Origin: an uncultured Chitinophagaceae bacterium
GTDB lineage: Bacteria > Bacteroidota > Bacteroidia > Chitinophagales > Chitinophagaceae
Direction of reading: 5' to 3'
DNA length: 47,930 nucleotides
Assembly: GCA_938017685.1 (NCBI GenBank)
Contig: CALIIL010000164.1
Coordinates: 1-47,930, forward strand
This document shows positions 1 to 47,930 of this stretch, in pieces. Position 1 is the first letter of the stretch. The number at the start of each line of letters is the position of its first letter. A program made the position numbers and the translations under genes. The notes under the pieces are model-generated. The model saw only the letters and a program-made list of their open reading frames with translations, ran no database searches and was not told the origin of the DNA.

Positions 1-2011
1 CTTTAATTGATTTATACTCTAGCGGTTTGGCCTTGCTCTTATAAACATGCGTGGCTAATATCGGATAAAAAGTTTCATTAATCAGCGTAGATTTTCCACT
101 GCCTGAAACGCCTGTCACACAGATAAACTTTCCTAATGGAAAAGTAGCTTTTACGTTTTTTAGATTATTGCCTTTTGCTCCACTTAGGACTACTTTTTTA
201 CCATTCCCTTTTCTTCGTTCACTGGGTATTTCTATTTCTTTTTTTCCTAAAATATATTGCGAGGTCAAACTTGCATTTTTCAAAAAAGCCTTGGGCTTAC
301 CTGCACCAACCACTTCGCCACCAAAGCGACCCGCGCCTGGACCAATATCAATCAAGTAATCAGCCTCGAGCATGATGTCTTTATCGTGCTCTACTACAAT
401 GACTGTATTACCTACATCGCGCAAATCTTTCAGCGCATCGATCAAACGTTGGTTATCGCGTTGGTGCAGTCCAATACTTGGCTCGTCTAATATGTAGGTT
501 ATTCCTTTTAGCTTAGAACCAATTTGTGTAGCCAATCTTATACGCTGGCTCTCACCGCCACTCAAACTTCTGGTTGGCCTATCCAAGGTCAAATAATCTA
601 AACCAACATCTAACATAAAGCCTAATCGCTCTTTAATTTCTTTCAATACTTCTTTGGCTATTGTTTGTTGTTTTTTATTAAGTTGTTTAGGAAGTTTAGT
701 TGTCCATTCATTCAAGTCAGCTAAATTGTATTGGCTAAGTTCTGCAATATTTTTATCGGCTAGCTTGAACCACATAGCGTCTTGTTTTAAGCGAGCTCCA
801 TGGCAAGTAGGACAATTGACCATTTGCATATACTCCTCTGCCCAGCGGCGCACCATCATACTGCTTGTGCCATGGTACCAGCGTTTCACCATATTTACAA
901 CACCTTCAAACTCTCTGGAGAAATCACCTTCGTATTCTTCGGTTTCGGGCGCATCTTCTCTTCCGTAAAGGATAATATTTAAATGTTTCTTTGATAATTT
1001 ATTGATTGGAACATTCAATTTTATTTTATACTCTTTCGCTATTTCTTTTACTTGATTATAGGCATGTGCATCACGCATTTTTCCTAATGGAGCAATCCCG
1101 CCATCTTTTACAGAAACTTTATTATCGGGTATAACTGCTTTTAAATCTATTTGAGACAACTTACCCAAACCCTTACATTCCGGACAAGATCCATAAGGCG
1201 AGTTAAATGAAAATGTATTCGGCGAAGGCGTTTCATAAGAAATTCCTGTATCACTACACATCAATAATTTAGAATATTGCGCTACAAAGGCTGTGTCTAA
1301 ATCTTGGATTAAGACGGCATCTTTTCCATACTTCAAGGCACTTTGGATACTCTCTGTAATTCTATGATTATTTTTTGTATCAACCGTTAATCTATCTATC
1401 ACGATTTCTATATCGTGCATTTTGTAACGGTCTATTTGCATGCTTGGTTTAAGCTCTTCAATTTTTCCATCTACACGCACTCTTGCAAATCCTTGTTTGC
1501 GTAATTGCTCAAATAGTTCTCTATAATGCCCTTTGCGTCCTTTAATAATTGGAGCTAAGATGGCAATTTTCGTTTTGTTGAATTTCTTTTTAATCTCCTT
1601 TACAATTTCCTCTTCGGAATACTGCACCATTTCTTTTCCTGTATTGTAAGAATAAGCATTGGCTGTTCGCGCAAATAACAAACGGAAAAAATCATAAATC
1701 TCAGTAATTGTCCCAACGGTAGAGCGAGGGTTTTTATTTGTCGTTTTTTGTTCAATAGAAATAACCGGACTTAAACCCGAAACTTCATCCACATCGGGAC
1801 GCTCCATATCACCAATAAACTGGCGTGCATAGGCCGAAAAACTTTCCATATAACGGCGTTGCCCTTCGGCATGAATAGTATCGAAAGCTAGCGAAGATTT
1901 TCCGCTCCCACTAATGCCTGTTATAACCGTGAGTTTATTCTTAGGAATATCTATGTCTATATCCTTTAAATTATGCTCACGCGCACCTCTTACAATAATG
2001 TTATTATTCAC
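1..2011 (-). CDS. uvrA: Excinuclease ABC subunit A, 5' part (runs off the left edge)
   Basis: UvrA is the damage-sensing ATPase of nucleotide excision repair. The reverse strand reads in one frame from a GTG at 2009-2011 to the window edge, about 670 of the usual 940 or so residues. Visible landmarks are the first Walker A (TGISGSGKSSL), the CPECKGLG and CPTCHGARL zinc-binding motifs, the ABC signature RSLSGGESQRIRLA, Walker B YILDEPSIGLHQ and the second Walker A VTGVSGSGKSTL near the edge. GTG is the only possible start: an in-frame stop lies at 2027-2029, and the peptide begins VNNNIIVRGAREHNL as in the family. The first and last Walker motifs are in the same frame, so no net frameshift is present. 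Confidence 0.97.
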   Translation of the reverse strand, partial: MNNNIIVRGAREHNLKDIDIDIPKNKLTVITGISGSGKSSLAFDTIHAEGQRRYMESFSAYARQFIGDMERPDVDEVSGLSPVISIEQKTTNKNPRSTVGTITEIYDFFRLLFARTANAYSYNTGKEMVQYSEEEIVKEIKKKFNKTKIAILAPIIKGRKGHYRELFEQLRKQGFARVRVDGKIEELKPSMQIDRYKMHDIEIVIDRLTVDTKNNHRITESIQSALKYGKDAVLIQDLDTAFVAQYSKLLMCSDTGISYETPSPNTFSFNSPYGSCPECKGLGKLSQIDLKAVIPDNKVSVKDGGIAPLGKMRDAHAYNQVKEIAKEYKIKLNVPINKLSKKHLNIILYGREDAPETEEYEGDFSREFEGVVNMVKRWYHGTSSMMVRRWAEEYMQMVNCPTCHGARLKQDAMWFKLADKNIAELSQYNLADLNEWTTKLPKQLNKKQQTIAKEVLKEIKERLGFMLDVGLDYLTLDRPTRSLSGGESQRIRLATQIGSKLKGITYILDEPSIGLHQRDNQRLIDALKDLRDVGNTVIVVEHDKDIMLEADYLIDIGPGAGRFGGEVVGAGKPKAFLKNASLTSQYILGKKEIEIPSERRKGNGKKVVLSGAKGNNLKNVKATFPLGKFICVTGVSGSGKSTLINETFYPILATHVYKSKAKPLEYKSIK

Positions 2012-2174
2012 TGAGGCGAATTTACATTATTGCATAATGCTCTTAGCCTAAAGTGGAAAAGTATTGTTTATGGATGATTGAAAGAAAAATCAAATGCGAC
2101 TTAGCCTAAAATATATTTTTTATAAAAAATCAAGTTCTCACTAACAAAAAGCAATTAACTTGCGTTATAGTATT

Positions 2175-2705
2175 ATGAAACAATCCATTCCAATAATTGC
2201 ATTGTTATTCCTCGCACTAAGTTCGTGTAATGATAAACGGCAATTCCCTCAAAATGTGCTGGGCTATGCACCTATTTATAGCTCCGATGCTAACAGCAGC
2301 AGTATCTCAGTAACAGGTGCCACTCCTTACGAAAACCCTGGTAAAATTTATAAATACGGCAATTATTCATTTCAAATGGATAATGGCAAGGGAATACATA
2401 TTATTAATAGCACGGATCCAAATAATCCACAGAAGATCAAGTTTATTAATGTAGCAGGTTGTTCGGACATTTCCATCAAGAATAACAGCCTGTATACTAA
2501 CAACTTCCGAGACTTAGTTACGTTAAATATTACTGATATTAATAACATCACAGAGACATCGCGCACGGCAGATATATTTCCCGTTGTTGAACAATTGGCA
2601 CCTCCAGTGGCAGGTGTATACTTCGAATGCGTAGATGACACTAAAGGCACTGTTACAGGCTGGACACAAAAAAATATTGAAAACCCTAAATGCTACCGAC
2701 CATGA
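2175..2705 (+). CDS. LVIVD-type secreted lipoprotein
   Basis: This is a 176-residue lipoprotein. It begins MKQSIPIIALLFLALSSC, a lipoprotein signal with the acylated cysteine near residue 18. An in-frame TTG fifteen bases upstream would put charged residues before the signal, so the ATG is preferred. The body holds strand-rich segments such as GIHIINSTDPNNPQKIKFI and LVTLNITDINNITETS, which resemble LVIVD repeats of beta-propeller-like surface proteins. It ends soon after a CVDDTKGTVTGW segment, so it may be a short propeller fragment or a partner of the next gene. Its stop overlaps the next start as ATGA, which indicates co-translation. Molecular function is unknown. Confidence 0.8.
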   Translation: MKQSIPIIALLFLALSSCNDKRQFPQNVLGYAPIYSSDANSSSISVTGATPYENPGKIYKYGNYSFQMDNGKGIHIINSTDPNNPQKIKFINVAGCSDISIKNNSLYTNNFRDLVTLNITDINNITETSRTADIFPVVEQLAPPVAGVYFECVDDTKGTVTGWTQKNIENPKCYRP

Positions 2706-3448
2706 GAAAACTAATATTAAGCATTATAACCATAGCCGTAATAGGCATATCATCCTGTTCCAAGGATAGTGCCAACCTTGCTAACAATGCAGGTTCTAAT
2801 GGACAAGGTGGCTCATTAGCACGATTTACCATCGTTGGTAATTATTTGTATACCGTAGATAATCAAAATCTTGCTGTATTTGACATTTCAAATGCTAGCG
2901 CTCCTGTATTTAAACAAAAAGTACAGATTGGATTTAATATTGAAGCCATATTCCCAATGGATAATAATTTATTCATTGCATCCAATACGGCCATGTATAT
3001 ATATGACATTTCTAATCCAGAACAACCTACACAACAATCATATGTTGAGCATCTAACCGGCTGTGACCCAATCGTAGCTAACGATAGTGTGGCTTTCCTT
3101 ACTGTGCATGGCGGTAACAACTGCGGTTCTAATATTAATGAATTATTCATTTATGACATTACTAATATTACCTCTCCGCAACTTATTAGCAGCATGCCAA
3201 TGACCAATCCATTTGGTTTAGGATTAAAGGATAGCATCTTATACGTATGCGATAATGGTGCAGGATTGAAAGTTATAAATGTGAAGGATCCATATAATCC
3301 TGCGCAAATTAGCCTCATAAGTGGAGATAATAATGTTGATGTAATTCCAACGGGCAGTGTACTTATGAGTATGCTAACCGATGGAATCGCATATTATGAC
3401 ATTACAAATCCTGCTGCTCCATCAAAAATGTCTGAAATCAAGAATTAA
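2702..3448 (+). CDS. LVIVD repeat lipoprotein
   Basis: This is a 248-residue lipoprotein. The chosen ATG overlaps the preceding stop by four bases and gives MRKLILSIITIAVIGISSC, a clean lipoprotein signal; a start twelve bases earlier is less likely. At least five repeats of the LVIVD type follow, each with a strand, a D-I-(S/T)-N-P/A turn and another strand: LAVFDISNASAP, MYIYDISNPEQP, LFIYDITNITSP, LKVINVKDPYNP and IAYYDITNPAAP. Such repeats are predicted to form beta-propellers in bacterial surface proteins. It is probably anchored in the outer membrane. The substrate is unknown. A strong terminator follows 20 bases later. Confidence 0.85.
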   Translation: MRKLILSIITIAVIGISSCSKDSANLANNAGSNGQGGSLARFTIVGNYLYTVDNQNLAVFDISNASAPVFKQKVQIGFNIEAIFPMDNNLFIASNTAMYIYDISNPEQPTQQSYVEHLTGCDPIVANDSVAFLTVHGGNNCGSNINELFIYDITNITSPQLISSMPMTNPFGLGLKDSILYVCDNGAGLKVINVKDPYNPAQISLISGDNNVDVIPTGSVLMSMLTDGIAYYDITNPAAPSKMSEIKN

Positions 3449-3467
3449 AATAATCTGAATAAGATAG

Positions 3468-3495
3468 AATAAAGCCCTATTTTTAGGGCTTTATT
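3468..3495 (+). terminator. Intrinsic terminator after the LVIVD pair
   Basis: A perfect 12-bp stem (AATAAAGCCCTA with TAGGGCTTTATT) closes a four-base loop. It lies 20 bases after the LVIVD lipoprotein stop and separates that operon from the rpsL promoter. Confidence 0.85.
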
Positions 3496-3574
3496 CATTT
3501 CGAGCAATCTAAAACGTCAGCCAAACACTGAAAAAACAGTTTACATTATTAACATTGGGGAAAAAGGGTCAACT

Positions 3575-3608
3575 TTTGTTGTTTTTTTTACAAAAACGTC
3601 TACCTTTG
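3575..3608 (+). promoter_or_regulatory. Bacteroidota-type promoter of rpsL-rpsG
   Basis: TTTG at 3575-3578 is followed after 22 bases by TACCTTTG at 3601-3608, an exact match to the Bacteroidota -33/-7 consensus TTTG...TAnnTTTG. The leader to the rpsL ATG would be about 20-25 bases. Confidence 0.8.
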
Positions 3609-3633
3609 CCGTCCTTAAAATTATAAGCATAAT

Positions 3634-4014
3634 ATGCCAACGATTCAACAACTAGTACGCAAAGGGCGTAAAGTAATAAAGACAAAATCTAAAAGTCGTG
3701 CGCTTGACTCTTGCCCACAAAAACGTGGAGTATGTACTCGTGTATACACAACAACACCTAAGAAACCTAACTCAGCACTGCGTAAAGTAGCTAAGGTTAG
3801 ATTGACTAACAAAATTGAGGTTATCGCTTATATTCCTGGAGAAGGACATAATTTACAAGAGCACTCAATCGTATTGATACGTGGTGGTCGTGTAAAAGAT
3901 TTACCGGGTGTACGTTACACAATTCTTCGTGGTGTATTAGATACTGCTGGAGTTAAGGACAGAAAACAAAGCCGTTCTAAATACGGTACTAAGAAAGAAA
4001 AAGTAAAAAAATAA
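3634..4014 (+). CDS. rpsL: 30S ribosomal protein S12
   Basis: S12 forms part of the decoding centre of the small ribosomal subunit. The 126-residue product carries the diagnostic [11 protein letters not shown] and [11 protein letters not shown] motifs and the [13 protein letters not shown] block. Lys43 and the lysine of RVKDLPGV, the two classic sites of streptomycin resistance, are unchanged, so the gene looks streptomycin-sensitive. The tail is a basic [12 protein letters not shown] extension. It is the first gene of a two-gene str operon, with rpsG starting 20 bases downstream. Confidence 0.99.
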
Positions 4015-4034
4015 TCTAACAATATTTATTTCAG

Positions 4035-4499
4035 ATGAGAAAACAAGCCGCAAAAAAGATTCCATTAGCACCAGATCCTCGTTTTAACGATGTGACAGTG
4101 ACTCGCTTCATTAACTGTATGATGTGGGATGGTAAGAAAAGTACTGCTCAAAAAATATTTTATGACGCAATGGATAAAATAGATAAAGAGACTGAAGAGA
4201 ATGGTTATGAACTTTGGAAACAAGCTATCGTAAATGTTACTCCAGATTTAGAAGTACGTAGCCGTCGTATAGGTGGTGCTACTTTTCAAATCCCTACAGA
4301 AGTACGTCAGGATAGAAAATTATCTTTGAGCATTAAATGGATTATCCGTTATAGCCGTGAGCGTAATGGTAAGTCTATGGCGGAGAAGTTGGCTAATGAG
4401 CTAATCGCAGCTAGCAAAGGCGAAGGAAGCGCAGTGAAGAAAAAAGAAGATACACACAGAATGGCTGATGCGAATAAAGCATTTGCTCACTTCCGTTAG
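4035..4499 (+). CDS. rpsG: 30S ribosomal protein S7
   Basis: S7 nucleates assembly of the 30S head. The product is 154 residues, the usual length. It shows the family start MRKQAAKKIPLAPDPRF and the motifs VTRFINCMMWDGKKSTAQ, RSRRIGGATFQIPTEV and the C-terminal ADANKAFAHFR. It follows rpsL directly. In many bacteria fusA comes next; here a strong terminator follows instead and the next genes are on the other strand, so elongation factor G must be encoded elsewhere. Confidence 0.99.
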   Translation: MRKQAAKKIPLAPDPRFNDVTVTRFINCMMWDGKKSTAQKIFYDAMDKIDKETEENGYELWKQAIVNVTPDLEVRSRRIGGATFQIPTEVRQDRKLSLSIKWIIRYSRERNGKSMAEKLANELIAASKGEGSAVKKKEDTHRMADANKAFAHFR

Positions 4500-4520
4500 T
4501 ATTAAACTATATTTTAAGGA

Positions 4521-4556
4521 ATAGCCTCACGCTAAGCGTGAGGCTATTTTCTTTTG
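4521..4556 (+). terminator. Terminator of the rpsL-rpsG operon
   Basis: A 12-bp perfect stem (ATAGCCTCACGC with GCGTGAGGCTAT), a TAA loop and a T-rich run follow the rpsG stop by 21 bases. It ends the str operon without fusA. Confidence 0.9.
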
Positions 4557-4593
4557 TATAGTTAGATAAAACACATAATTGACATTCTAACCA

Positions 4594-5019
4594 TTATAAT
4601 AATATCTGATAGGTTGCAATTCGTTTAGTTATTGTTGCGCGCTTATTAAGCGTGAGCAACTTTCTTGGAATTATTTTGGGTAACTTCCTAAATACTACTT
4701 TGATTTGTTTTGCAACCTCCATTCTATCATTTGGATTAATAAAGTCAACAACAAATATAGTATTAGGATAATTTATTCCGACTGAGTCTGCAACTTCTTT
4801 AACCTCTTTGGCTAGCCCCAAATCGCAAGTAGAACACTCAGATAAATTATATAAAACTAAAAGTACTGGCTTATTAATATTAATACTCTGACTTTGCTCA
4901 GATAAATACCGATTAATATTTGTTTTTAACCCTATATCCTTACACGACAGCAGCAGATTAGTTGTAACCAGTAGGATTAGACAAATAATTTGTTTTTTTA
5001 ACTGTAATTCCACTTTCAT
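4594..5019 (-). CDS. Thioredoxin-like lipoprotein with CSTC motif
   Basis: This is a 141-residue predicted lipoprotein. The signal QLKKQIICLILLVTTNLLLSC ends in a lipobox with the cysteine at residue 26. The mature part has a strand followed by ECSTCDLGLAKEVKEVADSVG, which looks like a thioredoxin-fold strand, CxxC and helix; the next strand is NTIFVVDFI. A redox or protein-disulfide role in the periplasm is an inference. No methionine lies between the chosen start and the lipobox, so the gene overlaps the end of the preceding one by 62 bases, which is unusually long. It is the last of three lipoprotein genes in one direction. Confidence 0.65.
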   Translation of the reverse strand: MKVELQLKKQIICLILLVTTNLLLSCKDIGLKTNINRYLSEQSQSININKPVLLVLYNLSECSTCDLGLAKEVKEVADSVGINYPNTIFVVDFINPNDRMEVAKQIKVVFRKLPKIIPRKLLTLNKRATITKRIATYQILL

Positions 5020-6085
5020 TTCTATCTAATTTATAAATTTTATCAGCAATCCCAAAGTATTTCGCTTGGCCGACATCCTCAACGATTTCAACATTATTGT
5101 TATTTATTACACAAATATGATTTGAATAATTATTCCTGTCCCCTTGTGTGAAATGAATAAACCATTTATTAGGGTTACGAAAACTTCTTTTAAAATAAAG
5201 TATATATTTAATATTAGGAATATTTTTTTTTACATCTAGTATTTCAAGTTGCGATTGAATTGAATAAATACTATTAAAGAAACTAATTAAAACATCGTCA
5301 CCGTAACAAGTTGAATACATCATGGGTATTATATTGGGATTGTTCCTTTTATTTGCAGACTGAATTCTGGCTTGACCAAGCCCCTGAAAAAAATTTTTTT
5401 TAAGACCGTAAATAGAATAGACATTAAAGTCAGCATCAACTTTCACACTTATTGGATAATTTGCTATAAAAATATTAGACCCATTTGCAAACCAGTCAAT
5501 GTCCGAAAGTGATTGTTTCGTATTATCGTTATATAAGTTGACCCTCTTGATTTGAATTATTTTATTGTTCTCAAGGCTTATTGTTAAGTGAAAAAAATAA
5601 GCCTCCTCTGATAGTCTAATTGTGTCGCTATACTCATTCGGTACGGAAGGCAGAGAATACTCAATTATAAATTGAATATTATTTTTGTTCTTATAAACTC
5701 TTCCAGCTATTCGTTTTGTATTTACAGGAAGATTATATTTCCTTCTGACTTCGATACTTTTTTCTATTTCACTCTTATCATAATCAATGTAATTCCAAAG
5801 ACTATCATTGCTTACAACTTTGTTTGGGTCAATAACATTGTTTACACTTCCATTTTGCCTATAATAAATAAAAATTTTATTTTGAGAGATGATATAAAAT
5901 TCATTTTCGTCCAAAAAGTCAACTTTAGCAATATTAATAGGATTAATATCAGAATTTCTTTTTAATCTAATTACAGAGCTATTCACTGCATTATTTCGAC
6001 AGGATATTGCTAAGGTAATCAATAATAAAAAGGACAATAAACTTGTCCCTTTTATTATTTTAAAATAAAAATTAGTATAATTCAT
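4958..6085 (-). CDS. Predicted lipoprotein, possibly beta-propeller-like
   Basis: This is a 375-residue lipoprotein of unknown function. The start at 6083-6085 gives a signal ending LLLITLAISC with cysteine near residue 29; a start 27 bases upstream would only add nine residues. The body is a series of short strands such as NEFYIISQNKIFIYYRQNG, FNVYSIYGLKKNFFQGLG and NKWFIHFTQGDRNNYSNHICVI, a pattern seen in the six-bladed propeller lipoproteins of Bacteroidota that sit beside thioredoxin-like lipoproteins. The assignment to that family is an inference. It overlaps both neighbours, 14 bases upstream and 62 bases downstream. Confidence 0.65.
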   Translation of the reverse strand: MNYTNFYFKIIKGTSLLSFLLLITLAISCRNNAVNSSVIRLKRNSDINPINIAKVDFLDENEFYIISQNKIFIYYRQNGSVNNVIDPNKVVSNDSLWNYIDYDKSEIEKSIEVRRKYNLPVNTKRIAGRVYKNKNNIQFIIEYSLPSVPNEYSDTIRLSEEAYFFHLTISLENNKIIQIKRVNLYNDNTKQSLSDIDWFANGSNIFIANYPISVKVDADFNVYSIYGLKKNFFQGLGQARIQSANKRNNPNIIPMMYSTCYGDDVLISFFNSIYSIQSQLEILDVKKNIPNIKYILYFKRSFRNPNKWFIHFTQGDRNNYSNHICVINNNNVEIVEDVGQAKYFGIADKIYKLDRNESGITVKKTNYLSNPTGYN

Positions 6086-6512
6086 ACTGGAATGTATAGT
6101 TGTCTTCGACATCTGTGGTTTGAGTTAAAGAAGTTATCCTCAACTCCTCTATCTCGCCAGCATCTTTATAAAGTATCAAGTCCATAAATGTACCTGCCGT
6201 AGCTGTAACCGTGTAATCGCCACTTGTATTACCATCTATTACAGCACTACTCGATGACTGCACATAGACTTCATAACATTTTGATGTTACAACAAAAAGA
6301 CATTGGTAATTATTGGACCCAGGCCAATTCATATATTTATGCTTGGGAGTTGTAATTAAAACAACTTTTTGCTTATTAGAAATTTCACTGTTTTCACTAC
6401 CAACTGGTTCTACTGTAGGAATTTTATCTAAAGCTGGTTTAGAACATGAAGCAAAAATCATAATTGCAAGCATAAGTGTGCAAAATGAAGATATTTTATT
6501 TGAATTTTTCAT
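6072..6512 (-). CDS. Small secreted lipoprotein, first of a trio
   Basis: This is a 146-residue protein starting MKNSNKISSFCTLMLAIMIF and continuing ASC, a lipoprotein signal with cysteine at residue 23. The mature part is Ser/Thr-rich, with two cysteines in a NYQCLFVVTSKCYEVYV segment that could form a disulfide. No known domain is recognised. It heads the three-gene lipoprotein cluster; an A-rich stretch precedes the start, as is usual for well-translated Bacteroidota genes. The cluster order (small secreted protein, strand-rich lipoprotein, CxxC lipoprotein) suggests a joint envelope function. Confidence 0.7.
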   Translation of the reverse strand: MKNSNKISSFCTLMLAIMIFASCSKPALDKIPTVEPVGSENSEISNKQKVVLITTPKHKYMNWPGSNNYQCLFVVTSKCYEVYVQSSSSAVIDGNTSGDYTVTATAGTFMDLILYKDAGEIEELRITSLTQTTDVEDNYTFQYELY

Positions 6513-7075
6513 AATTGTTTTTTAATTGTCCTACTCATTTATTTAAGGTAGCTTTTCGGGGTTAATCCTACCCGCATGGTTTCTATGCATTTGAGACCCT
6601 ATTTTGGGACAATAAAAAGGGCGCGAACCTAGCGCAACCCATTCTGAAGGTTCTCGAAAACCTGAATAATTGATTGACGAAAAGGAACGCACCCTTTTTG
6701 GGTACGTTCTCCTTAAGTACTTCAAATTATTCTTAAATTTTCGAGATTTACAGAATGTGAAGTTTCTTTTAGAAAAACGCTCTTAATATCTTATTACAAC
6801 TACAGAAATATTACATAGACCTTGTTTTTATATTTTCAATTGCTAATATAACTACTTTTTCACAAATGCCATTTTCAAGTTTCAAAAGCAACTTGTTTTA
6901 AAAAGTTTCTAAGGAGATAGAAAGAAAAAGTGTTTTGATAAAAAAAAGTGTAAAAACTGATTGACTTAGTCGGTAAAAAAACAACGCCTTTTACAGCTAG
7001 GACTATGTGAAAGTTAGTTCTACTCAATCCATATTTATTTCAGTGGAGAAAATAAGCATATAATTAATAATTTTT
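6513..7075. other. Gene-poor interval between the lipoprotein trio and the SAM hydrolase operon
   Basis: No convincing gene is seen. The left part, about 6545-6725, is rich in hairpins and described separately. A 60-codon minus-strand reading frame crosses that block but has no family look. From 6726 to the promoter at 7077 the sequence is AT-rich and shows nothing else that can be named. Confidence 0.6.
6545..6725 (-). other. Hairpin-rich block upstream of the lipoprotein trio, possible structured RNA or repeat
   Basis: On the minus strand the block holds at least four potential hairpins. In order these are AACGTACCC-AAAAA-GGGTGCGTT, AGGTT-TTCGAG-AACCT, a GC-rich stem (GGGT with a bulge, GCG, paired to CGC and GCCC) followed by TTTTTATT, and GGTAG paired to CTACC. 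It is more GC-rich than its surroundings and ends about 35 bases before the lipoprotein start at 6512, so it could be an untranslated leader, a small RNA or a dispersed repeat. No known RNA family (SRP RNA, tmRNA, RNase P, common riboswitches) was recognised. Confidence 0.35.
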
Positions 7076-7076
7076 A

Positions 7077-7110
7077 TTTGCTCATCACTAAAATGCCCTT
7101 CTTACATTTG
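7077..7110 (+). promoter_or_regulatory. Promoter of the SAM hydrolase-aroBA operon
   Basis: TTTG at 7077-7080, 22 bases, then TACATTTG at 7103-7110: a full Bacteroidota consensus. The ATG at 7116 lies only five bases beyond the -7 element, so the transcript would be leaderless or nearly so. Confidence 0.75.
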
Positions 7111-7115
7111 TATTC

Positions 7116-7910
7116 ATGCATTTTTTATCGCTCATATCCGACTTTGGACATGACAGCCATTACATTGGTCTGTGTAAAGTGATGATACGACAAATGTTAC
7201 CCACGTCAGATATTATAGATATTACGCATGACGTGAAGCCTTATAGCTCTTCCGAGACTTGTTATTTCTTTCAAGCTAGTCAAAACAATTTTCCTACTGG
7301 ATCGGCACACTTAATATTGACCGATTTATATGGTGTAAAAAATCAGCAACTACTCTATGCTTATGAAAATAATCAGCATGTATTTGGTGTAGACAACGGT
7401 ATCATTCCTGAGCTGTTTGACGAAAAACCGTTTAAACTATATAAGATTAATAAACCATTGGACACATTTAGCCCACAAGCAATCTGTGCCACATTTGCCG
7501 AAACACTTCAAGAACTATTGGAGGACGACCGCTCATCTATCGCTGCAATAACTGCAGAGGAAATAGTTCAATCAAAACAACTTAAAAGCCAATACAATGC
7601 CGACAATATTGTAGCGCAAGTAATACATATTGACCGCTTTGAAAATATCATATTAAACGTATCGCAAGATAAATTTATAGAACATTGTAAGGATAGGAGT
7701 TTTAAAATCCAATTCCCCAATGGTGATGAAATAACCAAATTGAGTACAAGATATAACGACGTAAAAGAAGCAGAGAAGCTAGCCTTCTTTAATGCAAGTG
7801 GTTATTTAGAAATAGCAGTGAACCATGCCAATGCAGCAGGACTCTTTGGTTTTAAACCGCACAACCCAATGTTTAGCTCTTACAAAACCATGAAAATTAT
7901 ATTTGAATGA
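7116..7910 (+). CDS. SAM hydrolase / S-adenosylmethionine hydroxide adenosyltransferase family (DUF62)
   Basis: Members of this family hydrolyse S-adenosylmethionine to adenosine and methionine and are relatives of fluorinases and chlorinases. The 264-residue product begins with the family landmark LISDFGHDSHYIGLCKVMI, followed by IIDITHDVKPYSSSETCYF, the VFGVDNGII segment and the late VIHIDRFENIILNVS strand (family form YVDRFGNLITN). The usual VDPGVG segment is replaced by TDLYGVKNQQ, so the catalytic details may differ. It heads an operon in which every gene overlaps the next; its stop overlaps the following start as ATGA. The link to shikimate genes is positional only. Confidence 0.85.
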   Translation: MHFLSLISDFGHDSHYIGLCKVMIRQMLPTSDIIDITHDVKPYSSSETCYFFQASQNNFPTGSAHLILTDLYGVKNQQLLYAYENNQHVFGVDNGIIPELFDEKPFKLYKINKPLDTFSPQAICATFAETLQELLEDDRSSIAAITAEEIVQSKQLKSQYNADNIVAQVIHIDRFENIILNVSQDKFIEHCKDRSFKIQFPNGDEITKLSTRYNDVKEAEKLAFFNASGYLEIAVNHANAAGLFGFKPHNPMFSSYKTMKIIFE

Positions 7911-8197
7911 TACGCATTGTAAAAATGACTTTTGAAGAAGAGCACGTGCAAGCATTCCAAGATTTATTTGAAACAATAAAGAGTAAAATACGAGCACGAG
8001 AAGGTTGTGAGCACCTTAGATTATTGCAAGATAAAGACATGCCTACAATTTTTTTTACCTATAGCATTTGGCAAGCTCCAGAAAATCTTGACAGCTATCG
8101 TCATTCAGCATTATTTATTGATACTTGGAAAACGGTCAAACCATGGTTTGCCTCAAAGGCCAAGGCATGGAGTGTTGCAGAAATTAGTGAAGCATGA
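7907..8197 (+). CDS. Antibiotic biosynthesis monooxygenase (ABM) domain protein
   Basis: A 96-residue single-domain protein of the YgiN/ABM dimeric alpha+beta barrel type. It shows the MIRIVKMTF first strand, the helix with EHVQAFQDLFETIKSKIRA, then EGCEHLRLLQD and the YSIWQAPENLDSYRHSALF segment typical of these proteins. Family members include quinol monooxygenases and heme-degrading enzymes; a small quinone or aromatic substrate is possible but not shown. It overlaps its upstream and downstream neighbours by four bases each (ATGA), so it is translated together with the SAM hydrolase-like gene and aroB. Confidence 0.85.
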   Translation: MIRIVKMTFEEEHVQAFQDLFETIKSKIRAREGCEHLRLLQDKDMPTIFFTYSIWQAPENLDSYRHSALFIDTWKTVKPWFASKAKAWSVAEISEA

Positions 8198-9222
8198 GTT
8201 CAGTATATTACTCCAATAATAAAGAGGCTCTTGCCCAACTTTTATTAGGCTATGAGCCTGAACAAATATTCATTTTAGCGGATGAAAATACGCAGAAGCA
8301 TTGCTTAGAAATACTTCTCACATCCTTTACCGGACTGGAGAATTTCGTCAATAACAAGCTGCTGCTTATGCCTGCCGGTGAGCAGTATAAAAATTTAGTA
8401 CAAGCAGTCAAGTGTTGGCAACAATGCATTGAAAACAAGGCGAGCAAAAACGCCTTACTTATTAATCTAGGCGGTGGCGTAGTTTCAGATTTAGGCGGTT
8501 TTGTAGCATCGAATTATAAGCGCGGTATTGATTTTATTAATATCCCAACAAGCTCCTTGGCTATGATTGACGCCTGTTATGGCGGCAAGACGGCTATAAA
8601 TTTTGATAGTTATAAAAATCAAATTGGCACTTTTGCTAATCCAAAAGCTATTTATATTGATACTACATTTCTTGACACATTGCCTGAGCGTCATCTTAAA
8701 AATGGGTTTATTGAAGCTGTAAAACATCATCTTTTATTTAACCCTAATGCCTTGGAAGAAATTGGAAGCATTATATCCATTAAAGAGCATTGCACGCTGG
8801 CTTGGATGCAACAGAGTTTGGACTATAAGAAAGCTGTTGTTGCCATTGATCCATTAGATAAAAAAGAACGGCAAGCATTGAACTTTGGACATTCAATTGG
8901 TCATGCCATTGAGGCCTTGGCTATAAAAAAAGGAATAGAAATTTACCATGGTGAAGCAGTGCTTTTGGGTATGATTGAGGAGCTAAAAATGGCAGAAAAA
9001 TATTTAGATTGTCCAACTGAAATTAGAACATCTTTGATGCAATTCAAATCAACTTTCTTTCCAGCGTTGGACTTTATCTTCTCTAAAAAAGAACTCCTAC
9101 CCTATTTATCACAAGATAAAAAGAACGATAGCAAGCTTAATTTTTCATTAATTAAAAATGTGGGCACCCCCTCATTATTCTTTAGCTTAAGCGAAAGTGA
9201 ATATCTCAATACCGATGCATAA
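8194..9222 (+). CDS. aroB: 3-dehydroquinate synthase
   Basis: AroB makes 3-dehydroquinate from DAHP, the second step of the shikimate pathway, with NAD and a metal. The 342-residue product has the nucleotide loop LINLGGGVVSDLGGFVAS, the PTSSLAMIDACYGGKTAIN block, the metal-binding glutamate in NGFIEAVKH, and the two histidine motifs LNFGHSIGHAIE and YHGEAVLLGM. Length is normal for the compact Bacteroidota form. The ATG overlaps the ABM gene stop as ATGA and the gene overlaps aroA by eight bases, so two shikimate steps are translationally coupled here. Confidence 0.97.
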   Translation: MSSVYYSNNKEALAQLLLGYEPEQIFILADENTQKHCLEILLTSFTGLENFVNNKLLLMPAGEQYKNLVQAVKCWQQCIENKASKNALLINLGGGVVSDLGGFVASNYKRGIDFINIPTSSLAMIDACYGGKTAINFDSYKNQIGTFANPKAIYIDTTFLDTLPERHLKNGFIEAVKHHLLFNPNALEEIGSIISIKEHCTLAWMQQSLDYKKAVVAIDPLDKKERQALNFGHSIGHAIEALAIKKGIEIYHGEAVLLGMIEELKMAEKYLDCPTEIRTSLMQFKSTFFPALDFIFSKKELLPYLSQDKKNDSKLNFSLIKNVGTPSLFFSLSESEYLNTDA

Positions 9223-10444
9223 AATAGAATATAGTGGGCAAGGAATAATGGATGGAAAGGTTCAACTCCCTTCATCCAAGAGCATTTCTAATCGCTTATT
9301 AATTCTCAATTATCTCTGCGGTCAATCCTTACAAATTGACAATTTATCCGCCGCGCGAGATACAAAAATCCTAGCCGAAATACTCACTTCTTCAAACATC
9401 GCTCCAGTTATTGATTGCAAGGATGCTGGTACAGTATTTCGTTTTATGCTTGCACTTTGTGCCATACAAGAAGGTCAATCATTTAAATTGTGCGGAACAA
9501 AACGATTATTAGAGCGACCGCACGATATTCTAATTAAAGCATTAAGAGAATTGGGGGCAGATATTGAATGGGCTGCGAATAAAGAATATTTATTCATTCA
9601 AGGAAAGCGGTTAAAGAGTAAAGCCTTAAAACTACCCGGAGACATCTCAAGTCAATTTATTAGTGCATTATGCCTCATTGCACCGAAGGTTAAAGGTGGT
9701 TTATCATTAGAAATTGAAGCCCCTATTCTGTCTAAGCCGTATATTAGTATGACCTTGGACATAATGCAAGATATTGGTCTTGCTCATTCTTGGAATAATC
9801 AAGGCATTCGTATTGAAGAACAGCATTTCCCTACAAAACCACAAAAGATTATCGTTGAAAATGACTGGAGTAGTGCTTGTTTTTTTTACGCCCTAGCTAT
9901 TTTGTCCAAAAAGGCTTCCATTAAAATTGACAATTTGCCGCTTAAAAGTTTGCAAGGCGATGCTCAAATGGCCGTTTTTGCCCAAGATTTTGGGATTCAG
10001 AGTATTGAAAAAGGTAATCACCTTCATTTGTTTAAAAAAGAAGCGGCAAAAGCAAGCGAAGCGAAGCATTTTGAACTGGGGAATTACCCTGACTTATCCA
10101 TACCATTTATCACAGCTTGTGCTATCATGCACCCCAAAACAACCTTTTCAGGTTTGGAACATTTGCGCCATAAAGAGAGTGATAGAATTAATAGCCTCAA
10201 GATTGAATTGGAAAAAGTTGGCATTTTCTTAAAAGAACAAAACGGTCATATTTCAATAAGCCAACAGACGCCGCTTGATTTGGATAAATCAGTTATCATG
10301 TCTAGTCATGATGATCATCGCATAGCTATGAGCTTATCCTTACTATCGCTGCATTTCAAGGAAGTATTACTGGATAATATTGATTGCATGAGTAAATCCT
10401 TCCCCACTTATTTTGAGCAAATTGCACCGCTTGGGTTTCGTTAA
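9215..10444 (+). CDS. aroA: 3-phosphoshikimate 1-carboxyvinyltransferase (EPSP synthase)
   Basis: AroA joins PEP and shikimate-3-phosphate, step six of the shikimate pathway. The product is 409 residues from the ATG at 9215; a GTG 18 bases upstream is in frame but lies deeper in aroB. Motifs include LPSSKSISNRLL (the phosphate-binding start), DAGTVFRFM, KRLLERPHDIL, GDISSQFISAL, NYPDLSIPF, LRHKESDRI and DDHRIAMSLSLL. All substrate-binding blocks appear intact. It is the last gene of the operon beginning at 7116. Confidence 0.97.
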   Translation: MHKIEYSGQGIMDGKVQLPSSKSISNRLLILNYLCGQSLQIDNLSAARDTKILAEILTSSNIAPVIDCKDAGTVFRFMLALCAIQEGQSFKLCGTKRLLERPHDILIKALRELGADIEWAANKEYLFIQGKRLKSKALKLPGDISSQFISALCLIAPKVKGGLSLEIEAPILSKPYISMTLDIMQDIGLAHSWNNQGIRIEEQHFPTKPQKIIVENDWSSACFFYALAILSKKASIKIDNLPLKSLQGDAQMAVFAQDFGIQSIEKGNHLHLFKKEAAKASEAKHFELGNYPDLSIPFITACAIMHPKTTFSGLEHLRHKESDRINSLKIELEKVGIFLKEQNGHISISQQTPLDLDKSVIMSSHDDHRIAMSLSLLSLHFKEVLLDNIDCMSKSFPTYFEQIAPLGFR

Positions 10445-10497
10445 AAAATAGCTATATAATTAACGCTATTGCTTTCTCTATCTTAGGGTCAAATAAT

Positions 10498-10505
10498 TAT
10501 ATTTG
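10498..10505 (+). promoter_or_regulatory. -7 promoter element before the DUF2723 gene
   Basis: TATATTTG matches TAnnTTTG exactly and lies 18 bases before the ATG. The upstream half is weaker: a TTG occurs 26 bases earlier, longer than the usual spacing. Confidence 0.5.
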
Positions 10506-10523
10506 CTACTTAATCCCTAAGGA

Positions 10524-13500
10524 ATGAATTATAAAAAAATCAATAATATTACGGGCTGGGCAGTCGGAATTTTTGCCTGCATCGTGTACCTAATGACTAT
10601 GGAAGGCACAATCAGTTTTTGGGATTGTGGCGAGTTTGCTGCTGGAGCTGCTAAGCTTGAGGTGGTTCACTCACCGGGTGCTCCTATGTTTTTATTGATT
10701 GGGCGATTCTTTACCATCCTTTTTGGCGGTTTGGAAAATGCTCATGCAGCTATTAATAGCCTCTCGGCATTGAGTAGTGGCTTTACTATTTTATTCCTTT
10801 TCTGGACTATCACTCACTTTGCGAAGCGTATTGCGTTAAAAGATGGTGGCGAATTGAGTAATGCTCAAACCTTAGCCATTATGGCTGCCGGTGTTGTGGG
10901 CGGCTTGGCTTACACATTTTCTGATACATTCTGGTTCTCAGCTGTTGAGGCCGAGGTATATGCCATGTCTTCATTTCTTACAGCACTAGCTTTCTGGGCT
11001 ATCCTTAAGTGGGAGGATAAGGTAACTGAAGGTGATCATGGTGCGGATCGTTGGATCGTTTTTATCGCATTTATTATTGGTCTTTCTATTGGGGTTCACT
11101 TATTAAATTTATTGACTATTCCTGCCATTGTGATGGTCTATTACTTTAAGAAATTTAATGTAACTACTCTTGGAACGGGTATAGCCTTTGTGGTTGGTTG
11201 CACAATTACAGGAGTTGTTCAAGTTGGGGTTATTAAGTTTATTCCATACTTAGCTTCTAAGTTTGATATTGTATTTGTCAATGATTTTGGCCTTCCGTTT
11301 AATTCAGGGGTTTACTTTTTCTTGCTCATTCTTGCGGGCTTATTGGCCTACTTACTCTACTATTCTCGAAAAGGTGCTAAGTACTATTTGCACTTAGGTG
11401 TTCTTAGTTTCATCTTTATTTTAATCGGTTACTCTTCATATTTCCAAACGGTGATCCGTTCTAATGCTGATGTTCCTATTGATATGACTAACCCTGACAA
11501 TGCATTTTCGTTAGTTAGTTATTTAAGTCGTGAGCAGTATGGCTCCCAACCAATTTTAAAAGGGCCAGACTTTACTTCACGCCCTATTGGCTATGCAGAT
11601 AATGCAAAAATGGCTTATGCTAAAGGTGAAAATGAATACATTGAATTAGGTGAGAAAAGAACAGAACTAGAATATGAGCCGGGCTCAGAAAGAGTTTTTC
11701 CTCGAATATGGGATGCCAACGATCCTAATCACGTGCGTTATTACCAAAGTTACTTAGGATTAGATGAAGGCGAGAAACCAAACGGTGGGCACAATTTCAG
11801 TTTCTTCCTAAGCTACCAAGTAAATCAAATGTGGTGGCGCTATTTCTGCTGGAACTATATTGGTCGTCAGAATGACTTACAGAATATCTTTGGCGAGCCC
11901 CATCACTCCAATTGGCTATCAGGTATTGGCCCCATAGATAAGTTCTTTGGACGTGGTGATATGAGTAAAGCACCAGTCCAAATTGGAGAAAACAAAGCTC
12001 AGAATACCTTCTATTTCCTACCATTTATTTTAGGCATTTTAGGATTAGTCTTTCACTTTACCAATGATAAGCGCAATGCACTTGTTGTCGGACTTTTATT
12101 TTTCTTTACTGGACTAGCTATTGTTATTTACTTAAATAATACACCTATACAGCCGCGCGAGCGTGATTATGCTTACGCTGGTGCTACCTATGCATTTGCT
12201 ATTTGGATTGGTCTAGGTGTACTTATGGTCAATAGTTGGTTGCAAAAATTCTTAAAAGGTCAGTCTGGAGTTATTGCTGCTGGCTTATTATGTTTATTGG
12301 CAGTTCCTGCTATCATGGGCTTTAAAGGTTGGGATGATCATGATCGTTCTGATAAGACTTTGGCACGTGATACCGCTACAAACTATTTACAAAATTTAGA
12401 TAAAAATGCGATCTTATTTACCGAAGGTGATAATGATACTTATCCATTATGGTTCGCTCAAGAAATTAAAAATGTACGACCAGATGTACGAATCATAAAC
12501 TTGAGCTTACTTGGTATACAATGGTATATTGACCAATTGTTTAATGCTACGAACGAAGCAGGTCCTGTTCCAATGGTATGGAACAAAGAGGCATACCGCG
12601 GAGATAAGCTAAACTATGTGCAGTATCAAGCAGCGCCTGGTTTTGATCAAGCAGCATATTATAACCTTCAACAGGTTATACAATTGATCGTTCAAAATCA
12701 AAATCCAAATGGTAATAGCGCCTTACCATTTAAAAACCTGACCATACCAGTAAATAAAGACAATGTTGCTAAAAGCGGTATACTCGAAGGGCGCGATTCT
12801 TTGTTAGCCAATATGGCTGAAACAATTGCATTTACCTACCCAAGAGATGTAGCCTATAAAAATGACTTGGCATTATTAAATATATTGGCCGCTAACGATT
12901 GGAAACGTCCAATTTATTTTGCCAACTCAATTGATCAAAACCACTACGAAGGTTTAGGAGAATATCTTGAGTTAGAAGGTTTAGTGTATAAGCTGGTGCC
13001 TTATAGAACACCAGGCTCTACTCCTACCACTCCACTTGCATTTAATGAGAAAAAATGTAATGATTGGGTGTATAATGTGCTTAAATTCGGTCATGCTGAA
13101 AAAGGTACAGTGTACTATAATCAAACAAACCGAAGAATGTTAAGCGGTTTAAACATTCAAGGTTTCCACATTGCACAAAACTTAATGATGCGTAACAAGA
13201 AAGCCGAAGCAATCAAGGTGATGGATCATTTAAGAAAAAATATGCATCCTAAATCTTATCCGACAGTAGTAACACCACAAGAACGTATTAAAGTTATGAT
13301 GGCTGATGGTTATATGCGCGCGGGAGCGGAAAAACAGGCAACCGAAGTGACTGAAGAACTTATTAAATACACAACAGATCTTGCTACATACTTTAAAACA
13401 CTCAAAAAAGCTGATCAACAGCCTGGTACTAATTTGTACCAAGAAGTTGATGATGCGCGTAATTTACTAGGCGTGCTTATCAATAGTGCTAGTACGAATG

Positions 13501-13598
13501 CTATGCCAGACTTAGCTACTAAAATTACTACTGCGGTCAATAATTTAAACAATATGGTAAGACCATTGCCACGACCACAAGGAATACCTCAACAATAA
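10524..13598 (+). CDS. DUF2723 / GT117 family multi-pass membrane protein, predicted glycosyltransferase
   Basis: This is a 1024-residue inner-membrane protein. The family start is seen near residues 25-55 as GTISFWDCGEFAAGAAKLEVVHSP, with the acidic D and E expected of GT-C glycosyltransferases using lipid-linked sugars. About ten to twelve hydrophobic segments cover roughly residues 1-600 (for example LAIMAAGVVGGLAYTFSD and FIAFIIGLSIGVHLL). A soluble, helical C-terminal part of some 400 residues follows, with DTYPLWFAQ and DWKRPIYFANSID motifs. The eukaryotic relative TMEM260 is a protein O-mannosyltransferase, so protein glycosylation is a fair inference. The biotin carrier gene begins four bases after its stop. 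Confidence 0.9.
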   Translation: MNYKKINNITGWAVGIFACIVYLMTMEGTISFWDCGEFAAGAAKLEVVHSPGAPMFLLIGRFFTILFGGLENAHAAINSLSALSSGFTILFLFWTITHFAKRIALKDGGELSNAQTLAIMAAGVVGGLAYTFSDTFWFSAVEAEVYAMSSFLTALAFWAILKWEDKVTEGDHGADRWIVFIAFIIGLSIGVHLLNLLTIPAIVMVYYFKKFNVTTLGTGIAFVVGCTITGVVQVGVIKFIPYLASKFDIVFVNDFGLPFNSGVYFFLLILAGLLAYLLYYSRKGAKYYLHLGVLSFIFILIGYSSYFQTVIRSNADVPIDMTNPDNAFSLVSYLSREQYGSQPILKGPDFTSRPIGYADNAKMAYAKGENEYIELGEKRTELEYEPGSERVFPRIWDANDPNHVRYYQSYLGLDEGEKPNGGHNFSFFLSYQVNQMWWRYFCWNYIGRQNDLQNIFGEPHHSNWLSGIGPIDKFFGRGDMSKAPVQIGENKAQNTFYFLPFILGILGLVFHFTNDKRNALVVGLLFFFTGLAIVIYLNNTPIQPRERDYAYAGATYAFAIWIGLGVLMVNSWLQKFLKGQSGVIAAGLLCLLAVPAIMGFKGWDDHDRSDKTLARDTATNYLQNLDKNAILFTEGDNDTYPLWFAQEIKNVRPDVRIINLSLLGIQWYIDQLFNATNEAGPVPMVWNKEAYRGDKLNYVQYQAAPGFDQAAYYNLQQVIQLIVQNQNPNGNSALPFKNLTIPVNKDNVAKSGILEGRDSLLANMAETIAFTYPRDVAYKNDLALLNILAANDWKRPIYFANSIDQNHYEGLGEYLELEGLVYKLVPYRTPGSTPTTPLAFNEKKCNDWVYNVLKFGHAEKGTVYYNQTNRRMLSGLNIQGFHIAQNLMMRNKKAEAIKVMDHLRKNMHPKSYPTVVTPQERIKVMMADGYMRAGAEKQATEVTEELIKYTTDLATYFKTLKKADQQPGTNLYQEVDDARNLLGVLINSASTNAMPDLATKITTAVNNLNNMVRPLPRPQGIPQQ

Positions 13599-13602
13599 AA
13601 TT

Positions 13603-14103
13603 ATGTATAAGGTAATAAATTCAAATAATTCTATACAGGTAGACCAGCAAGATCTGGATTGGATTATCAATGATAAGGTTTTAAAAGATCTCAGTATAGA
13701 TAAAAATGGTAAACGTGAATTAAACATAAACCATCAAGGAAAGGAATATGTTGTACGAGTACATGAGTTTATACAAGAGGAGAAAAAGCTAATCTTATTT
13801 ATTAATGGGAAACGTCAGAGCTTTCAGGTTAAAGAGCCAATAGACTTATTTCTTGCTAAGGTGGGTATCGATACCTTTGCCAAAAAGAAAGCAAAAAATA
13901 TAAAAGCTCCAATGCCCGGTCTTATATTAAAAGTATTAGTAAAAGCTGGTGACGAGGTAAGTGCAGGTGATCCACTGCTCATATTAGAAGCCATGAAAAT
14001 GGAAAATGTATTTAAAGCACCAGATACAGTAAAAATTAAATCAATCCTAATAAAGGAAGGACAAGCTGTTGATAAAAATCAAGAGCTTATATTGTTTGAA
14101 TAA
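13603..14103 (+). CDS. Biotin carboxyl carrier (biotin/lipoyl attachment) protein
   Basis: A 166-residue protein. Residues about 100-166 form a biotinyl domain with the hallmark EAMKMEN, whose central lysine is the biotin attachment site, preceded by KAPMPGLILKVLVKAGDEV. The first hundred residues form a less typical strand-rich domain (KEYVVRVHEF, KLILFINGKRQSF) seen in standalone carrier subunits of acyl-CoA or oxaloacetate carboxylases in Bacteroidota. No carboxylase subunit is nearby, so its partner must be encoded elsewhere. It starts four bases after the DUF2723 gene and is probably co-transcribed with it. Confidence 0.92.
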   Translation: MYKVINSNNSIQVDQQDLDWIINDKVLKDLSIDKNGKRELNINHQGKEYVVRVHEFIQEEKKLILFINGKRQSFQVKEPIDLFLAKVGIDTFAKKKAKNIKAPMPGLILKVLVKAGDEVSAGDPLLILEAMKMENVFKAPDTVKIKSILIKEGQAVDKNQELILFE

Positions 14104-14117
14104 ATTAAATAGAAAAA

Positions 14118-16100
14118 ATGTCAAGACTTATAATAACACTACTAACTTTAATACTTGCACAAGGAGCTTTTGCCCAAAATGGTTATATATACCTAGAGGT
14201 AGATAAAAACTTGCCTGTAAATATTCGTTTAAACGAGAAAGAAATTAAAAACGATAACAAAGGGTATATCATTATCCCTCAAGTCGAGGCAGGTGAAAAC
14301 AAACTTGATTTCAAGTTTAACAATCCTGGATTTAAAAAACATTCATTCTTTATAACTCAATATAACGAGAAGTCCCAAGGTTATAAATTAAAGCGTGTTG
14401 CCAATAATGAATTTGTTCTGATAGATCTCGTAAATAATAGGTCAATAGCTCATAATCAAAAGGCAGAAACACCTATCGTAGCCAACAACACTCCTACTGT
14501 GCAGAAGATTCTAGCACAGAATCCTGTAAAAACCGAAGTAAAGCAAACTGATAAAAAAGCAAAAGGGGTATTACAAGTAATTACTGCTAATGATAACAAT
14601 ACTACGGCTCAAGTTAACAATAGAAAAAATAAGCGTAATAAGACTGCCGAAGTATCAAAAGCCAAAGTGCAACATATCGTGGGCAATAGCAATATAATTC
14701 AATCAAAAACAGATACAATTACTACAAAAGCTAAAAGAAGTTATGCTATGTACCAACAACGTAAAAACATAGCGCGACAGCCAAGCAAGGATAAGAATTA
14801 TAGAAAAATAAATAGAGAAAAAAGAAAAGCGGCAAAGGCAGCTAAAGCAGCGAAGGCAAAATTGAATAACCAATCAGAGGCAGACCTAAGCAAAGCAAAA
14901 GAAATAGAGCAAAAAAGACAAAAAGCTATCGCCGAGCAAAAAATCGAAAAAAGAAAAAGATCAATTGAAGCAGAGAAAAAACGCCAGCTGCAACTAGCTA
15001 AAGAAAGAAGCCTTGCTAGAAAGCAAGAAGCGTTAGCAAAACTTAGAGCGAAGAAAACCAAAGACATTGAAAAAAACGAGAGGTCTCTGGCCCTTACAAA
15101 AAGTAAGCAGGAAGACTTGCTTAGAAAGGAAAAAATAAAAGTGCAACAAGCAGCAGAAAAAAAAGCGCCAGAAATAAAAGAGAGAAAGGTGCAAGAAAAG
15201 ATTGTTAAAGCAAAAAAAAGCAAAGCTGCAATGCAAAGAGAAAAAAATGCAAAAGAAGTAAAAGAGAGAAAAAATGCGCTCAAAAAAGAAGTAGCGAATA
15301 AGAAAAATAAAACACTAGCAGCCAAGAAGGACGAGGAAGATGCAGCGCAAGCACGTATTCAAGAGCAGCAGGAAAAAGAAAGAAGAAAAGAAGAAAAGAG
15401 AAAGCTTAAACTAAAAAAAGCCAAGGAAAAAGAATTAGCAAAAATTAAAAAGCTTGAAGAGAAAAAGTTACAAGCCCAAAAAGAAGCAGCCAAGAAAGCA
15501 GCACAAGCTAAAATAAAGAAGGAACAAGAAGTTGTTGAACGAATTAAAAAGAACAAGGAACAAAAAGAATCCGCTAAGCAAGCAAAAATTAATGAATTAA
15601 AACGTCAAGAGCAAGAAGCTCTAAAAATTGCTAGCAGCAAAGTAAAAAAGAAAAAAAGAAAAAGGAAATCGGCTAATGATATAGATAGTTATATCGAATC
15701 AATGAAAAAAGAAATAATTAACCCAGAACCGGTTCAAAAAGAGGCTAAGAAAAGTTATGATGTGGTCATGAATGCACCAGCAATTAATGCGAGTGATTAT
15801 ATATCTACAAGATGTCCATCTATTGTTTCTGATAAAGATGCTAATAATAGCCGCTCACAACTTGCAGAACAATTTGACGATCAAGCGCGATTGAATTATG
15901 CAAAAAATAATTTGACTGCCAATTGCTATACGACAGATCAAGTAAATATTATACTAGAAGCATTTGAAACACAAACCAGTAAGTACAAAATGGTTGAACA
16001 ATTATATCCATATATTGCAGATCAAGAGAACATAAATAGGCTATATGGCAGCTTTAAGTTTAAAAGCTACAGAAAGCGAATTAGCGAATTAGGCAAATAA
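14118..16100 (+). CDS. Secreted Lys/Glu-rich coiled-coil protein with C-terminal DUF4476
   Basis: This is a 660-residue exported protein. Residues 1-19 form a signal peptide (LLTLILAQGAFA, cleavage before QNG). Residues about 20-110 resemble a small beta domain of the PEGA kind (IYLEVDKNLPVNIRLNEKEI). Residues about 215-535 are an extreme Lys/Glu/Ala/Arg stretch predicted as one long charged helix or coiled coil. The last 100 residues match DUF4476, ending DQENINRLYGSFKFKSYRKRI. DUF4476 is known only from Bacteroidota envelope proteins and has no assigned function. The charged middle could span the periplasm or bind nucleic acid or polyanions; this is inference. It follows the biotin carrier gene by 14 bases. 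Confidence 0.85.
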   Translation: MSRLIITLLTLILAQGAFAQNGYIYLEVDKNLPVNIRLNEKEIKNDNKGYIIIPQVEAGENKLDFKFNNPGFKKHSFFITQYNEKSQGYKLKRVANNEFVLIDLVNNRSIAHNQKAETPIVANNTPTVQKILAQNPVKTEVKQTDKKAKGVLQVITANDNNTTAQVNNRKNKRNKTAEVSKAKVQHIVGNSNIIQSKTDTITTKAKRSYAMYQQRKNIARQPSKDKNYRKINREKRKAAKAAKAAKAKLNNQSEADLSKAKEIEQKRQKAIAEQKIEKRKRSIEAEKKRQLQLAKERSLARKQEALAKLRAKKTKDIEKNERSLALTKSKQEDLLRKEKIKVQQAAEKKAPEIKERKVQEKIVKAKKSKAAMQREKNAKEVKERKNALKKEVANKKNKTLAAKKDEEDAAQARIQEQQEKERRKEEKRKLKLKKAKEKELAKIKKLEEKKLQAQKEAAKKAAQAKIKKEQEVVERIKKNKEQKESAKQAKINELKRQEQEALKIASSKVKKKKRKRKSANDIDSYIESMKKEIINPEPVQKEAKKSYDVVMNAPAINASDYISTRCPSIVSDKDANNSRSQLAEQFDDQARLNYAKNNLTANCYTTDQVNIILEAFETQTSKYKMVEQLYPYIADQENINRLYGSFKFKSYRKRISELGK

Positions 16101-16131
16101 AAAAACTCCTGCTTTTAGCAGGAGTTTTTTT
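16099..16131 (+). terminator. Terminator between the DUF4476 gene and tRNA-Gln
   Basis: ACTCCTGC (16105-16112) pairs with GCAGGAGT (16118-16125), flanked by A-runs and T-runs so that it can work in both directions. It ends the DUF4476 operon and lies only four bases from the 3' end of the opposing tRNA. Confidence 0.85.
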
Positions 16132-16134
16132 ATG

Positions 16135-16205
16135 TTACCCCATCAAGACTCGAACTTGAAATGACAGTACCAAAAACTGTAGTGTTACCATTACACCATG
16201 GGGCA
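16135..16205 (-). tRNA. tRNA-Gln (anticodon UUG)
   Basis: On the minus strand a 71-nt cloverleaf can be drawn. Acceptor TGCCCCA pairs with TGGGGTA plus discriminator A. The D arm is GTGTAATGGTAACAC, anticodon stem ACAGT/ACTGT encloses loop TTTTGGT with anticodon TTG, and T stem TCAAG/CTTGA encloses TTCGAGT. The 3' CCA is not encoded. Confidence 0.95.
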
Positions 16206-16214
16206 ATCGGAGTG

Positions 16215-16242
16215 CAAATATAATTACATTTTTTATTCCAAA
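16215..16242 (-). promoter_or_regulatory. Probable promoter of tRNA-Gln
   Basis: On the minus strand TTTG (16239-16242) precedes TATATTTG (16215-16222) by 16 bases, slightly short for the consensus. The -7 element ends nine bases before the mature tRNA 5' end. Confidence 0.55.
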
Positions 16243-16264
16243 AAGAAATATCCCAACTCAATTT

Positions 16265-17284
16265 CTATCTTTTTAATAATTCTTGTTGCCAAGCCCATGC
16301 CGTGCGCATCATTTCATTTACACCATATTTAGTTTCCCAGTTCAATGTAATCTTAGCTTTGCTATTATCAGCATATACTGCAACCACATCGCCCTCTCTA
16401 CGGGGACCTAAACTATATTTAAGTTTTTGACCGCTTTCTTTTTCAAATGCTTCTATTGCTTCAATTACGCTCACGCCATTACCAGAGCCTAAGTTTAATA
16501 TGTCATAGTTGGGCGTTGGCGTATCTGATAATAAATAATCCATTGCTTTGACATGCGCATTGGCTATATCCATTACATGAATATAATCTCTAATGCATGA
16601 GCCATCTCTTGTATCATAATCGCTACCCCATACCTTCATCTCATCCATCAGACCGGCAGCCGTTCTGGTTATAATGGGCATTAAATTATTGGGTTTATCA
16701 GGCGAGTTCTCTCCAATTAAGGCAGAAGTATGTGCTCCTACGGGGTTAAAATAGCGCAATGCCAAGGTATTAAGCTCATGGGCCTTAGCAGCGTCTTCTA
16801 GAACTACCTCACCCATTTGCTTTGTTGCCGCATAAGCGCACTCAGCTTTTTTTAGTGGCGTTGCCTCAGTTACTGGTAATTGATCTGGATTACCATAAAC
16901 AGAACATGATGAAGAAAATACTATAGACTTTATTTCAAAATCAGCAGCAAGCTCTAAAACATTGATCAATGACTGCATATTATTCTCATAATACATCAAG
17001 GGCTTTTTTACACTCTCCGGCACAGATTTGTAAGCAGCAAAATGAATAATACCTTCAATCTCTTTTTCTTTAGCAAAAACAGTTCGTAAGGCCTCTTTAT
17101 CGCACAAATCAATTGGATAATTGACTATGGCTTTACCCGTAATTTCTTTTACTCCCTCAAAAACGCTTGCTTTTGATCTAGATAAATTATCTATAGAAAT
17201 AACATCATAACCATTGTCAATAAGCTCAACAAATGTGTGCGATCCAATATATCCAGCGCCTCCAGTAACTAATATTTTTTTCAT
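16265..17284 (-). CDS. galE: UDP-glucose 4-epimerase
   Basis: GalE interconverts UDP-glucose and UDP-galactose with bound NAD. The 339-residue protein starts with the Rossmann motif ILVTGGAGYIGSHT. It has the SSSCSVYGNPDQLPVTE block, the catalytic Tyr151 and Lys155 in YAATK, ALRYFNPVGAH and the RDGSCIRDYIHVMDIANAH segment typical of GalE. Length is standard. It is the last of three minus-strand genes with murF and a small membrane protein, spaced by two to three bases, so sugar-nucleotide supply and peptidoglycan synthesis are expressed together. Confidence 0.96.
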   Translation of the reverse strand: MKKILVTGGAGYIGSHTFVELIDNGYDVISIDNLSRSKASVFEGVKEITGKAIVNYPIDLCDKEALRTVFAKEKEIEGIIHFAAYKSVPESVKKPLMYYENNMQSLINVLELAADFEIKSIVFSSSCSVYGNPDQLPVTEATPLKKAECAYAATKQMGEVVLEDAAKAHELNTLALRYFNPVGAHTSALIGENSPDKPNNLMPIITRTAAGLMDEMKVWGSDYDTRDGSCIRDYIHVMDIANAHVKAMDYLLSDTPTPNYDILNLGSGNGVSVIEAIEAFEKESGQKLKYSLGPRREGDVVAVYADNSKAKITLNWETKYGVNEMMRTAWAWQQELLKR

Positions 17285-17286
17285 AT

Positions 17287-17511
17287 CTATTTTTTTCGAT
17301 TAAATAAATTACCTAAGTCAAACCCAAAATAACCCAAACAAGAAATGATTAATGTTGTGGCTACCCCTTCGTCCAAGTTGCCTATCATAGGTATATTATC
17401 TGGGATGAACTCAATAATACCAGCAGTAGGATTAACAATGTATAAAATGGGTATGCCCAATATGATGACAACTGCAATATCCTTTGGACTTTTTATTTCA
17501 ATCTTTCCCAT
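17287..17511 (-). CDS. Small membrane protein, DUF1232-like
   Basis: A 74-residue protein with two hydrophobic segments (AVVIILGIPILYIVNP and TTLIISCLGYFGFDLG). Between them is EFIPDNIPMIGNLDEGVA, which resembles the DUF1232 core (SPIDLIPDFIPVIGYLDD). It ends in a basic RKK. Function is unknown. It lies between murF and galE with only three- and two-base gaps, so it is clearly part of that operon. Confidence 0.7.
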   Translation of the reverse strand: MGKIEIKSPKDIAVVIILGIPILYIVNPTAGIIEFIPDNIPMIGNLDEGVATTLIISCLGYFGFDLGNLFNRKK

Positions 17512-17514
17512 AAT

Positions 17515-18804
17515 TTATTCTATAATTTTTTCCATAGCTGCTAAGCGCGAGCCTTTAATATAAACCCAATCCTGACTATTGACCTCATCTTTATACCAAT
17601 TTCTTGCATCTTGGCTTGTGGCAAAGTACTTCATGCCATGCTCTTTGGCACTTTGCTCAAACTCTTCTCCTACCAAAACAATTGACTTCCACTTATACTT
17701 TTTGAGTTCAAGAGCTATATGCTCATGCTCTTCCTTGCTGTATTTACCCAGTTCTTTCATAGCACCGAGCATTATTACTTTATTGTCTGTCTTTTTTTCA
17801 GCAAATGATTTAATAGCTGCTAAGGTGCTCGTAGGATTAGCATTATAGGCATCTAAAATTATATTTACACCGTCTTTTACTAAGTGCTGTGAGCGATTAT
17901 TCGTGGGCGCATAATTTTCTATAGCCTCTTTAATTGCATCAATATTAATACCAAAGTGTAAGCCAATAGCTACTGCTGCCAATACATTGGGCAAGTTATA
18001 AAGTCCCACCAGATTAGTTTTAATTGTACACTCTAAGCCAGCATTTATAATTGCCAATTCCAAATATGGTTCTTCAGCTTTTACTTTGGCTTTGATATCA
18101 CCTTCAAACTCTCCATAAGAATACTGCTTAGCAATACCCTGAGCCATCTCTTGCAAGTAGTCTAAATCAGCATTAATAAATATGCTACCATCATGTTTTC
18201 GAATATAATCGTACAACTCACCTTTGCCCTTCCGTACACCTTCTATACCGCCAAATCCCTCTAAATGAGCCTTACCGCAGTTACTAATTAGTCCAAAATT
18301 CGGCTGTGCCCACTGGCAATAAGCCTCAATTTCCTTCTGATGATTAGCACCCATTTCTACAATAGCCATTTCGGTATTATCAGGAATTTCGAGCAATGTT
18401 AGTGGTACACCTATATGATTATTAAAGTTACCGCGAGTAGCCGTAGTCTTATACTTTTTATTCAATACCACATGGATTAACTCTTTGGTGGTCGTTTTTC
18501 CATTGCTTCCTGTAATTCCTATAAAAGGAATACTAGAGTCAAATTGTTCTCTATGATAGGCTGCCAAATCCTGTAAGCATTTTAATACATTAGGTACTAA
18601 TATAGTTTTATCACTAATTACATACGCCGCTTCATCAATAATAGCATAAGCCGCACCCATTTCTAGGGCTTTTTGAGCAAATTTATTTCCATTGAAATTC
18701 TCTCCTTTTAATGCAAAGAATAAATCACCCTCCTTTAATTTACGGGTATCTGTTTGCACAGAGGTATGCATTTTATAAATAGAATATATTTCTTGAATAG
18801 TCAT
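17515..18804 (-). CDS. murF: UDP-N-acetylmuramoyl-tripeptide--D-alanyl-D-alanine ligase
   Basis: MurF adds D-Ala-D-Ala to the UDP-MurNAc tripeptide, the last cytoplasmic step of peptidoglycan precursor synthesis. The 429-residue protein has the TDTRKLKEGDLFFALKG N-terminal domain, the ATP-binding GITGSNGKTTTKEL at residues 97-108, FNNHIGVPLTLLEI, the VEMGANHQKEI motif and ILDAYNANPTS of the central domain. It heads the murF-small membrane protein-galE operon and lies downstream of gldJ, with a hairpin terminator in the 67-base gap. Confidence 0.96.
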   Translation of the reverse strand: MTIQEIYSIYKMHTSVQTDTRKLKEGDLFFALKGENFNGNKFAQKALEMGAAYAIIDEAAYVISDKTILVPNVLKCLQDLAAYHREQFDSSIPFIGITGSNGKTTTKELIHVVLNKKYKTTATRGNFNNHIGVPLTLLEIPDNTEMAIVEMGANHQKEIEAYCQWAQPNFGLISNCGKAHLEGFGGIEGVRKGKGELYDYIRKHDGSIFINADLDYLQEMAQGIAKQYSYGEFEGDIKAKVKAEEPYLELAIINAGLECTIKTNLVGLYNLPNVLAAVAIGLHFGINIDAIKEAIENYAPTNNRSQHLVKDGVNIILDAYNANPTSTLAAIKSFAEKKTDNKVIMLGAMKELGKYSKEEHEHIALELKKYKWKSIVLVGEEFEQSAKEHGMKYFATSQDARNWYKDEVNSQDWVYIKGSRLAAMEKIIE

Positions 18805-18822
18805 AATGAGGTATTAAAAGTA

Positions 18823-18850
18823 AAATGCCCCACCGAAAGGTGAGGCATTT
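18823..18850 (-). terminator. Terminator between gldJ and murF
   Basis: AAATGCCCCACC and GGTGAGGCATTT form an 11-of-12 bp stem with a GAAA/TTTC loop, flanked by T-rich sequence on both sides. It should stop gldJ transcription before murF. Confidence 0.75.
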
Positions 18851-18871
18851 ATTTAATTTTTTTATTTAAGA

Positions 18872-20392
18872 TTATTTATTAATTCCTTTACCAAACAAAC
18901 CGAAGTAGTTACCACTTGGTGTAGTTAATGTAGGACTTCCTAAACGATCCATACAACAACGGAAACCAACTTTAGAACTTCCTTGATCAGCCTGCATAAA
19001 ACGACGTGAACCTGGGTTCATCCAATAAGCTCTATCATTCCAAGAACCACCTTTATATACGTGAGCCTCATCGTTAATTAAGGTTGTTTTAGCATAATCA
19101 TATTCTGCCATAATAGACGAGTTTGAATCTCCATCTAAATAACCTACTACATTAGAACCTTGATAAGTAACATATTTTCCAGCTAAATCAGCTGAGTCAA
19201 CAGGTACTCTTGTTAAGCGGCCTAAGCTATCTTTTTCTTCTAGTGTAAAATCTTCTAAAGTTTTATACTTCATGTATTTGTTACCACGAAATGGGCGGAA
19301 ATCACTAGCATCCATTTGTGTCATTGGACGGTATACATCTAATACCCACTCAGATACGTTACCTGCCATATGATACAAACCAAATGAGTTAGCCTTGTAA
19401 GCATAAATAGGACCAGGAATATCAGCGTTATCATTTAAGCCACCTGCTGTACCCATCATATCACCATTACTTCTACGGAAGTTACCTAAGAACTCACCTT
19501 GATAGTAATCTCTGTTACCAGAACGTGTGCTATGATTATCACCCCAAGGGTACACTTTTCTATCCGTTACAACCTCTTCACCTCTACGGCGCTTGCTATC
19601 TCTTTCAGGATTATTACCAATTAAACCATAAGCAGCATACTCCCACTCAGCTTCAGTTGGTAAGCGATAATCAGATATTAATATACCATCAGAATAATTA
19701 ATATTTCTATCCCCACCTCCTGTTGGGTTTAAATCTTTCTTTTTCTTACCTGGCGTACCTTCATACTGACCGGCAGCATAAGTTTTCGATACAAAGTTAT
19801 CATCAGCAACTTGGTAAGGATTTTTCTTCATATAACCTTTTCTGATAAGAATTAACTCATTTACACGATCCGTTCTCCACTTACAATATTCATTAGCTTG
19901 CTCCCAAGATACACCCACTACTGGGTAGTAGTTATATGCAGCATGGCGGAAGTAATACTCAACCAATGGTTCATTGTATTGTAATTCACTTCTCCAAGAA
20001 GTTGTATCTGGTAATGCTTTTACATAGACCTCTGGATAATCAGAACCATACGTACGGTTAATCCAATATAAATACTCGCGGTAGTGCACATTCGCAACTT
20101 CCGTTTGATCCATAAAGAAAGAAGAAACGGTCACACGACGAGGTGTGTTATTAGACTCATACATTAAGTCTTCTTCAGTTTGTCCCATAGTAAATGTTCC
20201 GCCTTGAACGAAAGATAAACCTGGTCCCACATACTGACCTTCATAAGATGGCACTTCAAACCCACCATAATCCTTGTCATTAAAATTCCATCCTGTTTTG
20301 GAGGATACCATGTTACTTGATTTCTTACCACAAGACGCAACCATAATTAACGTCAAAAGCAGCAATAAAGGCAATCCTAATACTTTTTTCAT
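18872..20392 (-). CDS. gldJ: Gliding motility / T9SS lipoprotein GldJ
   Basis: GldJ is an outer-membrane lipoprotein with a formylglycine-generating-enzyme-like (FGE-sulfatase) fold, needed in Bacteroidota for gliding and for stability of other T9SS proteins. From the ATG at 20392 the product is 506 residues with the signal MKKVLGLPLLLLLTLIMVASC; in-frame starts further upstream only add residues before the signal. The FGE landmarks are FVQGGTFTMGQTEED, FFMDQTEVANVHYREYL, VVGVSWEQANEYCKWR, YRLPTEAEWEYAA, GLYHMAGNVSEWVLDVYR and VYKGGSWNDRAYWMNP ending VGFRCCMD. It looks like GldJ rather than GldK because of the YWINRTYGSDYPEVYVKALPDT stretch. porU and porV are not adjacent. Confidence 0.88.
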   Translation of the reverse strand: MKKVLGLPLLLLLTLIMVASCGKKSSNMVSSKTGWNFNDKDYGGFEVPSYEGQYVGPGLSFVQGGTFTMGQTEEDLMYESNNTPRRVTVSSFFMDQTEVANVHYREYLYWINRTYGSDYPEVYVKALPDTTSWRSELQYNEPLVEYYFRHAAYNYYPVVGVSWEQANEYCKWRTDRVNELILIRKGYMKKNPYQVADDNFVSKTYAAGQYEGTPGKKKKDLNPTGGGDRNINYSDGILISDYRLPTEAEWEYAAYGLIGNNPERDSKRRRGEEVVTDRKVYPWGDNHSTRSGNRDYYQGEFLGNFRRSNGDMMGTAGGLNDNADIPGPIYAYKANSFGLYHMAGNVSEWVLDVYRPMTQMDASDFRPFRGNKYMKYKTLEDFTLEEKDSLGRLTRVPVDSADLAGKYVTYQGSNVVGYLDGDSNSSIMAEYDYAKTTLINDEAHVYKGGSWNDRAYWMNPGSRRFMQADQGSSKVGFRCCMDRLGSPTLTTPSGNYFGLFGKGINK

Positions 20393-20419
20393 ATCGATTT
20401 TATTCATTTTTGGATATAA

Positions 20420-20427
20420 CAAAATTA
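20420..20427 (-). promoter_or_regulatory. -7 promoter element of gldJ
   Basis: The minus strand reads TAATTTTG, an exact TAnnTTTG, 27 bases before the preferred gldJ start. No clear TTTG lies at the expected upstream distance. Confidence 0.4.
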
Positions 20428-20685
20428 AATGTATTTCTTTAATTCTGAAATACCTGACAATGATAAGACAAACCTTTGATATATGCAATAAACATTATAT
20501 TTAAATTTATCCCCCTTCACCTTTTTTTCATTAACAATTAGATTGTGCTGTTAAAGCAAATGCGATACACACTTGTAACCTTACATTCACATTTATTATA
20601 ATGGCTACATTAACATAAATAAAGACACCAATAAATTCATATTGTCGCATAAAAATCGCCTTCCACAACAACACAAATGAAAATA

Positions 20686-20717
20686 TTGGCACTCCATTCA
20701 ATAAAATATTATATTTG
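20686..20717 (+). promoter_or_regulatory. Promoter of the basic secreted protein gene
   Basis: TTG at 20686-20688, 21 bases, then TATATTTG at 20710-20717. The ATG at 20776 gives a leader of about 50 bases, and the reading frame upstream of that ATG is not needed. Confidence 0.65.
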
Positions 20718-20775
20718 TGGCTCAAAACGTAAATTTTTAAATATTCTTGAATTAATTTCAAACTTTATATCAATT

Positions 20776-21549
20776 ATGAAAAAAGTATTTCTTTTAACAG
20801 CAATAATCGGATGTGCATTTTATATGACTACAAATGCTCAAACAAGAGTAGATAAGAATAAACGCAGTCGTTATTTTAAACAAAATACAAATATTGAGCA
20901 GGATGGCTTCTTTATCGAAGGTTTTGAAAAAAACTACGACGAAAGAAAAGACCGTGACGATGTTGAGAAAAAAGCAGACAAAGAAGTATATAATGTGCGT
21001 GTAAAAAGCACCGACAAAGTAGGTAAGTACCAAGGTGAGCGCAAAATAAATACAGTGAAGCGTATAATGACTGCTCCAATTAAAGACAAGAAAGAAAAAA
21101 AGAAGCGTACAAGAAGACCACTATTAGGAAGACGCACTACAGACAAGGTTAAAAAACCATTGATTAAAAGAAACAACACAGTAATATCTAACGAGCGTGT
21201 TATATATATGTCTGATAAAGAAAAAGATTACGCAACAACAGTTGTGCGCAAGCGTTATACGAGTTTAGATATTCTAGCCGATGATTTAGACATCTCTAAA
21301 TATCAGAATCCTGTATTTAAAGGCATATGTCTAGAGTGCGATCGTGATGTAGATCAAATTATCACAAACAAAAACTTAAGCTCTTTAGAAAAGAACTATC
21401 GCCTGAAGCAATGTTACATGCTTCGTGATAAGCGTCTGAGAGAAATGATGGATTCACAGCAATACAAAAAATGGTTGCGTATTAAGGATGAAGATGAATA
21501 TCTAATCTTGACGAAAGATCCTGAATTGAAAGACGGTGTCTATAAATAA
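20776..21549 (+). CDS. Secreted basic protein of unknown function
   Basis: This is a 257-residue exported protein. The ATG at 20776 gives the signal peptide MKKVFLLTAIIGCAFYMTTN and then AQ. Residues about 25-150 are rich in Lys, Arg, Asp and Glu and look flexible (KKEKKKRTRRPLLGRRTT). Residues about 165-257 look folded: ILADDLDISKYQNPVF, GICLECDRDVDQI and then helices with SSLEKNYRLKQCYMLRDKRLREMM. No known family is recognised. It lies between gldJ (divergent) and an M16 peptidase and has its own promoter and terminator. Confidence 0.75.
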   Translation: MKKVFLLTAIIGCAFYMTTNAQTRVDKNKRSRYFKQNTNIEQDGFFIEGFEKNYDERKDRDDVEKKADKEVYNVRVKSTDKVGKYQGERKINTVKRIMTAPIKDKKEKKKRTRRPLLGRRTTDKVKKPLIKRNNTVISNERVIYMSDKEKDYATTVVRKRYTSLDILADDLDISKYQNPVFKGICLECDRDVDQIITNKNLSSLEKNYRLKQCYMLRDKRLREMMDSQQYKKWLRIKDEDEYLILTKDPELKDGVYK

Positions 21550-21571
21550 AATAAATAAAAAGATTACTTTT

Positions 21572-21607
21572 AATCCCGCACTGCTTGCAGTGCGGGATTT
21601 TTTTTAA
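21572..21607 (+). terminator. Strong terminator after the basic secreted protein
   Basis: A 13-bp perfect GC-rich stem (AATCCCGCACTGC with GCAGTGCGGGATT, two-base loop) is followed by a long T-run. It lies just before the M16 peptidase start at 21621. Confidence 0.92.
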
Positions 21608-21620
21608 ATAACAAGTAAAC

Positions 21621-24551
21621 ATGAAAAATATTTTAATCATCACATTACTCCTTTTAAGCACACAGCTATTGGCCAAAAAATATAATTGGAAAGAAGGACA
21701 ACATGGAAAATTCCATTACGAATATGTAGAAAACGATCCGGCCAAGGCTCGCTTCTATGTTTTAGAAAATGGCCTAACTGTAATACTCAGCGAAAATAAA
21801 GACAAGCCAAGAATACAAACCATTATTGCCACCAAAGCAGGGAGTAAGACGGACCCAAGTACACATACAGGTCTGGCGCACTACTTAGAGCATATGTTGT
21901 TTAAAGGAACTGATAAATATGGCTCATTAGATTGGGCTAAAGAAAAAGTATACCTTGATGTTATTGATGATTTATACGAGCAATACAACTCGACCAAAAA
22001 CGAAACCCTCCGTAAGGCTATTTACAAAAAAATAGATTCGGTTTCAGGCATAGCTTCTAAGTTCGCTATTGCCAATGAGTATGATAAACTCTGTGCTATG
22101 ATTGGCGCTCAAGGCACCAATGCATTTACATCCTTTGAACAGACTGCTTATATTAATGATATCCCTACTAACCAAATTGATCGTTGGTTAGCCATTGAGG
22201 CGGAACGTTTTCGCAATCCAATCTTGCGTATATTTCATACAGAATTAGAAGCGGTATATGAGGAAAAAAACCGTTCATTAGATAGTGACGGCAGCAAGGT
22301 GTTTGAAAAATTATTTGCCGACCTTTTTAAAAAACATAATTATGGATTACAAACAACAATCGGAAGAATTGATCATTTAAAAAATCCATCTTTAAAAGAA
22401 ATAAGAAAGTACTTCTATAAAAATTATGTGCCCAATAATATGTGCATCATCATGTCAGGTGATTTTAATAGTGAAGAATTGATAGCCAAAGTAGATCAAT
22501 CATTTGCCTACATGCAACCTAAAGAAGTAGCACCTTATACTTTTGAAAAAGAAGACCCAATAACATCACCTCGTGAATCTACAATATACGGACCAGATGC
22601 TGAGTTCTTAATGATGGCTTATCGCTTCCCAGGTGCAGACAGTAAAGAGGCTATGATGCTTGACTTCATGAGCTCTGTATTATCAAATGGTACAGCCGGC
22701 TTATTGGATTTAAACTTAGTAAAAAAACAAAAAGTGATTTCTGCCGGTGGCGGAGCATATATTCTTAAGGATTACGGCATGCTTTACTTAGAAGGTCGCG
22801 CTAAAGAAGGACAAGACCTATCCGAAGTAAAAAACTTAATCTTAGCTGAAATAGACAAATTAAAAAGTGGTGATTTTGACAATGCATTATTACAGTCTGT
22901 AATTAATAATTATAAAAAATCTAACATCGAAAATAATGAGAGTAATTCAGGCAGAGCTTATTCTTTATTAGATGCATTTACCAGCGAATTAGATTGGAAA
23001 AAATCAGTAGAGCAATTAGATGTAATGGGAAGCATTACTAAAAAAGATATTCAATCATTTGCTCAAAAATGGTTGAAGGATAATTATGTATGCATTTATA
23101 AAAAAATAGGAAAAGACCCTAACGCACTTAAAGTAGACAAGCCTACAATCACACCAGTAAGTGTGAACCGTGATGCACAGTCTGACTTTGTAACAAAGAT
23201 TGCAAACACTAAAACTGACGAAATAAAACCTAAGTTTTTAAACTTCGACAAAGACATTGACCGAGCCAAGCTTTCGGCCAAAAAACATAATATAGAAGTA
23301 CTGGGTGTTCAAAACAAAACGAATGATTTATTTACTCAATACTATCACATTAAGATGGGAAGCTACCATAATAAACTATTCCCTATTGCCATGAGTTACT
23401 TACAATACTTGGGCACAGATAAGTACAGCGCTTCCGAAATAAGCAAAAAATTCTATACCCTAGCCTGCGACTTTGGCGTGAGCGCAGGTAGCGAAGAAAG
23501 CTATGTATATCTGGATGGCTTACAGAGTAATTATACGCAAGCATTGATGCTGTTTGAAGAGTTGCTAGCCACTTGCCAAGGCGATGAAAAAGCCTTGAAA
23601 CAAATGATAGAAGGTATTAAGAAAAAAAGAAAAGATTCTAAATTAAACAAAGGCGCCATAAGATCAGGTTTAATTTCTTACGCCATGTACGGAGCCGACA
23701 ATCCATTTAATTATGAATTAAGTAATGCCGAGTTAGATAATATTAAAGCCAATGATTTGATAGAAATATTACATAATATAAATAACTACCCGCATCAAGT
23801 ATTGTATTATGGACCGCAGACTGTGAGCCAAATTGCTAATCAATTAAATGAGCATCACCAGGTTGCTAATCGCTTAAATAATATTCCAAGCAAGCACCCA
23901 TTTACCTATCAAAAACAAGACAAAAACAAGGTACTTTTTGCTAACTATGATATGGTACAAGCCGAAATTTCTTGGATAAGAACCAACAACCAATACAATA
24001 CAAAAGAGCTACCAACCATCAATATGTTCAATGAGTACTTTGGCGGTAATATGAGCGGCATTGTATTCCAAGACATTCGAGAATCTAAAGCACTAGCCTA
24101 CTCAGCCTATGCAAGCTATCGCACACCTTCTAAAAAAGATGATCCATTTTATATGATGGGTTATATCGGTTGCCAAGCAGATAAAATGAATGAAAGTATT
24201 AATGCCATGCAAGCGCTTTATAATGAACTACCTAAATCAGAAAAACTATTTAGTAATTCCAAAGCTTCGGTACTAACATCTATTGCTACACAACGTATCA
24301 ATAAAGCATCCATCTTATTTTCTTACTTAAGCGCTCAGAAGGTGGGTGTAGACAAAGATTTAAGAGAAGAAACATTTAAAGAAGTGAAGCAAATGAAGTT
24401 TGATGACATTGCAAATTTTCATAACAAGAACATTGCTAACAAAGCTTATACCTTAAGTGTATTAGGCTCTAAAGAAAAACTAGATATGAAAGTCCTTGAA
24501 CAATACGGACCCGTAAAGCAACTTTCTTTAAAAGAAATATTTGGCTACTAA
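21621..24551 (+). CDS. M16 family zinc metalloprotease (pitrilysin-like), exported
   Basis: This is a 976-residue protein with a signal peptide (MKNILIITLLLLSTQLLA, then KK). The inverted zinc motif HYLEH is at residues 87-91 and the third ligand glutamate is in ELEAVYEEKNR about 125 residues later. Two M16 half-domains are present: the N-terminal catalytic half, ending near residue 500, and a C-terminal inactive half with NEYFGGNMSGIVFQDIRESKALAYSA. It probably degrades peptides in the periplasm. Its stop overlaps the convergent CoA-binding gene by four bases. Confidence 0.93.
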   Translation: MKNILIITLLLLSTQLLAKKYNWKEGQHGKFHYEYVENDPAKARFYVLENGLTVILSENKDKPRIQTIIATKAGSKTDPSTHTGLAHYLEHMLFKGTDKYGSLDWAKEKVYLDVIDDLYEQYNSTKNETLRKAIYKKIDSVSGIASKFAIANEYDKLCAMIGAQGTNAFTSFEQTAYINDIPTNQIDRWLAIEAERFRNPILRIFHTELEAVYEEKNRSLDSDGSKVFEKLFADLFKKHNYGLQTTIGRIDHLKNPSLKEIRKYFYKNYVPNNMCIIMSGDFNSEELIAKVDQSFAYMQPKEVAPYTFEKEDPITSPRESTIYGPDAEFLMMAYRFPGADSKEAMMLDFMSSVLSNGTAGLLDLNLVKKQKVISAGGGAYILKDYGMLYLEGRAKEGQDLSEVKNLILAEIDKLKSGDFDNALLQSVINNYKKSNIENNESNSGRAYSLLDAFTSELDWKKSVEQLDVMGSITKKDIQSFAQKWLKDNYVCIYKKIGKDPNALKVDKPTITPVSVNRDAQSDFVTKIANTKTDEIKPKFLNFDKDIDRAKLSAKKHNIEVLGVQNKTNDLFTQYYHIKMGSYHNKLFPIAMSYLQYLGTDKYSASEISKKFYTLACDFGVSAGSEESYVYLDGLQSNYTQALMLFEELLATCQGDEKALKQMIEGIKKKRKDSKLNKGAIRSGLISYAMYGADNPFNYELSNAELDNIKANDLIEILHNINNYPHQVLYYGPQTVSQIANQLNEHHQVANRLNNIPSKHPFTYQKQDKNKVLFANYDMVQAEISWIRTNNQYNTKELPTINMFNEYFGGNMSGIVFQDIRESKALAYSAYASYRTPSKKDDPFYMMGYIGCQADKMNESINAMQALYNELPKSEKLFSNSKASVLTSIATQRINKASILFSYLSAQKVGVDKDLREETFKEVKQMKFDDIANFHNKNIANKAYTLSVLGSKEKLDMKVLEQYGPVKQLSLKEIFGY

Positions 24552-24904
24552 TATTGTCCTGTAGCTAACATAACAAGCGTGCAAGCATTCATTGTCTCAA
24601 TGGATGCTTGTTTTGCTTTAAGGACTAATTCCTCATTCTCAGCTCCCGGGTTAAAAATTATTCTATTGGGATTGAGCCCTAGAATATAATCATAGTACTG
24701 TACTTGATTTTTAGCACTTAGATAAAGTGTAACAGTTTCAATCCCTTCAAAAGCTTCCTGACCTTTATTAATTTTAACATCGAGCACTTGCCCTTCTTTA
24801 TTCCCAATAGCCACAGTATCAATAACTTTTGACCGTAAGGCATGGATGGCCTTATTACTATAACGCTCCCTTTTCTCGCTGGCACCCAATACTAATGTTT
24901 TCAT
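24548..24904 (-). CDS. CoA-binding domain protein (YccU-like)
   Basis: A 118-residue Rossmann-type protein of the CoA_binding_2 family. It shows KTLVLGASEKRERYSNKAIHAL, then IDTVAIGNKEG, FEGIETVTLYLSAKNQ and RIIFNPGAENEELVLKAKQ, the normal order for these short proteins. Members bind CoA or a nucleotide; the biological role is unknown. It is convergent with the M16 peptidase (four-base overlap), and its start faces the SPOR gene across a short divergent region. Confidence 0.85.
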   Translation of the reverse strand: MKTLVLGASEKRERYSNKAIHALRSKVIDTVAIGNKEGQVLDVKINKGQEAFEGIETVTLYLSAKNQVQYYDYILGLNPNRIIFNPGAENEELVLKAKQASIETMNACTLVMLATGQY

Positions 24905-25013
24905 GATTTATGGAATTTGTACAAATATCGCATCAAAGTATTAGTTAACATTTACTAACATTTACATTTATTTAAAAAAAGTGACCACCACAATGAATAA
25001 CTTTGAATCTCCA

Positions 25014-25592
25014 ATGAAAAAAATAGCACTACTAATAATCACTATCTTCTTTGCAATCCCTTCTCAAGCCCAAGTAGAAATTGTTGAACTATCCGACACT
25101 TTACTTCAAAATACTGTAGAAGACTCCTCAGTTGTTTTAACCAATGTAAATGTGTTTAAAGATCCACGATTAAGCGCCTTAAAAAGACGCCCACAAATGA
25201 TCGCTAGCGTTTCTTCAAGAGAAGCAGCCAAAGAAAGAATTATTGCGAAGCGAAAAAAAGAACTTGGCGTTAGTAATGTTACAAATTATAAAACAATAAA
25301 GCGTGGTAAAAAAACAGTGTCTGGTTCTATCGTTAGTCGCAAAGGCTACCGTGTAGTAATATACAGCGGTACCAATCGTGCACAAGCTTTAAATGCCAAG
25401 CGTACCTTTATGAGAAGCTACAGCGGCACACGCTCATACATGTCGTATAATGCGCCATACTTTAAAATTCGCGTGGGCAACTTCGCAAGCAAAACATCGG
25501 CTTATCGTTTCTTAAGAAAAATACAAGGAAAATTTCCTAAATCGTTCGTTGCACCCGATATTGTAACAATAAAGAACATTAATGTCCGATAA
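25014..25592 (+). CDS. Exported SPOR-domain protein
   Basis: This is a 192-residue protein with the signal MKKIALLIITIFFAIPSQAQ; earlier in-frame starts at 24981 and 24993 only add residues before it. Residues about 110-190 form a SPOR domain (GYRVVIYSGTNRAQALNAKR, then APYFKIRVGNFASKTSAYRF), which in other bacteria binds denuded peptidoglycan glycans at division sites. A basic linker precedes it. It overlaps the M20 gene by eleven bases. Confidence 0.85.
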   Translation: MKKIALLIITIFFAIPSQAQVEIVELSDTLLQNTVEDSSVVLTNVNVFKDPRLSALKRRPQMIASVSSREAAKERIIAKRKKELGVSNVTNYKTIKRGKKTVSGSIVSRKGYRVVIYSGTNRAQALNAKRTFMRSYSGTRSYMSYNAPYFKIRVGNFASKTSAYRFLRKIQGKFPKSFVAPDIVTIKNINVR

Positions 25593-26760
25593 TTTAATCC
25601 AAGAAAAAATAAACCAACAACTAACCGAGTTTATTAGCATTCGCGAACATTTACACGCACACCCAGAACTTTCATTCGAAGAACATAATACAGCACAATT
25701 CATTGCTGATAAGCTTAAGAGTTATGGCATAGAACATGAAACTGCTGTTGCTGGCACAGGAGTCATTGGATTAATAAAAGGTAAAAACCCGGACAGTAGA
25801 ATTATTGCATTGCGCGCCGATATGGATGCCTTGCCCATTCTAGAATTAAACGATATACCTTATAAGAGTACGAACGAAGGCGTAATGCATGCATGCGGTC
25901 ACGATGTACATAGCACATGCCTATTAGGCGCTGCTAAATTATTACAAGAAACAAAAGATGATTGGGCGGGAACAATAAAACTAATATTTCAACCGGGTGA
26001 AGAAAAACATCCTGGCGGTGCGAGCTTATTAATTAAAGCAGGTGTATTAGAAAATCCTAAACCACAAGCCATATTTGGCTTGCACGTATACCCTCACTTA
26101 CCATTTGGTATTCTGGGGTTTAAAGAAGGACAGTACATGGCTAGCTGTGACGAAGTGCATATTACCATTAAAGGAAAAGGAGGTCATGCTGCATTGCCGC
26201 ACCAAACCATTGACCCTATTGTAATTGCTTCTCAGGTAATTCTAAGCTTACAGACAATCATATCTCGCCGTCATAATAATGCACTCTCGCCTTCTGTTCT
26301 TTCATTTGGAAAAATTGCTGGAGGGCATGTTGGTAACGTTATTCCGAATGAAGTTGTACTTGCCGGAACATTACGTTGCATGGACGAAACATGGCGCCAC
26401 GAAGCTTGGGACTTAATTAAAAAGCAAACAAAGCAAATCGCTCAAGCGATGGGTGGAGATGCCGAGATAGAAATCCCCGAAGGTTATCCTTCCCTAGTTA
26501 ATGATCCTGAAACAACACGACGTGCTAGAGCCATTGCCGAGGAGACTTTAGGAACAGAGAATATTCATACCCTAGATAGACGTATGACCGGCGAAGACTT
26601 CAGTTTTTATACGCATCATATTCCGGGTTGCTTCTTTAGATTAGGCACCTCGCACGATGGAAAATATGAAGTTCCTGTGCACAATGCCAACTTCAATATT
26701 TACCCAAAAGCTATTGGAATAGGTATACAAATGTTTTATAACATAGCAACTAATTTTTAG
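25582..26760 (+). CDS. M20D family amidohydrolase (hippurate hydrolase-like)
   Basis: This is a 392-residue cytoplasmic metal hydrolase that cleaves N-acyl amino acids or related amides. Motifs are REHLHAHPELSFEEHNTA near the start, ALRADMDALPI, MHACGHDVHSTCLLGAA with the metal ligands Cys and His, FQPGEEKHPGGA with the catalytic glutamate pair, GKGGHAALPHQTIDP of the lid domain and the late TGEDFSFY. All family metal-ligand motifs are intact; the exact substrate cannot be told. It starts inside the end of the SPOR gene. Confidence 0.93.
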   Translation: MSDNLIQEKINQQLTEFISIREHLHAHPELSFEEHNTAQFIADKLKSYGIEHETAVAGTGVIGLIKGKNPDSRIIALRADMDALPILELNDIPYKSTNEGVMHACGHDVHSTCLLGAAKLLQETKDDWAGTIKLIFQPGEEKHPGGASLLIKAGVLENPKPQAIFGLHVYPHLPFGILGFKEGQYMASCDEVHITIKGKGGHAALPHQTIDPIVIASQVILSLQTIISRRHNNALSPSVLSFGKIAGGHVGNVIPNEVVLAGTLRCMDETWRHEAWDLIKKQTKQIAQAMGGDAEIEIPEGYPSLVNDPETTRRARAIAEETLGTENIHTLDRRMTGEDFSFYTHHIPGCFFRLGTSHDGKYEVPVHNANFNIYPKAIGIGIQMFYNIATNF

Positions 26761-26790
26761 TTGCAAATTCTTACTTACTTTTAAGCTGCA

Positions 26791-27630
26791 ATGAGCGAAA
26801 AAAAAGAACGCACATTATCAAAAAAAGATATTTCGATCAAGGAAAAATTATCGGAGATTATCTTTGGACATCACACCGTTGAAGGAAAAGCCTTTGATGT
26901 AATATTACTCTGGGCTATTCTCCTCAGTGTAATCATTGTGATGCTTGAAAGCGTAAGCTCTTTACAAAAAAGTTATGGCAGCTTTTTTACCATTGCTGAG
27001 TGGACATTCACAATCATTTTCACAATAGAATATTTACTGCGCATTTTTATTTATAAGAAACCGCTCAAGTACATTTTTAGCTTTTATGGCATCATAGATT
27101 TACTCTCAACTATACCAACCTACTTAAGCCTATTTTTTGTAGGGCCACAGTATTTAGTAACGATCCGTATATTTAGATTATTACGTGTATTTAGAGTTTT
27201 AAAGCTCACACGCTTCATGGGTGAATCGCGCAACTTAGGCGCTGCCCTAATGGCGAGTCGTGCAAAAATTATCATCTTCATGGGGGTGATATTTAGCATC
27301 ACTGTGATTGTTGGAACCATCATGTACATTGTCGAAGGGCAGTTTCCTGAAAGTGGATTTACCAGTATTCCTAAAAGTATTTATTGGGCTATTGTGACCA
27401 TTACAACCGTTGGTTATGGAGACATTGCTCCGCAGACGGCACTCGGACAATTCCTATCTGCGGTGCTCATGTTTTTAGGTTATGCAGTTATTGCTGTACC
27501 TACGGGTATTGTTTCTAGTGAGATGGTAAAGCAGTCTCCTGATGATCTTACATGCGATCGCTGTGGCAATACGAGCCATGACCTAGATGCTCGCTTTTGC
27601 AAGATATGCGGTGAAAAGATTATTGAGTGA
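26791..27630 (+). CDS. Voltage-gated-type potassium channel with C-terminal zinc ribbon
   Basis: This is a 279-residue six-helix ion channel. Helices S1-S3 occupy about residues 35-115, and S4 carries regularly spaced arginines (RIFRLLRVFRVLKLTRF, 126-142). The pore filter TTVGYGD is at 205-211, followed by S6. After S6 a short tail has C255-x2-C258 and C270-x2-C273 (CDRCGNTSHDLDARFCKIC), a rubredoxin-like or zinc-ribbon knuckle. The tail could sense metal or redox state or help assembly; that is inference. The stop codon lies in the first unit of an octamer repeat. Confidence 0.93.
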   Translation: MSEKKERTLSKKDISIKEKLSEIIFGHHTVEGKAFDVILLWAILLSVIIVMLESVSSLQKSYGSFFTIAEWTFTIIFTIEYLLRIFIYKKPLKYIFSFYGIIDLLSTIPTYLSLFFVGPQYLVTIRIFRLLRVFRVLKLTRFMGESRNLGAALMASRAKIIIFMGVIFSITVIVGTIMYIVEGQFPESGFTSIPKSIYWAIVTITTVGYGDIAPQTALGQFLSAVLMFLGYAVIAVPTGIVSSEMVKQSPDDLTCDRCGNTSHDLDARFCKICGEKIIE

Positions 27631-27730
27631 TTTGGTGATTTGGTGATTTCTAAGCGTGTCAACCTGAGGCTCTCGAAGGACGGTGCTAAGACTTCTTATT
27701 GTTTGATTTGGTGATTTGGTGATTTGGTGA
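27628..27730 (+). repeat. TGATTTGG octamer arrays flanking a Bacteroidota-type interspersed sequence
   Basis: TGATTTGG is repeated in tandem at 27628-27648 and again at about 27703-27728. Between them is AACCTGAGGCTCTCGAAGGA, which resembles the CCTGAG...TCGAAGG element scattered in many Bacteroidota genomes. The first unit contains the stop codon of the potassium channel gene. Confidence 0.7.
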
Positions 27731-27823
27731 TCAAATTATTTTATTATTTCTAAACAGACCTTGTGCCATAAATTCTTTTCGTAGAAAATTTTTAATTCCT
27801 AACTTTTAATTTATAATTGAACA

Positions 27824-29053
27824 ATGAACTATACTTCCACTGAGCGTTTTATGCGCTATGTACAAATAGACACACAAGCCGATCCTGAATCAAAAACTTT
27901 TCCGAGTACAGAAAAACAAAAAGACTTGGGAAAACTGTTAGCACAAGAGCTAAAAGATATGGGTGCTAGTGAGGTAGATTTTGACCAGTGGGGTTATGTA
28001 TATGCAACTATTCCAAGTACTATTGATAAAGAAGTTCCAGTAATCTGTTTTTGTAGCCATATGGATACAGCGCCAGATTGTAGTGGCACCAATGTAAAAC
28101 CAATCTTACATGAAAAATGGGATGGCGCTGATATTGTATTGCCAGACGACAACACGCAAGTGATTACAACAACAGAACATCCTTATCTTAAAAAACGAAT
28201 AGGCGATGATATCATTACCGCTTCTGGTACCACTTTATTGGGTGCCGATGATAAGGCAGGTGTAGCGATTATTATGGATTTGGCACATCATTTACTCAAT
28301 ACACCAGATATAAAACATGGAAAAATCCGTATCCTTTTCACGCCAGATGAAGAGGTAGGCCGTGGCGTAGACCATGTAGATATGAAAAAACTAGGAGCCG
28401 ATTTTGGTTACACATTAGATGGTGGTGAGCGTGGTTCTTTGGAAGGTGATACTTTTAGTGCCGATGCTGCTACCGTTACAATACATGGTGTCAGTGCACA
28501 CCCTGGTTATGCCAAAGACAAATTAGTAAACTCCTTAAAAATTGCTGGTGAGTTTTTGGACGCTTTACCAAAAGCTGAATGGAGCCCCGAAACAACCGAA
28601 GGAGCACAAGGTTATGTGCATCCAATTAGCATGAATGGCATTGCCGAGAAGACAACCATACAGTTTCTTGTGCGTGACTTTACCACTGAAAAGCTAGAAG
28701 AACACGAAGCCAAATTGAAACAAATTTTAGACGAGACGATGGCGCGTCACCCAAAGGCGAAAGCAGATTATATGATTACGGAACAATATCGTAACATGCG
28801 CGAAATGCTAGACAAACATCCTGAAATAGAAGCCAATGCAGCCAAAGCCATGGAACGCGCGGGAATAGAAGTACAAACACAATTAGTACGTGGAGGAACG
28901 GATGGTTCTCGTCTTTCGTTTATGGGACTACCCTGCCCTAATTTATTTACTGGGGAAATGGCCATTCATTCTAAACATGAATTTGTAAGCGTACAAGACA
29001 TGCAAAAAGCTACAGATATGTGCATAGAACTAGTAAAGATTTGGGCGGAGTAA
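27824..29053 (+). CDS. pepT: Peptidase T (tripeptide aminopeptidase)
   Basis: PepT removes the N-terminal residue from tripeptides in the cytoplasm using two zinc ions. The 409-residue protein shows the first zinc ligand in CFCSHMDTAPDCSG, the bridging aspartate in LLGADDKAGVAI, the catalytic glutamates in FTPDEEVGRGVDHVD, DGGERGSLEGDTF, the lid motif HGVSAHPGYAKDK and the final histidine in IHSKHEFVS. All are as in the family, and the length is normal. It converges with the T9SS cargo gene, leaving a single base between the stops. Confidence 0.96.
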   Translation: MNYTSTERFMRYVQIDTQADPESKTFPSTEKQKDLGKLLAQELKDMGASEVDFDQWGYVYATIPSTIDKEVPVICFCSHMDTAPDCSGTNVKPILHEKWDGADIVLPDDNTQVITTTEHPYLKKRIGDDIITASGTTLLGADDKAGVAIIMDLAHHLLNTPDIKHGKIRILFTPDEEVGRGVDHVDMKKLGADFGYTLDGGERGSLEGDTFSADAATVTIHGVSAHPGYAKDKLVNSLKIAGEFLDALPKAEWSPETTEGAQGYVHPISMNGIAEKTTIQFLVRDFTTEKLEEHEAKLKQILDETMARHPKAKADYMITEQYRNMREMLDKHPEIEANAAKAMERAGIEVQTQLVRGGTDGSRLSFMGLPCPNLFTGEMAIHSKHEFVSVQDMQKATDMCIELVKIWAE

Positions 29054-29054
29054 G

Positions 29055-31490
29055 TTAGCGAATAAGCATCACATCACCTTTCTTAATGTAGGTATTATCA
29101 TCGCCTAAGCATTTATATTTAAGGATATAATAATAGGTCCCTATGTCGGCGGCACGTTTATCATTATACGTTCCATTCCAAGAAGATAATTGATTATCCG
29201 AGCGCCATACTACTTGCCCCCAACGATTGTATACATTAAACTTTTGGATGTCAATAGTGAGCGGTGTACGCATACGCCAGGAATCATTTAAGCCATCATC
29301 ATTGGGAGAAAATGCATTGGGAAAAAATACTTTATCACAACAATTAGCCGGATCAATAAAGGTGTAATCTTTAAGTGTACAACCTATAGCGTCAGTTACT
29401 ACCAAGGTCTTAATACCAGAGCGTTGCTGCGTAATATTTTGTGTAGTCTCGCTGGCGGGCGTGTTCCATAAAATAGTATAAGGCGGTGTACCTCCATTAA
29501 TGGTTAATTGTGCACTCCCATCATTTCCATCGGCCTCGCAGCTCACATCTGTTTTATTAATGCTTAATGAAAAAGGATAATTAGCCTCTCCAATAGTAAA
29601 TACAGAATCAGCTCCACAATTATTTATATCTATCATATTTACGGCATATCTTCCTTTATACAACCCACCAAAAACACCTTGCTTATTGGTTTGTTGCGGT
29701 GCCGAAATGGTATAGATAATACTCGGACCACCATTGGAAGTAAAGCTTACTTTTCCTTGACCCAAGGCGCACTGATCATCTTGCGTAACAATGGAAGTAA
29801 ATGATAGTTCGGGCGGCTCTACAATACTAAAATTTAAGGTATCAGCACAGCCATAAGGCGCATTAGCTATGACTGTATAAGCTCCTGCATCTAAAGCGTT
29901 AAATCGTGGCGTGGTAGCCGTTTGATTAGTAGGGAGCAAGGTATAATCGGTTGCGTAATTAGCCGGTGTTGTATTAAACTGCACCGCACCATCGCCTAAG
30001 CCAAAACAACTCACATCATTTATTCTTTGCTCTATAATGGTAATTTGTTCTGCACCTTCAATTGTAACTACTTCTTTGTTAGAACAAGCTCGACCGTCTT
30101 CATAACTAAGGGTATACGTTCCTTGACTTAGCCCTGCAAAAAATGGAAAGCCTTGCATACTTCCATTGTTTAACGCATATTGATAGCCGCCTCCGTTCGT
30201 ACTTGTAACAGACATATTTATTTGCCCATCCATACCTGGCACGCAACTTTCAACATCTGGCGTTATGGTGCTTTGAAATGGATTGACAACTTGAACGGTA
30301 TAGGCTAGTTGTTGCTTACTTGAGATCGGACAACCATCGTCTTGGAATGTAATAAAAAAATTAAATGAGCTACCATAAACCATCGGCGTAATCATATCCC
30401 AATGAAAATCTATGACCGGACCATTGGTACCATTGCCTACCACATTGTAAGTTAATCCAGCGGGTAATCCTGTAACCGTGACATCGACCGCTTGATTGTC
30501 TGGATCAAATGCATTGACAGAAAAGTCTAATACAGAATCTACATTACATACTTCCAATACTCTGGGTGACGCAATGTTGCCCACATTAGTCGAAGCAATA
30601 CTGCCACCCGGTGATCGATTGGCACAATTATCCAAGACTATAAAATTCATTTCGCGTTGCATGCTACCCACCTTTACACCATTCCGATACTCATCAATTT
30701 GATACACGACCACTGATATTTGTACCAAGTTGGGCACAAAAGAAAGCTGCCCATTAGATTGGTTAAAATTAAAACCACCCACCGCAGTACTTAATGGTTG
30801 CAAGTAAGAAAAAGGTAACACATAACTTACCGGACTAATATTACTATTAATAAACTGGCGAGCTGGTTGCAATGAAAAGTGTAATGAATCTCCCTCTAAA
30901 TCAAAAGCACCAGGATTATATTCTTGTTGCAAGTTATTGCAGAAAAAAGGCGTGGGAATAGTCGTAAGCTCTGGTGTGTTATTGCTAGCCATAAGATTAT
31001 TTAAAGTAGCCTCTACGTAGAGCGTACTATTGGGACCAATATTACTAATAATGTTGGTGCGCCCAGCTGTAGATGTACCCAACTCACCAGTAAACACAAA
31101 ACGCCAATTGGCAGAGGGCACATTGAGGTTAATGGTTGTTTTAAACTTAAACTCTGCTATTCCTGGTATGGTTCCGTTACGGCAAGTAGTATTATTGGTA
31201 TCGGCATCACATACGGGTGTTATCTCTTTTCCATACTCGCCATACGCTGGCAAGTCTAGCGTAGTGAGTTGAGAAAAACCATTGTACACAATAACTTGTG
31301 CACGAGTAAGCGCCATATTATTAAAGAGTGGGAAACTCTGCCCGTCACAATCGGCATATACGTGTACATATACCTCATAGGCTTGATTACCCAGATTATT
31401 ATACCCAATCTCAGCCCCAATGATATGTGTGGCATTAGACTGCCCTATACACCCCATTAAAACTGTAATTAGTATAAATATTTTTTTCAT
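29055..31490 (-). CDS. Large secreted T9SS cargo protein with SprB-like repeats and type B C-terminal domain
   Basis: This is an 811-residue extracellular protein. The signal peptide (MKKIFILITVLMGCIGQSNA) precedes THIIGAEIGYNNLGNQAYEV, a common start of Bacteroidota adhesin-like proteins. The middle has immunoglobulin- or PKD-like strands with DPDNQAVDVTVTGLPAG. Residues about 480-720 hold at least three SprB-like repeats (DVSCFGLGDGAVQF, DDQCALGQGKVSF and DVSCEADGNDGSAQL, each followed by Y-T and A-Y-T patterns). The last 90 residues are the gliding-motility C-terminal domain (FFPNAFSPNDDGLND, FNVYNRWGQVVW, GTYYYILKYKC), the type B T9SS sorting signal. It is probably a surface adhesin or filament. 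Confidence 0.92.
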   Translation of the reverse strand: MKKIFILITVLMGCIGQSNATHIIGAEIGYNNLGNQAYEVYVHVYADCDGQSFPLFNNMALTRAQVIVYNGFSQLTTLDLPAYGEYGKEITPVCDADTNNTTCRNGTIPGIAEFKFKTTINLNVPSANWRFVFTGELGTSTAGRTNIISNIGPNSTLYVEATLNNLMASNNTPELTTIPTPFFCNNLQQEYNPGAFDLEGDSLHFSLQPARQFINSNISPVSYVLPFSYLQPLSTAVGGFNFNQSNGQLSFVPNLVQISVVVYQIDEYRNGVKVGSMQREMNFIVLDNCANRSPGGSIASTNVGNIASPRVLEVCNVDSVLDFSVNAFDPDNQAVDVTVTGLPAGLTYNVVGNGTNGPVIDFHWDMITPMVYGSSFNFFITFQDDGCPISSKQQLAYTVQVVNPFQSTITPDVESCVPGMDGQINMSVTSTNGGGYQYALNNGSMQGFPFFAGLSQGTYTLSYEDGRACSNKEVVTIEGAEQITIIEQRINDVSCFGLGDGAVQFNTTPANYATDYTLLPTNQTATTPRFNALDAGAYTVIANAPYGCADTLNFSIVEPPELSFTSIVTQDDQCALGQGKVSFTSNGGPSIIYTISAPQQTNKQGVFGGLYKGRYAVNMIDINNCGADSVFTIGEANYPFSLSINKTDVSCEADGNDGSAQLTINGGTPPYTILWNTPASETTQNITQQRSGIKTLVVTDAIGCTLKDYTFIDPANCCDKVFFPNAFSPNDDGLNDSWRMRTPLTIDIQKFNVYNRWGQVVWRSDNQLSSWNGTYNDKRAADIGTYYYILKYKCLGDDNTYIKKGDVMLIR

Positions 31491-32150
31491 GACTGTACTT
31501 TTAAAGTTAGGACAGAAATGTGAGATGGGGAAATGTGGGGGCGATTGGATGTGATTTATGACAAATTGATAATACAGCCTGACTAATCTTACAAATATAA
31601 CAAACCAGCTATAACATGACTTTAATCCTTAGATAATGACCGCGGCCCTTTTAATAGCTTTCCCATTCCTCTTCTACAAAGCACTTTTTAAAAACTTGTG
31701 TCACTGCTGTTCTATTAGATCCCATCAAACCTCATGATTCATCCTATTCCTTAAGACTATAAAAAGACAAATATATTTATGTAGCTTGTATAAAGAGTTA
31801 CAAAAAGCCATGACTTCTTCATTTATAAATAATGTGCTCCGAGCAAGATGGGCATCATAGATCCACCTCTAAATATATCAAAGACACTTCTTTCTTTGGT
31901 TGTAATCCCTGTTTTAAAATCCTTATCAACGGCTTGTGCCAAAATAAGTATGTCTGTTCTATAAGCATTGGCATGTCCGAAAGATAATAAGCCCATAGCT
32001 TCAAATTCTCACGGACTAAATCTGGACTTGACTTTCCTTTTATTCGTTAAAAATATTGATTGATTTTTAAACTCTTGCAATTATCATTTAATAAGCATTC
32101 ATTTCTAAGCCGCCTATTTAATATTCAGAAGCAAGAGATTTGGCATTTGA
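31491..32150. other. Gene-poor interval with a possible gene remnant
   Basis: No intact gene is seen in these 660 bases. The only coding-like stretch is the minus-strand remnant at 31823-31996. The rest is AT-rich and has several short stop-riddled stretches, consistent with decayed DNA at the left edge of the accessory region. Confidence 0.6.
31823..31996 (-). pseudogene. Possible gene remnant, unknown family
   Basis: A 57-codon minus-strand frame begins MGLLSFGHANAYRTDILI and ends FRGGSMMPILLGAHYL. It looks protein-like in composition, but an in-frame TGA lies only 13-15 bases before its first methionine. An overlapping frame (starting SSPDLVRENLKLWAYYLSDM) is also open for a similar length, so the true frame is uncertain. 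No family was recognised. A decayed gene is the simplest reading. Confidence 0.25.
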
Positions 32151-32858
32151 TTATATTTCATTATCCGATTGACGTACCTTGAGCTTACCGTTCTCTTTTT
32201 CATCACAAGCTTTATTCATGGCTAATACTCGCCATGGGCTGGATTCAATTTTAGCTAAGAGGTTTTTTGCCTTTTCAAATTGACGCATCGTTCTATATAT
32301 ATCCGCTAAAAGAAATCGGTCATCATCTGTATCCTTATCCTCGAGTAACAGAATCATTTTCTCACAATTAAAAATCAGTACATTTTCTTCAATGGGTATG
32401 ATGGGTCTAAATGGCCTGCCGCTGCCACTATGAACAAGCTTTGGCTCAAAGGCTTTCATATTCAATTCATAACCAAGTATAGACTGGTTCATATATAAAA
32501 AATAGTGCAAGTCCATTCGATGTAATAATTCATCCGCAGGAGAATCGAAGACATAGTTATCTATAAAATGTATTAACTCTAGTAAGCGCGTATGCGTATA
32601 ATCATCTTTCTTGCTCGAAAAGGGTGGCAATTGATACAGCCCCACTTGTCGACGATATTTACAATCTTGATTTGTATAAATACGCTTACACGGAATGCAA
32701 TAATGATATTTAAAGGCTCCATATCCCGCACCGCCTACTTCCAAGCCGCAGGACCATAAAGTATAAGTATCTTCTTTCTTAAAAGAAGAAGGCAGGAGCC
32801 AATGGCCCGTTTCTTTACAATCGGGGCAATTTACCCGAGTAGCAGTAGATCCTCTCAT
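32151..32858 (-). CDS. Hypothetical protein with N-terminal zinc-ribbon-like cysteines
   Basis: This is a 235-residue soluble protein. The first 70 residues hold paired cysteines, CPDC at 11-14 and CIPC at about 54-57, with aromatic residues around them, as in a zinc ribbon. The last 80 residues are helical with a TPR-like look (DRFLLADIYRTMRQFEKAKNLL). No signal peptide or membrane segment is present and no family was recognised. It stands alone, with long non-coding gaps on both sides, next to the restriction-modification operon, and may belong to the same accessory region. Confidence 0.7.
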   Translation of the reverse strand: MRGSTATRVNCPDCKETGHWLLPSSFKKEDTYTLWSCGLEVGGAGYGAFKYHYCIPCKRIYTNQDCKYRRQVGLYQLPPFSSKKDDYTHTRLLELIHFIDNYVFDSPADELLHRMDLHYFLYMNQSILGYELNMKAFEPKLVHSGSGRPFRPIIPIEENVLIFNCEKMILLLEDKDTDDDRFLLADIYRTMRQFEKAKNLLAKIESSPWRVLAMNKACDEKENGKLKVRQSDNEI

Positions 32859-33006
32859 GCAAGCAAGATATAATAATGTATGCGTATTGAGTGTACGTAG
32901 TCCATTATTTAGGATTTTATTTATAAATGTGCGCTAAACTGAAAATCAATTCGCGGAAAAAATAATGTACGCCTAGCACATTTTATTCTCTTTACTTTTT
33001 CCTCAG

Positions 33007-33150
33007 TCATAATTGCAAGCATACTTTTGAATTAAGCGTATGGCAGCACTTATACTGGTCAGCAAAGATCTGCGAAATATGCTCTTTTAAAACTGTCCAA
33101 TTTTTAGGGAAGACTACAGTATTGGTTGGAACTATTAGCTCTTTGGACAT
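33007..33150 (-). CDS. Possible 47-residue peptide or gene fragment
   Basis: An uninterrupted minus-strand frame starts MSKELIVPTNTVVFPKNW and ends SKVCLQL. It reads like natural protein, with a strand, a WTVLKEHISQIFADQY helix and two adjacent cysteines, but it has no recognised family, no clear promoter and no length support. It lies downstream of the restriction operon terminator. A truncated gene start is as likely as a real small protein. Confidence 0.22.
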   Translation of the reverse strand: MSKELIVPTNTVVFPKNWTVLKEHISQIFADQYKCCHTLNSKVCLQL

Positions 33151-33201
33151 TGAGCTGGTGCCTATTGTTTAGGATTGCTTGGTTGAGTAATCATGATTGA
33201 A

Positions 33202-33234
33202 AAGAGGAGCCGGTTGGGGCTTCTCTTTTTTTTT
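33202..33234. terminator. Two-way terminator hairpin downstream of the restriction-modification operon
   Basis: AAGAGGAGCC (33202-33211) pairs with GGCTTCTCTT (33218-33227), ten pairs with one G-U. A T-run follows on the plus strand and TTTTC follows on the minus strand. It lies beyond the homopolymer and can end the minus-strand operon. Confidence 0.65.
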
Positions 33235-33245
33235 GGGGGGGGGGG
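33226..33245. repeat. T9G11 homopolymer tract
   Basis: Nine T are followed directly by eleven G, ending ten bases before the stop codon region of the restriction endonuclease gene. Such tracts are slippage-prone in replication and sequencing. It does not lie inside the reading frame. Confidence 0.85.
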
Positions 33246-33254
33246 ATTACAGGT

Positions 33255-34433
33255 TTAGACCAAAGAATAACTCTCGCTAGGTGGAAACAACAGTTCTATT
33301 CCTTGTGGTTTAATTTTGAATATTGGCCCCTTTTCTTTAGCTCCACCAGTAGCAGTTCGCTTAATTAAATGATCCATTGTTATAATTCCTTGATCTATTA
33401 ATAAATCAAACTGTGAAGTAATTGGCCCTTTTGTGTGTTCAACAAACTTATATTGAAAATGTTCACGATTATCTATTTGCAAACTTTCAGCTTCTACCCA
33501 GAAGGTTTCTTTATGCTTCTCTCTTAATCTATTATGAAGTTTGTCTAAAGTCCAAACTACGAAATCTCCAATTTCTGGGTTATCAGAATTCTCTATCAAT
33601 TGCTTGACATCATTATCAATTCTTAGATTTAATCCCTGCGAGTTTCTCATGATAGCTGAAACTGTACAATACAATTTAAAATCATCTTCTCTTTCATATC
33701 CAAATGCATTCAAAATTTCAGAAGAACTTTTAAACTTGCTCAATTTCCAATCTGGCACTTGAGCGAATAGGTTTTTTCTATTTGTTTTGGTCTTTCTGAA
33801 GGATTTTAATTCTATTCCTTTATAGTCTGGCTTCTTAGATGAATTTATTTCAATACCAAGAGCAGTTTCTAATGTTCTGCCTACCGATGTATCAGCATCG
33901 ACCATAGAAGGGATAGGTCCCAATGATGCTACTTTTCTAAGCATTGCCAAAAGTTCAAAAGCAATTTCACTTTCAGTACTATTAATTGACTTTATTAAAT
34001 CCTGTAGCGGATTTTCAATCTTTGAATTTACTAATTCTTCAATATCTAATTTTGTCAAATTGAATACTTGAAACTTCTCATCAAAAAAAGCTATTGCAAC
34101 AATGTCATTGGGCTCTGCTACTTTTGTCAAACTATAAAACCAAATTCTTGGATCCCCACTCTTTGTAACAGGACGATATAAAGAAGCTTTTGACTTAATC
34201 GTTTTAAATCCGGTATGAATAATTGTAGGAATCAAGACTTTGTTACTCGGGCCTTGCTGCTGTAATTCATAGTCATGAATATTTTGAACTTTCAAAAAGC
34301 TACGAACCGAACCTGTAGCATCCATTATAGATTTATTTAATCCAGTAGTAGTTGGCTCAATCAAAGTGAGGGAAACCTGATTTTTTGTTAGGAGCTTTAA
34401 TTTGACCTGTTCAGCATCTGTAAGAGTTCTCAT
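33255..34433 (-). CDS. Type II restriction endonuclease, MvaI/BcnI family
   Basis: This is a 392-residue endonuclease of the PD-(D/E)xK fold. The probable active site is GRTLETALGIEINSSKKPDY followed by KGIELKSFRKTKTNRKNLF, in which D and the E-L-K triplet fit D...ExK and the layout fits the MvaI/BcnI family, whose known members cut CCWGG or CCSGG as monomers. The first 120 residues and the C-terminal HFQYKFVEHTKG segment also fit that family. The start codon overlaps the methyltransferase stop as ATGA, so the enzyme is made only after its protective partner. Target sequence cannot be read from the protein. Confidence 0.8.
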   Translation of the reverse strand: MRTLTDAEQVKLKLLTKNQVSLTLIEPTTTGLNKSIMDATGSVRSFLKVQNIHDYELQQQGPSNKVLIPTIIHTGFKTIKSKASLYRPVTKSGDPRIWFYSLTKVAEPNDIVAIAFFDEKFQVFNLTKLDIEELVNSKIENPLQDLIKSINSTESEIAFELLAMLRKVASLGPIPSMVDADTSVGRTLETALGIEINSSKKPDYKGIELKSFRKTKTNRKNLFAQVPDWKLSKFKSSSEILNAFGYEREDDFKLYCTVSAIMRNSQGLNLRIDNDVKQLIENSDNPEIGDFVVWTLDKLHNRLREKHKETFWVEAESLQIDNREHFQYKFVEHTKGPITSQFDLLIDQGIITMDHLIKRTATGGAKEKGPIFKIKPQGIELLFPPSESYSLV

Positions 34434-36640
34434 TTAATGTGTTTTAAAATTTCATTTGCTACTGCTCTTGCTAATAATGGTGGAACAGCGTTACCAACTA
34501 ACGTATATTGTGGCACTTCTGTTTTTCTATTATTTCCACCTGTTGAACGCTTTCCTTGGAAAACAAAAGAATCATCAAATGATTGCAATCTAGCCATCTC
34601 TCTAACAGTTAGAGCCCGAGGAGAATTGTAATGAATATAATCGTCTGGAATTGTCATTATAGTAGAGCTCTGTTCAGTTGGTTTCAAAACATTATAATTT
34701 CTTTTATTTGAAGACAGGCCTAATTTTTCTAATTCTGGTTGCGCCTTTTTATAATTACCTTTTTTAAGTATAAACTTTAATCTTTCAATTACTTTGTCGT
34801 TCTGATTACTTGTTTTGTGATTGTTGAGCATATCAAAAAACTTTTCTCCATTTTTAAGACCTTCATGATTCTTAACATAAAACGGTTTAGTATGTGACTT
34901 AAACCGCTCAATTAGTCTTCCTTTTTTTGACCATTCTGCAAATGACTTCCCACCCTTTGCCATTGGCTTCCCATCAATGCTTCTCTTTTTAATAAGTCGA
35001 GCCATTTTTTTTGCAGTTCCATTATATTGAGCTGAAATGTCTACTGGTTCATATCGATGTGCCTCCTCATTATTGCCGATAAAATCTAAATCGTGAAGCG
35101 CTTCAAAAATGGTAACTTTCTCTTCTTCTAAAACAGTCGATGGAATTTTAGATATATACTTTTGGTCTTTTCTGCAACCAATGAATAGTACTCTTTCTCG
35201 ATTTTGTGGCACACCATAATTAGAAGCATTAGCAACAAACGGTTTTTCAATTTTGTACAAACGAATATGCTCTAATATTGTATCAAGTTCTACTTTTTGA
35301 CTTGCATTGCAAAGTGTCTTTAATATTTCGATTGATTCATCAAACGAGGTTGTATAAATCTGTAATGCAGTTATAATATCGACGCAGTCCTTTACGTTAG
35401 CCTTCGGCACTTTCAAAGAACTAAAAGCTGTTTCAATTTTTGAAATGATACTTTCTGAACTGATTTCTGTTAGAAAATCTGTAAAAGAACTAACAAAATT
35501 ATCGCTATCTATATTGCAAAAATCTTTCTCTTTAATAATATCACGTTTTAATTTATCCCATTGTTTTGTCCGCGTTAAAAGATTAAAACCGTGTCGGATT
35601 GTATTAATATTTTGGTCGGTTTTACTTGTTCTATAATCAGCTATTTTAGGTGTTATTTTTCTAAACCTATTTTCTACAAATCCAATAAAATTTTCTCGTC
35701 CAGCATCTTTGTCCTTTTCTAATACTTTTTCTATTTCTACCCTTTTTATAATGCAGTCAAGAATAAACGAATTAGAATCTTTCTTTATTTTTTTAATAAA
35801 TGAATTCAGCTGTGGAATTTCTTTAATGTCAACTATAGAATTAATTTCCTTAATAATTAATTCTTTAATTTTTCCACCTTCCTTTGTCAAAATGCCTTTT
35901 ACATTCTCCATGACGAAATATTTAGGCTGTAGAACTTTTATGACTTCTAAATAATGAGAAAACAGATCGTCTTTTTTATCAAACTTCTTCCGCTTTCCTG
36001 CAAGACTAAAACTTTGGCAAGGTGGCCCTCCGCATATTACGTCTATTTTCTTGCCTGCTATCTTTTCTAAAAGATTATCTAAGAAATCTGGTTCCGTAAT
36101 ATCCTGTTTTAAGAATTCGGCTTTAAGCCCTAATTGATGATTGTAACGAACTAAGTGAGTTAATTCACAATTTTCATTTATATCATTGGCTACAACAAAG
36201 TCAAAAAATTTGTTATTATACTCCGCTTGTAAAAAGCCTTCACTAAATCCTCCAGCGCCTGCAAACAAATCAACAAATGTGAATGGGTTTCCATACAATG
36301 CAACTTGTTCTTTAAGAATACTAACATTGTTATTATCCTTATAGTTTTCAATATGGTCATTTAAAACTGTTTTTAATTCTTCAATTAAAAAGGTCTTTTT
36401 CTTAGCATTCTGATTTAACAATTCGTCAGCTCTTTCATAGAGAAAGTTTAAATAGTGATTTATAAAAATTGCAGCTTCATTATAACCAGAAACTCTTTGT
36501 GTTTTCTTATTGAACTGTTTCGGAAGAATCTTTTGTCCAGTTGACAGCTTTAATTGATTGCCATTACAATTAATTCTTAAGTGAATAGGAGCCTGCCCCT
36601 TTTTATTAGTTTTATCAAGATAGAAGTTTATTGTAGCCAT
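34430..36640 (-). CDS. DNA (cytosine-5) methyltransferase with N-terminal integrase arm-type domain
   Basis: This is a 736-residue protein. Residues 120-736 carry the m5C methyltransferase motifs: I (FTFVDLFAGAGGFSEGF), IV with the catalytic Cys208 (GGPPCQSFSLAG), VI (VMENVKGI), VIII (VPQNRERVLFIG, near 477), IX (SPRALTVREMARLQSF) and X (VGNAVPPLLARAVA). Residues 1-100 (MATINFYLDKTNKKGQAPIH, then STGQKILPKQF and EAAIFINHYLNFLYERADELL) resemble the arm-site DNA-binding domain of Bacteroidota tyrosine recombinases. About 190 extra residues lie between motifs VI and VIII. It is the first gene of the operon and its start is preceded by three TGTCCG repeats. Confidence 0.9.
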   Translation of the reverse strand: MATINFYLDKTNKKGQAPIHLRINCNGNQLKLSTGQKILPKQFNKKTQRVSGYNEAAIFINHYLNFLYERADELLNQNAKKKTFLIEELKTVLNDHIENYKDNNNVSILKEQVALYGNPFTFVDLFAGAGGFSEGFLQAEYNNKFFDFVVANDINENCELTHLVRYNHQLGLKAEFLKQDITEPDFLDNLLEKIAGKKIDVICGGPPCQSFSLAGKRKKFDKKDDLFSHYLEVIKVLQPKYFVMENVKGILTKEGGKIKELIIKEINSIVDIKEIPQLNSFIKKIKKDSNSFILDCIIKRVEIEKVLEKDKDAGRENFIGFVENRFRKITPKIADYRTSKTDQNINTIRHGFNLLTRTKQWDKLKRDIIKEKDFCNIDSDNFVSSFTDFLTEISSESIISKIETAFSSLKVPKANVKDCVDIITALQIYTTSFDESIEILKTLCNASQKVELDTILEHIRLYKIEKPFVANASNYGVPQNRERVLFIGCRKDQKYISKIPSTVLEEEKVTIFEALHDLDFIGNNEEAHRYEPVDISAQYNGTAKKMARLIKKRSIDGKPMAKGGKSFAEWSKKGRLIERFKSHTKPFYVKNHEGLKNGEKFFDMLNNHKTSNQNDKVIERLKFILKKGNYKKAQPELEKLGLSSNKRNYNVLKPTEQSSTIMTIPDDYIHYNSPRALTVREMARLQSFDDSFVFQGKRSTGGNNRKTEVPQYTLVGNAVPPLLARAVANEILKHIK

Positions 36641-36649
36641 ATTAAATTG

Positions 36650-36702
36650 CGGACACTTTTACGTACACGGACAATATTACGGACAAAATACTTTTGATCA
36701 AA
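36650..36702 (-). promoter_or_regulatory. Promoter of the restriction-modification operon with three TGTCCG repeats
   Basis: On the minus strand TTTG (36699-36702), 19 bases, then TAATATTG (36672-36679, one mismatch to TAnnTTTG). TGTCCG occurs at 36680-36685, 36668-36673 and 36650-36655, so one copy touches the -7 element, one overlaps it and the start site, and one lies in the leader. A TTTTGATCAAAA palindrome covers the -33 element (36692-36703). This arrangement is what an operator for autoregulation would look like. Confidence 0.55.
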
Positions 36703-36928
36703 AAATAGATATTCAATCTTATCCACTTGCATTAATTTGCACAGTGCCAAACAAAGGGAAAATGCTAAACATAGCCAGGATAGGAATGAAAATCCTCCCT
36801 CGCCTTAGCGTGGGAGATTGCAATGGATAGCCTGAGACCAAAGCTTAATTTAAGAGCCCAAAGCCTAATGCTCCAAAACATAAAAGCACCGAATAAATCG
36901 ATGCTTTTAAAATTTATATTGGTTGAAC
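36703..36928. other. Intergenic stretch with hairpins
   Basis: No gene is seen. It holds a CTCCCTCGC/GCGTGGGAG hairpin at 36795-36816, related on the other strand to the CCACGCTAAAGG repeats near 40.2-40.4 kb, and the terminator at 36882-36908. Confidence 0.6.
36882..36908 (-). terminator. Terminator downstream of the thiolase remnant
   Basis: On the minus strand AAAAGCATCGA and TCGGTGCTTTT pair over 11 positions (one G-U) around a five-base loop, with A- and T-runs outside. It lies 20 bases after the stop of the thiolase remnant and may be the original terminator of the thiolase gene. Confidence 0.75.
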
Positions 36929-37159
<231 letters not shown>

Positions 37160-37178
37160 TCACTATACTTAGCGGATA

Positions 37179-37224
37179 TTTTTTACCAAACGCGGCTCTT
37201 TTTTACCAAAATAGACTACTTTTG
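37179..37224 (+). promoter_or_regulatory. Fic gene promoter with two TTTTTTACCAAA repeats
   Basis: TACTTTTG at 37217-37224 matches TAnnTTTG, 35 bases before the ATG. No TTTG occurs at the usual -33 distance; instead TTTTTTACCAAA is present at 37179-37190 and 37199-37210, 20 bases apart, about two helical turns. A third partial copy, TTTACCAAA, lies at 37277-37285 inside the gene. A regulator binding these repeats is inferred. Confidence 0.5.
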
Positions 37225-37259
37225 AACGGCACAATTGCGGATTAAAATTACCCAATACT

Positions 37260-38801
37260 ATGCATAACGGATATAATTTACCAAAAGCGACTGTTTTTTA
37301 CGCGCGCACAGCTCCCGAAGAGGCAACGCTCGTTGGCTATGGAGCCATCATAGAAGCTTACAGCCTAAGTTGCCCACCACCCAACACCCTAGCACTTATC
37401 AGTAACAAGAAAAGACATTACAAAAAAAACGGTTGGGCGATATATGCCGCTAGTTATATGCCAGCCAATACGCTCTATGACCAATTGGTATTTGCTTTGA
37501 AATACGAAGGCCTCAATCTATTGATACTTAAAAAACTATTTGAACAACTGAGCGAAGATGAAGCGATCAAACTCATAACGACCAATACACCTAAAGGGCA
37601 ATATAACAGAAGGCTTTGGTTTTTATATGAATGGCTCTTGCAAAAGCAATTACCGATACCCAATGCGGATGTAAAAATTAGATATACCCATGCACTAGAT
37701 ATCAAACTACAATATGGCATTTCAGGCTTTAAATCTGCACGCCACCGAGTTATAAATAACTTACCCGGCACACTCAATTTTTGTGCGCTTATCCATAAGA
37801 CGCCAAAACTAGAAAAATACATTCAGCAAAATTTAGCAGAAAAAAACGAAACCTATTTAAGCGGTCTGAGCAAAACTATTCTGCAACGCGCATCGGCCTT
37901 TTTACTCCTAAAAGATTCAAAAGCCTCATTTACCATAGAAGGTGAAAATCCAAAAAGTAAAAGAACCGCCCGCTGGGGACAGGCAATAGGACAAGCTGGT
38001 AAAAAGGACTTAAGCGTATCCGAATTTTTACGGCTTCAACAAGTGGTAATAGAAAACCCACGTTTAATGCGAATGGGCTTTAGGCAAGAAGGTGGGTTTA
38101 TTGGCGAACGAGACCGAACAACTTTTGAGCCACTACCCGATCATATTTCAGCCAAACATGAGGACATCAACGAGCTGATGCAAGGACTCCTAGACACCCA
38201 AGATTTGCTGCTAGACCAAGAAATGGACGCCGTATTTGCAGCTACGATGATAGCTTTTGGATTTGTGTTTATCCATCCATTTGTAGATGGTAACGGTCGG
38301 GTACACCGCTACCTAATCCATCATGTTTTGGCAAAAAAACAATTTACTAAGCAAGGATTCATATTTCCCATATCGGCTTCTATACTAAACCATATAGATG
38401 ATTACCGACAAATCTTGGAGCAATACTCCTTGCCCTTACTTGACTTTATAGAATGGAAAAAGACAGACAAACATAATGTAGAGGTTACAAATCACACGAT
38501 AGACTATTACCGCTACTTTGATGCCACCGAACAAGCAACCTTCTTATACGAGCGTGTAGAGGATACCATACAACATATTATACCCGAAGAAGTTGAGTAT
38601 TTATCCTGCTATGATAGCTTCAAGGCTTTTGTGGATGACAACTTTGAAATTCCTGACAATACCATTGCACTACTAGTAAACTTTCTGGAACAAGGCAATG
38701 GATCTTTATCTAAAAGAAGCCGTGAAAAAGAATTTGCAGGTTTAAAGCCTAAAGAAATTAAACGCATTGAAAAAGAATATCAAGAAATTTTTAATAAATA
38801 A
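37260..38801 (+). CDS. Fic domain protein (class II, autoinhibited AMPylator-type)
   Basis: This is a 513-residue protein. The Fic active-site motif HPFVDGNGRVHR is canonical at residues 339-350. Upstream at 223-228, SFTIEG matches the inhibitory helix motif (S/T)xxxE(G/N), which blocks the ATP site in class II Fic enzymes. Residues about 45-95 form a winged-helix-like N-terminal domain (ALISNKKRHYKKNGWAIY, then LYDQLVFALKYEGLNLLILK), often linked with DNA or target binding. The C-terminus is helical and ends KEIKRIEKEYQEIF. Fic proteins transfer AMP or other groups to target proteins. The target is unknown. It sits between a thiolase remnant and the intact thiolase, and the opposing thiolase shares its terminator. 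Confidence 0.93.
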   Translation: MHNGYNLPKATVFYARTAPEEATLVGYGAIIEAYSLSCPPPNTLALISNKKRHYKKNGWAIYAASYMPANTLYDQLVFALKYEGLNLLILKKLFEQLSEDEAIKLITTNTPKGQYNRRLWFLYEWLLQKQLPIPNADVKIRYTHALDIKLQYGISGFKSARHRVINNLPGTLNFCALIHKTPKLEKYIQQNLAEKNETYLSGLSKTILQRASAFLLLKDSKASFTIEGENPKSKRTARWGQAIGQAGKKDLSVSEFLRLQQVVIENPRLMRMGFRQEGGFIGERDRTTFEPLPDHISAKHEDINELMQGLLDTQDLLLDQEMDAVFAATMIAFGFVFIHPFVDGNGRVHRYLIHHVLAKKQFTKQGFIFPISASILNHIDDYRQILEQYSLPLLDFIEWKKTDKHNVEVTNHTIDYYRYFDATEQATFLYERVEDTIQHIIPEEVEYLSCYDSFKAFVDDNFEIPDNTIALLVNFLEQGNGSLSKRSREKEFAGLKPKEIKRIEKEYQEIFNK

Positions 38802-38803
38802 TA

Positions 38804-38833
38804 GAAAATGGACAGCCGCAGCTGTCCATTTTC
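38804..38833. terminator. Two-way terminator between Fic and thiolase genes
   Basis: A 13-bp perfect stem (GAAAATGGACAGC with GCTGTCCATTTTC) with a CGCA loop lies three bases after the Fic stop and 25 bases past the thiolase stop. It serves the two convergent genes. Confidence 0.9.
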
Positions 38834-38857
38834 TTATTATAATAATATTATTTTAGT

Positions 38858-40036
38858 CTATACTTTCTCAACAACAATAGCCGAAGCACCACCACCGCCA
38901 TTACAGATGCCTATAGCTCCGTATTGTGCGTCGTTTTGGTGCAGTACATTGATTAAGGTAACCAAGATACGAGAACCAGAACTTCCTAAAGGATGGCCCA
39001 TACTTACCGCTCCGCCGTTTACATTCGTTTTTGTATTGTCTATTCCTAACTTCTGCATATTAGCAATACCTACTACAGAGAAAGCTTCGTTTAATTCGAA
39101 ATATGAAATATCATCCATTTTCAATCCTGCTTTTTCTACTGCTTTAGGCACAGCCAAACTTGGTGCTGTCGTAAACCACTCAGGTGCTTGCTCAGCATCG
39201 GCATAAGAAACAATTTTAGCGATTGGCTTTAAACCCAACTCCTCCATTTTTTCTTTACTCATTAATACTAAAGCACTGGCACCATCATTCATAGTACTGG
39301 CATTGGCAGCCGTTACACTTCCTTCTTTATCAAATACAGGACGTAGAGAAGGTATTTTTTCAAACTTTACATTAAAGGGCTCTTCATCTTTAGCCATAAT
39401 AATATCATCGCCTCTGCGCTGCGGTATGGTAACCGGTATCACTTCATTGTCAAACTTGCCTCCTTCAATAGCTGCTTGGCTACGCTTATAACTTTCAATC
39501 GCAAATTCATCTTGCGCTTCACGGCTAATATTACACTCCTTAGCACAAAGCTCTGCGGCATTACCCATTGGGTAGTTATTATATACATCCGTTAAGCCAT
39601 CATGAGCCAAACCATCGACCATTGAACGGTTGCCATACTTAGCACCCCATCGAATATCATTTGAATAGAAAGGCACATTACTCATGCTCTCCATACCACC
39701 AGCCACGATAATATCAGCATCGCCTAGTTTAATACTTTGCGCCGCTAACATCACGGCTTTACTTCCGCTGGCACATACTTTATTCACCGTTGTGGCAATG
39801 ACACTATCTGGCAGGCCTGCAAATTTTGAAGCTTGACGCGCAGGAGCTTGACCTAAGCCTGCTTGCAACACATTACCCATAATCACTTCTTGCACATCTT
39901 CGCCTTTTACGCCCGCTTTTTCTAGAGCACCTTTAATAGCAAATGATCCCAACTGCGTAGCCGAAAATCCTTTTAAACTCCCCCCAAAACTGCCCATTGG
40001 CGTGCGCACGGCACTTACTATATATACTTCTTTCAT
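38858..40036 (-). CDS. Acetyl-CoA C-acetyltransferase (thiolase)
   Basis: Thiolase condenses two acetyl-CoA to acetoacetyl-CoA or cleaves 3-ketoacyl-CoA. The 392-residue protein has the acylated Cys88 in NKVCASGSKA, the GGMESMSNVP and NAAELCAKECNI blocks, FELNEAFSVVG, the catalytic His in GHPLGSSG and the second Cys in ICNGGGG. All key residues are intact, the length is standard, and the start MKEVYIVSAVRTPMGSF is typical. Whether it acts in degradation or biosynthesis cannot be told. Its 3' end is repeated at 36929-37141 on the far side of the Fic gene. Confidence 0.96.
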   Translation of the reverse strand: MKEVYIVSAVRTPMGSFGGSLKGFSATQLGSFAIKGALEKAGVKGEDVQEVIMGNVLQAGLGQAPARQASKFAGLPDSVIATTVNKVCASGSKAVMLAAQSIKLGDADIIVAGGMESMSNVPFYSNDIRWGAKYGNRSMVDGLAHDGLTDVYNNYPMGNAAELCAKECNISREAQDEFAIESYKRSQAAIEGGKFDNEVIPVTIPQRRGDDIIMAKDEEPFNVKFEKIPSLRPVFDKEGSVTAANASTMNDGASALVLMSKEKMEELGLKPIAKIVSYADAEQAPEWFTTAPSLAVPKAVEKAGLKMDDISYFELNEAFSVVGIANMQKLGIDNTKTNVNGGAVSMGHPLGSSGSRILVTLINVLHQNDAQYGAIGICNGGGGASAIVVEKV

Positions 40037-40469
40037 GATATTGTTATTTTAAGAATGTCGAAATTAACACTCAAATGAATAATATAGACGGATTGGGATT
40101 AGAGATTATGTACCGTTACTACTTTAAGCTATCAATTTAGAACAAATTTGTAGTTGAATTTAACTTCGGTAGCCCCTTCTTTTTTCTTGAAAAAAAAGAA
40201 GCCACGCTAAAGGTGGCAAGCTAAAAATTCAAGACTGGGAATAAATAACTAAAAAATTATCACTCTGACTAAAACAATTCAAACTCGCCTCTATAATTTA
40301 TCGATATTCATGTTTTTAATGGCTCAAACCACACTAAAGGTGGCAGGCACTGAATTGTTTCTTAACCACACTAAAGGTGGCAAGCTGCCAAACTAATAAT
40401 TTTTCTTAACGCTATTTCTTCCAAGGTCGGCATCGCAATCAGTATCATAAGTTTAATAGGGGTGAAAAA
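40037..40469. other. Intergenic interval with small palindromic repeats
   Basis: No gene is seen. A long A/T-rich inverted repeat (CTTCTTTTTTC...AAAAAAAAGAAG) lies at about 40179-40200, followed by three copies of a 20-base element described separately. Confidence 0.65.
40202..40385 (+). repeat. Three copies of a CCAC(A/G)CTAAAGGTGGCA(A/G)GC element
   Basis: Copies lie at 40202-40221 (CCACGCTAAAGGTGGCAAGC), 40329-40348 and 40366-40385. Each can fold into a small hairpin (CCAC with GTGG), and copies differ at only two positions. A diverged relative is in the hairpin at 36795-36816 on the opposite strand. They look like dispersed REP-like sequences. Confidence 0.85.
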
Positions 40470-43400
40470 CTAAAGCGAAGCGTCCTCTTGCAAGTCTTGT
40501 ACGGAAATATCTTGATTAGTTTCCTTCATGAAATTACAATACTGACAATCTTCCTTGCCGCAACCGGTATAGAAATCGTGATGCATAATGGCTTCATAGG
40601 TTTCCTTAATCTGTGTTTTTACTAAAGAAATATCATCGAGGGTAAATGTAAATTCTACGGGATCAGGAATTTGTTTCGTTTCCTTATCGGGCTCTACAAA
40701 TACGTACAAAGCTTTATTTACTGGCTTCAAATATTTTTGACTTTCATCTGCCAATATTTTATAGAATACGGCTTGTCGCCAATAATCTCCGCCACGTTTT
40801 GCTTTTTCGGTTTTGCCTTTTGGGTTTGGTTTCTTTAATTTTTCCTTGGCATAGGTTCCTTCTCTATCACCTGTTTTATAATCAATAAATTGAATATCGT
40901 AGGGGTGAAATTCAACCTTATCAATAAAACCTTTTATCTTAATTCCATCAACAACCGCGGCCACATGCTCCTCTAACTTCACTTCTTTGCACCAGGTATC
41001 TAAAAACTTATCGTACATCCCTTTCAGGATCTGCTCGCCATATTCTTTCTTTAGTTTATAGCCTTCGGTAGAAAACTTTGCCCGCTGTCCATACATTTGG
41101 TTCTCGAGCATTTTCATTAATTCTTCCTTGGCAGGAAAGACTTGTTCATTGTCTAACATTCCTTGAAAAAATTCCTCCAAGGTGTCATGTATCACAGAAC
41201 CAAAAGTCATGCTCTCATTCTTACCTGAAGGTGCGCGCAAGATGGACTTCACATAAAAACCAACTGGGCAATCCAAGTAACTATTCAAGGCCGAAACATT
41301 TAATTGAAAATGCTGCAATTGTCGATCCACATATTCTGTTTCTAGTTGTGCTAATTTTACTTCGGTAGCTTCAACATACAAACTAGCAAATGGAATAAGC
41401 GCCTCCTTAGGCATTTCATTTTTTACAATGGCCGCTTGCATTTTATCTTGCTCTTCGGCATACATTTCATTTACGAATAAGCTTGGACTTTTACCCTTGC
41501 CCTTATTATCTTGTTGGTGGTAGCTTATGTACAAATTATGTTTGGCTCTGGTTATACCCACATAAAATAAACGGCGCAGCTCTTCAATATCTTTATCATC
41601 CGAAGTGGTTTGGAAAATATTTGGCGGTATTTTCAAACTGCCAAAGCCACCTTTTCGTTTCTTCTCCCATTGCTCATCTACACAACCCAACATAAACACA
41701 TGCTCAAACTCGCGCCCTTTGGCACCGTGATAGGTAAATATTTTTACACTCTTATCATTACCAAACACCTTGGTATATCTAAGCTGAATATCGTTATCCT
41801 CAAAGGCTTGTATATTCTCTAAGAACTGCTCTAAGGTAACATCTGGCGTGCGTTCTGTTTCTTCTTTTATTAAGTCGTAAATACTATTGAGCAGTTCTAA
41901 TTTTTCGAATTTATCATCACTTTTTAATATGTAATCAATCAGTTTTAATTCATGATTGACAATATCCATGAGGCGATATAAACTGTTGTTTGTTTTGGCT
42001 TTAATTAATTTCTCTAATAAGAGCACCACCTCCTTTATTTGGTTAGCGCTCTGATTAAATAAGGTAAAGCTCTCCCCTTCTTTCTCTTCTAATACATATT
42101 GGCGTAATGATTTACGGCTAATCTTTTTCTTCCCGCGATTAAAACTGTAACAATCAATATATAATTTAGAGACATCCTGTGGCTCAATCTTAAACATATC
42201 GTAATGCAATATTTCAAATAATAAATCATCCTCCGAATAAGGAAATTTATTTTCAGACTGTACATAACGAAGGATATTGAGTAGCTGTTTTGTAAATACA
42301 AAATGTAATAAACTGGTACTCGCTCTGGTATAAAAAGGAACGTCTATTTTATTTAAATATTCGCCCATCGATTGACAATGCGCATTCTTAGTACAGAGAA
42401 TTGCAATCTCGCTTGCCTCTGTTCCGGCATTTAATAATTCCTTTATTTGATTAGCCACATAAGCATATTCGTAATGCGGATTATAATGCGATAACAAAAC
42501 TGGCTCCGTATCTTTCTTCGTTTCGTTGGTCTGGAAAGAAATTAATTCCTTGCTCAAATCTGGCATTTGATAGATCAAACGTTGTTTATTTTCCTCTATC
42601 AAGGTAGTGGCATTATTGAGTATGCCTTGGAAGGAACGATAGTTTGTTTTTAAACTAACTTCCGTTAATCCATGCTTCAAATATTTGTTGCGGTAGTTGG
42701 TTAAGTTATCTAGGTTGGCTCCTTGGAAACGATAAATCGCTTGATCATCATCCCCCACTACAAATACATTGGGGCTCTCGTCATAACTCGTTAGCTGATT
42801 AACCAAATCTAACTGTGTACCATTGGTATCCTGCATTTCATCAACTAATAAGTATTGATATTTTTCTTGCACATCGTAGAGTATGCCATCATTATTTTTC
42901 AATAAATCAATAACCCACAAAATCATATCGGCAAATTCGTAGCGACTATGTTCCTTTAATATTTTTTGATACTCATCATAAATCTTCGCGGCTTGAATTG
43001 TTTTTTCGTATTGCTTTATTTCTTTTTGAGCATCTGCTTTTAATTGTCCTTTGGTTTTACCCCGTGAAGAAATATTAGCTTCATCGTTTTTTATTTCTTC
43101 TATATGTTCGTTCGTCTTTTTTATTAATTCATCGCTTGTCCAACCTTCCTGTTTAATCTTGCCAAACAAATTGCGCAAGTAACCAATGTTCTTTGTTGGC
43201 TTCTTAGGACTATAAAAAAGATTATCCTTCGGCATGCGCAACACCAATTGCGTCATATAACTCAGCTCTTCTAATTCCGTAACCAACTCTAATTGATCTT
43301 TCTTAAAATAGCTTAAATTCTGTTGAATGATCTCACTACAAAAAGAGTGATAGGTATGCACATGAATATGGCGCGCCGTTTGGGGACCAATTAACTTAAA

Positions 43401-43646
43401 TAATCGGTCGCGCATATTTTTTTGTCCTTCATCAGTAAAGGTTAGACATAAAATATTTTGAGGCTGTACTTGTGCTTCACTGCGCAAAAGGTTAGCAATA
43501 CGCATGGAAAGGATTTGCGTCTTACCTGTTCCAGGACCTGCCAATACTAGAACGGGACCATAGATGGTGTCTACCGCTTTTTTCTGTTCGGGATTGAGCC
43601 TAACGTACTCTTTATCAAAATTATCTTGTAGTGATTGTTTGTTCAT
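40470..43646 (-). CDS. UvrD/Rep-type helicase fused to a PD-(D/E)xK nuclease (AddB-like)
   Basis: This is a 1058-residue DNA repair enzyme. Superfamily 1 helicase motifs are complete: Walker A AGPGTGKTQ (36-44), Ia LCLTFTDEGQKNMRDR, II YLLVDEMQDTN, III VFVVGDDDQAIYRFQGA, V FTYHGAKGREFEHV and VI RRLFYVGITRAKHNLYIS. The last 300 residues are a RecB-type nuclease: TFGSVIHDTLEEFF, GFIDKVEFHPYDIQFIDYKT and YWRQAVFYKIL. One cysteine in LDCPVGF and three at the end (CGKEDCQYC) suggest a 4Fe-4S cluster like that of AddB. It probably resects double-strand ends. Confidence 0.92.
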   Translation of the reverse strand: MNKQSLQDNFDKEYVRLNPEQKKAVDTIYGPVLVLAGPGTGKTQILSMRIANLLRSEAQVQPQNILCLTFTDEGQKNMRDRLFKLIGPQTARHIHVHTYHSFCSEIIQQNLSYFKKDQLELVTELEELSYMTQLVLRMPKDNLFYSPKKPTKNIGYLRNLFGKIKQEGWTSDELIKKTNEHIEEIKNDEANISSRGKTKGQLKADAQKEIKQYEKTIQAAKIYDEYQKILKEHSRYEFADMILWVIDLLKNNDGILYDVQEKYQYLLVDEMQDTNGTQLDLVNQLTSYDESPNVFVVGDDDQAIYRFQGANLDNLTNYRNKYLKHGLTEVSLKTNYRSFQGILNNATTLIEENKQRLIYQMPDLSKELISFQTNETKKDTEPVLLSHYNPHYEYAYVANQIKELLNAGTEASEIAILCTKNAHCQSMGEYLNKIDVPFYTRASTSLLHFVFTKQLLNILRYVQSENKFPYSEDDLLFEILHYDMFKIEPQDVSKLYIDCYSFNRGKKKISRKSLRQYVLEEKEGESFTLFNQSANQIKEVVLLLEKLIKAKTNNSLYRLMDIVNHELKLIDYILKSDDKFEKLELLNSIYDLIKEETERTPDVTLEQFLENIQAFEDNDIQLRYTKVFGNDKSVKIFTYHGAKGREFEHVFMLGCVDEQWEKKRKGGFGSLKIPPNIFQTTSDDKDIEELRRLFYVGITRAKHNLYISYHQQDNKGKGKSPSLFVNEMYAEEQDKMQAAIVKNEMPKEALIPFASLYVEATEVKLAQLETEYVDRQLQHFQLNVSALNSYLDCPVGFYVKSILRAPSGKNESMTFGSVIHDTLEEFFQGMLDNEQVFPAKEELMKMLENQMYGQRAKFSTEGYKLKKEYGEQILKGMYDKFLDTWCKEVKLEEHVAAVVDGIKIKGFIDKVEFHPYDIQFIDYKTGDREGTYAKEKLKKPNPKGKTEKAKRGGDYWRQAVFYKILADESQKYLKPVNKALYVFVEPDKETKQIPDPVEFTFTLDDISLVKTQIKETYEAIMHHDFYTGCGKEDCQYCNFMKETNQDISVQDLQEDASL

Positions 43647-43778
43647 AGCAATAACTCAAATGTAAGTTGTTGCTGCGTAATGAGTTTGAGTTGTAGTGGA
43701 TACTTATTGCACGAGTTGCTCACGCTTGAGCTCATACCTCAAAACTGATTTAATATTAATTGATAAGTATCTTCACAC

Positions 43779-44003
43779 TTACTTTAACTTGTAAGCCCTC
43801 CGAAATAAAAATATTTCAAGAGCAACCAAAATAACTAATATTAAAAAACCAATAATAATCAGAAGTAATAATCTTCCTTTCTCTTGTTCGGAAAAATCGC
43901 TCAAAAAGTAACTGCTAACCGCAGCTAGCCATTCTACTAAAAAAATAATACTCGGCACTGATATAATAATAAACAGAACCCACTACAAATACTTTTTATT
44001 CAT
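43779..44003 (-). pseudogene. Small two-helix membrane protein interrupted by a TAG codon
   Basis: The minus-strand frame begins MNKKYL, has TAG at codon 7 (43983-43985), then reads WVLFIIISVPSIIFLVEWLA through a second helix LLLLIIIGFLILVILVALEI to FLFRRAYKLK and a stop. The remaining 67 codons are uninterrupted and strongly protein-like with two membrane segments and a positive tail. It starts five bases after the stop of the small lipoprotein gene. Either it is a fresh nonsense pseudogene, a sequencing error, or translation begins after the TAG, for example at a GTG a few codons on. Confidence 0.6.
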
Positions 44004-44008
44004 TTAAC

Positions 44009-44224
44009 CTACTTCAACTCACAACTAACTGCACCATTGCGCCCATCTTCATAAGCGTCGCATTTTATCTTAGCTTCTGAGCGTTTGGTATCTTTTATCT
44101 TATACGTTTCTACACCCATGTTTATAGTCGTTGCATCGCACTCGCAAGCATATTCTTTGGCACATGAACTTAAAAAGCAAAGTGCTATAAATAATATAGG
44201 TATTAGTACAAGTTGTTTTTTCAT
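44009..44224 (-). CDS. Small lipoprotein of unknown function
   Basis: This is a 71-residue lipoprotein: MKKQLVLIPILFIALCFLSS then the acylated Cys21. The mature part of about 50 residues has four cysteines (two in CECD, then KCDAYEDGRNGAVSCELK), probably disulfide-bonded. No known domain is recognised. A small membrane protein frame follows after five bases, so the two probably form an operon. Confidence 0.75.
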   Translation of the reverse strand: MKKQLVLIPILFIALCFLSSCAKEYACECDATTINMGVETYKIKDTKRSEAKIKCDAYEDGRNGAVSCELK

Positions 44225-44273
44225 ATTGAATAATTTGTAGGCTCTCTCAAATATACGAATAGATAGGACAAAA

Positions 44274-44304
44274 AAAAGTCCCCCTCGATTGGAGTGGGAC
44301 TTTT
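44274..44304 (-). terminator. Terminator downstream of porP/sprF
   Basis: AAAAGTCCC and GGGACTTTT form the outer stem, with an inner CTC/GAG helix after a mismatch. It lies 21 bases past the stop of the PorP/SprF gene and is flanked by A- and T-runs. Confidence 0.75.
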
Positions 44305-44324
44305 AATAATTTTTTTTTTTTGAT

Positions 44325-45350
44325 CTAGAAACGAGGACAAGCAAAGTTGTATGTCTTCGTATCATTTTGGATAAAGCAACCATTATATATTAATGATAAC
44401 TCTAAACCACCTTGGCTTTGTGTTGCTGTTGTAAATCCTGAAAGGTTAACATCATAAGACAAGCCTAACTTCGCTTTACTCCACTCAAAACCGATATAAG
44501 GTGCAACTGCATCATTATATCTATACCAAGCACCTAGGTAAAATATGGTACTCTTATCTTCCTCTTCATGATATGGGTTTAAGATAAAACCAGCAGCACC
44601 TCCAACTAAAACCTCAAAAGCTTTTCCTTGTTGTTGATACATGCTACTTAAATACATAACCATATTATCATTCATTTGAATAGAACCACCTAATGTAGCC
44701 GTAATACGAGAGTGAATTTTGTAATTCTCACCTAAAAAACTTTCTACTGGGCGAGTAATGTGGTAATAAGACAAACCAGCATAAATTGTTGATCGCTCAT
44801 TTACATAACCAGAATACATTAAACCAGCATTAAAGTCTGGGTAAGGATCCATTTGATTAATGTTTTCTCCACTTAAGAAAATCGGTTGACCCGTTACTGG
44901 ATCATACATACTTTCGAATGTAAGCTTCGTTTGGTCGATACTCTTTTGTACCAAGTAACCCTGAGCACCTAAAGAAAGCGTTTTAGGTCTATCTGGATCG
45001 TCGCTCAATTGTTTGTGATAAGCCAATGAAAGACCGGCCGTTACATTTTGTAATGCACCAGAACCTGATTGGTCATAAAGACCTAAAATACCAACACCTA
45101 AGGCATCACCATTTAATTTACCTTTCAACAAAGACATATCATATGAAAATGATCCTGTTAAGTATGGAGTAGAATTAACTGCACCCCACTGGCTACGATA
45201 GTTACCTGACAAGCGCCAATCACAATTAACTAGGCCTGTATTAGCTGGATTCATCGTTAATGGAGATGTAAAATATTGTGTAAAGTGAACATCCTGTCCA
45301 ACTGCTTGGAGAGATATTAATGCTAAAAGCGTAAAGATTATTTTTTTCAT
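44325..45350 (-). CDS. PorP/SprF family type IX secretion membrane protein
   Basis: This is a 341-residue outer-membrane beta-barrel. A signal peptide (MKKIIFTLLALISLQAVGQ) precedes DVHFTQYFTSPLTMNPANTG, the family hallmark; NYRSQWGAVNSTPYLTGSFS and the closing strand SQGGLELSLIYNG also fit. PorP and SprF proteins help secretion or surface attachment of large T9SS cargo. They usually lie beside the large adhesin they serve; here the nearest such cargo is the type B protein about 13 kb away, so this copy stands alone. Confidence 0.93.
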   Translation of the reverse strand: MKKIIFTLLALISLQAVGQDVHFTQYFTSPLTMNPANTGLVNCDWRLSGNYRSQWGAVNSTPYLTGSFSYDMSLLKGKLNGDALGVGILGLYDQSGSGALQNVTAGLSLAYHKQLSDDPDRPKTLSLGAQGYLVQKSIDQTKLTFESMYDPVTGQPIFLSGENINQMDPYPDFNAGLMYSGYVNERSTIYAGLSYYHITRPVESFLGENYKIHSRITATLGGSIQMNDNMVMYLSSMYQQQGKAFEVLVGGAAGFILNPYHEEEDKSTIFYLGAWYRYNDAVAPYIGFEWSKAKLGLSYDVNLSGFTTATQSQGGLELSLIYNGCFIQNDTKTYNFACPRF

Positions 45351-45506
45351 TTGCTTTAGTTTTTGTTTTTTTATTTCTTTATAGTATTAAGTCGCAAAGC
45401 GCGTGCCAAACCCCCAATATGGTAGTTAAAGGTAATTGGAGTATTTGAATTAAAAAAATATTGTTAATAAAATAGACGTATTTTTTACAAAGAAAGTTGG
45501 GTTACT

Positions 45507-46043
45507 CTAATCGTCAGTAAATCTAGGGTCTGTCTCCATTACATGCCCACAATTAGTGCACGTTCTTAGCTCCTCGCTTGCATAGTACTCTTTAAATCTT
45601 GGCTGAAAATCATTTTCTATATCTTTTAATTCAAAAAAGGTTTCGTGTAGTTTATGATTACACTCATCACAGAACCACATCAAGCCATCGGTAAAGCCTT
45701 TGCCTTGGCGCACACGCTCAATAACTAGACCTATAGAACCTTCCTCTCGCCATGGAGAATGTGGCACTTTGGCAGGATGCATATACATATCACCTGGACC
45801 TAAGCTTACTTCTACTCGTTGGCCATCTTGCTGCGTAATCACTTTAATATTTCCTTCTAATTGATAAAAAAGCTCCTCAGTCTCATTATAATGATAGTCT
45901 TTTCGAGCATTTGGACCACCCACTACCATTACGATAAAGTCTTGTCCAATGGGATATAAGCTTTTGTTAGCAACAGGTGGCTTGAGTAGATGTCGGTTTT
46001 CTTCAATCCATTTATTCAGATTAAAAGGCGCTTTAATTTCCAT
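45507..46043 (-). CDS. 3-hydroxyanthranilate 3,4-dioxygenase
   Basis: The enzyme opens the ring of 3-hydroxyanthranilate in tryptophan breakdown or in NAD synthesis through quinolinate. The 178-residue cupin has iron ligands His51, Glu57 (HYNETEELFYQLEG) and His95 (VPHSPWRE). A rubredoxin-like site is formed by Cys125, Cys128, Cys162 and Cys165 (CDEC and CTNC), the same spacing as in the characterised bacterial enzyme. No other kynurenine-pathway gene is adjacent. Confidence 0.94.
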   Translation of the reverse strand: MEIKAPFNLNKWIEENRHLLKPPVANKSLYPIGQDFIVMVVGGPNARKDYHYNETEELFYQLEGNIKVITQQDGQRVEVSLGPGDMYMHPAKVPHSPWREEGSIGLVIERVRQGKGFTDGLMWFCDECNHKLHETFFELKDIENDFQPRFKEYYASEELRTCTNCGHVMETDPRFTDD

Positions 46044-46138
46044 ACTAATAATTTGAAATAAAGTTAAGCAAAGAAAAATAGAATTGCTAAAAATTATCTA
46101 AATCCATTTTGGACTCTATAATATCATGGCTAATCCAT

Positions 46139-46146
46139 TAAATTTG
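46139..46146 (+). promoter_or_regulatory. -7 promoter element of the DUF4834-like gene
   Basis: TAAATTTG matches TAnnTTTG exactly and ends six bases before the ATG at 46153. A TTTG lies 27 bases upstream, longer than usual. As at 7116, the message would be leaderless or nearly so. Confidence 0.5.
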
Positions 46147-46152
46147 TAGCAT

Positions 46153-46317
46153 ATGTTACGCACGATTGGCTTTATTATTCTTTTTTACTTTGTTATGCGC
46201 ATTCTTCGCAGCCTATTTGAACCGAAGGCAGGCAAGCGTATGCCTAATGCAAGAGCACCTCAAAAAAGACCACAGGAAAAAGTCGGCGACTTTATTGATT
46301 ACGAAGAAGTAAATTAA
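46153..46317 (+). CDS. Small single-pass membrane protein, DUF4834-like
   Basis: This is a 54-residue protein. An N-terminal membrane helix (MLRTIGFIILFYFVMRILRS) is followed by a basic, proline-containing stretch (KRMPNARAPQKRPQEK) and an acidic end with GDFIDYEEVN. This layout fits the DUF4834 small membrane proteins of Bacteroidota; function is unknown. It converges with the phosphatase gene, overlapping its stop by four bases. A good -7 promoter element lies directly upstream. Confidence 0.75.
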   Translation: MLRTIGFIILFYFVMRILRSLFEPKAGKRMPNARAPQKRPQEKVGDFIDYEEVN

Positions 46318-46943
46318 ACCTTCGGTTTAAAAATATCTTCCTCCATACACATATCATCTTTCATATGAATGGTCTGGATGCCAAGCTTATCGGCGGCTTC
46401 AATGTGTTGTATGCTATCGTCTATAAACAGCGTGTTTTCTACTTTTAAACCTTGATCGTTTAGTACATGTAAGAACACATCATCATTCGGTTTTCGCAAG
46501 CCAATACGATGAGACAGGTATACTTTATTAAAGAAAATATTTAAATTATCATAGCCACACACCTCCTTTACAGACTTATTATACTCTCGTTCGTGTATTA
46601 TATTGGTGTTGCTTAATAAATACAAGTCATAATCTAATTGTAGTTGTTGCAATATTTGCAAGCGGCGTAATGGTATATCTAACAACAGGGCGTTCCAAGC
46701 ATCAATGATATCTTGTGGCTTGGTCCCATCCTTACAAAAGCTTTGGGCATAAGCAATGAAGTCATAATCAGAGACCTTTCCCATTTCAAAATCATCCATG
46801 AAGTTAGACTGCTTTTGTTTTGAAAAGTGTACTTGGAAGTTTTGCACCCCTAATTCTTTAAAAGCATCAATGGTTAGCTGATAATCAATATCCAGAATGA
46901 CATTTCCAAGGTCAAAAATGATATGTTTAATATTATTCTTCAT
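46314..46943 (-). CDS. HAD-superfamily phosphatase, YihX-like
   Basis: This is a 209-residue HAD hydrolase. Motif I is FDLGNVILDID, with Asp as nucleophile and Gly in the position usually Asp, as in the YihX glucose-1-phosphatase branch. Motif II is LLSNTN, motif III is the Lys of GLRKPND and motif IV is FIDDS. The cap is a four-helix bundle (FMDDFEMGKVSDYDFIAYAQ). Sugar phosphate is the probable substrate; the exact one is not known. Confidence 0.88.
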   Translation of the reverse strand: MKNNIKHIIFDLGNVILDIDYQLTIDAFKELGVQNFQVHFSKQKQSNFMDDFEMGKVSDYDFIAYAQSFCKDGTKPQDIIDAWNALLLDIPLRRLQILQQLQLDYDLYLLSNTNIIHEREYNKSVKEVCGYDNLNIFFNKVYLSHRIGLRKPNDDVFLHVLNDQGLKVENTLFIDDSIQHIEAADKLGIQTIHMKDDMCMEEDIFKPKV

Positions 46944-46972
46944 TTTCTATTCTACAATAATAAATTATACTT

Positions 46973-46980
46973 TACTTTTG
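46973..46980 (+). promoter_or_regulatory. Possible -7 element for the tRNA(CAU) transcript
   Basis: TACTTTTG matches TAnnTTTG on the plus strand, 122 bases before the mature tRNA. No clear -33 element is seen. If used, the primary transcript would include the broken tRNA copy at 47048-47093. Confidence 0.35.
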
Positions 46981-47047
46981 CGCTCTTATTAGTTGAAATA
47001 TTCAGCTAATTGGAACAGTTCTTCTTTTAACATTGAATAGTTCGTAA

Positions 47048-47093
47048 TCAAATTGGACCTATAGCTCTCCCGATAGCTATCGGGATGGTTAGA
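47048..47093 (+). pseudogene. Broken partial copy of the CAU tRNA with a palindrome in its D arm
   Basis: TCAAATTGGACCTATAGCTC at 47048-47067 repeats exactly at 47096-47115, the leader and 5' end of the tRNA. In the first copy an 18-base perfect palindrome, TCCCGATAGCTATCGGGA (47068-47085), stands where the tRNA has AGT, followed by TGGTTAGA (47086-47093) as in the tRNA D arm. Nothing of the anticodon or T arm follows, so it cannot be functional. Confidence 0.88.
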
Positions 47094-47102
47094 TGTCAAA
47101 TT

Positions 47103-47176
47103 GGACCTATAGCTCAGTTGGTTAGAGCACCTGACTCATAATCAGGTGGTCCCAGGTTCGAGTCCTGGTGGGTCCA
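47103..47176 (+). tRNA. tRNA with anticodon CAU, probably tRNA-Ile2 (lysidine type), otherwise Met
   Basis: A 74-nt cloverleaf: acceptor GGACCTA/TGGGTCC with discriminator A, D arm AGCTCAGTTGGTTAGAGCA, anticodon stem CCTGA/TCAGG with loop CTCATAA, T arm CCAGG-TTCGAGT-CCTGG. The C4-G69 and C5-G68 pairs favour the isoleucine form recognised by TilS over elongator Met, but this is an inference. CCA is not encoded. Confidence 0.9.
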
Positions 47177-47184
47177 CTTAAATT

Positions 47185-47218
47185 AAAAGCCTTTGCAAAA
47201 TTTGCAAAGGCTTTTTTT
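47185..47218 (+). terminator. Terminator after tRNA(CAU)
   Basis: AAAAGCCTTTGCAAA (47185-47199) pairs with TTTGCAAAGGCTTTT (47201-47215), followed by T residues. It lies nine bases after the tRNA. Confidence 0.9.
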
Positions 47219-47246
47219 ATTAAATTAAGTATATAAAGATTAATCG

Positions 47247-47774
47247 TTAAAGAACATTAGCCTTTACCTCAAATGCTGAGGTGGTGCTTAAATCATAATC
47301 TTGTGTAATAATTTGATCGGTCACCGCTTCTACTTTTAATTTATAAGTGTCCTTTATGATGTAAGGTTTCAGATCCTCATCTTCTACGTCAAGATCTAAA
47401 AGACTAAGTCCATCTGGAACATCAGACTTGCTGGCGATTATTTTATCACTCAAGCCATCAGCACTTATACTTAGCTGTATTGACTTTAAAAAATCTAAAT
47501 TACCACCTGTAGGATTCGTAACTTCCAAGTTCATACTCGTTAGTTTAATATACTCTACCCTATCCGTATTAGCGTTATTGGTTGAAAATTCACTTTCAAA
47601 ATTGGTAACGACATCCGGCGTATTAATATTTAAGGGAACTCCTAAACCGGTAGAGGCTGGAATAGTAAATGTTGTTGTTCTTGAAAAAGTAAAGGTGGTT
47701 AGAGAATCTAAAACCTTTGTACAAGAAGCTGCTAAAATTGAAACGAATGCAAGGCACACAACTATTTTTTTCAT
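47247..47774 (-). CDS. Lipoprotein of unknown function
   Basis: This is a 175-residue lipoprotein. MKKIVVCLAFVSILAASC gives the lipobox with Cys18. The mature part is rich in Ser, Thr and Asp with alternating beta strands (IKLTSMNLEVTNPTG, KSIQLSISADGLSDK, DTYKLKVEAVTDQIITQDYD), suggesting a single beta-sandwich domain. No family is recognised. It converges with the tRNA, whose terminator lies just downstream. Confidence 0.75.
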   Translation of the reverse strand: MKKIVVCLAFVSILAASCTKVLDSLTTFTFSRTTTFTIPASTGLGVPLNINTPDVVTNFESEFSTNNANTDRVEYIKLTSMNLEVTNPTGGNLDFLKSIQLSISADGLSDKIIASKSDVPDGLSLLDLDVEDEDLKPYIIKDTYKLKVEAVTDQIITQDYDLSTTSAFEVKANVL

Positions 47775-47930
47775 ACCGTTATATTTTTATATTGTATGTA
47801 CTCAAAGTTACCAGTTAGAACTAGCCACTGCTAATACGAGTCTATCGAAAATACGATTTCCAAAGTATCTACGGTTGAGTTTGTAGCAAAATTCGTCTAA
47901 ATAGTTCTGTAAATATTTACCTTTTATTCT

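What the first reader, a model, noticed from the sequence alone, without database searches (positions are those of the whole stretch)
34430..36640. Cytosine-5 methyltransferase fused to a tyrosine-recombinase arm-type DNA-binding domain
Residues 1-100 read like the N-terminal arm-binding domain of Bacteroidota integrases (NFYLD, KKGQAPIHLRI, STGQKILPKQF, a helix with YLNFLYERADELL), but no recombinase catalytic domain follows; the complete m5C methyltransferase motif set does. Some m5C methyltransferases carry an N-terminal helix-turn-helix that represses their own operon. An integrase arm domain in that place would be a different solution, or a way to target methylation.
Basis: partly seen in the sequence, partly recalled or inferred. 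Interest (0 to 1): 0.8.

Follow-up and report, generated by a model that had tools for sequence, protein, structure and literature searches.

The report
DNA methyltransferase with integrase-derived autorepressor domain
A widespread family of Bacteroidota DNA-methylating enzymes (partners of a DNA-cutting enzyme) begins with a DNA-grip taken from phage-type integrases, and every member carries the same row of short direct repeats on its own promoter, so the borrowed domain very probably switches the enzyme's own operon down.

Summary
The 736-aa ORF at 34430-36640 (-) has a significant Arm-DNA-bind_5 domain (residues 9-77), a flexible linker and a complete m5C methyltransferase split by a ~195-aa helical insertion; no recombinase domain follows. 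A MvaI/BcnI-type restriction endonuclease overlaps its stop by 4 bp. It is no one-off: 84 loci across Bacteroidota carry the whole protein, arm domain included. Directly before the start codon of all 84 genes lies a conserved array of direct repeats, TGTCCGTAAATTTGTCCGTGTMCGTAAAAACGTCCGTAAA (window 36646-36685, -), reduced to one repeat pair in three. It is 85% identical between orthologs whose other upstream DNA and silent sites have fallen to ~35%. It is not translated, has no RNA fold, is not found elsewhere in 395 genomes, and has the Bacteroidota -7 box (TAnnTTTG) inside its first repeat pair. Integrases with the nearest arm domains carry similar ~12-bp-spaced direct repeats before their own genes. 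Best explanation: the arm domain binds this array and represses the methyltransferase-endonuclease operon, the role that helix-turn-helix N-termini play in M.SsoII-type enzymes. DNA binding itself is inferred, not measured.

The parts
34430..36640 (-). m5C DNA methyltransferase with N-terminal arm domain, 736 aa
   Evidence: 84 full-length orthologous loci
36329..36640 (-). arm-type DNA-binding domain, residues 1-104 (PF17293 match 9-77; beta 3-8, 17-25, 28-38, alpha 55-77, alpha 86-103)
36284..36328 (-). low-confidence linker, residues 105-119
   Evidence: pLDDT below 50 over 105-118 / 102-120
35837..36283 (-). methyltransferase part 1, residues 120-268 (motif I DLFAGAGGFSEG, IV GGPPCQSFS, VI ENVKG)
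   Evidence: PF00145 1-132; alignment
35249..35833 (-). all-helical insertion between motifs VI and VIII, residues 270-464
   Evidence: model helices 272-459 at pLDDT mostly 80-94; conserved KTSKTD..INTIRHGFN
34433..35248 (-). methyltransferase part 2, residues 465-736 (VIII QNRERVLFIG, target-recognition region, IX, X)
   Evidence: PF00145 114-324
33255..34433 (-). MvaI/BcnI-type restriction endonuclease, 392 aa, start overlaps the methyltransferase stop by 4 bp
   Evidence: PF15515 2e-74; neighbour in most orthologous loci
36646..36685 (-). direct-repeat array TGTCCGTAATATTGTCCGTGTACGTAAAAGTGTCCGCAAT, candidate operator bound by the arm domain
36680..36685 (-). repeat 1 TGTCCG
36668..36673 (-). 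repeat 2 TGTCCG (12 bp after repeat 1)
36662..36667 (-). repeat 3 TGTACG (TGTCCG in one clade)
36650..36655 (-). repeat 4 TGTCCG (12 bp after repeat 3)
36672..36679 (-). presumed -7 box between repeats 1 and 2 (TAATATTG here; TAnnTTTG in 76 of 84)
   Evidence: consensus from PMC9723704
36699..36702 (-). presumed -33 box TTTG, 19 bp before the -7 box; weakly conserved in orthologs (G at this position in 58 of 84)
   Evidence: sequence

Best explanation
This is a type II restriction-modification operon (methyltransferase, then MvaI/BcnI-type endonuclease) whose methyltransferase is its own transcriptional repressor. The N-terminal arm domain, captured from a Bacteroidota tyrosine recombinase and joined by a flexible linker, binds tandem TGTCCG direct repeats that surround the -7 box and predicted start site of its own promoter. 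As methyltransferase accumulates it fills the array, blocks RNA polymerase and caps expression of both enzymes. When the operon enters an unmethylated cell there is no protein on the array, so methyltransferase is made at full rate first. Shown here: the domain, its conservation, the array, its conservation as DNA, its position on a promoter-like sequence, its restriction to this operon, and the same repeat architecture before related integrase genes. Inferred: that this domain is what binds the array, and that the effect is repression.
For: (1) Arm domain by profile, fold and relatives. (2) A ~40-bp array lies just before the ATG in all 84 loci, in full in 81; most of its positions are identical in 81-84 of them. 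(3) At 60-70% protein identity the array stays 85% identical, while the 60 bp upstream are 34% and four-fold silent sites 35%. (4) It is not coding: array-to-ATG distance covers all three phases (13/15/56), and silent positions of the would-be TCC codons are invariant while other positions change. It is not an RNA fold (z=0.41). (5) In 395 Bacteroidota genomes matches with at most one mismatch occur only before four orthologs; 3-mismatch matches are no more frequent than those of the reversed control pattern. In its own genome the window site is the only perfect match of the core pair. (6) TAnnTTTG between repeats 1 and 2 in 76 of 84. (7) The three loci with a reduced array (L009, L083, L091) keep exactly that first pair and box. 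(8) 19 of 25 integrases with the nearest arm domains have exact >=7-bp direct repeats of period 10-13 upstream, against 4% of shuffles and 11% of 457 neighbouring control genes; in integrase L185 the repeats also bracket TACCTTTG. (9) The array stays with the methyltransferase when the endonuclease is replaced or cargo is inserted. (10) Autorepression by N-terminal HTH domains of m5C methyltransferases is established (PMC3978073, PMC3874152, PMC3695355).
Against: No binding or expression data. No solved arm-domain structure matched by sequence or fold, so the arm fold rests on profile and predicted models. The array could be read by another factor. The -33 element is weak in most orthologs. 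The window's own -7 box departs from consensus (TAATATTG). The integrase comparison rests on a small sample. The operator known for M.Ecl18kI/M.SsoII is an inverted repeat; this one is direct repeats.
Confidence: 0.78

Rival explanations
1. The arm domain targets methylation: it tethers the enzyme to particular DNA (for example arm sites of mobile elements, or its own locus) so that nearby target sites are methylated preferentially.
For: Arm domains are sequence-specific DNA tethers; the linker looks flexible.
Against: The only conserved cognate-looking site is the single promoter array. A type II methyltransferase paired with an endonuclease must protect all sites genome-wide. No conserved methylation target is evident in the array.
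Confidence: 0.06
2. The array is the binding site of a different, host or trans-acting regulator, and the arm domain does something else or is a relic.
For: Array binding by the arm domain has not been measured.
Against: The array is absent elsewhere in the genomes, so a host regulator would serve this operon only; no regulator gene was noticed as a constant neighbour; the domain's sheet-forming residues 1-38 are strongly conserved, unlike a relic.
Confidence: 0.08
3. The array is an arm-type recombination site through which an integrase acting in trans moves the restriction-modification operon.
For: Its layout resembles repeats before integrase genes; the operon is patchily distributed (5 of 395 genomes).
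Against: It keeps a fixed place against the promoter and start codon, with the -7 box inside it; no integrase gene was noticed as a constant neighbour (not systematically tested).
Confidence: 0.04
4. The arm domain binds the array but activates, or only tunes translation, rather than represses.
For: Repeats 3 and 4 fall in the predicted 5' leader.
Against: A protein covering the -7 box and predicted start site is badly placed to activate; the three reduced arrays keep the pair around the -7 box.
Confidence: 0.04

Closest known systems
Autoregulating m5C methyltransferases M.SsoII / M.Ecl18kI (and, from general knowledge, M.EcoRII)
   Same: m5C methyltransferase with a separate N-terminal DNA-binding region on a flexible linker; a conserved site in its own promoter overlapping RNA polymerase contacts; no separate C protein seen in the operon
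   Different: Known ones use a helix-turn-helix and an inverted-repeat operator (GGACAAATTGTCC in Ecl18kI, PMC3695355); here the domain is arm-type and the operator is tandem direct repeats
Arm-binding domain tyrosine recombinases of Bacteroidota (PF17293)
   Same: N-terminal domain, and probably the layout of its binding sites (direct repeats about 12 bp apart upstream of the gene)
   Different: No core-binding or catalytic recombinase domain; fused to a methyltransferase
MvaI/BcnI restriction-modification systems (PF15515)
   Same: Endonuclease family
   Different: Other Bacteroidota MvaI/BcnI loci examined have other methyltransferases with no arm domain detected in the flanks held

Membership tests
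Arm-type DNA-binding domain (PF17293) | Profile match above the curated cut-off | tested here: met
   34.9-39.6 bits against 22.6; 60 of 60 orthologs at E<=0.001
Arm-type DNA-binding domain (PF17293) | Three-stranded sheet followed by a helix | tested here: met
   AF2 model, pLDDT 84; top BFVD matches integrases, TM up to 0.71; no PDB match
Arm-type DNA-binding domain (PF17293) | Binds short direct-repeat arm sites | tested here: inconclusive
   Conserved direct-repeat array on its own promoter; binding not measurable here
Tyrosine recombinase | Catalytic recombinase domain | tested here: not met
   No recombinase family in the protein
Autoregulating m5C methyltransferase (M.SsoII type) | N-terminal DNA-binding domain before an m5C methyltransferase | tested here: met
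Autoregulating m5C methyltransferase (M.SsoII type) | The N-terminal domain is a helix-turn-helix | tested here: not met
   Only PF17293 found; model begins with three strands
Autoregulating m5C methyltransferase (M.SsoII type) | Conserved operator overlapping the methyltransferase promoter | tested here: met
   Array in 84 of 84 with TAnnTTTG in 76; promoter assigned by consensus only
Autoregulating m5C methyltransferase (M.SsoII type) | Operator is an inverted repeat | tested here: not met
   Direct repeats at 0, 12, 18, 30
Autoregulating m5C methyltransferase (M.SsoII type) | Repression of own transcription | not testable with these tools
   Needs reporter or in vitro transcription
MvaI/BcnI type II restriction-modification | MvaI_BcnI endonuclease beside the methyltransferase | tested here: met
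   PF15515 2e-74
MvaI/BcnI type II restriction-modification | Both enzymes share one recognition sequence | not testable with these tools
   Recognition sequence unknown

The most novel reading that the evidence does not exclude
Domain and operator were captured together from an integrase: a recombination targeting module (arm domain plus its tandem direct-repeat sites) was turned into a promoter-repression module that now governs a mobile restriction-modification operon and, in several relatives, extra defence genes (DzbAB, NsnA-like) inserted behind the same promoter.
Probability: 0.55. Interest if true: 0.72.

Novelty: new variant of a known kind. Interest (0 to 1): 0.62.

Why it matters
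Restriction-modification systems must limit methyltransferase and endonuclease levels when they move between cells. Known self-regulating methyltransferases use helix-turn-helix domains. Here a domain known for steering integrases appears to do the job, with its presumed operator visible in every relative. That makes the claim testable with one gel shift, hints that integrase arm domains can work as ordinary repressors, and offers a ready source of arm-site sequences for a poorly characterised domain family.

Tried and rejected
Leader peptide: rejected because the array's phase to the ATG varies and the variable positions are not the silent ones. RNA leader structure: z=0.41, none. Array as a general genomic motif or phage motif: the 3-mismatch genome hits and the 18 viral-contig core matches, as printed, showed no full array and no arm-domain gene starting just after them. 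Phage or plasmid origin of the whole protein: no record covering 80% of it, best hits catalytic-domain only; one phage hit reaching residue 4 (L030) proved to be a different fusion; viral contigs gave one distant catalytic-domain hit. PDB fold and sequence search for the arm domain: nothing. PHROGs: nothing. The full-length AF2 model is weak in the catalytic domain (mean pLDDT 63), so no domain-domain geometry is claimed. Literature on the fusion or on PF17293 by name: none held.

Full report
What is there. The ORF at 34430-36640 on the minus strand encodes 736 aa from an ATG. Residues 9-76 match Pfam Arm-DNA-bind_5 at 34.9 bits (cut-off 22.6), and the rest matches DNA_methylase in two pieces. 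NCBIfam agrees on the methyltransferase. The next gene, 33255-34433, starts 4 bp inside the methyltransferase stop and is a MvaI/BcnI endonuclease (PF15515, 2e-74). This is a type II restriction-modification operon. Between motifs VI and VIII sits a ~195-aa insertion that AlphaFold2 models as helices with good confidence.

Is the arm domain real? Residues 1-118 modelled with 60 orthologs give pLDDT 84 and strands 3-8, 17-25, 28-38 followed by helix 55-77, the arrangement described for integrase arm-binding domains (three strands and one helix; PMC8138268). Foldseek against viral models ranks four integrases first, the only ones at probability 1.00 among the listed hits; against the PDB nothing is significant. 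A profile of the 60 domains run over 296 Bacteroidota genomes finds four methyltransferases and then, on inspection of 26 loci, tyrosine recombinases (some truncated) that begin the same way, for example MATINFYLWHQSTDGLRPIFLVYQDRGKKFRFYTGEKIDPRFW. The window's own genome has just one other PF17293 ORF, of 410 aa.

How widespread? Full-length relatives occur in 5 of 395 sampled Bacteroidota genomes, and a scan of 84,980 species found 232 relatives, the best 80 of which all align from residue 1 to about 736. So the fusion is old and stable within one subfamily, from 58% identity up. The other m5C matches in those genomes align only over the catalytic parts, and the other MvaI/BcnI loci checked have other methyltransferases without a detectable arm domain in the flanks held.

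The array. Printing the DNA before the start codon of 84 loci (window, L007, L009, L010, L031-L110) showed a near-invariant element: TGTCCGTAAATT TGTCCG TGTMCGTAAAAA CGTCCGTAAA, repeats at 0, 12, 18 and 30, ending about 0-14 bp before the ATG. In effect it is two 18-bp modules, each a pair of hexamers 12 bp apart. L009, L083 and L091 keep only the first pair. In the window it lies at 36646-36685.

Is it constrained as DNA? Between orthologs 60-70% identical in protein (658 pairs) the array is 85% identical, against 34% for the 60 bp before it and 35% for four-fold silent sites, which is about background for AT-rich DNA. All three phases to the ATG occur, so it is not coding; it has no RNA fold. 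It is specific: of 395 genomes the four with a match of at most one mismatch are four of the five with the gene, each match lying right before it; L009's genome (G016) has the reduced form.

Promoter. The -7 box of flavobacterial sigma-A promoters is TAnnTTTG, at -12 to -5 (PMC9723704). It occurs between repeats 1 and 2 in 76 of 84 loci, which would put the start site at the first base of repeat 3. In the window the box is TAATATTG, with TTTG 19 bp upstream (36699-36702); that -33 element is only weakly conserved elsewhere. A protein on the array would cover the -7 box and start site. This is consensus reasoning, not mapping.

Why the arm domain is the likely reader of the array. It is the DNA-binding domain that is always encoded next to the array. 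In the loci where the endonuclease is absent and another gene follows (L091, L095, L100, L104), or where cargo genes sit behind the methyltransferase (DzbA/DzbB matches in L007 and L045; GmrSD_N/NsnA match in L086), the array stays with the methyltransferase. And the nearest integrases have comparable layouts: AGTGACCTATTTAGTGACCTATTT, GGTTACCATATAGGTTACCA, AAGTCTACCCATAAGTCTACCCATAA, TGTTGTACCTTTGTTGTACC. Exact repeats of at least 7 bp with period 10-13 lie within 250 bp upstream of 19 of 25 such genes, against 4% of shuffles and 11% of 457 neighbouring genes. The integrase of the window's own genome has AATGTTTACCC twice, 13 bp apart. The units differ between integrases, as expected if each arm domain has its own specificity.

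Mechanism. M.SsoII and relatives repress their own promoter through an N-terminal helix-turn-helix on a flexible linker, competing with RNA polymerase (PMC3978073; PMC3874152; PMC3695355). The present family has the same logic with different parts: arm domain instead of helix-turn-helix, tandem direct repeats instead of an inverted repeat. Since both enzymes share one operon, repression would cap both; the order of genes would give the methyltransferase its head start. I put 0.78 on this. The unproven steps are binding and the sign of regulation.

Limits. The counts of loci include close relatives. The endonuclease census (77 of 84) includes three partial matches to GmrSD-type proteins (L086, L090, L107) and misses L007, whose endonuclease lies 2.7 kb downstream; two contigs end too early. 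The claim of novelty rests on a library of open papers and on memory; InterPro and REBASE could not be consulted.

Noticed in passing
L007, L045 (also by position and opening residues L076, L085, L098, L109): Two genes between methyltransferase and endonuclease match PADLOC DzbA (3e-97, L007) and DzbB (9e-51, L045): a second candidate defence system nested inside the operon, behind the same promoter.
   Followed up: partly
L086, L090, L107 (and L057): A GmrSD_N/NsnA-like gene (4.2e-22 / 6.3e-27 in L086) with a small partner follows the methyltransferase; in L086, L090 and L107 it shares ~36-41% identity with the endonuclease's N-terminal ~130 residues, suggesting an endonuclease swap that kept that domain.
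   Followed up: partly
L091, L095, L100, L104 (downstream of the methyltransferase): A convergent ~310-aa gene of no Pfam or PADLOC family (L104 copy tested) takes the endonuclease's place; candidate new restriction enzyme.
   Followed up: partly
36904-37141 and 38833-39019: The 3' end of the thiolase gene (38858-40036, -) is duplicated (187 nt at 85%), with a further 43-nt partial copy, on the other side of a Fic-family gene: a scar of an insertion or duplication next to the restriction-modification operon.
   Followed up: no
37162-37301: Imperfect repeats (GGATATNNTTTACCAAA...) just before and across the start of the Fic gene at 37260.
   Followed up: no
about 33224-33246: Run of T followed by a long run of G immediately after the endonuclease gene, a length-variable tract by its looks.
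   Followed up: no
35249-35833: Helical insertion of ~195 aa inside the catalytic domain with a conserved KTSKTD..INTIRHGFN stretch; function unknown.
   Followed up: no
integrase loci L169-L192, L214: Direct repeats of period 10-13 bp upstream of arm-domain integrase genes could be used to read off arm-site specificities across the family.
   Followed up: partly
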